The notes beneath the pieces were generated by a model. The model did no database searches and had not been told where the DNA came from. It saw only the letters and a program-made list of their open reading frames with translations. Shown here in pieces: positions 1 through 64,000 of a DNA stretch of 64,000 nucleotides (within the stretch, counting starts at the first letter, position 1; every line of letters begins with the position of its first letter). Source of the stretch: Mortierella sp. BCC40632. Taxonomy: Eukaryota; Mortierellomycota; Mortierellomycetes; Mortierellales; Mortierellaceae. The DNA lies in NCBI GenBank assembly GCA_011634665.1, contig WAEK01000004.1, forward strand, positions 2,237,501 to 2,301,500. The letters run 5' to 3'. The position numbers and the translations under genes are program-made.

Positions 1-6326
<6,326 letters not shown>

Positions 6327-8638
6327 GGTCAGGGAGTAATGCTATCTGAGGGGTTGCACCAAGCTGAGGATGCAATCAAAGCAGGCGATGCGACGGAGCC
6401 AGGGTGAGCGAGACGAGAAATGGCCTGCAACTCGTGGTGGGGGGATGCACTCGACTCGACTAGTCTGTGTTGAAAAAATGGGAGGAGTGTGGACGAATAT
6501 GCGTGGGAGGAGGCAACGGACAAAAAAAAAAAAAAAAAAAAGAAAAAAAAAGAAAGCGATGCTGCCTGAACCTCTTCTACACAGTCTACTTTGATGCTAA
6601 TGCTGTAGAATGATGATGCGTAAAGCCACGGGTGATGGGGATGGGATGGATGAAAGAGAAGTGAGGGAGAGAGAAAAGAAAAAGAAAGAAAAAAAAAAAA
6701 AGGATGCGGTGGACGGTGGATGGGAGGATGCGATGGGGGGGATCGACGGGGAAGTGATGGGGGAGCGGGAAAGGATGCAAGTCCAGGATGAAGAGTAGTC
6801 GGGAACTAGCTAGTCTTCTCACGAGACGGGCATTGGCACATGGGAGCAGAGAGAAGGAGAGGACACGCTCGAGAACACACACCTAGAGACTGACTAAGGC
6901 AGTGGGCAGCGACGGGCACCGAGGTGGGAGTATGAGCGCGGATGGGTGTGTTTGGGCAGACGGGATGCAGGGGGGCGTTGGATGGCTGCAATGCAGACAG
7001 GGAAGAGAAGAGAGAAGAAAGAGTGAGAGCACAAAGAGAGTTGCAGATGGAAAGGGGTGGATGTGCGGATGAGAAAGAGAGAGTGCGTGCGTGCGTGAGA
7101 GAGAGAGGGAGAGAGAGAGAAGAAATAAAAAAAAAAATAGAGAGAGAGAGGAAGAGAGAGAAAAGAAGAAGCACGATCAAAGGCCAGAGAGAAAGATGGA
7201 ATTCTCTGATCGGACAAACGTAGACACAATAATGCAATGCAAGGAATACCGAGTTTGACCATGTACGAGTCCTGTCTACTTCGGTCACCGAGTTTCATTC
7301 ATGCAGAGAGAGAGAGAGAGAGAGAGGGAAAGAGGGAAAGAGAGAAGGGGGTAGGGGGTCCCATTGCCACTGAGCTGCATTCGGAGCCTCGACCTTCATT
7401 GTCTTGGACTGACGCATACATGCACATCGCCTTCACAGCTCCTCTCCTCTCATTCCTCCACAAACCACATTGAGCGACTCCGGAGACGGCTTTTTGGCGA
7501 GCTATGCTCCATCCCACACGACGTGCGGTCGAGTCGAACCCCTCCCCAAGTGAGTGCCCAGGCGCTCCTCACTCTCACTAAGTGGACACATGCTACACAG
7601 GGAAAAGCACCCCCACAATGCAGGAGAGAGAGAGATTTTGCTCTTGTCGCTCAGCCTCGCTCAACACCCTTGTGCATAAATCTCCACACTCTTTTGACCA
7701 ACAAGGCAAATCCATTTTGCTGGTTCGAAAGCAATTGAGAGACAGCTTTTGAAAAGGGCTATCTCTCTCTTCTCCTTCTCTAGCGCAAACGGAGAGAGAA
7801 TTATCAAGACTGGGAAAAAAGAGTTGTTGAGTTCGCTAGAAGACAAAGGGAGTCTCCGAGTCCCAGAAACGCGTCTTTGAAGCAAAAACCTTGCTTTTGA
7901 TTTGGGCCTCGTTGTTGTAGCACAGAAGCTTAATGATCTGGTCACCAGAGTGGATGTGATCATTTTGTCTCCGCCTCTTGACAATTGCCAGTCATCTCTT
8001 ATCTTGCGCGAATGGCACTCATTGTGCGATTGAGGAGTATCGCCTCCGAGTTGGGACTCGAAAAGTCCCACAGTTAAAGGAGCAGATCTTACATTAAATC
8101 TAGATGCAATAGGACCGTGGGAGACTCAATGGATTCGCCAAGGTTCATTCCCTCAAGCGAAAGTAGGGAGTGAAAGAATTTGCAAGGCCTTGTGACAAAA
8201 AAAAAAAAAAAAAAAAAAGTGAACCACATTGAATCATGGTCAAAGCGTCGAGAACAATGTCGAGTTTGAAACAACGGTCTTTTCCGAGTAATGTTCTCGA
8301 AATCTGCTTGGTGTTCCTTTAATGTGATATTTGTCCGATTTCAGTGTAGGCGACTACAATTATTGATCTAAATGTCCTTGTGATGCCCCGAGTGCTGTTT
8401 GACATTTTGGAAGACTAGTCGCTAAGTGTTCTGAAGTCTCCCCACTATTTAACGGGCTCAAAATAGATCAGCAGTTCCGCCATTTGTTTAGGCATGTAGT
8501 CTTGAGGACTAGTTGGTCATGGGACGGGGTCCGCGCTAGCGAATAAACCCCCAGACGGGACCCGTAAAAAGATTACCCAGAGTTCCCAGATGACCAGATT
8601 GAGGCGCCAGGAAACCCTAGGGAGGAGCAAAAGAATAG
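6327..8638. other. Intergenic region and presumed 5' region of the kinase gene; purine-strand low complexity
   Basis: No gene is supported here. The plus strand is GA-rich from about 6640 to 7340, so the kinase-sense strand is CT-rich, a common feature of fungal promoters and 5'UTRs. There is a 20-base A run at 6522-6541, an AG repeat near 7304-7326 and a T-run/A-run pair near 8200. Open frames here translate to Ser/Leu/Phe or Arg/Glu repeats only. Confidence 0.6.
8629..8632 (-). terminator. RNA polymerase III T4 terminator of tRNA-Leu
   Basis: AAAA on the plus strand gives TTTT on the tRNA strand, 6 bases past the mature 3' end. This is the usual distance for a Pol III stop. Confidence 0.6.
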
Positions 8639-8646
8639 TGACGGAA

Positions 8647-8679
<33 letters not shown>

Positions 8680-8719
8680 TCCTGATTCTGGCGCCTTAGA
8701 CCAACTCGGCCATTCCGTC
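8639..8719 (-). tRNA. tRNA-Leu (anticodon CAG)
   Basis: The minus strand folds as a class II tRNA. The acceptor stem GACGGAA pairs with TTCCGTC, with discriminator A at 8639. The D arm contains GGCCGAGTTGGTC, the anticodon stem is CCAGA/TCTGG with loop ATCAGGA (anticodon CAG, leucine), the long variable arm CCGAAAGG is typical of Leu tRNAs, and the T arm is GTGGGTTCAAATCCCAC. No intron is present. CCA is not encoded, as expected for a eukaryotic nuclear gene. Confidence 0.95.
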
Positions 8720-8984
8720 TTAAGATTTTGTTAAATCTTTCGGGTAGCCTGTTGGCACTATCGTCTATAGTCGGTCCAATTGGCAAGGATTTAACTGTTT
8801 TGGTTGTATTTAAGTAGTTTAAACCTCAGTCAAGGTCGCCAGTTCCTCCTCTCACGGACTTGACTCTTAGATCTCCCAAACTGACACCCCCTTCCCCAGA
8901 AGAAGGCAGTCATCTGAGAGGAAAAAGTATTAACACATTGTTTATGTACTTGTAGCTTGTTTGAAGGGTTTCCAAAGCGAGATA

Positions 8985-10332
8985 TTACTTCCTCATCTTG
9001 TTTTTGGTAGAGACTGGCTTCTTCACTGGGGTATGTTGGACCTTTTTCTTGGCATTCTTACCCTTGTTCATATTCTTGGGTCCTGTCTCCTGGATGTCGT
9101 CGTCATCTTCAAACGCTTTATTCCACCCATCACCCAAACTCCATTGGGTTGCAGTCTTTGCTTTCTTGACAGGTCTTGACGTTGTAACCTTGACTTGCTT
9201 CCCCTTGGGTTTAGACTCTTCCACTGTAGATCCTTTACGCTTTTTAGATTGTAGTCTCGACTCTGCTGCCGCCGTGGCAATGGCAGAAAGCTTTGTTCCC
9301 ATGTCTGGAGAAATCTTTGTGGTCGATGCAGAAGAACCGCCAGTCGAAATTTTACCCTTTTTAGCTTTTTCCTGTTGTTTCTTGACAGGTGGGACAGTCA
9401 AGCTCTTTTCTACTTTCTTGTTCTCTGAGGTTTGCTTCTTGGCAGATGAAGGCGTGTTCTCAGGCTTTGCACCGCTGACCTTTTGCTGTTTACTTTCAGC
9501 CTCTTTCTTCTTGAGGATAGAGGAAATGTTCCGTAGTTCCTCAGGCAAGTCATCCATACTATCGTCTCCTGAATCGTCAGCTTGAATGTCATTGGTATCG
9601 TTTGTTTCACTGTCCTCTGTGTCCCAGCTGCCATCGGATGCGCCATTGTCGTCATCTGTCTCCCAATCATCATCAGGGTTCTCGTCCTCAGCCTCATCGT
9701 CTTCTTCTACTGCTTGGCTCATTATTGTTGTGTTCATCGAAGATTTTCCAAAGAGAGACTTCATGAAAGTAGCCACTTCATCTGACAACCCGGTCTACAC
9801 AAAGAATTCAAGAGAGGTGGCATGGGTGACTCTGTCAGATATTTTAAAGATCTCATCTGATCTGGTTTGCACTCGAGAAAAGGGTCTGTAATTACCTCCA
9901 CACTGTCATCCGATCCTTGTGATTTCTTTTTTGAGCTGCTTGGAGTTGCTTTCTTTTTCTGTGTCGAAACGTTGTCCTCGATCTCAAGCTCCGAGTCTGA
10001 ATCCGAGTCAATACCGTTCAGTAGTTCCATGTCCTGTTTGGAGCCTCCCAAAGCTAAAATTTCCTTCAGTAAAACTTCGCTTCCATCGCCTGGCTTGCTC
10101 GCAGCTTTCTCGAGATGCTAGAAAATGAAAGACCATGTAAAGACTTAAGGTTAATAGGAAAAATAATAATAAAAGGTGCTTTGAAGTGCAGAGTGTGGAG
10201 GCTTCCAAATTCGACCGCGGCTTTGAGATCAAGCAATATGAAAAAGGTGATATTCAACTAGCCTTGAGGGCGAGAGGGTTGACGCACCTGCTTCTTCTTG
10301 GGTAGATTGAACTTGACTTCCTTGGGCGGCAT
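8985..10332 (-). CDS. Lys- and Asp/Glu-rich protein with a Noc1/Mak21-like N-terminal leader
   Basis: Exons on the minus strand are 10332-10288, 10117-9896 and 9794-8985, all phase 0, giving 358 residues. The start MPPKEVKFNLPKKKQ is short and basic. Residues about 16-110 (LLKEILALGGSKQDMELL, then DEVATFMKSLFGKSS) resemble the leader of the 60S ribosome-assembly factor Noc1/Mak21 (human CEBPZ). The large HEAT-like Noc/CBF domain that normally follows is absent. Instead there is an acidic stretch (DDDWETDDDNG and similar) and a long lysine-rich tail ending in KTKNKMRK-like basic repeats. Nucleolar location is inferred from composition. It may be a separate small nucleolar protein or a shortened paralogue. 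It lies divergent to Prp16 with a 262-bp shared promoter region. Confidence 0.75.
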
Positions 10333-10594
10333 TGCGTGGGTGAATGGTTGGACGAGAACTCTAGACTTGAGGAAAAAAAAAAAAAAAAGAGTTGTAGCAG
10401 ACTACAAAGCCACCTTGAAGGTTGACGTGCATTTCTCCCCCTCTTCTGCTACGCTTTTTTTCCCCCTTCCAGTCTGCATCTCCACTTTCCCACATACCCT
10501 TCTTAATACACAAACATACACACCTTCCCCCATCCATTGCCCTCTCATCAGGAACTCATACACTGAAGGCATTGGAACCCTAGTTGTTTCCATC
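10333..10594. promoter_or_regulatory. Divergent promoter region between the Noc1-leader gene and PRP16
   Basis: The two start codons face away from each other over 262 bp. The interval holds an A run at 10374-10388 and a pyrimidine-rich tract (about 10435-10530) just upstream of the PRP16 start. No clear TATA box is visible. Confidence 0.5.
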
Positions 10595-13500
10595 ATGTCT
10601 AGTTTTGAGCATGAGGTTGCCATCGACCTCTCGCGGGCACTAAATCTCGTCAACGCAAACGACCTTCTTGCTCGACAAGTCATTCAAATTGCTAGGCATC
10701 ATAAGCAAGCTCCAGGATTCGTCAAAGGTACTATCCGCTTTACCTTACCTCGCCTGCATTCCTCAGTACCGTTCTTTGTCGGTTTCCATTCAGTCATATG
10801 CACATATTTACCCATATGTTTTTGTAATTGCTCGTTTATTTTTAGCCTGTGCTGCCTTTGGAAAGTTCAAAGAAGAGTTCTTGTTCGACGTCTATGTCAA
10901 AGTTCAGAACCATGATCGGGACAATGCAGTCAATGGAGATTCAAGAGGACCCGGCATCAGCGAACGGAGTTCTAGTACACATCAGATTCAATCCTCCTCA
11001 GGCGTTGGACTATCGAATTTTGTACGATCCTTTGATGAGGAGGACGAAGCTCCAGCTCCAATGTTGCCTGGTGGCCTGATCAAAAGGAAAAATGTCTCGG
11101 GAGATGATGTAAGTTACCCCCCCTCGCCTCCTCTTATCTAACGTTCTTGTTTTCACTTTTCTACGTCCTGGGCTAACAAAGAGTACTCTCTCGTCACTCT
11201 ATTGGATAGCGTCACGTTTTTAAAGTACCTACAGTACCCCAAGGCGTATCTCGACTCGGACTGGATAAACTAGCCAAGGAAAAGCGCGAAGAACGTGAGC
11301 GTGTAGCAGAGGCCAAGAAGATCAAGCTTCAGGTGGAAGAAGAGCTGGATCAGGATAATGATACGCCTACATCTGAGAACTCAAGCAGGAATGGTGACCA
11401 AAAGGATCAGAGATCGTCGCAGTCTAACATGAAGCACGTCCAACCCCATTACCGTACCAAACGCATGGAAACCCCTTCACACCCTGGAGGCGTTAGTCAG
11501 GAAGCGCTTCGACGAGCTGAGGAGCGAAGGCAACGTGATCGTACTTCGAGAGGAGGACTATGGGACCGAGCAGGTGACAACCGGAGCCGAGCAGATGACA
11601 ATCGAAGCCGGGACAGAGACAGGGACAATGGTGGCCATTCTGGATCCTCAGATAGAGACCGGTATAGTCGCGATTCAAAGTGGTCCCGAGACAGGGGCAG
11701 GGATCGGGATCGGGACCATGATCGAGACCGAGACCGAGACCGAGACCGCGATCGTGACTATAATCGTGATGGTGACAGGGACCGCTACAGATCTGGAGAT
11801 CGGGATAGGAACGGCGGCAGCAAGTGGGAGCGCCGCGACGATCGAGATCGAGAGAGACGCAGCACGGAGCGTAGAGATGACCACGACAAAGCCTGGAGCA
11901 GTGCTACGCCAAGGAGGGGCGATTCTTCTGAACCAAAGACTCAACGCCCCAACAGGAGTGAGTGGGATGCAACGCCTCTTCGGACCGACCGCAATACCGA
12001 CCGGACCCTCTTTGGAGGCTTGACACCCAGGCGAGGTAAGGTTTTTTTTTTTTTTTTTTTTTTTTTGAATGGTGACAGTGCGTTTCTGCTCACCTTTGGA
12101 AATCCTCAGGACATGTCTAACAAATGTATATGTTTTTTTTTTTCATTGTGTCTATGACATCTAGACTATAGGCCACCGACTCAAGGAAGAGGTACATCGG
12201 ATTGGGATACTGTTACTCCTCGCGTTTCGTCTTCTGGCTATGATGATCAGGTGGATAACTATCCGGATGAGAATTTTGAGGATCAACCTGACAAAGACGA
12301 ATGGGAGACTGAACAACGTCAAATTGACCGAGAGTGGTACAACATGGAAGAGGCAGGAGGGGCAGCCGACGATCTTCACAACCCATTTGCGGATTATGAA
12401 GAGCACGATACCAAGAAGGAAGAGGAGCTTGAAAAGAAACAGATGAAAAAGATCTCAGCGCGCCAAGCACAGTACAACAAGGATAACGAGCTTTGGGAAA
12501 CGAACCGGATGCTGACAAGTGGTGTCTATCAGCGAAAAGAAGTCGATACTGACTTTGATGACGAGTCCGAAGCACGAGTGCATTTGCTGGTCCATGATAT
12601 CAAACCTCCTTTCCTTGATGGTCGTGTTGTCTTTACAAAGCAGATCGAACCTGTCCAGTCTGTCAAAGACCCCACATCGGATATGGCAATCTTTTCTCGT
12701 AAAGGAAGTGCGCTGGTCCGAGAAAAGCGTGAACAGGCTGAGCGACTCAAAGCAGCACCCAAATTCCAGGTTGCAGGAACGGCTCTAGGAAATGTGATGG
12801 GAATCGATAACCCCGAAGAGAGAGAAAAGAGGGAGGCAGAGGAGGCAGCGGCCAAAGTCAAAGAGTTGGAGGATGACGAGGATCTTATGGATGGCAAGGG
12901 CGACTCACAGTTTGCTTCTCATCTCAAGTCCTCCGCGGCAGCCAGCGCATTCTCAAAGTCCAAGTCGATCAAGGAGCAACGCGAGTATTTGCCTGCCTTT
13001 GCTGTTCGAGAGGAATTAATGAGAGTCATCCGAGATAATCAGGTCATTATTGTTGTCGGCGAGACAGGTTCCGGAAAGACGACACAGTTAACACAGTTCT
13101 TACATGAGGATGGATACAGCACCTTTGGTATGATCGGATGTACACAGCCTCGACGTGTTGCCGCCATGTCAGTTGCTCGTCGTGTGGCAGAGGAGATTGG
13201 ATGCAAATTGGGTTCCACAGTTGGATATTCCATTCGTTTTGAGGACGTGACATCTTCTGACACTGTTATCAAGTATATGACTGATGGTGTACTGTTAAGA
13301 GAGTCGATTCGTGAAGCAGATCTAGACCAGTACAGTGCTATTATCATGGACGAGGCTCACGAGCGATCGTTGAACACGGATGTTTTGATGGGTTTGATGA
13401 AGAAGATCCTTGCCAGACGTCGAGACCTGAAGCTCATCGTCACTTCTGCCACCATGAATGCTTCAAAGGTAAGCTTTGGCTATTGATCTCAGCAAAATGA

Positions 13501-15180
13501 ACACTGTTTTGACTCGGACTGATTCCTGGAAACTAACGCTCTCGTTTTTGAATGTCCTTGGTTTGCTAGTTTTCGTCCTTTTATGGAAATGCCGCTACAT
13601 TCACCATCCCAGGTCGTACTTTCCCTGTTGATATCATGTTCAGCAAAGTGCCATGCGAGGATTACGTCGACAGTGCTGTTAAACAGGTTCTGGCCATCCA
13701 TTTGGGACAACCGGCCGGAGATATCTTGGTGTTCATGACAGGACAGGAGGATATCGAGATCACCTGTCAAGTTATCAACGAGCGACTGGCACAGGTTGAC
13801 AATGCCCCTCCACTCTCAGTTCTTCCAATCTATTCTCAAATGCCTGCAGATCTTCAGGCAAAGATTTTTGAGCCTGGTGAGAACAACGCTCGCAAGTGTG
13901 TTGTTGCTACCAATATCGGTGAGACGTCGTTGACAATTGACGGTATCCTTTACGTAGTCGACGCGGGATATGTGAAGCTCAAGGTGTTCAACCCCAAGAT
14001 CGGTATGGATTCACTTCAAATTACGCCCATCTCCCAAGCGAATGCGAACCAGCGCTCTGGTCGTGCAGGGAGAACAGGACCAGGCGTTTCATGGCGATTG
14101 TATACGGAGCAGGCGTTTGTTTATGAGATGTTTATGAACCCGATTCCTGAAATTCAGAGAACGAATCTGGCAACTGTCGTTTTGCAGCTAAAGTCACTGA
14201 ACGTTAAAAACTTGCTTGAGTTTGATTTCATGGACCCACCACCTCAGGATAACCTTCTCAACTCGATGTATCAACTCTGGATCCAGGGAGCCCTTGACAA
14301 CACGGGAGAATTGACACCGCTTGGGCAGAAAATGGCTGTGTTCCCAACAGAGCCTTCCTTGGCAAAGATGTTGATTGTGGCAGAAAAGATGGGATGTACG
14401 GCAGAGATTGTGACGATTGTGTCCATGTTGTCCGTGCCAAGCGTTTTTTACCGACCCAAGGAGCGACTTGAGGAATCCGATGCTGCCCGCGAAAAATTCT
14501 TTGTGCCTGAAAGTGACCACTTGACATTGCTGAACGTCTATACTCAGTGGAGGTCCAATGGATATCGAGATGAATGGTGCACGAAGCACTTTGTCCAGCC
14601 AAAGGCAATGAGGAAGGCACGTGAAGTGCGATCGCAGCTCATGGATATGATGAAGTCCGAGAAGATGCCCTATATTTCCTGTAATACAGACTGGGATGTT
14701 ATCCGAAAGTGTATTTGCTCAGCTTATTTCCATCAAGCCGGCCGGATCAAGGCTCTAGGGGAGTATGTCAACTGTCGAACCGGTTTGCCCTGTCATCTTC
14801 ATCCAACATCGGCACTCTACGGATTAGGATATAATCCTGACTATATTGTCTACCACGAGTTGGTGATGACCTCAAAGGAGTACATGCAATGTGTCACTTC
14901 AGTGGATCCACATTGGCTCGCCGAACTTGGACCAATGTTCTACTCGGTCAAGGAAAAGACGTATACGCAGCGGGATAAACGCATAGCAACCAAGGCGGAA
15001 GAAGCTCGAATGGCGCTCGAGATGGACTTGAAAGAGACTAGAGAGAAGGAGGAGAAAGAGAAGGCGGCAGAGGCAGAGGTATCTACCGGAGGCTCGATTG
15101 CGGAGGCTCGGTTCAGGATTGCTACTCCCGGATTCAGGACCCCTGGAACACCGATGCGGAAACGTCGACTTGGTATCTGA
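10595..15180 (+). CDS. PRP16: Pre-mRNA splicing ATP-dependent RNA helicase Prp16 (DHX38)
   Basis: DEAH-box helicase that remodels the spliceosome after the first transesterification step. Exons: 10595-10727, 10846-11108, 11210-12035, 12165-13468, 13570-15180; phases agree and give 1,378 residues. The N-terminus holds the family's [10 protein letters not shown] segment and a long RD/RE dipeptide region (about residues 330-390), then the NTR region, then the helicase core: Walker [11 protein letters not shown] near 706, DEAH near 802, SAT in [23 protein letters not shown] and QRSGRAGR near 1,002. Ratchet/winged-helix and OB-fold regions follow ([41 protein letters not shown]). The end resembles the metazoan/fungal consensus with [12 protein letters not shown]. 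Human DHX38 has about 1,227 residues, so length is normal. The third intron contains a T run of over 20 bases. It converges with the SLC25 gene. Confidence 0.96.
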
Positions 15181-15418
15181 ACAACTCAAATGGAGTAGCC
15201 ATTTTTTTCTTTTCCCTTATTTTGACTGTATTCCTTGTAATATAAATTAGATCCATAAAGTATTGGCTTTATTGATTATGATAAGAGTGCTTTTGAGTGA
15301 ATTGTTTTCAGAGTAGAGAGTGGGGAGGAGGAAAAGTGATTTGTTCTATAGACTATAATTGTTAGCACGATCGGACAAAACTATACAGTTCTTTTTCTTT
15401 CTTTCTTTTTGGAATGTT

Positions 15419-16943
15419 TCACACAGGGTTGATGCCGACAAGGCTTCTGAGTTTCTCGAAAATGACAAGCGACAACATAGTGTGAGGCCCAAGTCGGAGC
15501 CAGCACATCAAAAATCCTTTGTAAAGCGCTAGGGGACCTTCGCGACGAACTGTTTTGATAGCACAGTCGATAGCAGATGAATAAAGAGCGCCCTTTCCTT
15601 GGGCGTTGAACTGCTGATTCATGTAGCGGACCTTGACCGTGTCGATAGGAGAAGTGGAGATAGAGCACACTAGGCCTATCCAGGAAAAGTTTAGCGTTAC
15701 AGGATCATGAGCTCACCATGTACCTGCCAGTCTAGAACATGACGATCATTTGCCATTTAAAATACCTGCAACTGTGCTTGCACAAAAGTGAGTAAGGTAG
15801 CCCTCGTGGAAAATTGCATCTCCTTGTTTGTTCCGCTGTCGGAGTAACCAATGCTTGGTAGTGTCATAAGAGGCCAACTGCGAGGCAGTGACAACCATGG
15901 CCCGTGCTGCCGTTGGTACCACTCCACGATACAGTCCAGGAATCCCTTCCTCAATGTAGATTGATTTGCACGCATCTGCAATAGACGTATATCGAGGTTT
16001 ACCACTTGGCCAGAATGCCTGTAGTCGGACTAAAAGACAAAGTTGAGTCAATACCAAGTGTTGTTTGTTTCAGAGAGACAGAGAGTGACACCAAACATTT
16101 CCTACCTTTGATGAGATCCGTCGGGTTAGCAATAACACTTCCTACCATTCCCGAGGATAGGCCTGCAAGCAGCTTGGTCAAGGTTGATGTCTCTTCGCCA
16201 CCTCGGAGACCCATGGACCCCATACCGGAGTAAAGTCCTTTGAAGAGATCGTAGCTGCCGAACCGGATAGTAGAGTAGATACTCTCCCTCAGCACAGCAG
16301 GAGCTAGTCCTGCCAGGAGTACTTGAGGTCCCTCTGCCCTGAGAATCTGTCGAAGTAGTGGAACCAGTCGCAGAGTTGGTGTCGGCGCAGCTGCCGTGGA
16401 GGTAGGGGCGGGCTTCAAGGGTTCGTGTACAAGCAAGCCTGCATCTCGATGGGAGACTGGATTCGCCAACAGGGTCGAGTGTGGTGAGGAAGATGAAGAG
16501 AGATGAGAAACAGATGTTGAGAACAAGCCTGCCGAAGTCGAGGTTGTAGTTGGAGCATGCGCAGAGGTTCTTAGCCGACCCAATGTTCCGGCATGGGCCG
16601 CGGTAGGAGGAGCAGCAGCCTCTCCTTGGAGCTGGAGTCGGACCTTGATGACATCGACTGGGTTAGTGAAAACAACAGCGACCATACAACCAATGCCGCC
16701 AAAGACTAGTTTAGCAGCGAGCTCCTGTCCAGGAGTCCACGCCTGTCCTTGGGCAGATTGGGGGGATGTGGCATTGGCAGCAGAGACCGCTGGGGTAAGA
16801 TCCGCAGCGGAGAGCAAAGACGAAGGATGCGTGGGAGAGTGAGCGGGGAAGGAACCCTGGGCCTCGCCTCCTGTGGAGATGATGAGTTGCTGGCCCTGAG
16901 CCTGTTCCTGATTCTGAATCTGATTGTGAGTAGCCATTAACAC
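15419..16943 (-). CDS. SLC25 mitochondrial carrier, with long low-complexity insert in the first repeat
   Basis: Inner-membrane metabolite carrier. Exons on the minus strand: 16943 (or 16937)-16106, 16029-15766, 15675-15419; phases agree, about 450 residues. The three signature motifs are all present: NPVDVIKVRLQ, NPTDLIKVRLQ (split by an intron) and SPIDTVKVRY. Sequence around GSYDLFKGLY and ARAMVVTASQLASYDTTKH is closest to the UCP/dicarboxylate-oxoglutarate branch, but the substrate cannot be told. Two in-frame ATGs six bases apart open the gene (MLMATHN). Typical carriers have about 300 residues. The excess lies in a Gln/Ser-rich N-terminus (about 75 residues) and a Ser/Thr/Ala/Pro-rich insert of about 90 residues in the first matrix loop. 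Confidence 0.9.
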
Positions 16944-17746
16944 AGAGGAGAGTTAGATGAGAGGAGATGAGGAGAGGTAGGATGGAGAGAAGAAGGAGGA
17001 GGAGAAAGAAAGAGAGAGAGAAAGAGAGAGAAAGGAGTAGCAACGATCGGTCAGTTGGCTTTCGCTCTTCGTCTGTCCTGCCCTGTCCTCTTCTGCCCTG
17101 TGTCTGCCTGTCTGTGTGGGTGTGGCACAAGAGAGAGAGACCTTACCCCAGCAGCTTTCCCACAACACCACACACAATGCAACAGCGCAGAGATGGGAGG
17201 GTCTTTCTTCTTGAGAGAGAGAAAGAGAGAAAGGGCTCTCTCCAGTCTTTCTTCCTGTCCGGAGCAACAAACCTTGAGAACCTTGCGGAGAGAACTCTCC
17301 CCAATGATCTTCTCTCTGTGTATCTTCTGTGCAAGTCAAGTGTGCGGGCGTGCTCTCCTCCTCGTCTTCCATGTGCTGCAGGGCCTGTGGGCGCCACGGC
17401 GGGGTTCCTGATCCTTCCAAGCGGGTGGTGCACAGACGAGCTAGGTGGCGTAGACTGAATGCTGGGAGCAGTATTGGTCCGACAGCAAGAAAGATAGCAA
17501 GAAAGAAAAAAAATATACATGACATTCGTCGCGTCTACGATGGTCGTTCCTACCTCTCTCTCTTTCTTTCTTCCTCTTTGTTGATCATTGTGCTTGAGTC
17601 TGGTTAGGAGCTGGAACTTCTGGAACAACCAACACAACATTGCGTCTGGAGCGACTCGTCGGCGTAGGATCATTCCATCAGTGCCCCTGAGATAATCAGT
17701 CTGATCCGAACATCACTGCGTTCATCCATCTCTCACTTCAGCCATC
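16944..17746. promoter_or_regulatory. Divergent intergenic region between the carrier and kinesin genes
   Basis: About 800 bp with alternating GA- and CT-rich tracts (for example about 16980-17036 GA-rich) and no supported gene. It presumably holds both promoters; no convincing TATA box was found. Confidence 0.45.
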
Positions 17747-20700
17747 ATGGACCCACTCAAGCGTTCTGTAAGGATTATGAATCACCCCGTATTCAATCCA
17801 TCACCTGCAGCAATGATTCCTTGATGGACCTCGTCCATCCTATCCTAATTCAATCCTTCGCATCGTTCGCCACAACAATAGATCTCAAAGCTCAAACCGC
17901 CATCGACCTTTGCTCGGACGAATTCTTCATCAGAACTCTCAACAGTAATGGCCCTGGCAGCCGCCTTCAACAAAACTGAGAATATCCCTAATGGTGGTGC
18001 ACATGGTAGTTCAGGATCGACCGCATTGTCATCCACAAAACCCTCTGCAACACCGACTCATGCTGTGGTGGATAGACATTTGCTCACCCTTGAGATGCTC
18101 GAGGTTCCTCAGAAGCCTGTCTCGGGCATGAAGCGCAAGGCTGAGGAACTCTCGCGGGACAAACACCAACGTCCACAGCCAACGCGCCCACAAGCGCTAG
18201 CACCCCGAGGAACCATTAATGCTGGACGCAACATTCCACCAGTAACATCAAATGCCCTATCATCAAAGGCATCACAGCCATCAAACAACATTCAAAAGCC
18301 CACAAGACCTCCACCAAGGCAGCCAAGGACTGTCATGACTACTACACGTTCAGGACCAGCAACTGCTTCTTCTAAACCTCTACCAACCAGAACAGCAATA
18401 GTGCCAAATGACCGACAGAAAGTTAGCCCAAGAGCAACATCAGTAGCCACACGAAAAGGTGCCACACCAACTCAAGGTCTTCCAGAACGCAGGACAGCCC
18501 ATATTCCTGCCAGTAAAACGGGTGAGAACAAAGATAAAGAGACGATAGGCTTGGCAACTGAGTCGCCAATAAGTTCAACAGAGCTTTTGAGTGCTCTTGA
18601 AATCCCCAAGAAAAAAAAGAGAGCGGCATGGGACACCAAGGGTCGGCTACAGGATATGGAAGAGATAACAGGCGCACTTCATGGACTCCTATCAAAATCT
18701 GTAAACAGTATGAACGGCATGACGAACAAGCTCGAATTGAATGAGAGCAAAAGTAAGTGTCCTATTCCATGGGAGAGATGAGAGCTGGACTGAAGGGATG
18801 CCCTTTGGATGATCCTTTTTTCTTTTCTTTTTCTTTAAAGGTTGTGATAACTGATGTCGTGTGATATTTGTTCACTTGTAGTCATGGAACTCCAAAACTT
18901 TCGCGAGAACCTCGAAGGAAAAGTGGCCGACAAAGAGTCCGAGTACCATGTTATTTGTCAAAAGATGTCAGTCGCCCAAAACGATCTTCAGGTATCTTCA
19001 GACAAAGAAAGGAGAGCTGGATAGCAGAATCAAAAGGATACCCCGATCTGCTCTATTGTTCATCATGGATTATTCACCAAGCAACCACCTAAACCGTTTT
19101 TTTTTTTTTTGGTCAAAACACAATTAGATTACAGCGCGAAAGAACGCGGACGAAATTAGGTCAATTCAGACACAGAATGCCCTGGAGAAAGAACACACAC
19201 ATCTGTTGGAAGCGCAGATCCAGCAAGATTTGGATAGTGCAAAGTCGAAATTACGTTTGGCAACCTCACAGTTGAACCACCAGACGGAGGAAAATGCAGC
19301 TCTCCGAGGCACCATCTCGACACAGTCTTCTCTTCGTCTTGCATTCGAGAGTGACAACCGAGCATTGATGCTAAAAATCGAGGTATAGACCCTTTTTTTT
19401 TTGGGGGGGCAGGAGTTCGACTTTGCCACCTCCATGATGTCCACTAACATGGAAATTGACTTATTTTTTTTTTTTTTTTTTTTTTTTGCCGCACTAGCAA
19501 ACGGGAGGAACTTTGTCCAACAGGGAGAAAACGCTACGATCTCTAGAGCATGAACTTGTCGATACGGAGGCTATTGTAAGGAACTTGGAGCAAAAGATCA
19601 GAGGTGACGAGGCTGTACGTCGAAAGCTTTACCACTCTATTATGGATTTAAAGGGCAATGTCCGTGTTTATGCTCGAGTACGACCTCTGGCCTCCGATCT
19701 TAATATGAACGCTCCAGTAACGACAATCCACTATCCCGACCAAGAGGGACGTGAAATTGAGATTACTTCACCCACCTCAACTCAACCACCGCTCTCGATA
19801 AGCTCAGGATCTTCAACTTTTGGGGTTTCTCGGAATAGAGGTCTACCGACGTCTGGGGGCGCATCATCAACATCACCCAGAAAGATGTACCCGTTTAAAT
19901 TGGACAAGGTGTTTGGACCGATGGCCACCCAACAGAACGTTTATGAGGAAATTCAGCCGTTAGTCCAGTCTGCGATGGACGGAGTCAATGTCTGCGTTTT
20001 TACATATGGGCAAAAAGGCAGTGGCAAAACCCATTCCCTCGTCTGTTCAGGAGAAAAGCGCGATATCATCAATGGTCTTTCAGGCCCTACGCCGTCATTC
20101 AACAGCCAGATACGTACTCAATCGGACGGGGTATTGCCTCAGGCCATTCTTGAGATCCTTCAGTCAAGTAGGGATATGGAAACCAGAGGTGTTTGTACAA
20201 TGACAGTCGAGGCACGCTTCATGCGGATTCATGATCAGTACCAGGGCAAAGATGTCGAGACAATCCACGACCTGTTGACATCTCCTGATGGTAGAAACTC
20301 AGGACGGGATGAACCGGTTGAAGTCGGGATTGGGCAAAGCGGAAAGGTTGAGATCGTAGGAGCTACAGTGATGAAGCTAACAAATGCAGAGGATATTGAA
20401 GTATTGTTGAAGTCAACTGCAAGACCATGCTCCTCTGAATCGAGTGATCCGAAAGGTGTGGAGCACCAGTGCAGGGGATGTCACAGGTATGAAAGAGAGA
20501 GAGAAGAAAGGGAAAAGAAAAAAAAATCTATTGGCATTTGTTAGTTTGCTAACAAGTGCGCCCTATCAAAATCTCTTCCTCTCTCTCGTCTCCTTGGCGA
20601 GATTTAAACACTAGCATCTACTCGTTCCGGATAATCCGAAAAAGCCTGGTGGCCGATGAAACAACCGAGGGATCGCTCTGGTTTGTTGATCTAGGCAGCT

Positions 20701-20964
20701 CTGGCCAACCCTCTACCGTATCCCCGCCAGCCGTGGGCAGTGCCGGCTCTGGAACAGGGTTTGGCATCCCAAGACCCACAGCATCTTCAAACACACAAGG
20801 TCCAGACCAGAACAAGGGATTGACCGCACTTAAAGAAGTGCTCGCCGCGATTGCAAGGAAAGAAACGCCGATTCCATATCGTGCCTCAAAGGTACACATG
20901 TCCAGATCTGATAGCCAGAATGCGATGGGTTGGGTGTTGGAGAAGGGAGAGGAGAAAAAAAAAG

Positions 20965-21003
<39 letters not shown>

Positions 21004-21509
21004 AAAGAATCTACTTCCAGTTTTTGTTTACAGACATCTAAGGTTCTCCATCGCTCATTGTCTAACAACTTTCTTTTGTTTCTATTTCAACCTTGTTTGT
21101 CACTTCTCACGCGTCTGACCGGATCGCCAATGTGTCTTGCCAACTTTGATACCCTTTCTACAACAATCTCCATTGCCCGACGGCGTCCTAAAAAAAGTTG
21201 ACCCATGTGCTCCAGCCGATCCTTGGGCGACACAGCCTGTGTAAAGCCTTGTTTTTGATCACGCTGTCACCGCTGGAGAGCGATTTCGAGGAGATGCTGG
21301 CGTCGCTTCGGTTTGGAACTCAAGTCAACTCATGTGTGATTACGGCAGGCGCAACAGGGCTGACCACTGTTTCTGCAGCGCCAACAGTGACGAAAAGACA
21401 CATGGGAACGAGTTTGAATAACGTTGGAAACCAAAGCCTATTCAATGGCGCTGCATGGTCAAGTAGCGCCAACAACAACAGTAGTAGCCACAGCAACGGT
21501 GGGGGGTAG
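17747..21509 (+). CDS. Kinesin-14 (C-terminal motor, Kar3/Ncd type) with degenerate ATPase motifs
   Basis: Minus-end-type spindle kinesin architecture: basic Ser/Pro-rich tail (residues about 1-290), coiled coil (about 300-465), then neck and motor starting at GNVRVYARVRP (about 471). Exons: 17747-17767, 17882-18752, 18882-18991, 19128-19382, 19498-20486, 20615-20891, 21198-21509; all phases agree, 944 residues. The start MDPLKRS-ISKLKPP comes from a 21-nt first exon. Motor landmarks are altered. The P-loop reads GQKGSGKT (usually GQTGSGKT), the switch I NxxSSRSH cannot be found before IYSFRII, and switch II DLAGSE reads DLGSSG. The last part (SKLTHVLQPILGRHSL, LSPLESDFEEMLASLRFGTQVNSC) is good kinesin-14. 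The segment 20405-20486 is uncertain: the +1 frame gives a more kinesin-like reading, but only frame 0 fits the splice phase. It may be a non-catalytic Vik1/Cik1-like partner. Confidence 0.83.
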
Positions 21510-24500
21510 ACCCGCATAGAAAACATGCAACCGATCTGTACCAAAAGATTTTTTCCCTTCCCTTTTGTCCTTTGTATTCTTTGAGGTTGTTCCCGCGCTC
21601 TCATCTAGATGGGGAAATGAGGAGCACGGGGACAGAAGTCAAGGACGAGAAATAGGCGAATGGAGTGAACATGTGTGGATTTTTGCGAGACATGATAGGC
21701 ACCATCTACAATTTCATTTGGAGGGAGAAGAACGCGCAGCTTCTGGATAGGGTGGGCTAATGTAGCCTCTCTCGAAAGCATACGCGCAAAAAGATTGGAC
21801 CATGTGGAGTTTATTGAATGCTCTGGGAGGCAAAGGGGAGAGGGAGGCTAACAGGTACTGCTGCCCCATGCTCTTCTTCTTCAAAGGATCGGTGCCCATG
21901 GACAGGGTATTCGCTTCACTTGTCATTCTAGGGAGGTTTAGGGGGAGAGGGAAGTGGACTGTGTCCTACGAGCGGAAGTGCCGCGGTAGATACTGTAGGT
22001 GTAAGGAGGGCTCAAGAAGGGACAGGTCGGGACGTAGTTGGTGTACACAAAAGTAAACGCCATGGGAATCTGAGGGTCCCGAGGCGGCTTTTTTTTAACA
22101 GTCCAGTCATGGCGCCTTTGGTATCCGTTGAAGAGTACACAATTCTAACTCTCACAGTGTTACGTCCAAACGTCGAGAGAGCGACCAACTAGTCTGTTTG
22201 GAGACGTGTCTCGTAATTCAGGAACAAATTTAGTCAGTCGAGAAAAAGGCCAAATCCGTCCCTTTTTTCTCGTCTCTCTCATCTCTTTCCTTTTTATCCA
22301 CGGAGATCACAGAGTACAAAAGAGTTGGTGTCGAGGTGTCGAGGGACTACTTGATTTAGGAGGTCAAGATTGATCTGGATGCAATAGTCGTTGGGTCCCT
22401 GTTTTTTCTTTTCTTCTCTTTTCTTTCAACATGACACGGTCAATGCTCACCCCTCCCCTTCCTGCCCACAAGTCATCGCAGCTCTTCTCACACATCTCTC
22501 CTCGTTTCCCCATACTTTACCCCCAGTCTCTGCCCTCTCCCGTACATTAACACACATACACATTCCGCCACTCCTCTTCGAAACATCAACAAATGGACTG
22601 AAAAAAAAGAAAAAGAAAAAGAGCTGTGTCCGATGGGGTGGGCTTTGCATAAAGATCAGTGATAGGCTGGGGACTGGACCTTCGTGTACCTGTTGTTCAT
22701 GCATGTGCACAAGAGATAGGCTGGAGTTTTGTGTCCAATTCGGGAGAGAAGGTGCAGGAGGGACAAGTGACTTTTACCATGTGTGTGTGTGTGTGTGCTG
22801 GAGAGGAGCGTGGGTGTGGTCGCTTCGCAGAGCGCTGTACTATGACGGAGATGAAGACAGATGATGTAGCCAATTTAAAGAGAGAGAGAGAGTGCGGAGA
22901 AAAAAAGGAGGGAGGGAAGCATGATGCCTGCTAGTCAACCGCTATTTTGAAGAGGCTCTTCAAGGAACCCAGTTTTTAGTGGGTGCCGACACCTGCCAAT
23001 TTTACTACCACCAAAAGAAAGGTATATTCCTTTCCCAGGGACAAGCATCAAGATTGATAGCAAAGAAAGGATCGGAAAAGGGGCAAAAGTGAGTATGTAC
23101 AATGGACGCAAAGAATCAAAGCACAACAGATACCTTTGTCAGGATCTCGGTAGCCATGGGACGGCATGAAGTGCATATTTCTTTTCACTTTAGTACTTTC
23201 TTCATTGTCACCCCTTCTTCCTCCATGCGCATGGAGTGGTGAAAAGGTGGTGTTGGTTGTAGCCGCTCAGCCAACTCCTAACCGAGAACGGGCCACGTTT
23301 GTCCAGATGTTTCCTGCCATTTGATTCTGGACTCTCCTTCTCTCTTTTGATCCCTCGCTTATTTTGACCCTCACCTCTCCTTTCTTGAGGACTATATCCG
23401 TCGCGACCATGGCAGATTAGTTCAGCTTTTGAGAGAATCAATCAAGCACAATCTTACAAACGAATAAAAAAAAAAATAAGAGGCGCGCCAATGCAATATG
23501 ATAATCTCTTTTTTAGCCTTTGTTTGTCACAGTAATATGTATTGCCTTTTTGTAGTGCTCCATCGCTCTATCTTTTCTCCAGATGGGACACACATGCATC
23601 CAAGTTGAGTAAGGGGAGAGGGAAAAAGAGGATTGAGTGATAGACGTGGGCCTTTGTGGCAGGGCTCTGTCAAAGAGAGAGAGAGAGAGAGATAGAGAGG
23701 CGCAAGGACCCTACTTGCACCGCACCTTTGGCCACACGCACGACTCTTTGGATGTAGGTCACCATGGGGCCCTTGGACCAGACCACCCCGTTAGTTTGTT
23801 GACATTCGCCTTTTTGTCAATCTTTACTGCTCCATCAGGAAGATGTCCCCGGAATGATGATGAGGCTAGACTTTCTTGGACACTTGAGCGAAACTTGTGT
23901 TCACCACGCACTTCCTCTCACTCTCTCACTCTCACTCTCATTCTTTCCTTTCGAGCCCTCCTAATCACCGAGTGCCCAGTCAATCGTCTGATCGGACGGA
24001 GCAAACAGGCAGACAAGGCGCATCCGATGTTTCCGTCCGACGGATCATATCACCCGTCGCCCTTCATTCATGGCTCTTTCCTCCCTCTTCACTCCTCTTG
24101 TCTCTCTCCCTCTCACACACATACTCTCTCTTTCCAACCTCTCCTCATAGACTACTCCATGCCCCCAGCAGCCCCCGCCCTTGGCTCCCTCAACTAAAAC
24201 AGGGCGACATCATGCTACATCCGCGACGGCCCCGTGCCGCCTACATCATCCGCCAGTGCTCTCATTTTGTGTTCGAAAAGAGAGTTCCTGTGAGGAGGAG
24301 GAGAGGCTATACACGCACAACACAATCCCATGCTTGGCGGTAGAAAGTAGAGCGAGTGCGCGAGAAAAAGAGTGGAGGTTTGGGTGGCACAGTAAGAGCG
24401 AGTAGCCTGTCAACGTAACCCGCGGCAGCGACAAACAATAAAACAACAACACAACACACAGCGACAGCAACGACGGCGATGCTGACAAGGATGGAGTCGG

Positions 24501-24663
24501 ATGACGGGATAACTGGGACTCCGCGGACCGTCGGTGTTCATGTGTCTGTGCCGCCTAGGATATGACGATGCTGACCTGACGATCGGCGAGGTAAAACAAG
24601 GCAAGGCAAGGTAAGGAAGCAAGGCGGGGTGTACTTGGCTTGACAGCCTTTTTTTCAGGAACA
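21510..24663. other. Gene-poor interval with microsatellites
   Basis: No protein family, tRNA or retroelement could be supported on either strand over about 3.1 kb. Visible features are low complexity: a GT repeat at 22781-22797, AG repeats near 22880 and 23670-23690, and CT-rich DNA around 23915-24110. Open frames here have no domain-like sequence. Confidence 0.55.
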
Positions 24664-24671
24664 TATAAAAA
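24664..24671 (+). promoter_or_regulatory. TATA box of the Ppn2-like gene
   Basis: TATAAAAA, followed from 24751 to 24787 by a CT repeat. There is no ATG between this box and the chosen start at 25158, which supports both the promoter and the start call. Confidence 0.55.
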
Positions 24672-24753
24672 GGAACAGCCCACCCGCCGTCAGTGACCCG
24701 ACAACTCTCTTGTTTTCCGCTCTCTTTCGCTCTCTCATTTTCTTTCTCTTTTT

Positions 24754-24786
<33 letters not shown>

Positions 24787-25157
24787 CCCTCAGTCGCGTG
24801 TGTATCTGGACTCTCTCCTTCTCAACTCTTCCTTTCTCTCTTCCCGTTTGCAGCAATCAGGCGAATCAACTTCGGCTCTGCCATTCCATCCACGTTCAAC
24901 CACATCCCCTGAATTTGATCAAATCATCATCGCTTTGACCGCTTTTCCCTACCCCTTTCACTCTTTTGCATCTCAAATCAGCACGCGTCATCTTCAGAAT
25001 CTCTCACCCTTTCTTTCCTCACTCGGACCCACAGAACCCTTATTCCAAGCTGGCGGCCTCTACTCGTAATAACTACGGCTCGGTCCCTTCGCTCCCTACT
25101 CCTGCCCTGGCCTCGTCCAGGTCGCAGAGGGGGAGCCTTGCGGCAAAGGGCCTTCAT

Positions 25158-26585
25158 ATGTCTTCATCACGGAAGGTGCTAGTGACACTCGGCTCTGTCG
25201 TTGTTCTTGCCCTCTGCTCGACGGCTCTCATCTTGGACGGCTCCTTGCTCTCGGCCTCGTCGTCACCCTCCGCCTTAGACGCTAATCTTTCTACTCTTGG
25301 CAATGCCATGGATGATGTACCCCTGCCAATATCGCGGCTGCAGTCGCACACGGACCCCAATGTGGCCTCTTCTGTGCCTGGAGCAGTCACCCAGGACAAG
25401 ATCATCAAAGCTGTGAAGCAGCCCGATACCCCACCCGAGTCGCTCCCCTCGGACCCCTACGCCTACTACATCTACCAGCGCACCCTTGAGATCCCCAGAG
25501 ACCACTTTTACAACGACGTAACTCAATCCATTGACGAATTGGACCGGAATCCTGCCCTCAACGAGGAAGTTCTAGACGAAGCCGAGTTGTCCAATCGACG
25601 GAAACGTGCGGATGCGCGTAGGAGAAGGACCATTATCATTGGCGACATCCATGGCCATCTCTTAGGCTTGAACCGATTCCTGCGTCGCGCCCAGTACGAC
25701 TCACAGCGGGACATCGTAGTTCTTGCCGGTGATATCATTGCAAAGGGTAATCAGTCGACGGCCGTTATCGACAGGGCCCGAGCGATTGGAGCCAAGTGTG
25801 TCCGTGGAAACCATGACGACAAGGTCATCCGTTGGCGTGGCTTCCTCGACTCGCTTTCGGAGCCTCAACTTGAGGCGCTGGAGCAAAACGACTTTGATTA
25901 CGAGCATGACGAAGATCTTGCACAACACCTTCAAGAAGAACAGATCAAATTGGATGGCGAGCAGGTCATCCCGGACGACACTATCCTTGACTTTGAAGGA
26001 CTCGTACAAGAGAATGATCTTGACATGGTCAACTTTGGTGATGTCAACTCTGACCCCCAGAGCATGAGAAAGCACCAAAAGCGCAAGAGGACTAAGCGGA
26101 ATCGGCTTCGCGTCCCATCTGACCTTGACCGCAAGTCAGAGCACTATCGGATTGCAAAGTCTTTGTCTAGGGCCCAGTACAAATATTTGCTGGACTGCCC
26201 ACTGATTTTGACGCTCCCACACCAGCTCTCCGTTCATAACGTTCCAATTCATGTAGTCCATGCTGGCATTGACCCACTGAAGAGCATTCAGAGCCAAAAG
26301 CCATGGGTGCTTGAGAACATTCGCAATGTCCTTAAGGATGGTACTCCTTCAAGAAAAAAGGACAAGGGCCAGGCCTGGACGACCGTCTTCAATCGAATGC
26401 ACAACAAGCGGTCGCCTGCCAAGCGGGATTTCTTGATGGTCTATGGGCACGACGCTGGTCGGGCCTTGAACAAGAAGCGATGGTCCATTGGGTTAGACAC
26501 GGGATGCGTTTACGGCCGACACTTGACTGGATATGTGGCCGAGACGGGTGAGGTCCTTTCATCTCCTTGTCCTGTGGGCTTCTAA
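25158..26585 (+). CDS. Ppn2-like calcineurin-family metallophosphoesterase (putative endopolyphosphatase)
   Basis: Single-exon gene of 475 residues. After a short N-terminus there is one hydrophobic anchor (residues about 6-27, VLVTLGSVVVLALCSTALIL), a Ser/Pro-rich linker, and a PPP-type metal-binding fold: GDIHGH (about 162), GDIIAKG, GNHDD, HAG (VVHAGIDP) and GHDAGR near the end, giving the usual metal ligands. The pattern matches the yeast vacuolar polyphosphatase Ppn2; polyphosphate as substrate is inferred from that family. An acidic then lysine-rich insert (about residues 240-315) separates the two motif halves. The frame stays open for 64 codons upstream of the chosen ATG, without another ATG. 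Those residues (for example NNYGSVPSLPTPALAS) look possibly coding, so an upstream exon or a non-AUG start is possible. Confidence 0.85.
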   Translation: MSSSRKVLVTLGSVVVLALCSTALILDGSLLSASSSPSALDANLSTLGNAMDDVPLPISRLQSHTDPNVASSVPGAVTQDKIIKAVKQPDTPPESLPSDPYAYYIYQRTLEIPRDHFYNDVTQSIDELDRNPALNEEVLDEAELSNRRKRADARRRRTIIIGDIHGHLLGLNRFLRRAQYDSQRDIVVLAGDIIAKGNQSTAVIDRARAIGAKCVRGNHDDKVIRWRGFLDSLSEPQLEALEQNDFDYEHDEDLAQHLQEEQIKLDGEQVIPDDTILDFEGLVQENDLDMVNFGDVNSDPQSMRKHQKRKRTKRNRLRVPSDLDRKSEHYRIAKSLSRAQYKYLLDCPLILTLPHQLSVHNVPIHVVHAGIDPLKSIQSQKPWVLENIRNVLKDGTPSRKKDKGQAWTTVFNRMHNKRSPAKRDFLMVYGHDAGRALNKKRWSIGLDTGCVYGRHLTGYVAETGEVLSSPCPVGF

Positions 26586-29500
26586 ACAGCTCTCACAAGG
26601 GAGGAGAAAAAGAAAACAAAACCACATTGTCCTCGATGGCTTGCTCGATGCTTGATGCTCGATACTCCGCCCATCTCCGCCCAAGTTGTTTCTCTTTTCT
26701 TTCCACCTTTCTCTCTCTCTCTCTATTAGTATGTGTGCACGAGATGGTACAAAGCATACTTCTTTTTCTCTTTTTCTCTTTCCAGCAATCCACCAACTCC
26801 TTTGTCTCGACTCTGCATTATAGTCGCTTTAGCATTTTTCATCCGATCCCACAGGCGCTTCGGCGCCTGGATTGCTAGTCCAATACACACACACCCATCC
26901 CTCTCCTTCCATCTTCCTCTTTTCCTCCTCTTCCTCCTCTTCCTCTTCCTCATTGCATTTCTTAGATTCCTTCAAAAAAAAATCTCCAGCTCCCCTCTCT
27001 TTTCGCAAATAAACGAAGAAAAAAGCAGTATACCACGAACAAAGAACTAAACTAGTAGGCTTTTTTTTTTTTACTCATGTGAGAATGAAAAAGCGAAAGA
27101 GCTATTCAACGCAGTAACGTGGCTTCGAGAGGAGAGGGGGTGAAAAAGCACGCACAGCATATAGAAATGAAAGAAAGAAAACGTGTTCGGTGGTGTACAA
27201 GTGGATGTAGTGAAGTCATTCCGCTCCTTTCCAGTCATTTGCGCTCTCCTTTTTTTTTTTTTTCCCCCTCCCTCCCCTCCTCTATCTTCTCGCTTCATCT
27301 ATTTTTTTTTTTTTTTTTTCCTTTCCATCTACCAGATTCTATATGACCAAATAGGCCTTTTTTGCTGCCACCAGGGCTGGGTAAACAGCGACATAAAATG
27401 GGCGGGAGAGTGATGCATGATGGGGAGAGTGTTATGCAACACGATAGTTTAAACGGACGAGCTGCAGGAGTCCATATTTTCGCTACAAGTGTGACAAGTG
27501 TTTGTGTGTGAATGTGTGAATGTGTAATGTGGGGTATTGTGGACGGACGTGGTGCACATCCACAACACACACACACACACACGCACACACACGCAGGCAT
27601 AATACACACACAGGCAGGCACTCTCTCCTCCTGCCTACCTCAACCTTGGAGATGGCTTGTGTTTGGGGAGAAGTCAAAACGGGATAAGGTTCGGCGGTAA
27701 CCCTTTGCCCCCTCTCTGATTTGAGTTTGGTCATCACCGCACCTGGCTGGCAATTGGACGAAATCAATATCCCGTTCCTGAACCAGGTATCTCTTATCTG
27801 TGGGTTCGCCGTGGATGAGACTCAGTCTGGTACTAGACTTTTGGTCGACCCAAAAGGCCAACTTATTGCTATGGAGGTGCTACTCTAGCCATAATTACTA
27901 CGACATGGTAGGGGAAAAGGAATAGGGAGCTTGCGGTGTCAACACACTAGTCTCTAAGTTTACCATGGCCAGGCCCCCTCCCTTCCTTCATTCTCGGGCT
28001 TCCATCCTTTCCTAAAACGATATCTTAGCCATGCTTTGTACATGACTAGCCCATGTTACTTATTTCCTCTACTTGACCACATCCCATAGTATTCACAAAG
28101 TATGCTCCCGTCCCTTGCCTTTTGACATAAAGGCGCTCACATCGTCCTTAATTGGCTACGTCTCGTTGCTTATTAGCCTAGGGAAAGAAAACGGAAACGG
28201 GAGATAGAGAGAAAGAGGAGCACTCGTAGTAAAATATTCTACGCCTCGTCGCTTATACTCTTCATCAAAAAGTGAAGAGAGAGAGGGAGAGAGAAACTCC
28301 CGAATCTATTCTAAAATGCGTACAAGTAGATAGTTCTGCCAAAGTATGTACCCCTCAACCCCTCAAGCCTCTCAACTCCCCCTGTAGAAACCTGAATGAT
28401 AGTGTGAGCACTGACCTTTACAGAGATAGGGACTTGTTGGTCTTTATCACTAAACTGCAGAACCTCGCGCAGAAAAAAACTCTAGCCCTTCATATTACAT
28501 GACTCGCTCCGCTTTGCTCTGTCGACAGTCGACTTAATTTCTGGGTTTCTTTTTTTCTTCCCTTTTGGGTTTTTCAGAGGTTCACTTGTTGACCCCCAGT
28601 TTTTTTTTATCCTTTTTCCCTTTTGCCTAGAGAAGTCTATCACTTTTTTGCTCCTTTCCTTTCTCTGCTCATTCTTTATCCTCAACTTCCTCGGAACCGT
28701 ATTTCTGCGGGGTCTTCGTGCAGCGCCTTTTTTTTTGGCCATCATGAGAGCATCACGCCGTAGAAGAAAATCTCAGTACAATTAATGATTGTTAGAGGGA
28801 TCCCTCTCCCACTGATAGCTACCCTTGCATGATCGATAGGTCAAACATAGGTTCTACAGGCGACCTCCATTTTTTAACGCTCGTTTGGATCTGCACGAAC
28901 ACTCATTTCATCCCGCCGCTTGACTTTCTCAATATCTGAGTGAGTAAGTGAGCTCTTGAGTGGGAGGGATTCAGGTAGGTCGAAAAAAGGATCTAGCGTG
29001 ATGCATGAACGCCTTCTCGGAAACACATGTATCGATTTTTCTTTCTTTCTTGTCAACCTTTCTTGGGCCATAGGGGGGGGGGGATGAAGCCAAGAGGAGG
29101 ACAATATTCTCAGTTAGATTTTATGCCGTTTTGCCTCTCAGACATTCTTTTTTGGTCCCTGATATTCGAGTCCGAGACCCTTGCGTGATGCTCAGGGCAA
29201 GAAAGCCGTTGGACAAATCGAGGCTAAAGTGGTTGATTGGATAACACGATCATGTTTGTCATGCGCTGATAGTGGGAAAATTGATAGGATCCAGTGCGGT
29301 GGAGGAAGAGAGAGCGAGAGCGAGAGCGAGTGAAAGAGGAGAAAACCCCCCCCCTTCGGGTACGACTTCACGAAACCTGGTCGGGTCTGAGTGGGTTCGA
29401 GAGCATGTTTCCAACGGAAGTCTTGAGAACACAGCATGTGGGAGAAAGACCCCATAGATTTTTACCACAAGTCTCAGTTCTCCAACATTATCAAGAAGAC

Positions 29501-30483
29501 GAGGGGCGTATAGGAGAATTCCCAAGGAAAGCCAATGGGGAGGAGGTTAAGGTAAACCAGGAATGGTATCCGATCAATGGCTGCTCGAGCGGGATGTGGC
29601 TTTAACCACACTTACGCTAATAAAGGTCAGCTCATTCCGGTCCTTTGGCATACCCTTGGTTGTCGATTATCAGCTATCAGCTAAACGATGAAAGTATTTT
29701 AGTGATTTGGCGCCGCACTTAATCCGATCATTAGGGCCGGTGTGTAGTTTGGAAGGTAATAATCCAAGAGCCTCAACCTTTAGCATTGTGCAAGGATGTT
29801 GAATCTGGAGGGATCTGCAAAATAGGAGGTAAAAGGGGTCCATGGCGGCAGTTGAAAACCATAGGATCAAAGCGCTGGATCCAAGATGATTTGATAGTCC
29901 TTGTCACAGTGTTCTGACGAACTTTGCAGAGGGATACAGCCCCAAATTAACCTGACCGCTACCAAAAAAAAGGTAGATGCTCTGGACAAAAGCGGCAAAT
30001 GAAGAGAGGGAACCTTGAATGTGGCACTGCTCATTTCGGATTGAGAGTACTGGTGTGTTGATCTTCAATTCAAAGTCCTATCCTGCCATCCTCATCGGGC
30101 CTTTGCCTCCTTCTACGTTCTGTCAAGATGCCGAGGCAAGCCCAGCTTCAGCCTTCCTTCCGCACTAACTTGTTGGTTCACAACTTACATCCTCATCCTC
30201 GTTACTCTTCTCCTCATCCTCAATAACCCTATGGAGAACAGGATTCTAGAGTTCTTGAGAGCACTAGTGAGCATCTAGATTCTGGAACGCTCGGCTCGCC
30301 GCGAGGTACCTAGAACAATGTACCCACAGTTCAAGGTTGTATTGCAGTCGGATGCATTGAGGGATGGAGAACTTTACCTGTGGAAGTTTGGAGAAAAGTA
30401 AGGAGGGCAAAAAAAAAGAAAAAAAAAAGGGAAACGTTAAGGGTAGAGTTGGCGTTAACATTCAGACGAGTGCTCCGTTGTTT

Positions 30484-30518
<35 letters not shown>

Positions 30519-32340
30519 AAGGTCTGGAAACCCTCTCGTTTAATAGGACTATTGATGACAACCTGACTCCAAGCTCCTGTCTTTCCATGTGTCTCCTTCG
30601 CTGCCTGACACGGCTCGAGAGGTCTCTGCAAACCCAGCAGCAAGAAAGTGCCCACGTAAAAGGAGAGTGAGATGATGATGGCCCTATTTTTTGTTTCTGC
30701 CACATTTCCTTACTGCCATTCTGACTGTTGTACAAACCGCTGCTCGCGCGCCTTTGTTGCTTCCCGTGTGTTATGTTTTGTTCCACTGGGCAATTGGTCA
30801 CACAGAGTAAACAACCAACAAAAAAGAGATACAAATGTGGGAGATGTTCTGTATTTGGGAAGATCCCTCCACCTGTGCTACAGCGGTAGTAGTCGGTAGT
30901 ATGAGAACGGCGCCAGAAAACGGCCAAAGGGGAGATATTAAGGTCATGGAAAGGCAGTCGTGATGAAGGCGATATGGAGGAGCGCCAATATGCGCCTTTT
31001 AGGAGAATGCGGTATCGGTGAGCTCTCTAGCACAGGAATCCATTTTGGGAGTGACCTCAGCTTTCCTCTTCTTCCTCGGATCAGTGGGCCAGCAAAGCAT
31101 CCTATCTGTTAAACCTCTTGGACACCTCGGCCTTTGATACTGTCTCTTTTAGGAGCCTCTTCTTGCATTTCGACTACCCACCTGGCTTTTAACCTCTCTT
31201 TCTATAGAAATGACTGAGCCGGTGCGGTGCAGACGCATGGTCATTGCGGCCAGACACAGTCGCGGACGAAATCCAAGTCCGATTGACCCATCTTGGGCCC
31301 AGTCTCTTTGGTATTCTACTGGTTGTGAGGTCGGATAAAGTCATGTGCCTCCCTTTTGGTCCTTTCTCCTAACCCAAGATTAAAGTTCCTGTGGGCTATG
31401 TCGCAATCACATTGGCTCCTTCTGAGCTGGGTGGATATCGAGACAGTACCTCTCGCCAGCCTCAACCCTAAAAAAAGAGAATGGAAGAATACCAATGGCC
31501 CAGCACTCGGTCCCCAAATCGATCCCTCTGGACCGTACTCGTTGTCAACAACTCTTAAGATGAAGGTTTGAGCATATCTGTGATTTTTTAAAGCAATGGC
31601 AAGGCCAGAACGTCGTTCCACGAAGAGACCCCTATAACACCCATGGATCAATGTAAACGCAGCATCCCCCACTCGTTGTGATGCATTGTCCAGACGCTTG
31701 TTGTTTGTTTGGTAAAGACCCTAGCAACGTTGTAAGATGTAAGCTGATTCACGCCCATGGGTCATATGACGACAGAAGATCGAGAATAACAGGGCAGGTG
31801 GAGCGTTCTTTTTTGTTGATGCCATGCGTGATGTGCAGCATGCAAGGTCTGCTGTCGAGAAGGTGGAGAGGGATCGAGAACCACAGGACCCTCGAACCCC
31901 CACCTGGAGGCCTAGGTTTCATGTCGCAGCAACCGGAAAGGTGATGTGCAGGGCATCTTTGGAGACTGTTCTCCAATAGGGTCACCTTCGATGGCTCGAA
32001 CAAACACAACCAGAGCAGAACAGAATGAGAGCTTGGTGAGCAAAGGCCAGGTGCAAGAGCTTAGTTAGCTTAACGGAAGCAAAGAGTACACAAGAGAGAG
32101 AGAATAAAATGGAAAAGAGAGGCATTTGGGCCAAAGGCATTTGTTTTTGATTGTGTAACACGAAGTGTTTGTTTTGCAGGTGTTCATATCTCGGTCAAGG
32201 CTGTTTGGCGTTGGCCGACGAGAGCAGAGGGGAGGTTAGGAGGGAGTGTCGAGAGTCAAAGAGAAGCGGGCGATTGAGTAGAGGTTCCCTGGCCAAGCTC
32301 TGAATCGGGAAGCTGTCTCCGCACTGGTCTAGGGTATTCC
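26586..32340. other. Gene-poor interval with microsatellites and one strong hairpin
   Basis: No gene is supported across about 5.7 kb. Contents are low complexity: an AC repeat at 27563-27594, a GT repeat at 30488-30517, T runs near 27061, 27250 and 27300, and a GA stretch near 29305-29340. A 7-bp stem with a C(UUCG)G loop at 26852-26869 lies in the probable 3'UTR of the Ppn2-like gene. Small open frames, for example a lysine/arginine-rich one at 28482-28745 (minus), have no recognisable domain. Confidence 0.5.
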
Positions 32341-32350
32341 AACCTTGTGA

Positions 32351-32358
32351 TATAAAAA
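32351..32358 (+). promoter_or_regulatory. TATA box of the amino-acid permease gene
   Basis: TATAAAAA, 351 bp before the start codon. The intervening leader is C/T-rich with CA repeats near 32555-32580, typical of an efficient fungal 5'UTR region. Confidence 0.5.
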
Positions 32359-32709
32359 GACGCTGCGGGTAACCTTTTTTTTCCTCGACTTTGTTCTCGT
32401 TGCAAATCCGTCCCCCCCCCCCACTGTCTCTCTGTTCGCACCTCTCACCCTACATCCTTCCCCTACTTCGACCTTCTTTCACCTTTCAACACTTTCCTCC
32501 ACCTCCACACAAACATTTACGCAAACACAATACACATTCATCGCACACACAAACATACACACACACACACACGCACACAAACTCGCTCTTTACCCATATT
32601 CACGCACGAACACCTTCGTCACACCAAAACACTCATCTCGCCCCAACTCGGCCACCACAAACAACTACCCCTACTGGATACAACTCAGCCCCCGGCATAA
32701 CTCGCCACA

Positions 32710-34523
32710 ATGTCGAAGTTCGACCCGAGCCAAGACATGTACGAGAAGTACGAGATCGACCAGATGCACGATATCTCTCATCGTGAGGGTGTCCTTGCAG
32801 TGGAGCAAGAGGGTCTTAAGCGTGACCTTCGCTTGCGCCATATGGTCATGATTGCTATCTCTGGTACTATCGGTACAGGTCTTTTCCTTACTTCAGGAGA
32901 TACCGTCGCTATCGCTGGCCCTGGCGGTGCACGTAAGTCAGCATCCAACGCTTGATCACAAATACTCTTGTCGCTGTATCCGCGAGCCCACGAAACAGCA
33001 TCTCAACCAGTCTGATAGCCAAGCAAAGTAACCATTTTCTCTCTCTTGTTTTGCTTCACTATAATGCCTGGATAGTCCTCGCTTATTTCTTGGTTGGAGT
33101 TTGGCTAGTCTTTGTCTGCCAAGCCCTAGGTGAAATCGCAACCCTTCTGCCCCTCCCTGGCTCTTTCAACGCCTGGGGTGGCCGCATCTTTGACGAGGCT
33201 GCCTCGTTCCAGATGACTTGGATGTACTTCATCAACTGGGCATTGACTATCCCTGCTGAACTCTCAGCTTCATCCCTCGTCATTGGTTTCTGGGTTCACT
33301 CCAGCACGCTCCCTGAATATGTTGTCCCCTTGATCATTATCGCTGTCATGGTTGCCATCAACATGGCTGGTGTTCAGGCCTATGGTGAGATGGAATATTG
33401 GTTCTCGATCCTCAAGGTCTGCACCATCATTATGTTCATCATCTGCGGTATCCTTGTCGATGCTGGTGTCATCGGTGGTGTCAAGTACGGCATGTCGAAC
33501 TGGCACATTGAGGGTGCTCCCTTCAAAGGTGGCTTTGTTTCGTTCCTCAAAGTCTTGGTCACTGTTGGCTATGCGTATGGTGGTACGGAGATGACGGGAG
33601 TCACTGCTGCCGAATCCCGGAACCCACACAAGCATGTCCCCAGGGCCGTCAACACGGTTATTCTCCGAATTGCCTTCTTCTATCTCGCTTCACTTTTCTT
33701 GATCGGCTCTATCATCCCCAACAACTATCCTGCCCTTATCAATACCGAGAAATCTGCAGCCACTGCACCCTTCACCCTTATCTTTTTCAAGGCTGGAATC
33801 AGTGGTGCTGCCAATTTCATGAATGCTGTCGTGTTCACTTCCATCTTCTCGGCCATCAACTCGGACTTTTACATCGCTACCCGTATGCTTCTCTCGCTCT
33901 CTCGCAACGGCTGGGCCCACAAGTCTATTGGTTACACCAACTCGCGTGGTGTCCCCGTCATTGCATTGGCTATTGTCACTACCTGCTCGTGCCTCTCCCT
34001 GATCACAGTCTTTGTTGCTTCCGGTGTTGTCTTTGGCTGGCTCGTCAGGATTATCGGTTCGATCATCTTCCAGTCCTGGATCATGATCTTGCTCCTCCAC
34101 TTCCGATTCCGATACTGCTGGGATAAGCAAGGCCGATCTGTCAGCGAGCTCCCCTATGTCTCGTGGGGATACCCATATGGTACCATTATTGCACTCTGCA
34201 TCGGCAGTCTCTGCATTGGTGCCACCTGGTTCCTCTCATTCTGGGATCGCCCTGTCCACCCAGGTGCTGACGCTACTCAGGCTGAAATGGACGCCTACAA
34301 TAAGGCAATTTTGTTCTATGCTAAGGGTCTTATTGGTGCCTGGTTCCCATGGTTGATGTCAGCCGTTTTGTTCTTTTCTTACAAGTACATCAAAGGAACA
34401 AAGCTTATCAAGGCTGAAGAAGCGGACCTTGATACCGGACGATTCATTCCCACGGAGTCTGACAAGAGAGACATGGTGAACAAGAGTCCTCTCTGGAAGC
34501 GCATAGTCCGCTTCTTCGTCTAA
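32710..34523 (+). CDS. Amino-acid permease, yeast amino-acid transporter (YAT/APC) family
   Basis: Plasma-membrane proton/amino-acid symporter type. Exons 32710-32932 and 33076-34523 (phase 1) give 556 residues, normal for the family (about 550-600). The cytosolic N-terminus (LKRDLRLRHMVMIAISGTIGTGLFL) carries the family's TM1 GTIGTGLF motif. The exon junction restores GPGGALLAYFLVGVW. Further conserved segments are GEIATLLPLPGSF, WMYFINWALTIPAELSASS, TEMTGVTAAESRNP, NSDFYIATRMLLSLSRNGWAHK and SELPYVSWGYPYG. Twelve hydrophobic segments can be counted. The specific amino-acid range cannot be read from sequence. The short C-terminus is charged. It converges with the SET gene; AATAAA-like sequence lies in the shared 378-bp gap near 34680. 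Confidence 0.94.
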
Positions 34524-34901
34524 GGGAGAAGAAAATGGGCTTGTTGGTTGAACTATAGAGTCAGGTCACTTCGCCCCCTTTCGGAAGGATCTATCCGACA
34601 TAACGCCCGTAAAATAAACCCTCGCCGTCCGCCGCCACCATCCACACTCAAGCATTCCCACTTATTCCCACTTGTATAATAATAAATGTAATAGTATTTT
34701 ATCTTTAACAAGTGCTCTATCAGTTTTGCTTCCTGAACTTTCTGGGGGAAAGGACCACGCTCACTACAACTCGGAAAGGAACTGACTGTAACCTTGCAGA
34801 CCGTTCTGAAGAATTTGCTTCTCTCCTTGGACACAAACCTGTGCGTAATATAAAGGACCCGACAGCTTAGCCTATTGCAGATTTGTGATGCGGATTAAAT
34901 A

Positions 34902-37177
34902 TTAGAACACAAAAAAAACCTGCAAAAAAGATCTCTCCATCCTTTGTATATTTCTCCATGCTATTACCTTCTTCAGCGCTTCCAAGTCCTGCTCAGCAGT
35001 AGTTTTGGCTGTCACTCCAAAAGCTGCTGCACGGAGGCGAATCACGGCCAAGATTCCGTTCAGGACAGCCTTGCGGACCTTTTTGCTCTTTTCGTCTCTT
35101 GGAGGCAGTGGCTCTTCCTTAGCTGACTCCTTCTTGAGCTCCTGTCCATGCTCATCAAACTCGACATCACTTCCACTCTCCTCGTTGTCGCTTCCATCTT
35201 CGATAGAACCTTCGTCTTCGTCTTCAGAATCCTGTTCTTCCTGTTGTCTTCGCTTGAATATCTCGTCAAAATATTCTATTGCGACGTCCATATCCTCTTT
35301 CACCTTCTCAAACTGCTTCTTTTCCATAAAGATTACATTCAGCAGTAAAAACAGACGATCGTCTACTGAGCCATCATGCAATAGATACATCAAGTCCCGA
35401 GGGAAATCGTCTGCTTCTTCTTCATCTTCCTCGTCCTCCTCGTCCTCATCGCTTTCTTCAGCGCCATCCTCTGATTGATCATTATCCTTGTTGGGATGCG
35501 CCTTCTTGATCTTTTTTGCGTCCTTTGGTACAGAGCAACAGGATCCGTCATCGGCATGTGTATGCCCATGGCTCTGCTCGTTATCGCTGTCTCCCAACTC
35601 ATGCTTCTTACCATGTCCATGTCCATGGTCATGGTCATGATCATGGCCCTCACCACTACAGCATCCTCCACACCCATCTCCCTCAGCAGACCCGTCGTCC
35701 GTACCCAAAAATGCATCTTCCGAGGCCAAAAACCATTCGATCCTCTCCTCAACCAAATCCTGATTACCCGTCAATTTTTCCGCAGCCTCCCGAACCATCT
35801 CCAACTGGATCGTGACAGTATCGTGTGGGTTATCGACCACAGTAAAGCCATATCTTCCCAAGAGGATCTTGTTTGGGAAAGGTCCATAGTGTCGTAAAAG
35901 CTCCGAGCCTCGTTTGAGATCCATATCCAAAATGATATCGCAAGTGTCTTTGAGCTCCTCCGTCTCGTCTTCACTTTCATCCTCGTCCTCGTCCTCGTCT
36001 TCATCTTCCCATTGCTCGTCCTCCTCCTGGTCATTGTCGCTGGTGTTCTCGTAATTGTCGCTGGCGGCGTTGTCCTCCTTGGGGTTCATTGGGTCCTCCA
36101 ACTCTGGAACTTGATCTTCGTCGTCATCGTTGTTATCGTCCTCGTCATCGCTATCATTCATGTGCTCGCAAGCGACCGCGCCACAAACCTCACACACCTC
36201 TTCGTATGAAACGTAATCACCGTTTGGCGTTGGGCTATGGTTCACACTAGATTTCAAAGTCAGTAATGAAAAGAACCAGTTAATACCATCAATAATGAGA
36301 GGGAGAAGACGAATGTGTTAAAAAGGATCCCCAGTCGAAAAGAATGCCTTCTATCATTAATTGCTTACAAGTCAGCAAAAGGTACAAGCGCAGAGATGTG
36401 GAAATGGTCAACATCCATAGCACGAGAAGAGACTATTTCCGTCATGGTCTTGTATGTCTCAAAGTCAAAGTACTTTTGACGGGTCTCCTGTGTGAAGGTA
36501 TCCGGGTTTCTCTCCAGGAACGGGACAACAATGTTTTCATAATCCTCTTTCATGTCTGCCTATTTCGATCATAACAGTTGAATGGTAAGAGATCAGAATT
36601 CTCATGAACACTCGCGCTAGCCACAAGAACAGAACAAAAGAGGAATAAATGCGCCAAGAAATAGGCTTACAATGTCATTTTCAATGTCTTGGTAAGCTTC
36701 ACAGCTCTTCATAGCCTCGCGCTGTTTCTTTGTTAGGTTGGTAGCCATTTGAGGAGGGCGACTCATCAGGAGGGCAAGGTAAGCGCTCCAAGGGGACTGT
36801 TCTGCACAGGACAGCTCGTACATGGCGCCCAGAGTCAAGCCCACATAGCCCTCAACCCCTTCTTCCTCCAGAAGATTTGCAATAGCTGTTGACTCCGCCG
36901 AGAGGACTGCTGATTTTGGGACTTTGACAACTAGGTTTTTCAAACGGTAGTGAAGAAGAGTAGCATGGTTAAGAAAGAAAAGAAAAAAAAAAAGAAAAAA
37001 AAAAAAAAGGCTAGAGGGAGGAGGTCCCTTACCATCGATCCCTGCTTCAAGGTTCTTCTTGGCAAAAATCCCAAGGCCATGTTTGCCCTCACGGATTTCA
37101 ATCGCCGTCTTGTCCCACACAATCTCGTTTTTTTCTGCCCAGGTAAGAAAGGTACCCAGCTTTTTTGGTGATGACAT
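34902..37177 (-). CDS. SET-domain protein lysine methyltransferase (SETD6/Rkm-type) with acidic, His/Cys-rich insert
   Basis: Class I split-SET methyltransferase of the non-histone type (Rubisco LSMT/SETD6/yeast Rkm group; many act on ribosomal proteins). Exons on the minus strand: 37177-37033, 36930-36671, 36559-36369, 36246-34902; phases agree, 646 residues. Landmarks: the N-SET GKHGLGIFAKKNLEAG, then VVKVPKSAVL, the catalytic-pocket NH in FVNHSPTP and the C-SET LLRHYGPFPNKILLGRYGF. Directly after NHSP comes a pair CEVCGAVACEH and about 70 acidic residues. A later insert has CGGCCSGEGHDHDHDHGHGHGKKH and CC, a likely metal-binding patch, then more acidic repeats. A possible last intron (GTAATA at about 34970 to CAG near 34919) would change only the final residues. 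The substrate is unknown. Confidence 0.85.
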
Positions 37178-38096
37178 TTTTTTTTCTCTCTTTTTTTTCT
37201 CTCTCTCTTAGACGAGCTTTTTGATGGTTGAATATCTGAGAGGACTGTAGTTCTCCTCCTAATGGTAAGCTGGGCCTTCTTCTCTCTCTCTTGACAGGAT
37301 CAACTGGATTGAATCTTGCAGGATCAGTAACGAATGGAGCTGGGATTAGAAGAGATCAGCTTTTTTTTTTTTTTTTTTTTCTTTTCGAGAAAATGTAACA
37401 GTCACGGTAGAGAGAGGTGAAAGGATACCATGCCATGATCCGAGTCAGTACTCAAAAGACTCCAGGGCTTGATGGCACAAGCCAGACCGTGTGTCGTATT
37501 TCTATTGTTACGGGCGTAATCGTGATGTACGGTTCTTTAACGGAATGGGATCTCGTCAAGAATCGGCAGCTATCGAGGTGATAACCAAGAAGCTTATTCT
37601 AGGGGACTCCACAATCTCTACAGCAATGTGCCAGCTCACAATAGAGCATGACAGGCTTATGCAGGTCTTGCAGGAGAAAAACTGCTTCTCTCATGATTAT
37701 TTCATCATCTACAACGATGTCTATGACACCTGGCACTCCATCACAACAATTTGAGGAAAGATAAAGACCCTAACCTAGACAGAATAAAGATACTCCACAG
37801 CTTCAGAAATCCCAGATGATGTGTTATCGACGAGAAGTATCATATGCATCCACTGGTATCAGCTACATTGAAGCGAAACTTCTCTCGAGTCGAATCCTAT
37901 ACGACATCTCCATAGATGTTAGTCGCATGGTATCTGGCGAGGCCTTTCTGCAAGCATGGGTTCTAATGCCACAGCTACAGCTGCGAAGTGAAGATTTCCT
38001 CCACTATGCTTGGATTATCTGGAGCAGACCGACAACCTAGTGCCGAGCACTCGAACTCTACTCTTTATAAAATATATGAGATCCTAGCAAGATTGA
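37178..38096. other. Intergenic region left of the Fanzor element
   Basis: Begins with a CT-rich leader of the SET gene and a T run (37361-37380). A frame at 37491-37754 (plus) has no recognised domain and no convincing start. TATAAAAT at 38066-38073 lies just outside the left inverted repeat, 199 bp before the XPG-Fanzor start. Confidence 0.4.
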
Positions 38097-38124
38097 CTAC
38101 AGTCCGGCGTCAAAAGGTGTACAA
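38097..38124 (+). repeat. Left terminal inverted repeat with embedded palindrome (38106-38146)
   Basis: CTACAGT at the outer edge and TGTACAA at the inner edge match the right-end copy in inverted orientation. The overlapping palindrome (arms GTCAAAAG-TGTACAA with one mismatch, AAA in the centre) could be a hairpin or a dimeric protein site. Confidence 0.65.
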
Positions 38125-38271
38125 AAATTGTACAGCTTTTGACACCCTCTCCAACAAACTGATTGGCTACGAAATTAAGCTAACTTCGTGACGCCACTTT
38201 TAATACAAAATACAGCTTGCTCTAGCTCCATCTAGGAGACACTCGTCTTCTTATTCACACTGTCCGTCACC

Positions 38272-41200
38272 ATGGGTTTGACCGATATTTCACAGATGCT
38301 GCGGGAATTAGATTGCAGAGGTACTCCTACAGACCCAAGAGACCATTGTGAGGTGCATGTGGACCTGCTGTCCTGTTACTTTGGATTTATTCGGGCTTGC
38401 GACTTCAGGATTACCCGCAAGCTTTTAAAGGAGAACCACTCTCTGGACACTTTGCAAGCGTTACGGATCGAATGGTTGGCTGCTGCTCTCGACTCGAAGC
38501 TTTCCAAAGCATTCAATAAAAGCGCAATCCTACATATCGACGGCAACCCTACAAAGGAAAAGGAACATGCAAGATCCCTACGCTCAGCGATCTACAAGCA
38601 GCAGAACGACCGCCTGGAAACGCAAATTGACGATCTCAACAGGCGCTGCTCACAAATCCTGAATTCTGCGCCAGACAAGCTCATAAAATCACACATGAAA
38701 AGTCTCCGCAAGAGCTTCCGCAAGATGTTACATGCGTGGCAAAGATCTTTTCGCATCGACGACGATATGCGGCGTCGACTGGGTGCAAAGCTTGCAGCAA
38801 ATGGGTGGCAGCTATGTGAGCGGGATCCTACGTCCGGGATCTGTGTTGGCGAGGCAGACCTTTGCTGCGCCCAACTCGCCGCCCAGAAGAACGGTGAAGG
38901 CCGCGGTCCCATTGTAGTAGCCTCAGGAGACTCAGATTTCCTCGCACATGACAACATAACTTTACTTCGCCAGAATGCCAGACGCCGAACCGAGTATCGC
39001 CAATTTACTCGGCACTATGTGATCGCGACGCTCAACATGAATAGGCCACGGTTAAGACGCTGCACCAAAAGGAACCAGCATCGTGAGGAAGAACTCCCTC
39101 TCCTTAACCCGGACATCTGGAAGGTGCTAGCAACGGTGTGTCAAAACGACTATTCAACTAACGTCAAGGGCTACGGCCCAAAGAAGAACTGGGCGATTCT
39201 TGGTCAGCTTTGGGACCGAGAAGGGGTAGACACACCTCAGGAATTGCTAGCAGAATACGAGAAAGATATGGCAAAGAGAAAGTACAAAGGTGACCCGGTC
39301 GTTGTCCCAGACTTTTCTTCATCCGCACGGGTGTTTTTTGACCGCACGGAAACCTTGCTACCACCTTCCTCCTCACCACCCAATGCTATCCCTCATCATG
39401 ATGTGATTCCTCAGGTGATGGCACTCTATGGGCGTGCGATGACCATGCTAAAAAAAGAGTTTTGTAAAGGTCCACCCCATACACTACAGTCGGATCTCAA
39501 GAAAGCCAAGTATACGCGACACTTTCGAACAAGTAACAGCCAGTTCAAACCCCGTTTGATTAAGTTGCCACAATGGAATGAACCACCGCCAAGACCGCCA
39601 TCGAAAGTTCCCACCCCCCCTACAGAGCGAAAACCTCAAAAACAATCTCAACAGGTTAGTGTGCATCCGAATTGATCAGCACGCATACAACTTGCGCAGC
39701 TATGATACTTATCATCGCTTTGATACCATCAGGAGCGCGTTAAGGCTAGCATCAACAAAGAGTCTGCCCTTCCTGACAAAGGAAAAAAGAGAAAAGCAGA
39801 GGTATGACAGTAGATATTGGTAGCGCTTGCCGTGACCATCAACCACACGTGTTTCTCATTCTCTCTCTCTCTCTCTTTTTTTTTTTTTTTTGTTGATAGG
39901 AGCCAGAGCAGGGCAGTCCCTCAAGTAAACCCAAGACAAAACGATCAAAACCTAAAGTCGACAAGACGAGCCGCGCATCAAGGGAGACAAATTGCCGACA
40001 GGAGAGGATCGCCCAGGCAGCCGCTGAAGGGACGGATCTTAAGATCCAAGAACGCTGCCGCAATCTTGGATCAATTATCAACGACGAGTTGAAATCCCTC
40101 TGCGAGACGGTAACTCTCTCCAAAGGTGACACCCGTCATCTACTGACGACCCACATGGCGGTGAATCTAAGACCTTCGGTGGAGGCATACGTCGCAGCCG
40201 GTCACGCATTGGACTTCAAGCAATCGCCTGATGATGACCAGTCTACACTTTGTGACCATGTCATATCCGCCCTGAAAGAGGATATCGAGGACACTCTCAC
40301 CCAAATTTCACGACTTTACACGGATCTCAGACGGATTTGCATTTATGCTACCGAGTATTACATCTCCAAGATTATGGCCGAGCATTCCGACATCGGACAC
40401 CGTGAACAACGGATGCGTGCCTTCCAGGCCGTGTTGAAGGGCCAAGATTTTTTTCCGGGCACTAGCCGTTGCTCTGTACAGTCCTAGCCGAATGAGAGAT
40501 GTACGAGTCAAAGAGGATTCAGCGCTGGCAAGACAGATTGCAGTCACATTTGAACTGGATTTTGGTGCTGCCGCACAGAAAGTTCTCGAGAGAGTTCGCA
40601 AGCTGCTGGATGGCACTGTCCATATGCACGTTATCGAGGAGATCGCCCGTAATACTAGTGACGGGATTCGAACTCAGGCGCAACACTTTATCACGACCTT
40701 AAAGTCACGGGTAAGTTGTTTCTTTTTGACAGAGCGGTGTAGCTTATCAACTTGCCTGTATCTAACCGTCTTCAACCTTTTCTAGGTGATTGAACAAGCT
40801 CCCCGAATGGGCCAACACCACCGGAAAGCCGATGCTGGATGCAATTGACAAAAATGGTCAAAGCAAGCGAGACGACTTTTTGTCCACCAATTGGTTTCTG
40901 AACTCCGTTCTTCCAGAGGACTGTCGAATTGCCCTGTACCCCCGATCATCCTGGAGCAACGCCTTTGTCTGTCTCAGTGAGGCAAACATAATCCACTCAC
41001 TCAAGCGCAGAAGACTGACGCCGGAAAAAAAAGCATTGATCCCGGTGTATAATCACCTTTTTGGCAAAGGCACAGCGTATGCTGAGCACCGTGGCCAGCT
41101 GATCTACGACCTCTTCTTTGGAGGCACAAAGACGAATTACGACCGGACCACAGCGGTGGCACATCCACTCCACTCTGACCGAACACCAGCAGTCTTGGAC

Positions 41201-42612
41201 TTGAGTGAGCCGAGCCTCAGCACTGTAGCACACAAGGTTTGTCATGGTGTAGACCGAGCTGAACAACGGCTTGCGACAGCCGAGTTCAAGAATGCCATTA
41301 AGCAGGACATCGTGTCGCGTGGTGAGGAGCCCCATCACAGCAAAGGACGTCGTCTCAAGTACATACTAGAAGGGACTCTCCAAACGAATGGCCAACAGGT
41401 CAAAGTGCAGGCGGCTCATTTGTGGCATAGGTGGCCCAGGAAGAAAGTGGCCGACACTGGCAACTCATCTTCAGTGTCCTCAACGACCTCTACACTCTCC
41501 ACGCTCACCTCCGAGGGCCAAACAAAAGACTGGAGACCAGAACACCGACAATCGCACATCGATTACATTCAACAGTGTCTCCCTGACCAGGCCGCCGTGC
41601 AATGTCTATTTCCCGGCCAGTCAGAATTCATTGTTACGGCCGTTGATCCAGGAGCTAAAAAGTCAGCATGCTCAGCAACGATTGACACACTCGACCCGGA
41701 TCATGTCTCGATCGTCGATGTCCCAAGGGCAAACCTATCGTTCGCTGAGGAGCTCTACAGGAAAAGGCTGGAGTATGCGAAGCAGAACGCCATCTACGAT
41801 GGCAAGGACATTCACACAATTGAGTGTGAGCTGGTAAAATTCACACTACCGCCTCCACAGGCTTCGCCTCTTGAATCTTTTCATCAAGTCTTTGCAGAGG
41901 CGAAGACGAACATGACGACTCATATTGAGCGTGAGCTCAAAGCAGACCCGGTCCTTAGCGATTTTTATGGGTCACCTCGGTTGCGTTTCTGGCGATACCA
42001 GAAGGAGCAAGGCAGACGGGCGGACACTGGTCGAGCTATAGCCAGCCTTCTCAAGAATGCCCAAAAAAAATCTCTGGTCAAAGCTCAAGACAAAGAGGAG
42101 AGGCGGGCACTCTTAGCCATTGGTGATGGTAAATTTGGGAGTTTGCCGGGTATTCATGATAAGTCGGGAGGCTTTCGTTATCAACTTATCCAAGAGGTGA
42201 GAAAGCTTTTTCAGCTGTCGAGACAAAAATATGAAGTGGATGTTCATAACAAACTGTCGTTAACCCACTGGGGAATAGGCCAAAGGGGAGGGCAATGGTA
42301 GTGGTTTTGGTCAACGAATTTAGGTCCTCTATAACTTGTAGCCGTTGTCGTGGACCTACCAAGGCCTTCGGCAGGAATCTCATCTGCTTGAGCCCAACGT
42401 GTGGTGGGGCACGTACAGAAGAGCAGAGCGCGATCGCTGGTCTGAGTTCCACCACTGGTCCCATGTGCGACAGAGATCACAATGCGGCACTGAACTTGGC
42501 GCGAGCAAGCCTGCAACAAATCCAGGAACACTCTTGGCCAGTTGAGCTGCAGCGGGTCAGGGCAATAAGTCTGGAGAATGACGGTGCCATTTTGGCAAGT
42601 GCCGACGTATAG
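38272..42612 (+). CDS. XPG/FEN1-like nuclease fused to a Fanzor (TnpB-like RNA-guided) nuclease; one frame lesion
   Basis: Inferred exons: 38272-39654, 39733-39801, 39900-40710, 40786 (or 40799)-42196, 42286-42612, with phase-0 introns; about 1,330 residues. Residues 1-300 are XPG/FEN1-like with the expected acids: D31 (VHVDLL), D90 (LHIDGNP), E194 and D196 (GEADLCC), D220 and D222 (SGDSDF), D293 (QNDY before a helix-turn-helix GYGPKKN). A Lys/Pro-rich linker follows. The C-terminal half is Fanzor: RuvC-I D in AVDPGAKKS (codon 41645), IGDGKFGS, RuvC-II E in VNEFRSSITCSRC (codon 42316), a Cys4 finger (CSRC and CLSPTC) and RuvC-III D in DRDHNAALNL (codon 42475). The start has context CACCATGG. 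One extra T in a T7 run (40448-40454) breaks the frame; removing it makes exon 3 exactly 270 codons. The fourth exon is in frame if the AAG acceptor at 40798 is used, otherwise an extra C at 40801-40804 is implied. Whether both halves are one protein needs RNA data. Confidence 0.75.
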
Positions 42613-42783
42613 GCGTTGGCGCAAAATTTACGGTGTAAGTGCCTCAATTAGTTTGTTCGTCAGTCAATCAAACTACTGACTATTCTAACCCTCTTTTTTG
42701 CTTAACTTCCAACCAACCACAATGCTAGGATGAAGTGTCAAAAGGAGTACAACTTTTGTACAACTTCTGACACTGTACTGTAG
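42613..42783 (+). ncRNA. Candidate guide (omega) RNA scaffold region at the Fanzor 3' end
   Basis: In studied Fanzor and TnpB systems the guide RNA scaffold overlaps the 3' end of the element and the guide continues into flanking DNA. Here the stop codon is followed by 121 bp and then a 41-nt near-palindrome at the right end. The assignment is by position and hairpin only; no expression evidence is available. Confidence 0.25.
42756..42783 (-). repeat. Right terminal inverted repeat with embedded palindrome (42734-42774)
   Basis: Inverted match to the left end. It lies 144 bp past the Fanzor stop codon. The palindrome has 19-nt arms with three mismatches around a 3-nt centre. A pure T run of about 30 bases follows near 42804. 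Confidence 0.65.
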
Positions 42784-42801
42784 ATTACCACACTGGTGCT
42801 A

Positions 42802-42832
<31 letters not shown>

Positions 42833-42973
42833 GGCAATAGTCATGCTTTATCCACACACGCCACACGTATGAAGAAAAAAAAATGCGTGCACCATCCCAT
42901 TGTTACATCCCATTGTTACATTTCCGTATTGCATTTACTCGCCTCCTTCAGCGCGATACAATAAAAAAAAAAA

Positions 42974-43008
42974 AGAACAGAACAGAACAGAACAGAACAG
43001 AACAGAAC
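42974..43008 (+). repeat. Pentanucleotide microsatellite (AGAAC)7
   Basis: Seven perfect AGAAC units, directly after an A run and about 190 bp right of the Fanzor element. Nothing else is recognised between 42784 and 43201 apart from the long T run near 42804-42832. Confidence 0.9.
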
Positions 43009-43201
43009 AATGGTCAATGGTAGGTCGAGGGGCAATCGCTATTTCTTTTAGTATCCTTCACACACATGATAGACCCTGCTGTAACGAAGGCGAAGGTGTA
43101 TTTAAACCTCAGCCATCAACCACAAAATTGCTCTTTATCTTTTATCTCTCTCTCTCTTCATCATCTCTCTCTCTCATTTACACACCCAGTCGATTTCAAG
43201 C

Positions 43202-43712
43202 ATGGGAATCCCTGGCTTATAGAGAGCTATCGAGGCCTCTCACAAACTTCCTGATTGTCCTTTACCCGATGAGACCAGAATCCTAGTGGATCTCTTTAGT
43301 GCTTACTTTTGAGGCATTAAAAGATTTCCTCAATCATCCTCATGAGAGGCAAGCTGCAGCCCTCGATTAGTTCCTCTCAATACGCCTACCCAAGATGTAG
43401 AACATCGAGATTTTCGTTGACGGCGGACCTAGCGATTAGGGCCGGCATGGCGAACTTCAGAGATCGAGTCATCTTATCTGACGACTCTGATTTTCCTGCT
43501 CACCACAGCATCAAAGTCATTTTCTCCCTGAGCGATACCAAAACTTCAGGAGATACGATATTAACGATTGTGCCAAGGCACTAGGGCTCACCAGAAACCT
43601 ATTAACATCATTGGCAATTGCTTTGACCAACGACAACGTTCCTACACTAGGAACAAAGTCGAACCCTGACACCATTTGCGAGCTCTGTCAAAGTAAGTAC
43701 TTTCTATACAAT

Positions 43713-43747
<35 letters not shown>

Positions 43748-45245
43748 GCATAGTCAATGGTATTTACTAATAGTGCTGTTTCTTTCTTCCTTTCCCTCTC
43801 TTTTTCTTAAGAAAATCGACACAGTGCTTCGGATGTTGGCAATCTGACCAACGCCATCGAGGAAGCAAGAACCAAAAATACAATCAGCCTCCACCGATTG
43901 ACGCTCCTACCTTTGACCAAGCAACTATTTGTGTAATCAAAGTTCAAGCGGCAACAAGAACTTCAGTGTTGATCGGTCATGTGCAAATAATGGATATCGA
44001 TGCATCTACCTCCTAGTCCTCTTTACCGTATGCGTCAATGAAAACGCCGTTAAAGCATGTTCCGCTGTACACTATCCGCATTCACAGTCATGAGAGCGAG
44101 AAGGAATATGAGAAGCCGCCAACCCTCAAGTGCACTCAATGGAACTCATGAAGGAGCCAACGGCAACCACACTAAAGACCACCCCACTCACATTGAAACG
44201 GGAACCTACGAACCAGAAAAAAGAAACCAAGAAAAGTAAGACGACAAACCGGTCATCAAAATCATTCTCCGGGTCCAACAAGTGCACTCTTGTCAAGAGG
44301 ATGGCTTGGGAGCATCGCATGTCAATCCTGACTGCTGGAACTCTGAGAACACATATTAGGCGTGTTGCATTGTCCATCCATTTACAGAAGGGGGGTTATG
44401 TCTATTGTATCGAACTGTGTCAACGACGCAAACTCAGTCATGCGTGAGACCCAGCTGGCTCTCGCTCTTTTCATTCCGTCGAGCGCGCTGCCTGAGCTGG
44501 AGTCCTTAAAAACAATCCTACACAAGGCAGTGGACGACGTGGAAAAAGGCCGAATATGATGACAAGAACACGGATGAAGACACGCCATCCGTGGGGAGTC
44601 CCCATCAGGCCCTGATCAGAAAGATCCTAAGCCCTTTTTACAAAGTCCTCACGGAAATTCTAATGAGAAAACAAGAGAGGCAGACAAAAAGAGAAAAGGT
44701 GAAACTGCAAACTGCATCTTCGCTTCAGTTTCCAAAACAGTGTCTGTGGAGTACCAGCACTTATGCCTGTATCAAGGCGCCCAAGCTGCCACTTTCACCC
44801 ATTGCCAACGGGTTATCTCTATGTCTGAGCGAGAACTGTTCTATTTGCTTTGTGAGAACAGTGAGGCAATGGGCGAGTACTTGGGGAGACTGATACTTGA
44901 GCATTTTCTAGAAACTGAACAGATGTCAATCGTGCCGACCTTGGATACGATCCCTCCTGGTTGGCTGATCAATCAAGTCATCTCACTTGTTGGAAACGCC
45001 ACCCCATCATGCCCAGAAGGGTTTGTAAAAATCAACACGGTCACCATGAAAGACGAAGTGGCTGTTATCCTGCGTGGAATGGCTAACAGGCAGTGTTTCT
45101 TATCGGACGGAACGTGCTCAGATTTCATATCGTTTAGCCGTATTAGATCTCTGCTTAACGAAACGAGCTATCGATGTTGTAGATACATATCACAACGCTT
45201 TCTGTCTAGCAAAACAACAGGAACCTAAAACTGACAGCAAAGGAG
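43202..45245 (+). pseudogene. Decayed relative of the XPG/FEN1-like nuclease
   Basis: Begins with the classic XPG start MGIPGL, followed at once by a stop (43220-43222). In the same frame ILVDLFSAYF places an aspartate at codon 30 (43289-43291), matching D31 of the neighbour. Shifted frames then give EIFVDGGPS (near 43404-43430) and VILSDDSDFPAHHSIK (near 43462-43520), matching the neighbour's LHIDGNP and SGDSDFLAH, and SLAIALTNDN near 43600. An intron-like gap with a T run of about 40 bases (43707-43746) follows. Downstream frames to about 45245 (SERELFYLLCENSEAMGEYLGRL and others) are interrupted and have no recognised domain. No RuvC or Cys4 motif was found. The order and spacing of motifs support homology; the gene is clearly non-functional. 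Confidence 0.6.
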
Positions 45246-45866
45246 ACATTCATAGGCAATCTGCAGCGTGACTACAGACAGCATTGTTATTCCTTAGGCG
45301 TGGCTGCTTAGGGCTAGTATAAATATCAATCTCTGCTCAAAAATAAAGACGCATTGCATCTCACTGACTTTTTTAGTCCTCTCTTGAGATTGCGATTTCT
45401 CAGACTGGATTTCGGTTCAATAGAATCATTCAAGAGCACTTAGTACAATTTGACGACAACCTTTTGAAGTCGATAATAAACACTGGAGTATCTTACAAGA
45501 ACCATAGTGTTCAAGTTCATTTAAAACTTGTGGTCACGATCTTCAACTCAAGGCCTACTCCAGATCAGTTACTCTCTGCGTCGACGGAGCACTCTCCTCC
45601 CCTAAGAAAAAAAAAGTCTTGCTTTGGACATCACTGAGCAACTGTTAGCTCATTTTCAAGGTTCGTCCAATGATCCGAACAATAAAAAAACCCCCTTCCA
45701 AGATGAGTTTCGGCACTTGAGTGGTAGCAGTTAACTTTCGAGGATCGACTACTGCCGAGAGAAAGAACGAAAACAAAGCAAACTACCTGGAAAGATCACT
45801 GGAGGCCTTGAATCGAACAACTGCCTACCATCGACACTCGCGTCTTTCTAATCTTACTTTGTGCAT
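45246..45866. other. Unassigned repeat-flank sequence
   Basis: No gene or known repeat could be supported on either strand. It lies between the decayed XPG-like gene and the stacked LINE 3' ends. Confidence 0.4.
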
Positions 45867-46241
45867 TTTTTTTTTTTTATACAATCTGTTTCCGCTGGAA
45901 TAGCCGTGCAGGCAAAACTAAACTAAGAAAACCTAATCTAGCCCCGGCCACCGCAAAGCGGTGGCAACCCTCCATCAACCATAACAGCTCACGTGGCTGT
46001 TGCCCCGAGCAACGATTGCCGTCTCTCTCGAGACTTAACAATCTGTTTCTGCCAGAATAGCCGTGCAGGCTTTTTTTTTTTTTTTATAACAATCTGTTTC
46101 TGCTGGAAATAGCTATGTAGGCTAAGACTAAACTAAACTAGCCACAGTCACCGCTCTGCGGTGGCAGTCCTCCATAATACCATAACAGCTCACGTTGCCG
46201 AAGCCCCGCGCAACGATTGCCGCCTTTTTCAAGACGATTAA
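45867..46241 (-). repeat. Stacked LINE 3' ends, each with a terminal A run; two with a GC hairpin
   Basis: Two long copies (46038-45867 and 46241-46072) and one short copy between share, on the minus strand, a segment ending ACAGATTGT followed by an A run. The two long copies each contain a hairpin with arms CCACCGC/GCGGTGG (45958-45974) or CACCGC/GCGGTG (near 46151-46166), with the loop changed (AAA versus TCT) while the stem is kept. They read as successive 3' termini of a LINE family, oriented like the relic to the right. Confidence 0.55.
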
Positions 46242-46755
46242 AAGGTTGAAAAAACAGACTGTCACCGGAAAGGAATCCTCCCCATCCTCTCCATCACCTC
46301 CAAATGTCGCTTGCCTGCTAGACTATCTAGCAGGGTGGCATCAGCAGATGCCATATCGTTCTGAGCACCAGGGCAGCGTTGCTCGAGGTGATCAGCCAAG
46401 GGTGCACCACAACGGCATACACCAACAGGGCATGCGAAACCGTCACCATCACTCCATCGTCCTCTTTCTCCTTGAAAGGCGCCTTTCTTTTTCGAGGGAG
46501 TGATCCCATGTCGTGCTTCCCATGCCACGGTAGCCTCACATCTGTCCTTCCATAGGACCTCGGATGCCTTTCCTTCGATGAAACGGACGAAATGGTGTAC
46601 AATGACTGTCGCTACTTTTTTGGGGACTGAGAACATAGGGGCCCAAATCGTAGGCAGATTTGCTGGTGTTAGGCCACGGCAGAGGGAGCCAAAGGTCCAG
46701 AAGGTTGTTGGAAGCGTCGATCCGTCCTCAAGTTGATTCGGTGTATGATCAGGAG
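46242..46755 (-). pseudogene. LINE relic, 3' part of the coding region (left portion)
   Basis: A minus-strand frame (46636-46262) contains LWKDRCEATVAWEARHGITPSKKKGA and ends MERMGRIPFR. This matches the IWGQRCTATVDWEKTKGITAVSKRAG and MERLGSW segments in the younger LINE copy near 54200-54450. Its continuation is on the other side of the LTR element, at 53716-53907, where MECRATKETWVMAVECLEAV matches the zinc-finger end of the LINE protein. The relic was split by the LTR-element insertion. Confidence 0.6.
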
Positions 46756-47011
46756 TGTGATATAATTGAACTTACCCTAAAAGGACGCCTCGACATGGAT
46801 AGACATAGTGACAATAGAGGGGTCAGCAAAGGGAAGAATAAGAATCGGTGAGAAAAAGACATGCCTGGCCACTTGGCCCAGGGACGTTGGGTTTTTTATT
46901 CATGCCTCCCTGAGAGACAGGAAGCTAACTCTAATGGGTACTGTGAGGCGCACGTGCCTCAGGCACTGCTCCTCTAGCGTAGGCTGCTCGCCATAGATCC
47001 CAAGGCGAACA
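46756..47011 (-). repeat. 3' LTR of element 1
   Basis: 256 bp. Begins TGTTCGCC and ends ATATCACA on the element strand, with AATAAA inside. It differs from the 5' LTR by one base in a T run, one in a C run and a short GG/TAA change. Confidence 0.9.
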
Positions 47012-47179
47012 ACCCCCTCCTTATGGAGAACGAAGCATGAGTTCGTAGGTATTAACGACGCGGGATCAAATGGTGAGAAGTCGGTGGAGAAAAAAAATTT
47101 TTTTTTTTTTTTTTATGTCCGTTTGCGTGCAGCACGCGCACGGATTGGTTGCACACGACTCGCAGGGGGTGAACTTTTT

Positions 47180-48383
47180 ATTCGGAGCTTTGCCACTGGA
47201 ACGCCTAGCGGTAGTTTTCTTTAGGAGTAGCCTCCATAGATAGTGCCGCTTTCTGCTTGTCCCAGTATTCCTTGAGACATGTTCGTTCCACAAAAGGACT
47301 CCTCAGGTTCCCATGTATTATAGTCTTCAGTAAAAGCCTTTCCATTTAACAAAATATTGCAGCTTGCCAGGAATAGTTGGGTGAGGTTCATGTTCGAGAA
47401 TGGTTTCTATCTCGTACGCAGGGGGTCACTGTCAAGGTCATCCAAAACCAGCTTCAGTTGTGACGGCGCATATTGCCTATGATGAACTTCCTCCGTTCCA
47501 TCTTTTCAACACATATGCTCCCTGTGCCGTTTTGCGGACAACAGTGTAGGGACCTTCGTACCGAGGGGTGAGCTTGTCTCCTTAGATAGGGTCAAGGACC
47601 ATTACCTTAGCACCATCCGGGAACTCGCTGTGAAGTACCGTTCGGTTGAACCGTTCTATCATTTTTTTCCTGTGTAGCTTTTGGCTTTACCTGAGATAGC
47701 AGGGAATACTATTTTGTTCATATACTCGAGTCGTTCGAGCAGCTCTTCTTGGGACATCAATTGCTCTTTGTCATTCAAGTAGTTGCTGAATCCATTCGCC
47801 TTTCTTGCAAAAGAAGAGTGAGAAAGGTGATGACGAGTGTAAAGACACAACTCGCGTGTTCATTGACATTTGGATGAATGGTATGTGAGAGTCCCATGTG
47901 GAGCTTCGCTCTTGGATATGCTTCCGCACCATGTTATTGGCTATTTTAACATGGCTCTCTGCTACTCCGTTCGCTCTTGGATGATACGGCGTGATGAGAC
48001 GTTGATCGACATTCATTTGAGTTGTCATGGTACGTATAGCTTCATTGACAAATTCACGACCATTGTCTGATTGTAAAGCTCTCGGGAAACCAATAGTGCA
48101 GAACAGCTTGAAGAGCTTTTCTGCTACGGTGATACCTTTCTTGTTCGGTAAAGGCTCAAGGAAGACAAACCTGGTGCACACATCCACAACAACCATCAGG
48201 TACGCATTGCCTTTTGTGAGACGTTGTGAACGGACCAGTCAGATCGATGGCAATGTGATCGCCAGGCAGGCTTGCATGGATTGCCTTCAAAGGATGGTAT
48301 CCTTTTCGAACGATATTTGTACGTTGACATTCCCGACATCTTTTTAATAAAATCAGAACAATCTTTTTGTCAAGTGAGGCCAA
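47180..48383 (-). pseudogene. Element 1 integrase with C-terminal chromodomain, frameshifted
   Basis: Order on the minus strand: zinc-binding CRECQRTN with GDHIAIDLTGPF, catalytic core VVVDVCTRFVF, SDNGREFVNEA and ANGVAESHVK (D, D, E present), then the GPY/F module (YEGPYTVVRKTAQGAYVLKRW, near 47500-47570), and a chromodomain (YEIETILEHEP, KLQYFVKWKGF, then after one extra T, EDYNTWEPEES; about 47270-47420). Chromodomains direct integration to marked chromatin in this clade. Several single-base lesions separate the pieces. Confidence 0.8.
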
Positions 48384-48408
48384 GTCTGACCCTCGCTATG
48401 AATGGCGT

Positions 48409-49770
48409 TCACATAGCAATAGTACCAATATGACCCATACCATGAGTCCTATGGAGTACATCTTGTCGATCACTTTCCAGAACGATTGTACGCTCGGTGT
48501 CTTCATTTTGCAAGATATGCACGTAAGCAAGAATAGCAGGCAGTGAAGCTGGAGTAACCTTCCGGAATTTATCAGGGAAGATACGAGATAATGCATCAGG
48601 CAAAATGTTTAGAATACCAGGCCGATAGTGAACAGTAAAGTTATAGTTCAAGATCGTGTCTTGCCAATTGACCATCATGGAATTCATGTCTTGCTGCGAA
48701 TGAAGGAATACAAGGGCTCGGTGATCAGTGTAGAGATCAAAGTGTCTGCCCCCAAAGGTAATAGTGGAACTTATTGAGCGCAAACACGATCGCTAGCAGC
48801 TCTTTCCCTGTCGCAGAATATTTTCTTTCTCTTTCTTGAAGGGATCTCGCCATGAATGATATGTATCGGATGTTCTTTGGATTTTTTTGCCCATCAGGTA
48901 ATTGATAAAGTACCACTCCAATACCCACATTCGATGCGTCAGTTGCCACATAGAATGGTAGAGTAAAGTCTGCAAAAGCAAGCACAGGAGCCGCTGATAG
49001 AAGTTTCTTCAGTGTCTCAAATGCTTCCAACTGCTCAGCGTCCAACGTGAACGTGTCGGTTCGATGTCTTAACGCATCTAACGGTGCTGCAACGGAGCTG
49101 AATAAAGGGATATACTCGCGGAAAAAATTGAACGTCCCGAGATATGACTGGATTTGCTTTCCCGTGGTTGGAGGTGCCCAGTGTTCGATATTCACAAACT
49201 TAGTAGGGTCCACACTCCTCCCATGGAGTCCAATCACAAACCCGAGCAATGAGATTTGCGTACTGTAGAAATGACACTTATCGGGATTCACAATAAGCTT
49301 GGCTTTGTTTAACCTGTCAAGCACAATCCGCACATGCTCACTGTGTTCTTCTCTGTTCTTTTGAGAAAATCACGATGTCATCAATGAAGTTGCAGACGAA
49401 CGGAAGATCGCCAAGTATACGAGCCATTCCTCGTTGAAATATGCTGGAAAGCGGTTTTAACCCAAATGGAGCTTTCTTGAACATGTATTGCGTACCTCTG
49501 TGCATAAATGCAGTCAAAGGTTGATCCTCTTCATGTACTGGTAGACGATGGTACGCCTGAGAAAGATCAATGGTCGAGTAGATTGCATTACCTGCCAACT
49601 TGTTAATGATGTCAGATATTAAAGGTAGAGGATAGTTATCATCTGGTATTTCTTTATTGAGTGGTCGTGGATCTAGACACACTCTCCAAAGAGTCTTGTT
49701 ACCCTTCAGATCTTTTTAGCTGCAAGAGTTAGTGTATTATTGTGGACATTACCAACAGGGGCGACTGTAA
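48409..49770 (-). pseudogene. Element 1 reverse transcriptase and RNase H, frameshifted
   Basis: RT palm: RVCLDPRPLNKEIPDDNYPLP, STIDLSQAYHRLPV, FMHRGTQYMFKKAPFGLKPLSS and the active site FIDDIVIF (family YIDD/YVDD). The thumb and connection (DKCHFYSTQISLLGFVIG, YLGTFNFFREYIP) follow. RNase H shows TDASNVGIGVVLYQ, the GKELLAIVFALNKFHYYLWG segment, TDHRALVFL and PDALSR. Frames change between 49338 and 49333, near 48740-48780 and near 49690. Confidence 0.85.
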
Positions 49771-50990
49771 TTACATCGTCCTTTTTCCACTTCTCGACAG
49801 CTTCGTCAAAATGGACAATTGCTTTTGAGCAAATGGTCTAGGCCGTCTGAAGATGACCGTTCCCTTTGACACAGGAAGGTATACCTTCATTTCAGGAATG
49901 GGACAGTGACTCGACTTAGGAATTTGCGTATTCTTTTCGATCACGTCTTTGATTGACTGTAAGAAAGCCTTCTTAGCATTCTGAAAGCTCGGTTGACTTT
50001 CTTCTTCAGGTCGTTCAGATGGAATGAGCGAAGGACGCTGATCCGGCTCCGGTTCTGGTAGGACTGAGGCATTCAAACCAGGATTGGGTAGTCCAGTCAA
50101 ACCAAGACCAATACGATGGAACAAGTCCATGCCGATTGTGAATGGGTACTTTTGCTTCACTACTTCGAATGGAGAGAACACTATACATGATTGGTAATGG
50201 ATCTCAATAGGTTCTGTTTGACCGATCCTTTCTATTGTAGTATCTTCATCTGCTAGTGTAATCGTTCCTTTCATGGACCGAATGTCCTTCCCATGCTTTT
50301 CCACGATATCTGGCCTTATACAGGATACAGTAGCACCAGTATCGATCAGTGCATTGTACTGACACTTCTCAAATTCAATGGTAATAACAATACGCTGTTC
50401 TGCATTATCATCACGCATTGCAAATGCTGACAACTTAATTTCAGGAGGTCCATAGTAAGCTGAGTATTTTTTCCTTAATAGTTTTTCAAGATCATTAGGG
50501 TCTTCACACTCTTGTGCAGCAAGGTCAGGAATGTTCTCTGAAGGTAGAGTAAAAGGACTAGCATTCTTTTTATTTTTATTCGTTGCCGAAGAGCTATTCT
50601 TCTTTAAACCCTTCCTGACAGATTGAAGGAATCTTCGTTCAAACGGTGTCTGACCAAGGGGGGTCATATTGCTGTCCGAGTAGGATTGACTAATGACCTG
50701 AGGTTTAGAGCATAGTAGATTTTGGTCAGTGTAAGTCTTAACATTGAGACTAGCAATTACTTCTTTGACAGATTGCATACCAATTTTGTTGCCTTCGGCG
50801 TGCCTTTTTGTTTCATTCGGCATTCACTTTCAACGTGACCAATCTTTGAGGCAAGGTCTGTAAGTACATTCCTTGTGATCCTTCGTTATATGTGACGAGT
50901 TATCGCCACACTTAGCACAGAACAGCGATGAGCCATTTCCTTTGTTACCCGATTGGTTAGGGAGAGCTCCTATTTTTCTGGAATGGGGTA
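49771..50990 (-). pseudogene. Element 1 zinc knuckle and aspartic protease
   Basis: A knuckle-like CAKCGDNSSHITKDHKEC (about 50870-50930) lies in a different frame from Gag, whose stop is just upstream, so either a programmed or a mutational shift joins them. The frame 50823-49771 carries the protease motif ALIDTGATVSCI and a conserved IGMDLFHRIGLGLTG end, then runs into the start of RT (VYLPVSKGTVIFRRPRPFAQ). Confidence 0.75.
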
Positions 50991-52069
50991 AAACGATTGT
51001 TGTTCATTCGAGATCTCGTCGTGCGTTTGACGGATGAGGGTTGGCCGTTGCCCTTTCCTTCAGCGGGTGGATCATCGTAGATCTTGGTGACATCGGATCC
51101 TTCAGGACCGCGTAGTCTCTTACATTGAGTTAACAATGAGGATAGAGACTGGAAGGATGCTGCATTCGGGTCGAAGCTGCTATAACGAGTCAGCATGATA
51201 TTGTAGGCATTGGGACCAATGGCTTTCTCCAGTTGACTGAGGATAATATCATTGTCATCCTTTACACCGTAAACATGCAAGTCTCTTTCAATACGGATTG
51301 CAAAGTTCTGATATGTCTCTCGTTCAAGCATTCCGATCTTGGTTAGACGTTCCACTTCTTCATCTCGTTGATCTTGTGTCAAACAGGCATTTACGAAGAC
51401 TTGACGGCAGGTTTCCCATCCTCTAGTGCCGGATGGATATGGCTTAATACCTTCCTGGAACTGGACGGCAAAGTGCTCCACCTCGATGCAGGACACCATG
51501 AGTCGCTCACATTGTCGCTCAAATCGTTCCTCGCCCAGGTGGGCCGTAAGCAGACGGTAAAATTGGCTTAAGAAGGTTCTGGCCGTCATTTTCTTTCCGT
51601 CGTATCTAGCCACACGCTTGGGAATGTTGTCCAACACTGCGACTGTCTGCGATTTTGGACTGTCTTCGACTGATGCAATGTCTGCAGCAATATCTTGCAA
51701 CTTCTTGAGGATCATTTTGGTCTTTTCATAGTCTTTTTCAGTCACGGCAATCATGACATCTAGATCTTGTCTCGCTTGGCCCTCTTGGTACCCGTCGTTG
51801 GAGTACAGATTGCTCAGCCTCTCGCCAAGTGACTTGACAGCGTCTTTGAGGCGAGCTATCTCAGTCGCAGAGTCGTGTTTGACTATATTGAGGCGTGGTC
51901 CTTGCGAAAGACCTTCGTTTGCGGTTCCACCACCAAGGTTGGTTTGGTGTCTATCCACCTCCATATCCCATTCACTGAACGAAGGGGAAGAGGGGACGTT
52001 CAAATTCTCCGTTGGCTCATTAGCCCTTGATTGAACAGGTTCAGGAATGGCAGAGACTGGGGATGACAT
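50957..52069 (-). CDS. Element 1 Gag
   Basis: 370-residue open frame (MSSPVSAIPEP...). An acidic N-terminus is followed by a helical region (LKDAVKSLGERLSNLY) and a retrotransposon Gag-like core (ARTFLSQFYRLLTAHLGEERFERQCERLM ... ETYQNFAIRIERDLHVYG), ending in a basic tail (KRTTRSRMNNNRFTPFQ). It forms the capsid of the virus-like particle in this element class. Intact, unlike pol. Confidence 0.75.
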   Translation of the reverse strand: MSSPVSAIPEPVQSRANEPTENLNVPSSPSFSEWDMEVDRHQTNLGGGTANEGLSQGPRLNIVKHDSATEIARLKDAVKSLGERLSNLYSNDGYQEGQARQDLDVMIAVTEKDYEKTKMILKKLQDIAADIASVEDSPKSQTVAVLDNIPKRVARYDGKKMTARTFLSQFYRLLTAHLGEERFERQCERLMVSCIEVEHFAVQFQEGIKPYPSGTRGWETCRQVFVNACLTQDQRDEEVERLTKIGMLERETYQNFAIRIERDLHVYGVKDDNDIILSQLEKAIGPNAYNIMLTRYSSFDPNAASFQSLSSLLTQCKRLRGPEGSDVTKIYDDPPAEGKGNGQPSSVKRTTRSRMNNNRFTPFQKNRSSP

Positions 52070-52396
52070 CGGACGTTGAGGAGTATTGATGATTTCAGGG
52101 AAGTGCTTCGCAGGAGCGTCAAATGTTGTTGTTGTTGTTGTTTTTTTTTTTTATATTTCCTACAGTCAGCACGTTCAATAAATTTTGTGACATACGAGAC
52201 ATGGTACCATGACAAGTAAGTCTGAAACGTCGCATAGTCGACAAAAAATATAATGATGACAGTACTCTTAGTCTGGTATACATATTTTTATCACTTATTG
52301 CATAGAGCGTCTCTCATATCCAATTATCCCTTCGGATACATTTGATACTTTTTTTAGCGTTATCGCTAGTACACTTCATCTTTTTTTATTTTATGT

Positions 52397-52431
<35 letters not shown>

Positions 52432-52445
52432 CTTATCTTGACACA

Positions 52446-53239
52446 CTACGGGAAGTGTTGATGTCTCCTCGACTTGTTATACGCGGCCACCAGTTGCAAC
52501 CAGCGCAAATGATCCAAGTGCATGTATTCTCTTTCTTCGAGCAGAGTATGCAATTTGGTGAGATGATTCACTGCTACTTGAAAGATTGCTGGATCAGGGC
52601 TGTTGCCCAGCGTACGGGCATAAGTCGCCCACTCTTCAATCTGTCGCTGGAGAACAGCTTTCTGCTCGTTTACTCTTCCCAGGAACTCCACTGTTTCTGC
52701 CGACACATACCCAGTCGGGGCATATCATCCACTAGTGATGGAAGGTTCGTCACAAGTGACGGCATGGTTGGAGCCGGCGGTTGTTTCGCAGGAACGGTTT
52801 GTGGCGTGGGGCTGTTGTATGTGATATGTGGTTCTGTCATAGCCGTGGTATCAGCTTCCTCATTATACAGACGATCCACCCGATGACTACCAGGACAGTC
52901 ATGGGGGTGACCTATTAAGCCCATATCGCAGCTCGGCGAACGATCCCTATCTTCTGGTGTTGCTGGACGAGCCGTTGGGGACGATGCTCGTAGCGATGAA
53001 CGACTGCTCGATCGTGTGAGGGGCCATGGTGGGGGTAATGAGGAGGTGTTTTGTGTTGTAGTGACAAGGGAAAGATGGAATAAAATGTTTTCTTTTCCTT
53101 TCACCATGAGCAGACGGGTTACTTTTATGCGGAATAATGGGAGACAGATGAGGCCGCGCATTCCATGCAAACCATGGCCTCCTCTGATTCGCCCGCCCAT
53201 TTTCAGTCTAATGCCCCATTCATCAATTTCATGTGTCAC
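52446..53239 (-). pseudogene. Extra leader ORF between the 5' LTR and Gag of element 1
   Basis: Two overlapping minus-strand frames (53239-52670 and 52706-52446) read as one protein if joined near 52690. A Ser/Pro-rich N-terminal part (SSRSSLRASSPTARPATPEDRDRS, PTPQTVPAKQPPAPTMPSL) is followed by a helical C-terminal part (AETVEFLGRVNEQKAVLQRQIEEWATY ... LHTLLEEREYMHLDHLRWLQLV). No known domain is recognised. Ty3/gypsy elements usually start with Gag, so this position is unusual. It may be an accessory ORF or an upstream Gag-related exon. Confidence 0.45.
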
Positions 53240-53452
53240 TTCGTGATTGGTCAGTTCTTTTTAACCTCATGATCTTTTTTCTGTAGTGACTCGGGTACAC
53301 AACCCTTCAAGTTATTCATTGTCTGTAGTAAGACTGGGCGTACTCTTGCACAGTTGCATGAGTCGCATGATCCACATTGGGAACATCTTTCCGGGAGTAT
53401 TCCCCGTCCTTGGACCATTACGTCCAGACAATTCTTCTTCACCGAAAAAAAA

Positions 53453-53710
53453 TGTGATATAATTGAACTTACCCTAAAAGGACGCCTCGACATGGATAGA
53501 CATAGTGACAATAGAGGGGTCAGCAAAGGGAAGAATAAGAATCGGTGAGAAAAAGACATGCCTGGCCACTTGGCCCAGGGACGTTGGGTTTTTTTATTCA
53601 TGCCTCCTGAGAGACAGGAAGCTAACTCTAATGTAAGTACTGTGAGGCGCACGTGCCTCAGGCACTGCTCCTCTAGCGTAGGCTGCTCGCCATAGATCCC
53701 AAGGCGAACA
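53453..53710 (-). repeat. 5' LTR of element 1
   Basis: 258 bp, matching the 3' LTR over its full length apart from three small differences. Bounded by TG and CA, followed on the right by target duplication AGGAG at 53711-53715. Confidence 0.9.
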
Positions 53711-53715
53711 AGGAG

Positions 53716-53907
53716 TCCCGCGAATGAAGTTGAGACTCTTGATTATTGCTCTGGTAGGCGCCCCTCGCCAAAACAATCTTCTGGGTGCCCTGATCCCTCG
53801 GATCTGGTTCGCCACGCGAATGAAAACTATCTAAACAGCCTCCAGACACTCAACAGCCATCACCCACGTCTCCTTTGTGGCCCTGCATTCCATACAGAGT
53901 TCATGAA
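53716..53907 (-). pseudogene. LINE relic, right portion, target of two later insertions
   Basis: The minus strand reads ELCMECRATKETWVMAVECLEAV, related to HIWECRATKEEQEEGWREAVKAV of the adjacent younger LINE. It is the continuation of 46242-46755 across the LTR element, and carries at its right edge (53891-53907) one copy of the 17-bp duplication made by the younger LINE. Confidence 0.55.
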
Positions 53908-55403
53908 TTTTTTTTTTTTTTTTTTTGTTAACAAGGACCCCATGTGGGCATGCAGAGTTTATGGTATACCAGGGCGGCCGGGGCCGCCCTGTTGTCACTT
54001 GGACCTTAAACGAGAAGGAATCTCGCAAATGGATACTACAGAACCTAGTCTACAGTGTCCATATACTCTTCGGCATCACTCACATCGCATGAATGGGTCG
54101 AGTATTGTCCGCCCACCCCCTACGTGGCCTGTTGCGCTCATTCGTCGTCTTTTAGCCGGCGTCCATTGTCAACACTTTTTTCCAGCTTCCTAGCCGCTCC
54201 ATCACATTCAGCTTAGTCTTTCCCTGCACATACTTCAGAACTGTTTCATCCGCCTCTCTGTACGCCTCTCTGAGGTCGGGCTTCGGCCGCTGTGGACTGT
54301 TCAAGTCTGAGAAATCACTGTGGCTAGGTTGGTGTCTCCCATCACCATTGCGTCTCCCGGCGCGTTTGCTCACCGCAGTGATTCCTTTCGTCTTTTCCCA
54401 GTCCACTGTGGCTGTACACCTCTGTCCCCAGATCTGCGTGCGTCCAAATTCCTCAATGGCTTCGATAAATCGAGTCGCCATATCCTTCGCTATCGGTCTT
54501 GTCGTCCTGTGCATTCTCTTCCAGCTTGTTATCATCACTTCAGGTACCATTCCCCTGATACGCCTCCATGATTGTGTGTTGCGGCTCTGCATTCCTCCTG
54601 TGCCTCGATCTCTGTTCAACCTCCCTGGGTCTGATCTCTTCAACTCCTTCAAAGATCCCCTCCAAGGAGTCCCAAAGATCCCCTTTCACTCTTCTCCGTG
54701 AACGTTGGTTTTCCTCTTGGGTGAACCACCGTTCCTCCTAGCGTCCCTCGCTTCCTCCAACCACGCCTTGCACTCTCTCTTCCACTTCCTCTTTCCACTC
54801 TCCTTCACGGCCTTCACCGCCTCTCGCCACCCTTCCTCCTGCTCCTCCTTTGTGGCCCTGCATTCCCAGATGTGCTCCATCGTCTCGGTTTCCTCCTCGC
54901 AGACCCTGCACGTGTCGGTATCATACAGGTCTGGGTGTCGCTTCTTCATCTCGCTCAGTGTCGGAAGCATCCCGTGCAGCTTCTTCAACCTGTGCGATCG
55001 CCTCTGGCAGTCTCCTTCACTCGTGTAGAAACTCCTCGGTGCGTTCCTCTCGTGAATGATCTCCAGTGTCGCGCTCCACTCGATTGCTTTCCAATCGGAG
55101 ATGTATCGCCTCGTCCTGTTCTGTCTGACCCAGTGCTGGTGGGCCCTCGCTGCCGACTGTAGCTTCAAGACTTGGCGAACATCGTCCTCCACTGCGTGAT
55201 CCATGAAACTAGCCCTGCACCCATATCCATCCTTAACCAGCTTTGGAAGCTCCCATGGGATCCTAGCCGTCCGATGTGCCTTGGACGCTAAGCGGTCTGC
55301 TGCTTCGTTACCTGGATTTCCTGAGTGGCCTTTTACCCACTCTACCTCAATCTTTCCACCTTGGTCGCAGTAGGACTGGTGCACCCATGTCCACCATTCA
55401 GCA
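53908..55403 (-). mobile_element. 5'-truncated LINE (non-LTR retrotransposon) insertion
   Basis: Flanked by a perfect 17-bp target duplication (CATACAGAGTTCATGAA at 53891-53907 and 55404-55420), with a poly-A tail (T run on the plus strand) directly at the left junction, as expected for target-primed reverse transcription. The remaining coding part, 55417-54686, is the RNase H end (IEVEWVKGHSGNPGNEAADRLASKA) and the zinc-finger end (CRVCEEETETMEHIWECRATKEE). A further frame, 54652-54152, continues the C-terminal region. A perfect 9-bp GC stem (AGGGCGGCC/GGCCGCCCT, 53971-53990) sits about 45 bp before the A tail. The RT and endonuclease parts are missing. Confidence 0.85.
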
Positions 55404-55420
55404 CATACAGAGTTCATGAA

Positions 55421-55508
55421 ATTTGGGATCCAGACAGGTAAAACTGGCCAGGTAGGTATTAGTGGCTTAGAAGTTTATAAATGGTATGATCTCTTAACTC
55501 CTTCTTAT
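55421..55508. other. Short unassigned flank between LINE target and element 3 LTR
   Basis: 88 bp. No feature recognised. Confidence 0.3.
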
Positions 55509-55921
55509 TGTAACAAGAAAATCTGGCTACGTGGTCTTAAGATATAGTGTGATTTGAAGGTAGTGGGATGGAGAAGGATGGGAAGGTGGGAAGTGTGGCA
55601 AGAGAAGTATTTGTAAGATTTTGATATGGGTTGCTAACCGAGGTTTTTATTAAGCGAAGCTCTTGGCTTAAATAGAAAGGGGGGGTGGACATGGATGGGT
55701 CTGGGCTAGGGGAGTGTATTGGTTAGGGGAATATCGTGTGGTGCCATGGTCAGGATGTCTTCGGGGCTATTGGGGTGGTGCGGGGACTGTAGGGGCTAGG
55801 GGTTGGGTACCGGGGCGGCGACACTAGACGTGGTCGAGGCTGGCCTAGGTCTGTGTCTAGGATACGGTGACGTCATGGAGTCGATGCGGCTTACGGACGA
55901 CACGCACTCGACCTCCCGACA
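55509..55921 (-). repeat. Probable 3' LTR of gypsy element 3
   Basis: On the minus strand it starts TGTCGGGAGG and ends TTCTTGTTACA (TG...CA rule), right after a purine tract (AAGAAAGGGCA) that follows the end of the element 3 pol frame. A TATTTAAG box and AATAAA lie inside in the right order. The partner LTR is outside the window, so the outer edge is inferred. Confidence 0.55.
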
Positions 55922-56101
55922 TGCCCTTTCTTACTTGAGACGTCCCGGCGAAAATAAACAACTACAAACTTCTTCCTTCCTCCAATCGATACTGTCTTAT
56001 ACCTCGTCTTAGCGGCTGACTTGCTGCCAGGACTTCCGGCACCAGGAGTCTTTCGATATTTGCTGGCATCAGGCGATCAACGTGCACCGTGTCTAAGTTT
56101 C
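55922..56101 (-). pseudogene. Element 3 pol, C-terminal end of integrase separated by element 2
   Basis: The minus strand reads LDTVHVDRLMPANIERLLVPEVLAA...RQYRLEEGRSL and a stop. It continues in frame from ...GTYRISDQLGN at 61665-61690 once element 2 and one copy of GTTTC are removed. This completes the GPY/F module of the integrase. Confidence 0.8.
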
Positions 56102-56437
56102 TGTCACGTACCTAGGCGAATGAACCTGTCTATAGGATCCTCATTCCTAAAGGAATGAGGAATGAGGAAAAGAATAGATTGAGACGGAGCTCTGATGAGC
56201 TCCGTCCCAAAAATACTGAGTGCGCGCTCCGCGCCACTCAGCAGTCACCTCTTGTCCCTCCTCCGACGCGCCGCCTAGAATCCTACACACCGACTGGCCT
56301 GGGTCCCCAGTTCTCTGGGCTCCTGCCCCTAGATAGAAACACATAAATAGCCCTTAGATAGACATAGCATCGAACTTCAGTCTGCAATACATATTATCCT
56401 TGCCCTATAGAAAAATCTGCCTTGTCTGTCCTTGACA
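56102..56437 (+). repeat. 5' LTR of element 2
   Basis: 336 bp, TGTCACG...CTTGACA. It contains ATAAATA near 56343, about 35 bp before AGTCTGCAAT (56379-56388), a good TATA-to-start distance. Confidence 0.92.
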
Positions 56438-56446
56438 TTGCAGACT
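56437..56446 (+). promoter_or_regulatory. Self-primer binding site of element 2
   Basis: ATTGCAGACT at the LTR/internal junction is the exact reverse complement of AGTCTGCAAT at 56379-56388, the probable 5' end of the transcript. This is the arrangement known from Tf1, where the RNA 5' end folds back to prime reverse transcription. Confidence 0.65.
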
Positions 56447-56513
56447 CATACACACTTCCTGCCCCCTGACCCTCTTCCATACAACACTGACCCCCCCATC
56501 AACCATCCAAGTC

Positions 56514-57619
56514 ATGAGCCAAGACGACCAAGGTCTATTTACCATGCGTTCCCTCCTCGAGCAAGCCCAGCAAGGTAACCTCGACACAAGCCAGTTTGTT
56601 ACGCATGTCCACGGCACGATCGAGGCACTCCAACAACAGTTGCGTATGCTCCAACAAGAGCTTCATGCTACCCAAGCGGCCACACGCCCCGACCAAGCCG
56701 TCCTCCAGTCACTAGCCGAGCGCCTCCAAGAGGCTGCCCACTCGAACCAAGTCTCGACTGCGTCTCTATGCAAAGAATTGCTGAGTCCCTGATCAACCGT
56801 CCCCCTAGCTCCCGCACGCCTACCTCGCTCCCCTCGAAGTTCAAGGGAAACTCTGATGAAATGAGCCTCGACGATTTTAAAGCTCGCGCCTAGCAACCGT
56901 GTTCGGACGTCACCCTGACCATTTCAGGAACGATAAGGACCGAATTTACTTCGCCCTGAACTCCATGGAAGGAGCCCCCGCCAAGATGTTCACTCCATAC
57001 CTCAACGGGGAACTTGAAGACTCCGATGGGGTCCTCGACGATTACGAGTCATTCCTAGCTGCCCTGGAAAATATTTTTGGCAACCAACTGGAACAAGACG
57101 AGGCCTCCGAGAAAAAATCATGACCTTGAAACAGCACGGAAAAACGATGGCCCAGTATATCACAGAATTCAAGACTTTGCAGAGTAAACTTAACGGATGG
57201 GGCGAGCCAGCCCTCACCTCTGCATTCAAGATGGGTCTTTTTCCCGCGAAGTCAAGGCCGCTATGTGTCCTTATTGGGATACACTCCGAAGACTCAAGGA
57301 TGTACAGACCAAGGCATCGACGGTTTATGCTAACCTGTCCCGCTTCCCTAACAAAGCGCAAACCAACTTACCCATGAAAAGACTTGCCCTTACCTTGAAG
57401 CCATCTCAAGCTGCCTCCTTGCCAAACCCAATGGCAATGGACATTGATTCAATGAAGACCCGAAAGCTCAGTGATGAGGATAAACGCTACCGAAGAGACA
57501 ATGGTCTCTGCCTCTACTGTGGCAAGCCAGGACATATCGCTCAAGAATGCCCAGCCAAGAGGGTTCGTATTGCCTCTGTGTCTACCGACGTAGACGACCA
57601 GGGAAACGAGTCGGCCTAG
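56514..57619 (+). pseudogene. Element 2 Gag with zinc knuckle, frameshifted
   Basis: The ATG at 56514 opens MSQDDQGLFTMRSLLEQAQQ with a coiled-coil (LQQQLRMLQQELHATQ). The core is in two further frames (IYFALNSMEGAPAKMFTPYLNG; AQYITEFKTLQSKLNGWGE). A CCHC knuckle CLYCGKPGHIAQEC lies near 57512-57553. At least three frame changes and one stop (about 56891) separate the parts. Confidence 0.8.
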
Positions 57620-57689
57620 ATCCAAAGACAGACTGGATCCTAGGCCAAATGTTCGCCGCCCAACCTCCCAAACCCCGAGTCTGTCTCCC

Positions 57690-58301
57690 TTGTCCCCATT
57701 GCCATCACCCTTTTCCGACCGAGACGCCCCAATTTATGTCAAGGCGCTGATCGATTCCGGTGCTCAGGCTTCCTTTGTGGACGCTTCCTTTGTCCAATCT
57801 CGCTCCATCACCACCCAGCCCCTTGAACAGAAGATTCTCCTAAACATGGCCGATGGGAACACCAGCACCCATGGCCCCGTCACCGAGTTTATTCAGCTAC
57901 CGATGTCTATCGGAAGTCATCATGAAACCATCTCCCTTCATGTCACGAAGCTCCAGAGACAACCTGTTGTCTTAGGCGTTGACTGGCTGAAAAAGCACAA
58001 CCCCTCAATCAACTGGAAAGAGCACATAGTCTCCTTCCGTGATGATCATTGTAATAAAACTGTTTTGAACAGTGTCCAGTCTCCCTTGCCTAGCTCCCTA
58101 GAAAATAATCTTGTATCTTGTCTTGAGGTTGATAACCCCAATCCCAGTATTGACCAGTATTATCTTTGCCAAATGTACTTGGACGATATCCTAGCCCCTG
58201 AGCAAAAAAATGACCTTGCTTCCCAGTCTAGTATCTTGTCACTGTCCGAGATCAGTGCCCCAGAACACCCTGTTGATCCATTATCTTTTCCTGCCAGATA
58301 A
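57690..58301 (+). CDS. Element 2 aspartic protease region
   Basis: The open frame carries the chromovirus-type protease motif ALIDSGAQASFVDASF and the downstream VVLGVDWLKKHNPSINW. It processes the Gag-Pol precursor in this class. It ends in a frame break just before RT. Confidence 0.75.
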   Translation: MSPLPSPFSDRDAPIYVKALIDSGAQASFVDASFVQSRSITTQPLEQKILLNMADGNTSTHGPVTEFIQLPMSIGSHHETISLHVTKLQRQPVVLGVDWLKKHNPSINWKEHIVSFRDDHCNKTVLNSVQSPLPSSLENNLVSCLEVDNPNPSIDQYYLCQMYLDDILAPEQKNDLASQSSILSLSEISAPEHPVDPLSFPAR

Positions 58302-58309
58302 TTACAAAG

Positions 58310-59640
58310 AATTTATCCCATTGTTTAAGGATCGTGAAGCGGGATCCTTGCCTCCGCATCGCCCCTGCGACCATTCTATCCCTCTTGAACCCAATGCCAA
58401 GATCCCCTTCGGTCCCTTATACACCTTGTCACAAAAAGAACTTGACGCGCTTAAAGAGTACCTTGACGACAATTTGAAAAAGGATTTATTCGGCGTTCCG
58501 AATCACCAGCAGGTGCCCCTGTCCTGTTTACTCCTAAGAAGGATGGCAAGTCCTTGCGTTTATGTGTCGACTATCGAGCACTCAACAAAATAACGATCAA
58601 AACCGCTGTCCCTTGCCATTGATTTCCGAGACCCTAGACCGACTTCGAACAGCTAAAGTCTTCACCAAGCTGGATCTCAAAGGAGCATATAATTTGATCC
58701 GAGTCGCAGCAGGCGAAGAATGGAAGACCGCCTTTCGTACTCGTTATGGTCACTTCGAATACATGGTGATGCCGTTTGGATTGACAAACGCTCCAGCAAC
58801 CTTTCAAGCCTTCCTGAATGATGTATTACGAGAATGCCTAGATGAGTTTGTAGTGATCTACATCGACGATATTTTGATCTACTCTTCGGATAGAGAATCT
58901 CATGAGCGCCATGTACGCCGAGTCCTTGAACTCCTCATGAAAGCCGACCTCCAAGTAGCTCCTGAGAAATGCGAGTTCCATGTATCCACAGTCGAGTTCT
59001 TGGGTTATGTGATATCTCCTGAGGGAATATCCATGGACCCTGCTAAAGTTGAGGCCATCCTCTCTTGGCCAACCCCTATCTCGGCCCATGATATCCAAGT
59101 GTTCTTAGGCTTCACCAACTTCTATCGGAAGTTTATCGACAGCTTTTCTGATGTGGTATCTCCCATGACAAGACTCCTAAGGAAAAAAACGTATCCTTCA
59201 TTTGGGACAAGGCCGCCCAAGATGCCTTTGACGACCTTCGCCAGAGATTTGCCTCCAAGCCGATACTACGCCACTTCGATCCAGAGAAACCGTGTTATCT
59301 TGAACCAGACGCATCTAAGAAAGCTGTGGGCGTTGTGTGTAGCCAGCCAGACGAGAATGGCAACCTCCGCCCCATCGGATATTATTCGCGCGCGCCCCTT
59401 TCCGGCCCCTGAGAAGAACTACCATGTCCACGACACAGAGCTTTTGGCCGCTATCGAAGGACTGGAACAATTCCGCCATTACTTTGCCTACTCAGACTTT
59501 CCTGCCACTATCCTCACTGATCATAAGAATCTGGAGTATTTTTCGGAAAAAGATCTCTCAGTGATCGTCAAGTCCGATATGCCGAGCGTCTTTCCAAGTT
59601 CAATGTTCGAGTTGTATACCGTCCTGGAGTGCTGAATGGT
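58310..59640 (+). pseudogene. Element 2 reverse transcriptase and RNase H, frameshifted
   Basis: RT: TKLDLKGAYNLIRV, EWKTAFRTRYGHFEYMVMPFGLTNAPATFQ, active site VIYIDDILIYS, and CEFHVSTVEFLGYVIS, all in the frame 58562-59200. The RNase H part follows with HDTELLAAIEGLEQFRHYF and ILTDHKNLEYFS. Frame breaks occur near 58490-58600, 59190 and 59560. Confidence 0.88.
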
Positions 59641-59708
59641 GCTGCTGACGCCTTGTCCTGCAGGTACCCCCTCTGAGGAGGGGGGAGAGTCGAGTTCATG
59701 AAGCAATC

Positions 59709-61317
59709 TTGCCAAGAATGGAGTATGTCCTCGCGAATCCAGAGCACGCCACAATCGCAGAAATAATTGATGAAGTGTTGCAAGAACCCGTTGAAGATGA
59801 AGATGAAATCCAGAATCCAATGAATCAAGAGCCTCCGGTGCTGGACCTGACAGACCGTATCAAGGCTGCCTATCTTGAAGATGAAGAAACCCGAGATATC
59901 ATCCAAGCTTTTGGAACAAGATCCAACTGTGGAAGAAGACTTTGTTGTGATGGATGGATTGTTGTACTACAAAGGTCGTATCGCAATCCCCTGACGACGA
60001 CTCGATCAAGAAGGATATTTTATCCCATTGTCATGATGATCCCATGTCAGGTCACTTTGGAATCCACAAGACCCATGAGCTGGTTAGCCGTTCATATTCA
60101 TGGCCCTCTATGAGAATGTTTGTGAAGCGCTTCATCAGTTCGTGTGACACCTGTCAAAGGAACAAATCATCCAAGCATAAACCGTATGGTCTCTATGCAC
60201 CTGTCCCAGTACCTGAGCTCCCGTGGTCCTCGTTATCCATGGACTTCATCACCCAGCTGCCAAGCTCTCTGAGGACTTTGACGCAATCCTGGTTATTGTA
60301 GACCGCTTTACCAAGATGGCGCGCTTCATCCCCACGAAAGGTACCGTGGGTGCTGAGGGCCTCGCCACTCTCTTCTTACAACATATCGTGTCCAAGTATG
60401 GCCTGCCAGACGAAATCATGACCGACCGCGGATCAGTATTCACTGCTGAATATTCCCGACAATTCTTGGACGCCCTTCGTGTCCAGCAAAACATGACCAC
60501 ATCCTATCGACAACAGACGAATGGTCAAGCAGAAAGGACCAATTCCACCTTGGAGCAGTATCTACGGTGCTTCCTGAACTATCAGCAAGACAACTGGTCA
60601 GAACTATTATATTGGGCAGAGTTTTGTTATAACAACACCTTACATTCATCAATCAACATGACCCCATTCTATGCATACCAAGGATATCATCCCCGCTTCA
60701 GCGTCAACATCCCGCGAGTCGCCGCAAGTAATCCTAGAGCAGAAGAACGACTCCAGAATCTCAAGGAGCTTCAAGAGGACCTAAAGTTCCATATTGGGTA
60801 CGCCCACGAGGCCCATGAACGTAGTGTCAATAGTCGCAATCAAGAACAGCCCCATTATGAACAAGGTGACAAGGTTTGGCTCTTACGTACCAATATTCGT
60901 ACCAAGAGGCCCTCACCCAAGTTGGACAACGTCCGGCTAGGACCATTCAAGATCCTTGAAGCGGTAGGCTCGCGATCATTCAGATTAGAGCTGCCACGAG
61001 AGATGTCGCGTCTCCATCCTGTGTTCCATGTCTCTTTGTTAGAGCCCCATGTGGAGAATGATCTACAAGACAGGAGAGCGCCCCCACCTCCGCCCGTGGA
61101 GATTGATGGCGAAACCGAATATGAGGTCGAGATCATCCCAGATTCAAGGCGTCGCTATGGCCGTTTGCAATATCTGGTCAAATGGTTAGGCCATGATGAA
61201 CAAACGTGGGAACCGATTGACCATGTACAGCATTGTCCCGATTTAATTCAAGACTTCCATGCAAGGTACCCCGGAAAGCCTCGCGGACCCATTGTCGCGC
61301 CTGGAGGCCGCGCCTAA
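59709..61317 (+). pseudogene. Element 2 integrase with chromodomain
   Basis: Zinc-binding region (SGHFGIHKTHELVSR, CDTCQRNK), catalytic core (VIVDRFTKMARF, MTDRGSVFTAEYS, NGQAERTNSTLEQYL: D, D, E), GPF module (RLGPFKILEAVGSRSFRLELP) and a C-terminal chromodomain (EYEVEIIPDSRRR, LQYLVKWLGHDEQTWEP; about 61110-61260). The 60223-61317 frame is long and intact; breaks lie upstream near 59940 and 60240. The stop is 9 bp before the polypurine tract. Confidence 0.88.
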
Positions 61318-61325
61318 GAGGGGAA

Positions 61326-61664
61326 TGTCACGTACCTAGGCGAATGAACCTGTCTATAGGATCCTCATTCCCTAAAGGAATGAGGAAATGAGGAAAGAAT
61401 AGATTGAGACGGAGCTCTGATGAGCTCCGTCCCAAAAAAATACTGAGTGCGCGCTCCGCGCCACTCAGCAGTCACCTCTTGTCCCTCCTCCGACGCGCCG
61501 CCTAGAATCCTACACACCGACTGGCCTGGGTCCCCAGTTCTCTGGGCTCCTGCCCCTAGATAGAAACACATAAATAGCCCTTAGATAGACATAGCATCGA
61601 ACTTCAGTCTGCAATACATATTATCCTTGCCCTATAGAAAAATCTGCCTTGTCTGTCCTTGACA
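61326..61664 (+). repeat. 3' LTR of element 2
   Basis: 339 bp, identical to the 5' LTR except for run-length changes (CC/CCC, AA/AAA, AAAA/AAA and A5/A7). Followed by the target duplication GTTTC at 61665-61669. Confidence 0.92.
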
Positions 61665-64000
61665 GTTTCCTAGTTGATCAGAGATACGGTAGGTACCATT
61701 TCCGATCACAGCAGTGACTCGGTACGGGCCTTGGTAGGTCTCTCCAAACTTGTCTCGGTTCGTGGGACTTCCGACTATCGTCATTTTCTTGAACACCAGA
61801 TCGTCAGGACGGAACGACCGGGGCTGCACATATCTATTGTAATAGACGCGCTGCCGTTCTTGGGCGACTCTCGAGTTTCGGTGTCCTTGTTCTCTTGTAT
61901 CGTCAATCCTACTCGGGAATAGGTCCATTCGGTCTTGGGCGTTATCGACACCTTCGGCAAGGATGGCACGGTCGTCTCGCGGGATCCAGGAGCTTGGCAG
62001 CGTCAGATTCTTTCCAAACAATAGTTCAGACGGGGAGAATCGGGTCGCGGCATTCCTTGTGGTCCGGATTGCTAGCAGGACTCGCCATATGTTCTGCGGC
62101 CATTGGGTTCGGTCCTCTTCCGTCAATCGCCTCAGGAGGGCTTTCAACGTGCGGTGCATTCTTTCGACTCGTCCGTTCGCTTGGGGTCTGTAGGCAGTCG
62201 TCGTTTGGTGGCGTACACCAATCTGTCTAAATAAATCTTGGATAAGTTCACTAGTGAAAATGGAACCACGGTCTGATAAGATACGCGCAGGTACACCAAA
62301 GATTGCGATAACATGGTTCATCAGAAAGGACAACAAAGAGTGTGTGTCAGCCTTTTTCGCGGGAACAGCTATCGGCCATCTTGTGTGATAGTCGATCGCG
62401 GTAAAGATATATGTCAGTCCGGTAGCCGACGGCGGATAGATTGGACCAACAACATCTACACCAATGACTTGTAAGGGCTCGGTTACGTCGATCGGGTGCA
62501 ACTCTTCTGCTCGGGCAGCAAAGTTGGGCGTGGCATGTCTTTGGCAGGTCAAGCAACTCTGGACTACTCTCTTGGTCTGATCCATTAGGCCGTGTCCTGT
62601 GTATCGTCGTGTCAGGCTGTTATAGGTCGCTTCAACGCCTTGATGGAACTCATTGTGGACTCGCTTGATCGCATCGACGTCGTTTCGTTCGTGCAGCACT
62701 TCTAAGTAATCATCGTTATTCCATTTGTAGAGCATATCGTTGGCACAAAAAAATAAGGAGCTGATCGTCGTCTTATCTTTGCTCTATCCTGTTCAGTGGC
62801 TCCTTCAGGGTAGGTTCGGTCTCTCAAATAGTTTCTGATGGTTAGGTAGACGGCATAGTCCATGGAGAAGAGCTCGTCGCAACTGGCGTCGTGCTCCTCG
62901 GGTTCTTGATCGATCTGGAATATAGTTGCTGGCTCTTCAGACTCATCCTCAGTGTCGTGTTTGTCATCGTCGGGTACAGTGGTGGTCGTGCATCGGGAAG
63001 CAAAAATCGGCAGGATTGTTCTTTCCCTTAATATGCTTGATATCGAAATCGTATTCTCGCAATCGGAGGGGCCCATCTAGCTAATCGACCAGTTAAAGGA
63101 GTGTCTTTAGAAAAAGAGGCTCACGAGGGCTTGGTGATCGGTCAGCACTTCGAACTTTCGGCCAGCCAAGTAGTGTCGGAAGTGATGGACACCCCAGACT
63201 ACAGCTAGGCCTTCCAGATGGGTCGCGGAGTAATTCTTTTCAGCAGTTGTCAGGGTTCTTGATGCGTAGGCGATCACTCGCTCGCCATCTTCGAAGATCT
63301 GGGTCAGGATAAGCGATAACCCTTCACCGGATCCATCAGCTATCAGTCGGAACAGGCGATCCCAATCGGGCGAGGCTAGGACGGGTTCGGAGGTCAGGGA
63401 CTCTTTTCAGTTTATCGAAGGCGGCTTGGGTCTTGTCGTTCCAATACCACTTGACTTGCTTTTTTTTCAGCAACTCGGACAAGGGCTTGCCGACAATCGA
63501 GCAGCGGAGGATGTATTTTCGGAAATAGGAGGCCAGTCCTAGGAACGATCTTACTTCAGGAGCGCTTTTGGGCGTCCGAGTACTGCGGAGGCTCTCAATC
63601 TTAGACCTCTGTGGCCGAATGCCTTTTGCAGAGATGGTTTGACCAAGGTAGTCTAACTCTTCCTTCAGAAAATGACACTTCTTTCGGTTGAGCTTGAACC
63701 TATAACGATCGAGGCGTAAGAAGACAGCACGCAGGTGAGTAAGATGCTCTTCGGGGTTCTTGGAAAAGATCAGGATATCATCGACGTAGACGTGGACAAA
63801 CGGGAGACTTCCCAGGATCTCTTGTACTACTCGTTGGAACGTGCTGGGTGCATTGACAAGTCCAAATGGCATGACGTTGAACTCAAATAAACCTAATCCG
63901 GGTACGCTAAATGCAGTCTTTTTTTCTGTCCGATGGCTCAACGGCTACTTGCCAAAATCCCCAGATGGCGTCTAAACCAGTGTAACAACTGCAGCCAAAG
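61665..64000 (-). pseudogene. Gypsy element 3 pol (RT, RNase H, integrase), interrupted and cut by right edge
   Basis: The minus strand from the right edge shows RT (GLDAIWGFWQVAVEPSDRKKTAF across about 63910-64000, then MPFGLVNAPSTFQ, active site VYVDDILIFS, QTISAKGIRPQRSKI), RNase H (FEDGERVIAYASRTLTTAEKNYSATHLEGLAVVWGVHHFRHYLAG, VLTDHQALVSL near 63110-63310) and a nearly complete integrase (62735-61665: HNEFHQG and CLTCQRH zinc site; FTAIDYHTRW, LSDRGSIFTSEL, ANGRVERMHRT; GPYRVTAVIGNGTYRISDQLGN). Element 2 interrupts its last codons; the remainder and a probable LTR lie at 55509-56101. Frame breaks near 62702-63076 and 63340 indicate an inactive copy or sequence errors. Confidence 0.85.

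Follow-up and report, generated by a model that had tools for sequence, protein, structure and literature searches.

A predicted XPG/FEN1-type nuclease probably joined to a Fanzor nuclease in transposon-like elements of Mortierella sp. BCC40632

We found that a transposon-like element in Mortierella sp. BCC40632 encodes a predicted XPG/FEN1-type nuclease module followed by a predicted Fanzor RuvC nuclease, and that the same domain order recurs at dozens of loci, including lineages that share no more than 25–30% identity with it in the XPG half. The XPG and Fanzor halves are both under purifying selection, and comparison of the copies makes it very probable that they are made as a single polypeptide. 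Our reading of the system, close to evenly balanced and put forward as tentative, is a Fanzor variant in which one protein carries an XPG half that would process RNA-guided breaks and so promote homing.

Results

Organization of the gene and its element

The window is the whole stretch of DNA that was analysed, 64,000 nucleotides of contig WAEK01000004.1, and all plain coordinates refer to it. The gene, the ends of its element and a neighbouring pair are laid out as follows.

38097..38145, no strand: left terminal inverted repeat (TIR); TA at 38098-38099, and the element starts with CAG at 38100
38272..39654, + strand: exon 1, predicted XPG/FEN1-type nuclease module, 461 aa, with D31, D90, E194, D196, D220, D222 and D293
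39655..39732, + strand: intron 1, 78 nt, GTTAGT..TCAG; joint in frame in 3/3 testable copies of the window family
39733..39801, + strand: exon 2, short basic linker without Met, deduced from splice sites and frame
39802..39899, + strand: intron 2, whose length varies among copies
39900..40710, + strand: exon 3, linker and predicted Fanzor N-terminal part; frame broken in the window copy within 40438-40487
40711..40785, + strand: intron 3, GTAAGT..CTAG, with a sibling-supported acceptor
40786..42195, + strand: exon 4, predicted Fanzor core, which includes the RuvC-I motif AVDPG (D at 41645-41647); close to its start the frame of the window copy is disturbed
42196..42279, + strand: intron 4, sibling-supported; the earlier acceptor at 42285 fits the window copy only
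42280..42612, + strand: exon 5, with RuvC-II NEF (E at 42316-42318), C4 finger and RuvC-III RD (42472-42477); stop at 42610-42612; PF07282 E 1.2e-5
42735..42783, no strand: right TIR, palindromic, with TA at 42781-42782
43202..45225, + strand: decayed second XPG and Fanzor pair of another lineage, clade C-like, beyond the element bounds

The TIR arms, 49 nt each and 84% complementary, bound a 4.7-kb element with TA at both ends, an arrangement expected of Tc1/mariner transposons. A near-perfect palindrome at 38107-38145 lies inside the left TIR. The TIR pattern arose in 0 of 100 window shuffles, and a close version of it occurs eight times in the genome, namely at both ends of four copies. No DDE transposase was found among the inspected frames of the element, with Pfam run on the five exon frames; the element is thus at most a non-autonomous one. 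To insert at new TA sites it would depend on a transposase in trans, and transposition proper is probably supplied in this way. In the second pair, the XPG profile matches at 43491-43844 (E 1.1e-5), where XPG pieces are present, and the Fanzor profile at 44578-45225 (E 3.3e-29). The original prediction had described the coding content well and omitted the TIRs, the sibling copies and this decayed pair at 43202-45225.

The four full elements, on C4 (the window copy), C24, C9 and C20, share 98–99% DNA identity, with 97 substituted sites across the element and an identical left boundary. Every one of them carries at least one frame-changing indel, and this damage may partly be homopolymer assembly error. 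The frame change in exon 3 is found in the window copy only, the other three being free of it; the Fanzor profile matches this region in two overlapping pieces, 39900-40484 and 40438-40782. Because the frame of the window copy departs from that of its three siblings not only in exon 3 but also close to where exons 4 and 5 begin, the edges first drawn for these two exons are probably displaced; the siblings fit acceptors that end near 40785 and 42279. Five exons had been predicted in one open gene: their content stands, and the intact frame does not. We rejected the window copy as an intact gene, based on the frame change inside 40438-40487 and the sibling alignment.

Identity of the two halves

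The assignment of the N-terminal half to the XPG/FEN1 type holds on profile and residue evidence, as a strongly diverged predicted module. All seven acidic residues expected of the active site were found in window exon 1, as originally predicted; in an alignment of ten XPG halves, D196, D220 and D222 are present in 10/10 rows and D31, E194 and D293 in at least 90%. A check of this half against structure profiles, proposed along with the prediction, bore it out: the ten-row profile had RAD2 as its best PDB match (E 6.9e-6) and FEN1 at E 1.4e-5, and the first 31 of its 36 PDB matches were RAD2/XPG, FEN1, EXO1 or Pol I, the remaining five being SarA and ribosomal protein. An earlier eight-row profile without clade D reached E 0.053 in the PDB, with 17 of 18 matches in the same nuclease family, and single-sequence PDB searches gave nothing useful. 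An archaeal FEN model was reached in two of the ten rows (E 1.3e-5). In Pfam, window exon 1 alone scored 20.1 bits for XPG_I_2, just below the curated cut-off of 24.2, and the PF00867 cut-off was passed, with neighbours included, at the Fanzor-paired places C2:1635213 and C11:1398892. Four further places that pass PF00867 are host-gene-like by score and have no PF07282 match near. AlphaFold models were of low confidence, with a pLDDT of 38.3 with no alignment and of 40.7 with a five-row alignment. Among viral relatives sought with the XPG profile, 13 pattern matches were obtained and none was confirmed.

Likewise, the C-terminal half holds as a predicted Fanzor RuvC nuclease. The RuvC acids (AVDPG, NEF, RD) and the C4 finger are present in the downstream exons of the window, and the corresponding profile check agreed with the predicted identity. 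A five-row profile of this half had 21 PDB matches (best E 3.1e-7; the S. punctatus Fanzor at E 0.038), of which 20 are named as TnpB, OrfB, TranC, Cas12/Cas14, a designed RNA-guided nuclease or Fanzor, and one as Transposase. The Fanzor motif D-X(125-275)-[TS][TS]xxCxxC...RD was found in 5/5 rows, with a D-to-TS spacing of 140–202 and RD after it. Of the Cys pairs, the motif script scored just the first; by eye, the second can be made out in the window copy, clade C, P0005 and P0006, and clade A has one of its two Cys. The TNB stretch of the window scored 25.8 bits in Pfam for the exon alone, just below the curated cut-off of 26.3, and 26.9 in the genome search with neighbours. Viral relatives of the Fanzor profile gave 26 pattern matches and no confirmed one, and Rfam, consulted on the guide-RNA question, gave one match with E 0.62, far under its cut-off.

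The pairing across the genome

A PF07282 search of the genome (49.9 Mb) gave 68 matches at E up to 1, some of them below the cut-off. The 59 XPG-like entries were matches of three XPG proteins, merged by hand, with the C24 entry in two pieces; tail-only matches (about 22–35 residues), a few weak ones and the exon 1-tail match C2:2903859 were left out. Of the 68 PF07282 matches, 38 have an XPG entry no more than 6.5 kb upstream on their own strand, as compared to about 0.3 expected by simple arithmetic (59 entries in 49.9 Mb), with copies of one element being non-independent; chance adjacency was rejected on this basis. The spacing is 2.6–3.6 kb in 35 of the pairs, 4.2–4.5 kb in two, whose XPG entry is already counted in another pair, and 0.4 kb in one. 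The other PF07282 matches comprise one with XPG only downstream on the same strand, two with XPG only on the opposite strand and 27 scored as lacking XPG. One of the 30 matches without an upstream entry, C12:1330336, had been scored as lacking XPG; on examination, the XPG profile detected a piece of the module 2.7 kb ahead of it (33.5 bits, E 6.4e-11 in a small search). Conversely, 22 of the 59 XPG entries have no downstream PF07282 match; six of them lie near other Fanzor exons, leaving 16/59 without a detected Fanzor.

We named the lineages W (the window family), A (seven copies, 95–98% identical to L033), B (nine copies), C and D. The identity of the XPG half to W is 30% for A, 28% for B, 27% for C, 25% for D and 30% for L048. 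Between A and B, exon 1 is 70–71% identical at the DNA level and the Fanzor stretches are mostly 67–71%, with single short ones at 75–76%; the first intron and the linker show no DNA match. Two subgroups of B are 88.7–88.8% identical in exon 1, 88.7–88.9% in exon 4 and 86–88% in between. This equal divergence of the XPG and Fanzor halves indicates that both have long had one common history.

Selection acts on both halves. In the comparison of A with B, dN/dS is 0.15 for the XPG exon (213 codons, p 8e-24) and 0.125, 0.156, 0.15 and 0.185 for four Fanzor segments; it is 0.46 for exon 3 ahead of its conserved stretch and 0.31 for the linker past the Met shared by the two lineages. Within the window family, pairs summed and therefore non-independent gave 0.36 for exon 1, 0.19 for exon 4 and 0.10 for exon 5, and 0.87, with few differences, for the downstream part of exon 3.

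One polypeptide or two

The joint between the XPG half and the linker could be tested in 15 of the 21 copies given and is in frame in 11 of them (3/3 in W, 5/6 in A, 1/4 in B and 2/2 in C). The splice sites were picked on in-frame reference copies, so that only retention in the siblings counts as a test. Intron 1 is 117–138 nt long in A and 103 and 111 nt in C, a variation that is not divisible by three; even so, 10 of the 11 copies of W, A and C that could be tested keep the phase of the joint, which argues against two separate genes. Lineage B points the other way, with three of its four testable joints out of frame, and five of the nine B copies lack the donor that was sought. L044 and L039, by contrast, favour one protein, since even without splicing their frame runs open out of XPG and into the linker.

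Between A and B, the linker is constrained in its own frame. Over the 51 codons that precede their first common Met, dN/dS is 0.37 (p 0.007; L039 and L042), and 0.57 when L044 is used for the same A-versus-B codons. Shifted frames of the L039 pair gave 1.32 and 0.90 over the linker, with 2 and 6 stop-bearing codons. In the window family the linker varies freely, with 26 non-synonymous versus 0 synonymous differences in six pairs summed. As for possible starts of a separate Fanzor protein, exon 3 of the window copy has no in-frame Met before residue 86, which falls within the part that can be aligned with A; B exon 3 (L040) has no Met ahead of ANMYS; and the two ATGs in the window introns both read into stops.

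Among annotated proteins, exon 1 matched two from Lunasporangiospora selenospora (best 87%) and those of Podila humilis and Actinomortierella wolfii. Lunasporangiospora belongs to the Mortierellaceae, as do the latter two fungi. The Fanzor-half query gave three matches among 7994 scored (P0005, which is partial, P0006 and P0007), and P0006 and P0007 had no Pfam match to XPG. The four XPG-half and three Fanzor-half matches have a single half each, the annotated models found being mostly partial. In favour of a fusion, the partial protein P0001 ends at the junction of exon 1 and the donor. A fused-length two-row query detected no fused protein at E 1e-3 among 7990 candidates scored.

It is improbable, in our judgement, that we are dealing with two adjacent genes that travel together in the elements and yield separate proteins, perhaps acting together. 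Such an arrangement would account for the single-half relatives, for the out-of-frame B joints, for the stop that follows soon past the exon 1 donor when intron 1 is unspliced, and for the candidate Mets in the linkers of A, B and C, of which B has additional, unshared ones upstream of the Met shared with A. It sits badly with the constrained codons upstream of that shared Met, with the want of an early Met in exon 3 of the window and of B, and with an Umbelopsis relative that is open upstream of the Met position of clade C. Also in favour of one protein is an NRFRP motif that clade C has upstream of Fanzor, which reads QFRP in D and is found close to the N-terminal end of P0006, the Umbelopsis protein. 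The splice joints, the constraint on the linker and the start-codon position make the originally predicted one-gene fusion the more probable reading, with the single-half annotated relatives and the out-of-frame B joints counting against it.

Discussion

A guide transcribed from the element end determines where TnpB and Fanzor cut, and TnpB aids the persistence of its element by cutting empty sites. Enzymes of the FEN1/EXO1 type remove 5' strands or flaps, and XPG-family enzymes are structure-specific. In the model that we propose, a transposon cargo gene would give one spliced protein that starts with an XPG/FEN1-type nuclease and continues through a basic linker into a Fanzor RuvC nuclease. 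An RNA made from the element's 3' end would guide the Fanzor half to the insertion site in element-free chromosomes, where it would cut; the XPG half, kept at the break by its tether, would trim or resect 5' strands or flaps; and repair of the processed break would copy the element back. If the two halves do form a single polypeptide, homing by break processing becomes the slightly favoured account of its function.

A single protein could also use its XPG half to cut the palindromic element ends or to mature the guide RNA, and not to process guided breaks. This has some appeal given the structure specificity of XPG-family enzymes, the palindromic ends of the window family and the short palindromes at A-type ends, and given a somewhat more stable predicted fold for the RNA of the window 3' end than for shuffled versions (z -2.24, with 7/200 shuffles as good). 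Yet the ends differ by lineage and a search of the clade C ends gave no repeat, so that the lineages offer no common end structure, and we regard such a role as unlikely. Least probable of all is that the window-family copies are dead relics that have ceased to produce the two-nuclease protein. The frame damage seen in 4/4 of these copies suggests it; however, the copies are still 98–99% identical, the dN/dS of exons 1, 4 and 5 remains at 0.10–0.36 in the summed, non-independent pairs, homopolymer indels may be assembly error, and in the A copies the XPG and the Fanzor half each contain long open frames. Moreover, this reading applies to the window copies and not to the whole family.

Returning to the break-processing protein, a broader view is somewhat more doubtful: these elements may represent an old and widespread two-nuclease Fanzor lineage of early-diverging fungi, which would couple a guided break to fused end processing and steer its own repair for homing. 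A selected, repeatedly inherited pairing with a nuclease of the 5' type bears on the benefit that Fanzor brings to eukaryotic transposons, and it suggests that the element gains from having the guided break processed. If the two are made as one protein, a linked guided cutter and end-processing nuclease would exist in nature, which is relevant to genome engineering. Nature would then have its own equivalent of the nuclease-exonuclease fusions built by engineers, in an element that carries its own repair-steering activity.

No paper treating Fanzor together with XPG, or Fanzor together with Mortierella, was found in the searched open-access literature, which misses at least one relevant survey. 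Among the matches listed for Fanzor and flap, none is by its title on an XPG-Fanzor pairing, and the terms sought are absent from the main text of PMC11423790.

Comparison with known systems

The predicted module resembles XPG, FEN1, EXO1 and RAD2 in its profile match and conserved acids, and differs from them in being transposon-borne, joined to an RNA-guided nuclease and strongly diverged. Fanzor1 proteins are carried by eukaryotic DNA transposons, according to the portions of Bao and Jurka 2013 (PMC3627910) and Saito et al. 2023 (PMC10432273) that bear on them. The elements described here share with Fanzor1, as it appears in those portions, the D...[TS][TS]xx CxxC...RD motif, a place as transposon cargo, including within Tc1/mariner-type ends, and a variable N-terminal half. 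Unlike Fanzor1 as described there, they have an XPG/FEN1-type module ahead of Fanzor. A further parallel is offered by the viral Mariner elements in which, in the relevant part of PMC3627910, Fanzor1 is accompanied by a GIY-YIG or restriction-type endonuclease: in both cases a Fanzor and a second nuclease lie within one element, but the second nuclease of the viral elements is, in that account, a separate protein of another family, in contrast to the XPG/FEN1-type half that is probably joined to Fanzor here.

Fanzor content of the genome and further XPG- or Fanzor-like frames

The Mortierella sp. BCC40632 genome is very rich in Fanzor genes; a search of the whole genome (50 Mb) with the Pfam profile PF07282 returned 68 matches at E values up to 1. 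A second XPG+Fanzor pair, decayed and clade C-like, lies at window 43202-45225, immediately downstream of the window element. At locus L049, an extra Fanzor-like frame of another type (2-1964, oriented) is located upstream of a clade C pair, and no XPG is visible beside it within the stretch examined. At locus L048, an XPG-like frame and a linker-like frame occupy 2286-4224 (oriented), where no Fanzor was detected.

Ends and neighbors of the A and B elements

Features of lineages A and B (oriented coordinates)
L033, 1661-6709: A element, 15-nt inverted repeat TATCCCTTAAACCGT
L039, 6422-7605: MULE-type transposase-like frame adjoining a B copy
L042, 6473-7653: MULE-type transposase-like frame adjoining a B copy

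The 15-nt repeat of the A elements is also found at the right ends of the B elements (L039, near 6420, oriented), although the left ends of the B elements differ. The frames adjoining the B copies were judged by eye to be putative transposases, and a SWIM-like CxC...CxH motif was likewise seen in both.

Annotated relatives

An annotated Mortierella alpina protein (P0007, 1296 aa) combines a short Fanzor tail with a long repetitive, coiled-coil-looking region, a join that may be a gene-model artefact. In a different phylum, Umbelopsis ramanniana has a clade C-type Fanzor (P0006, 791 aa) whose annotated start falls inside the linker, the basic stretch between the XPG and Fanzor halves, and an XPG exon may lie upstream of this start.
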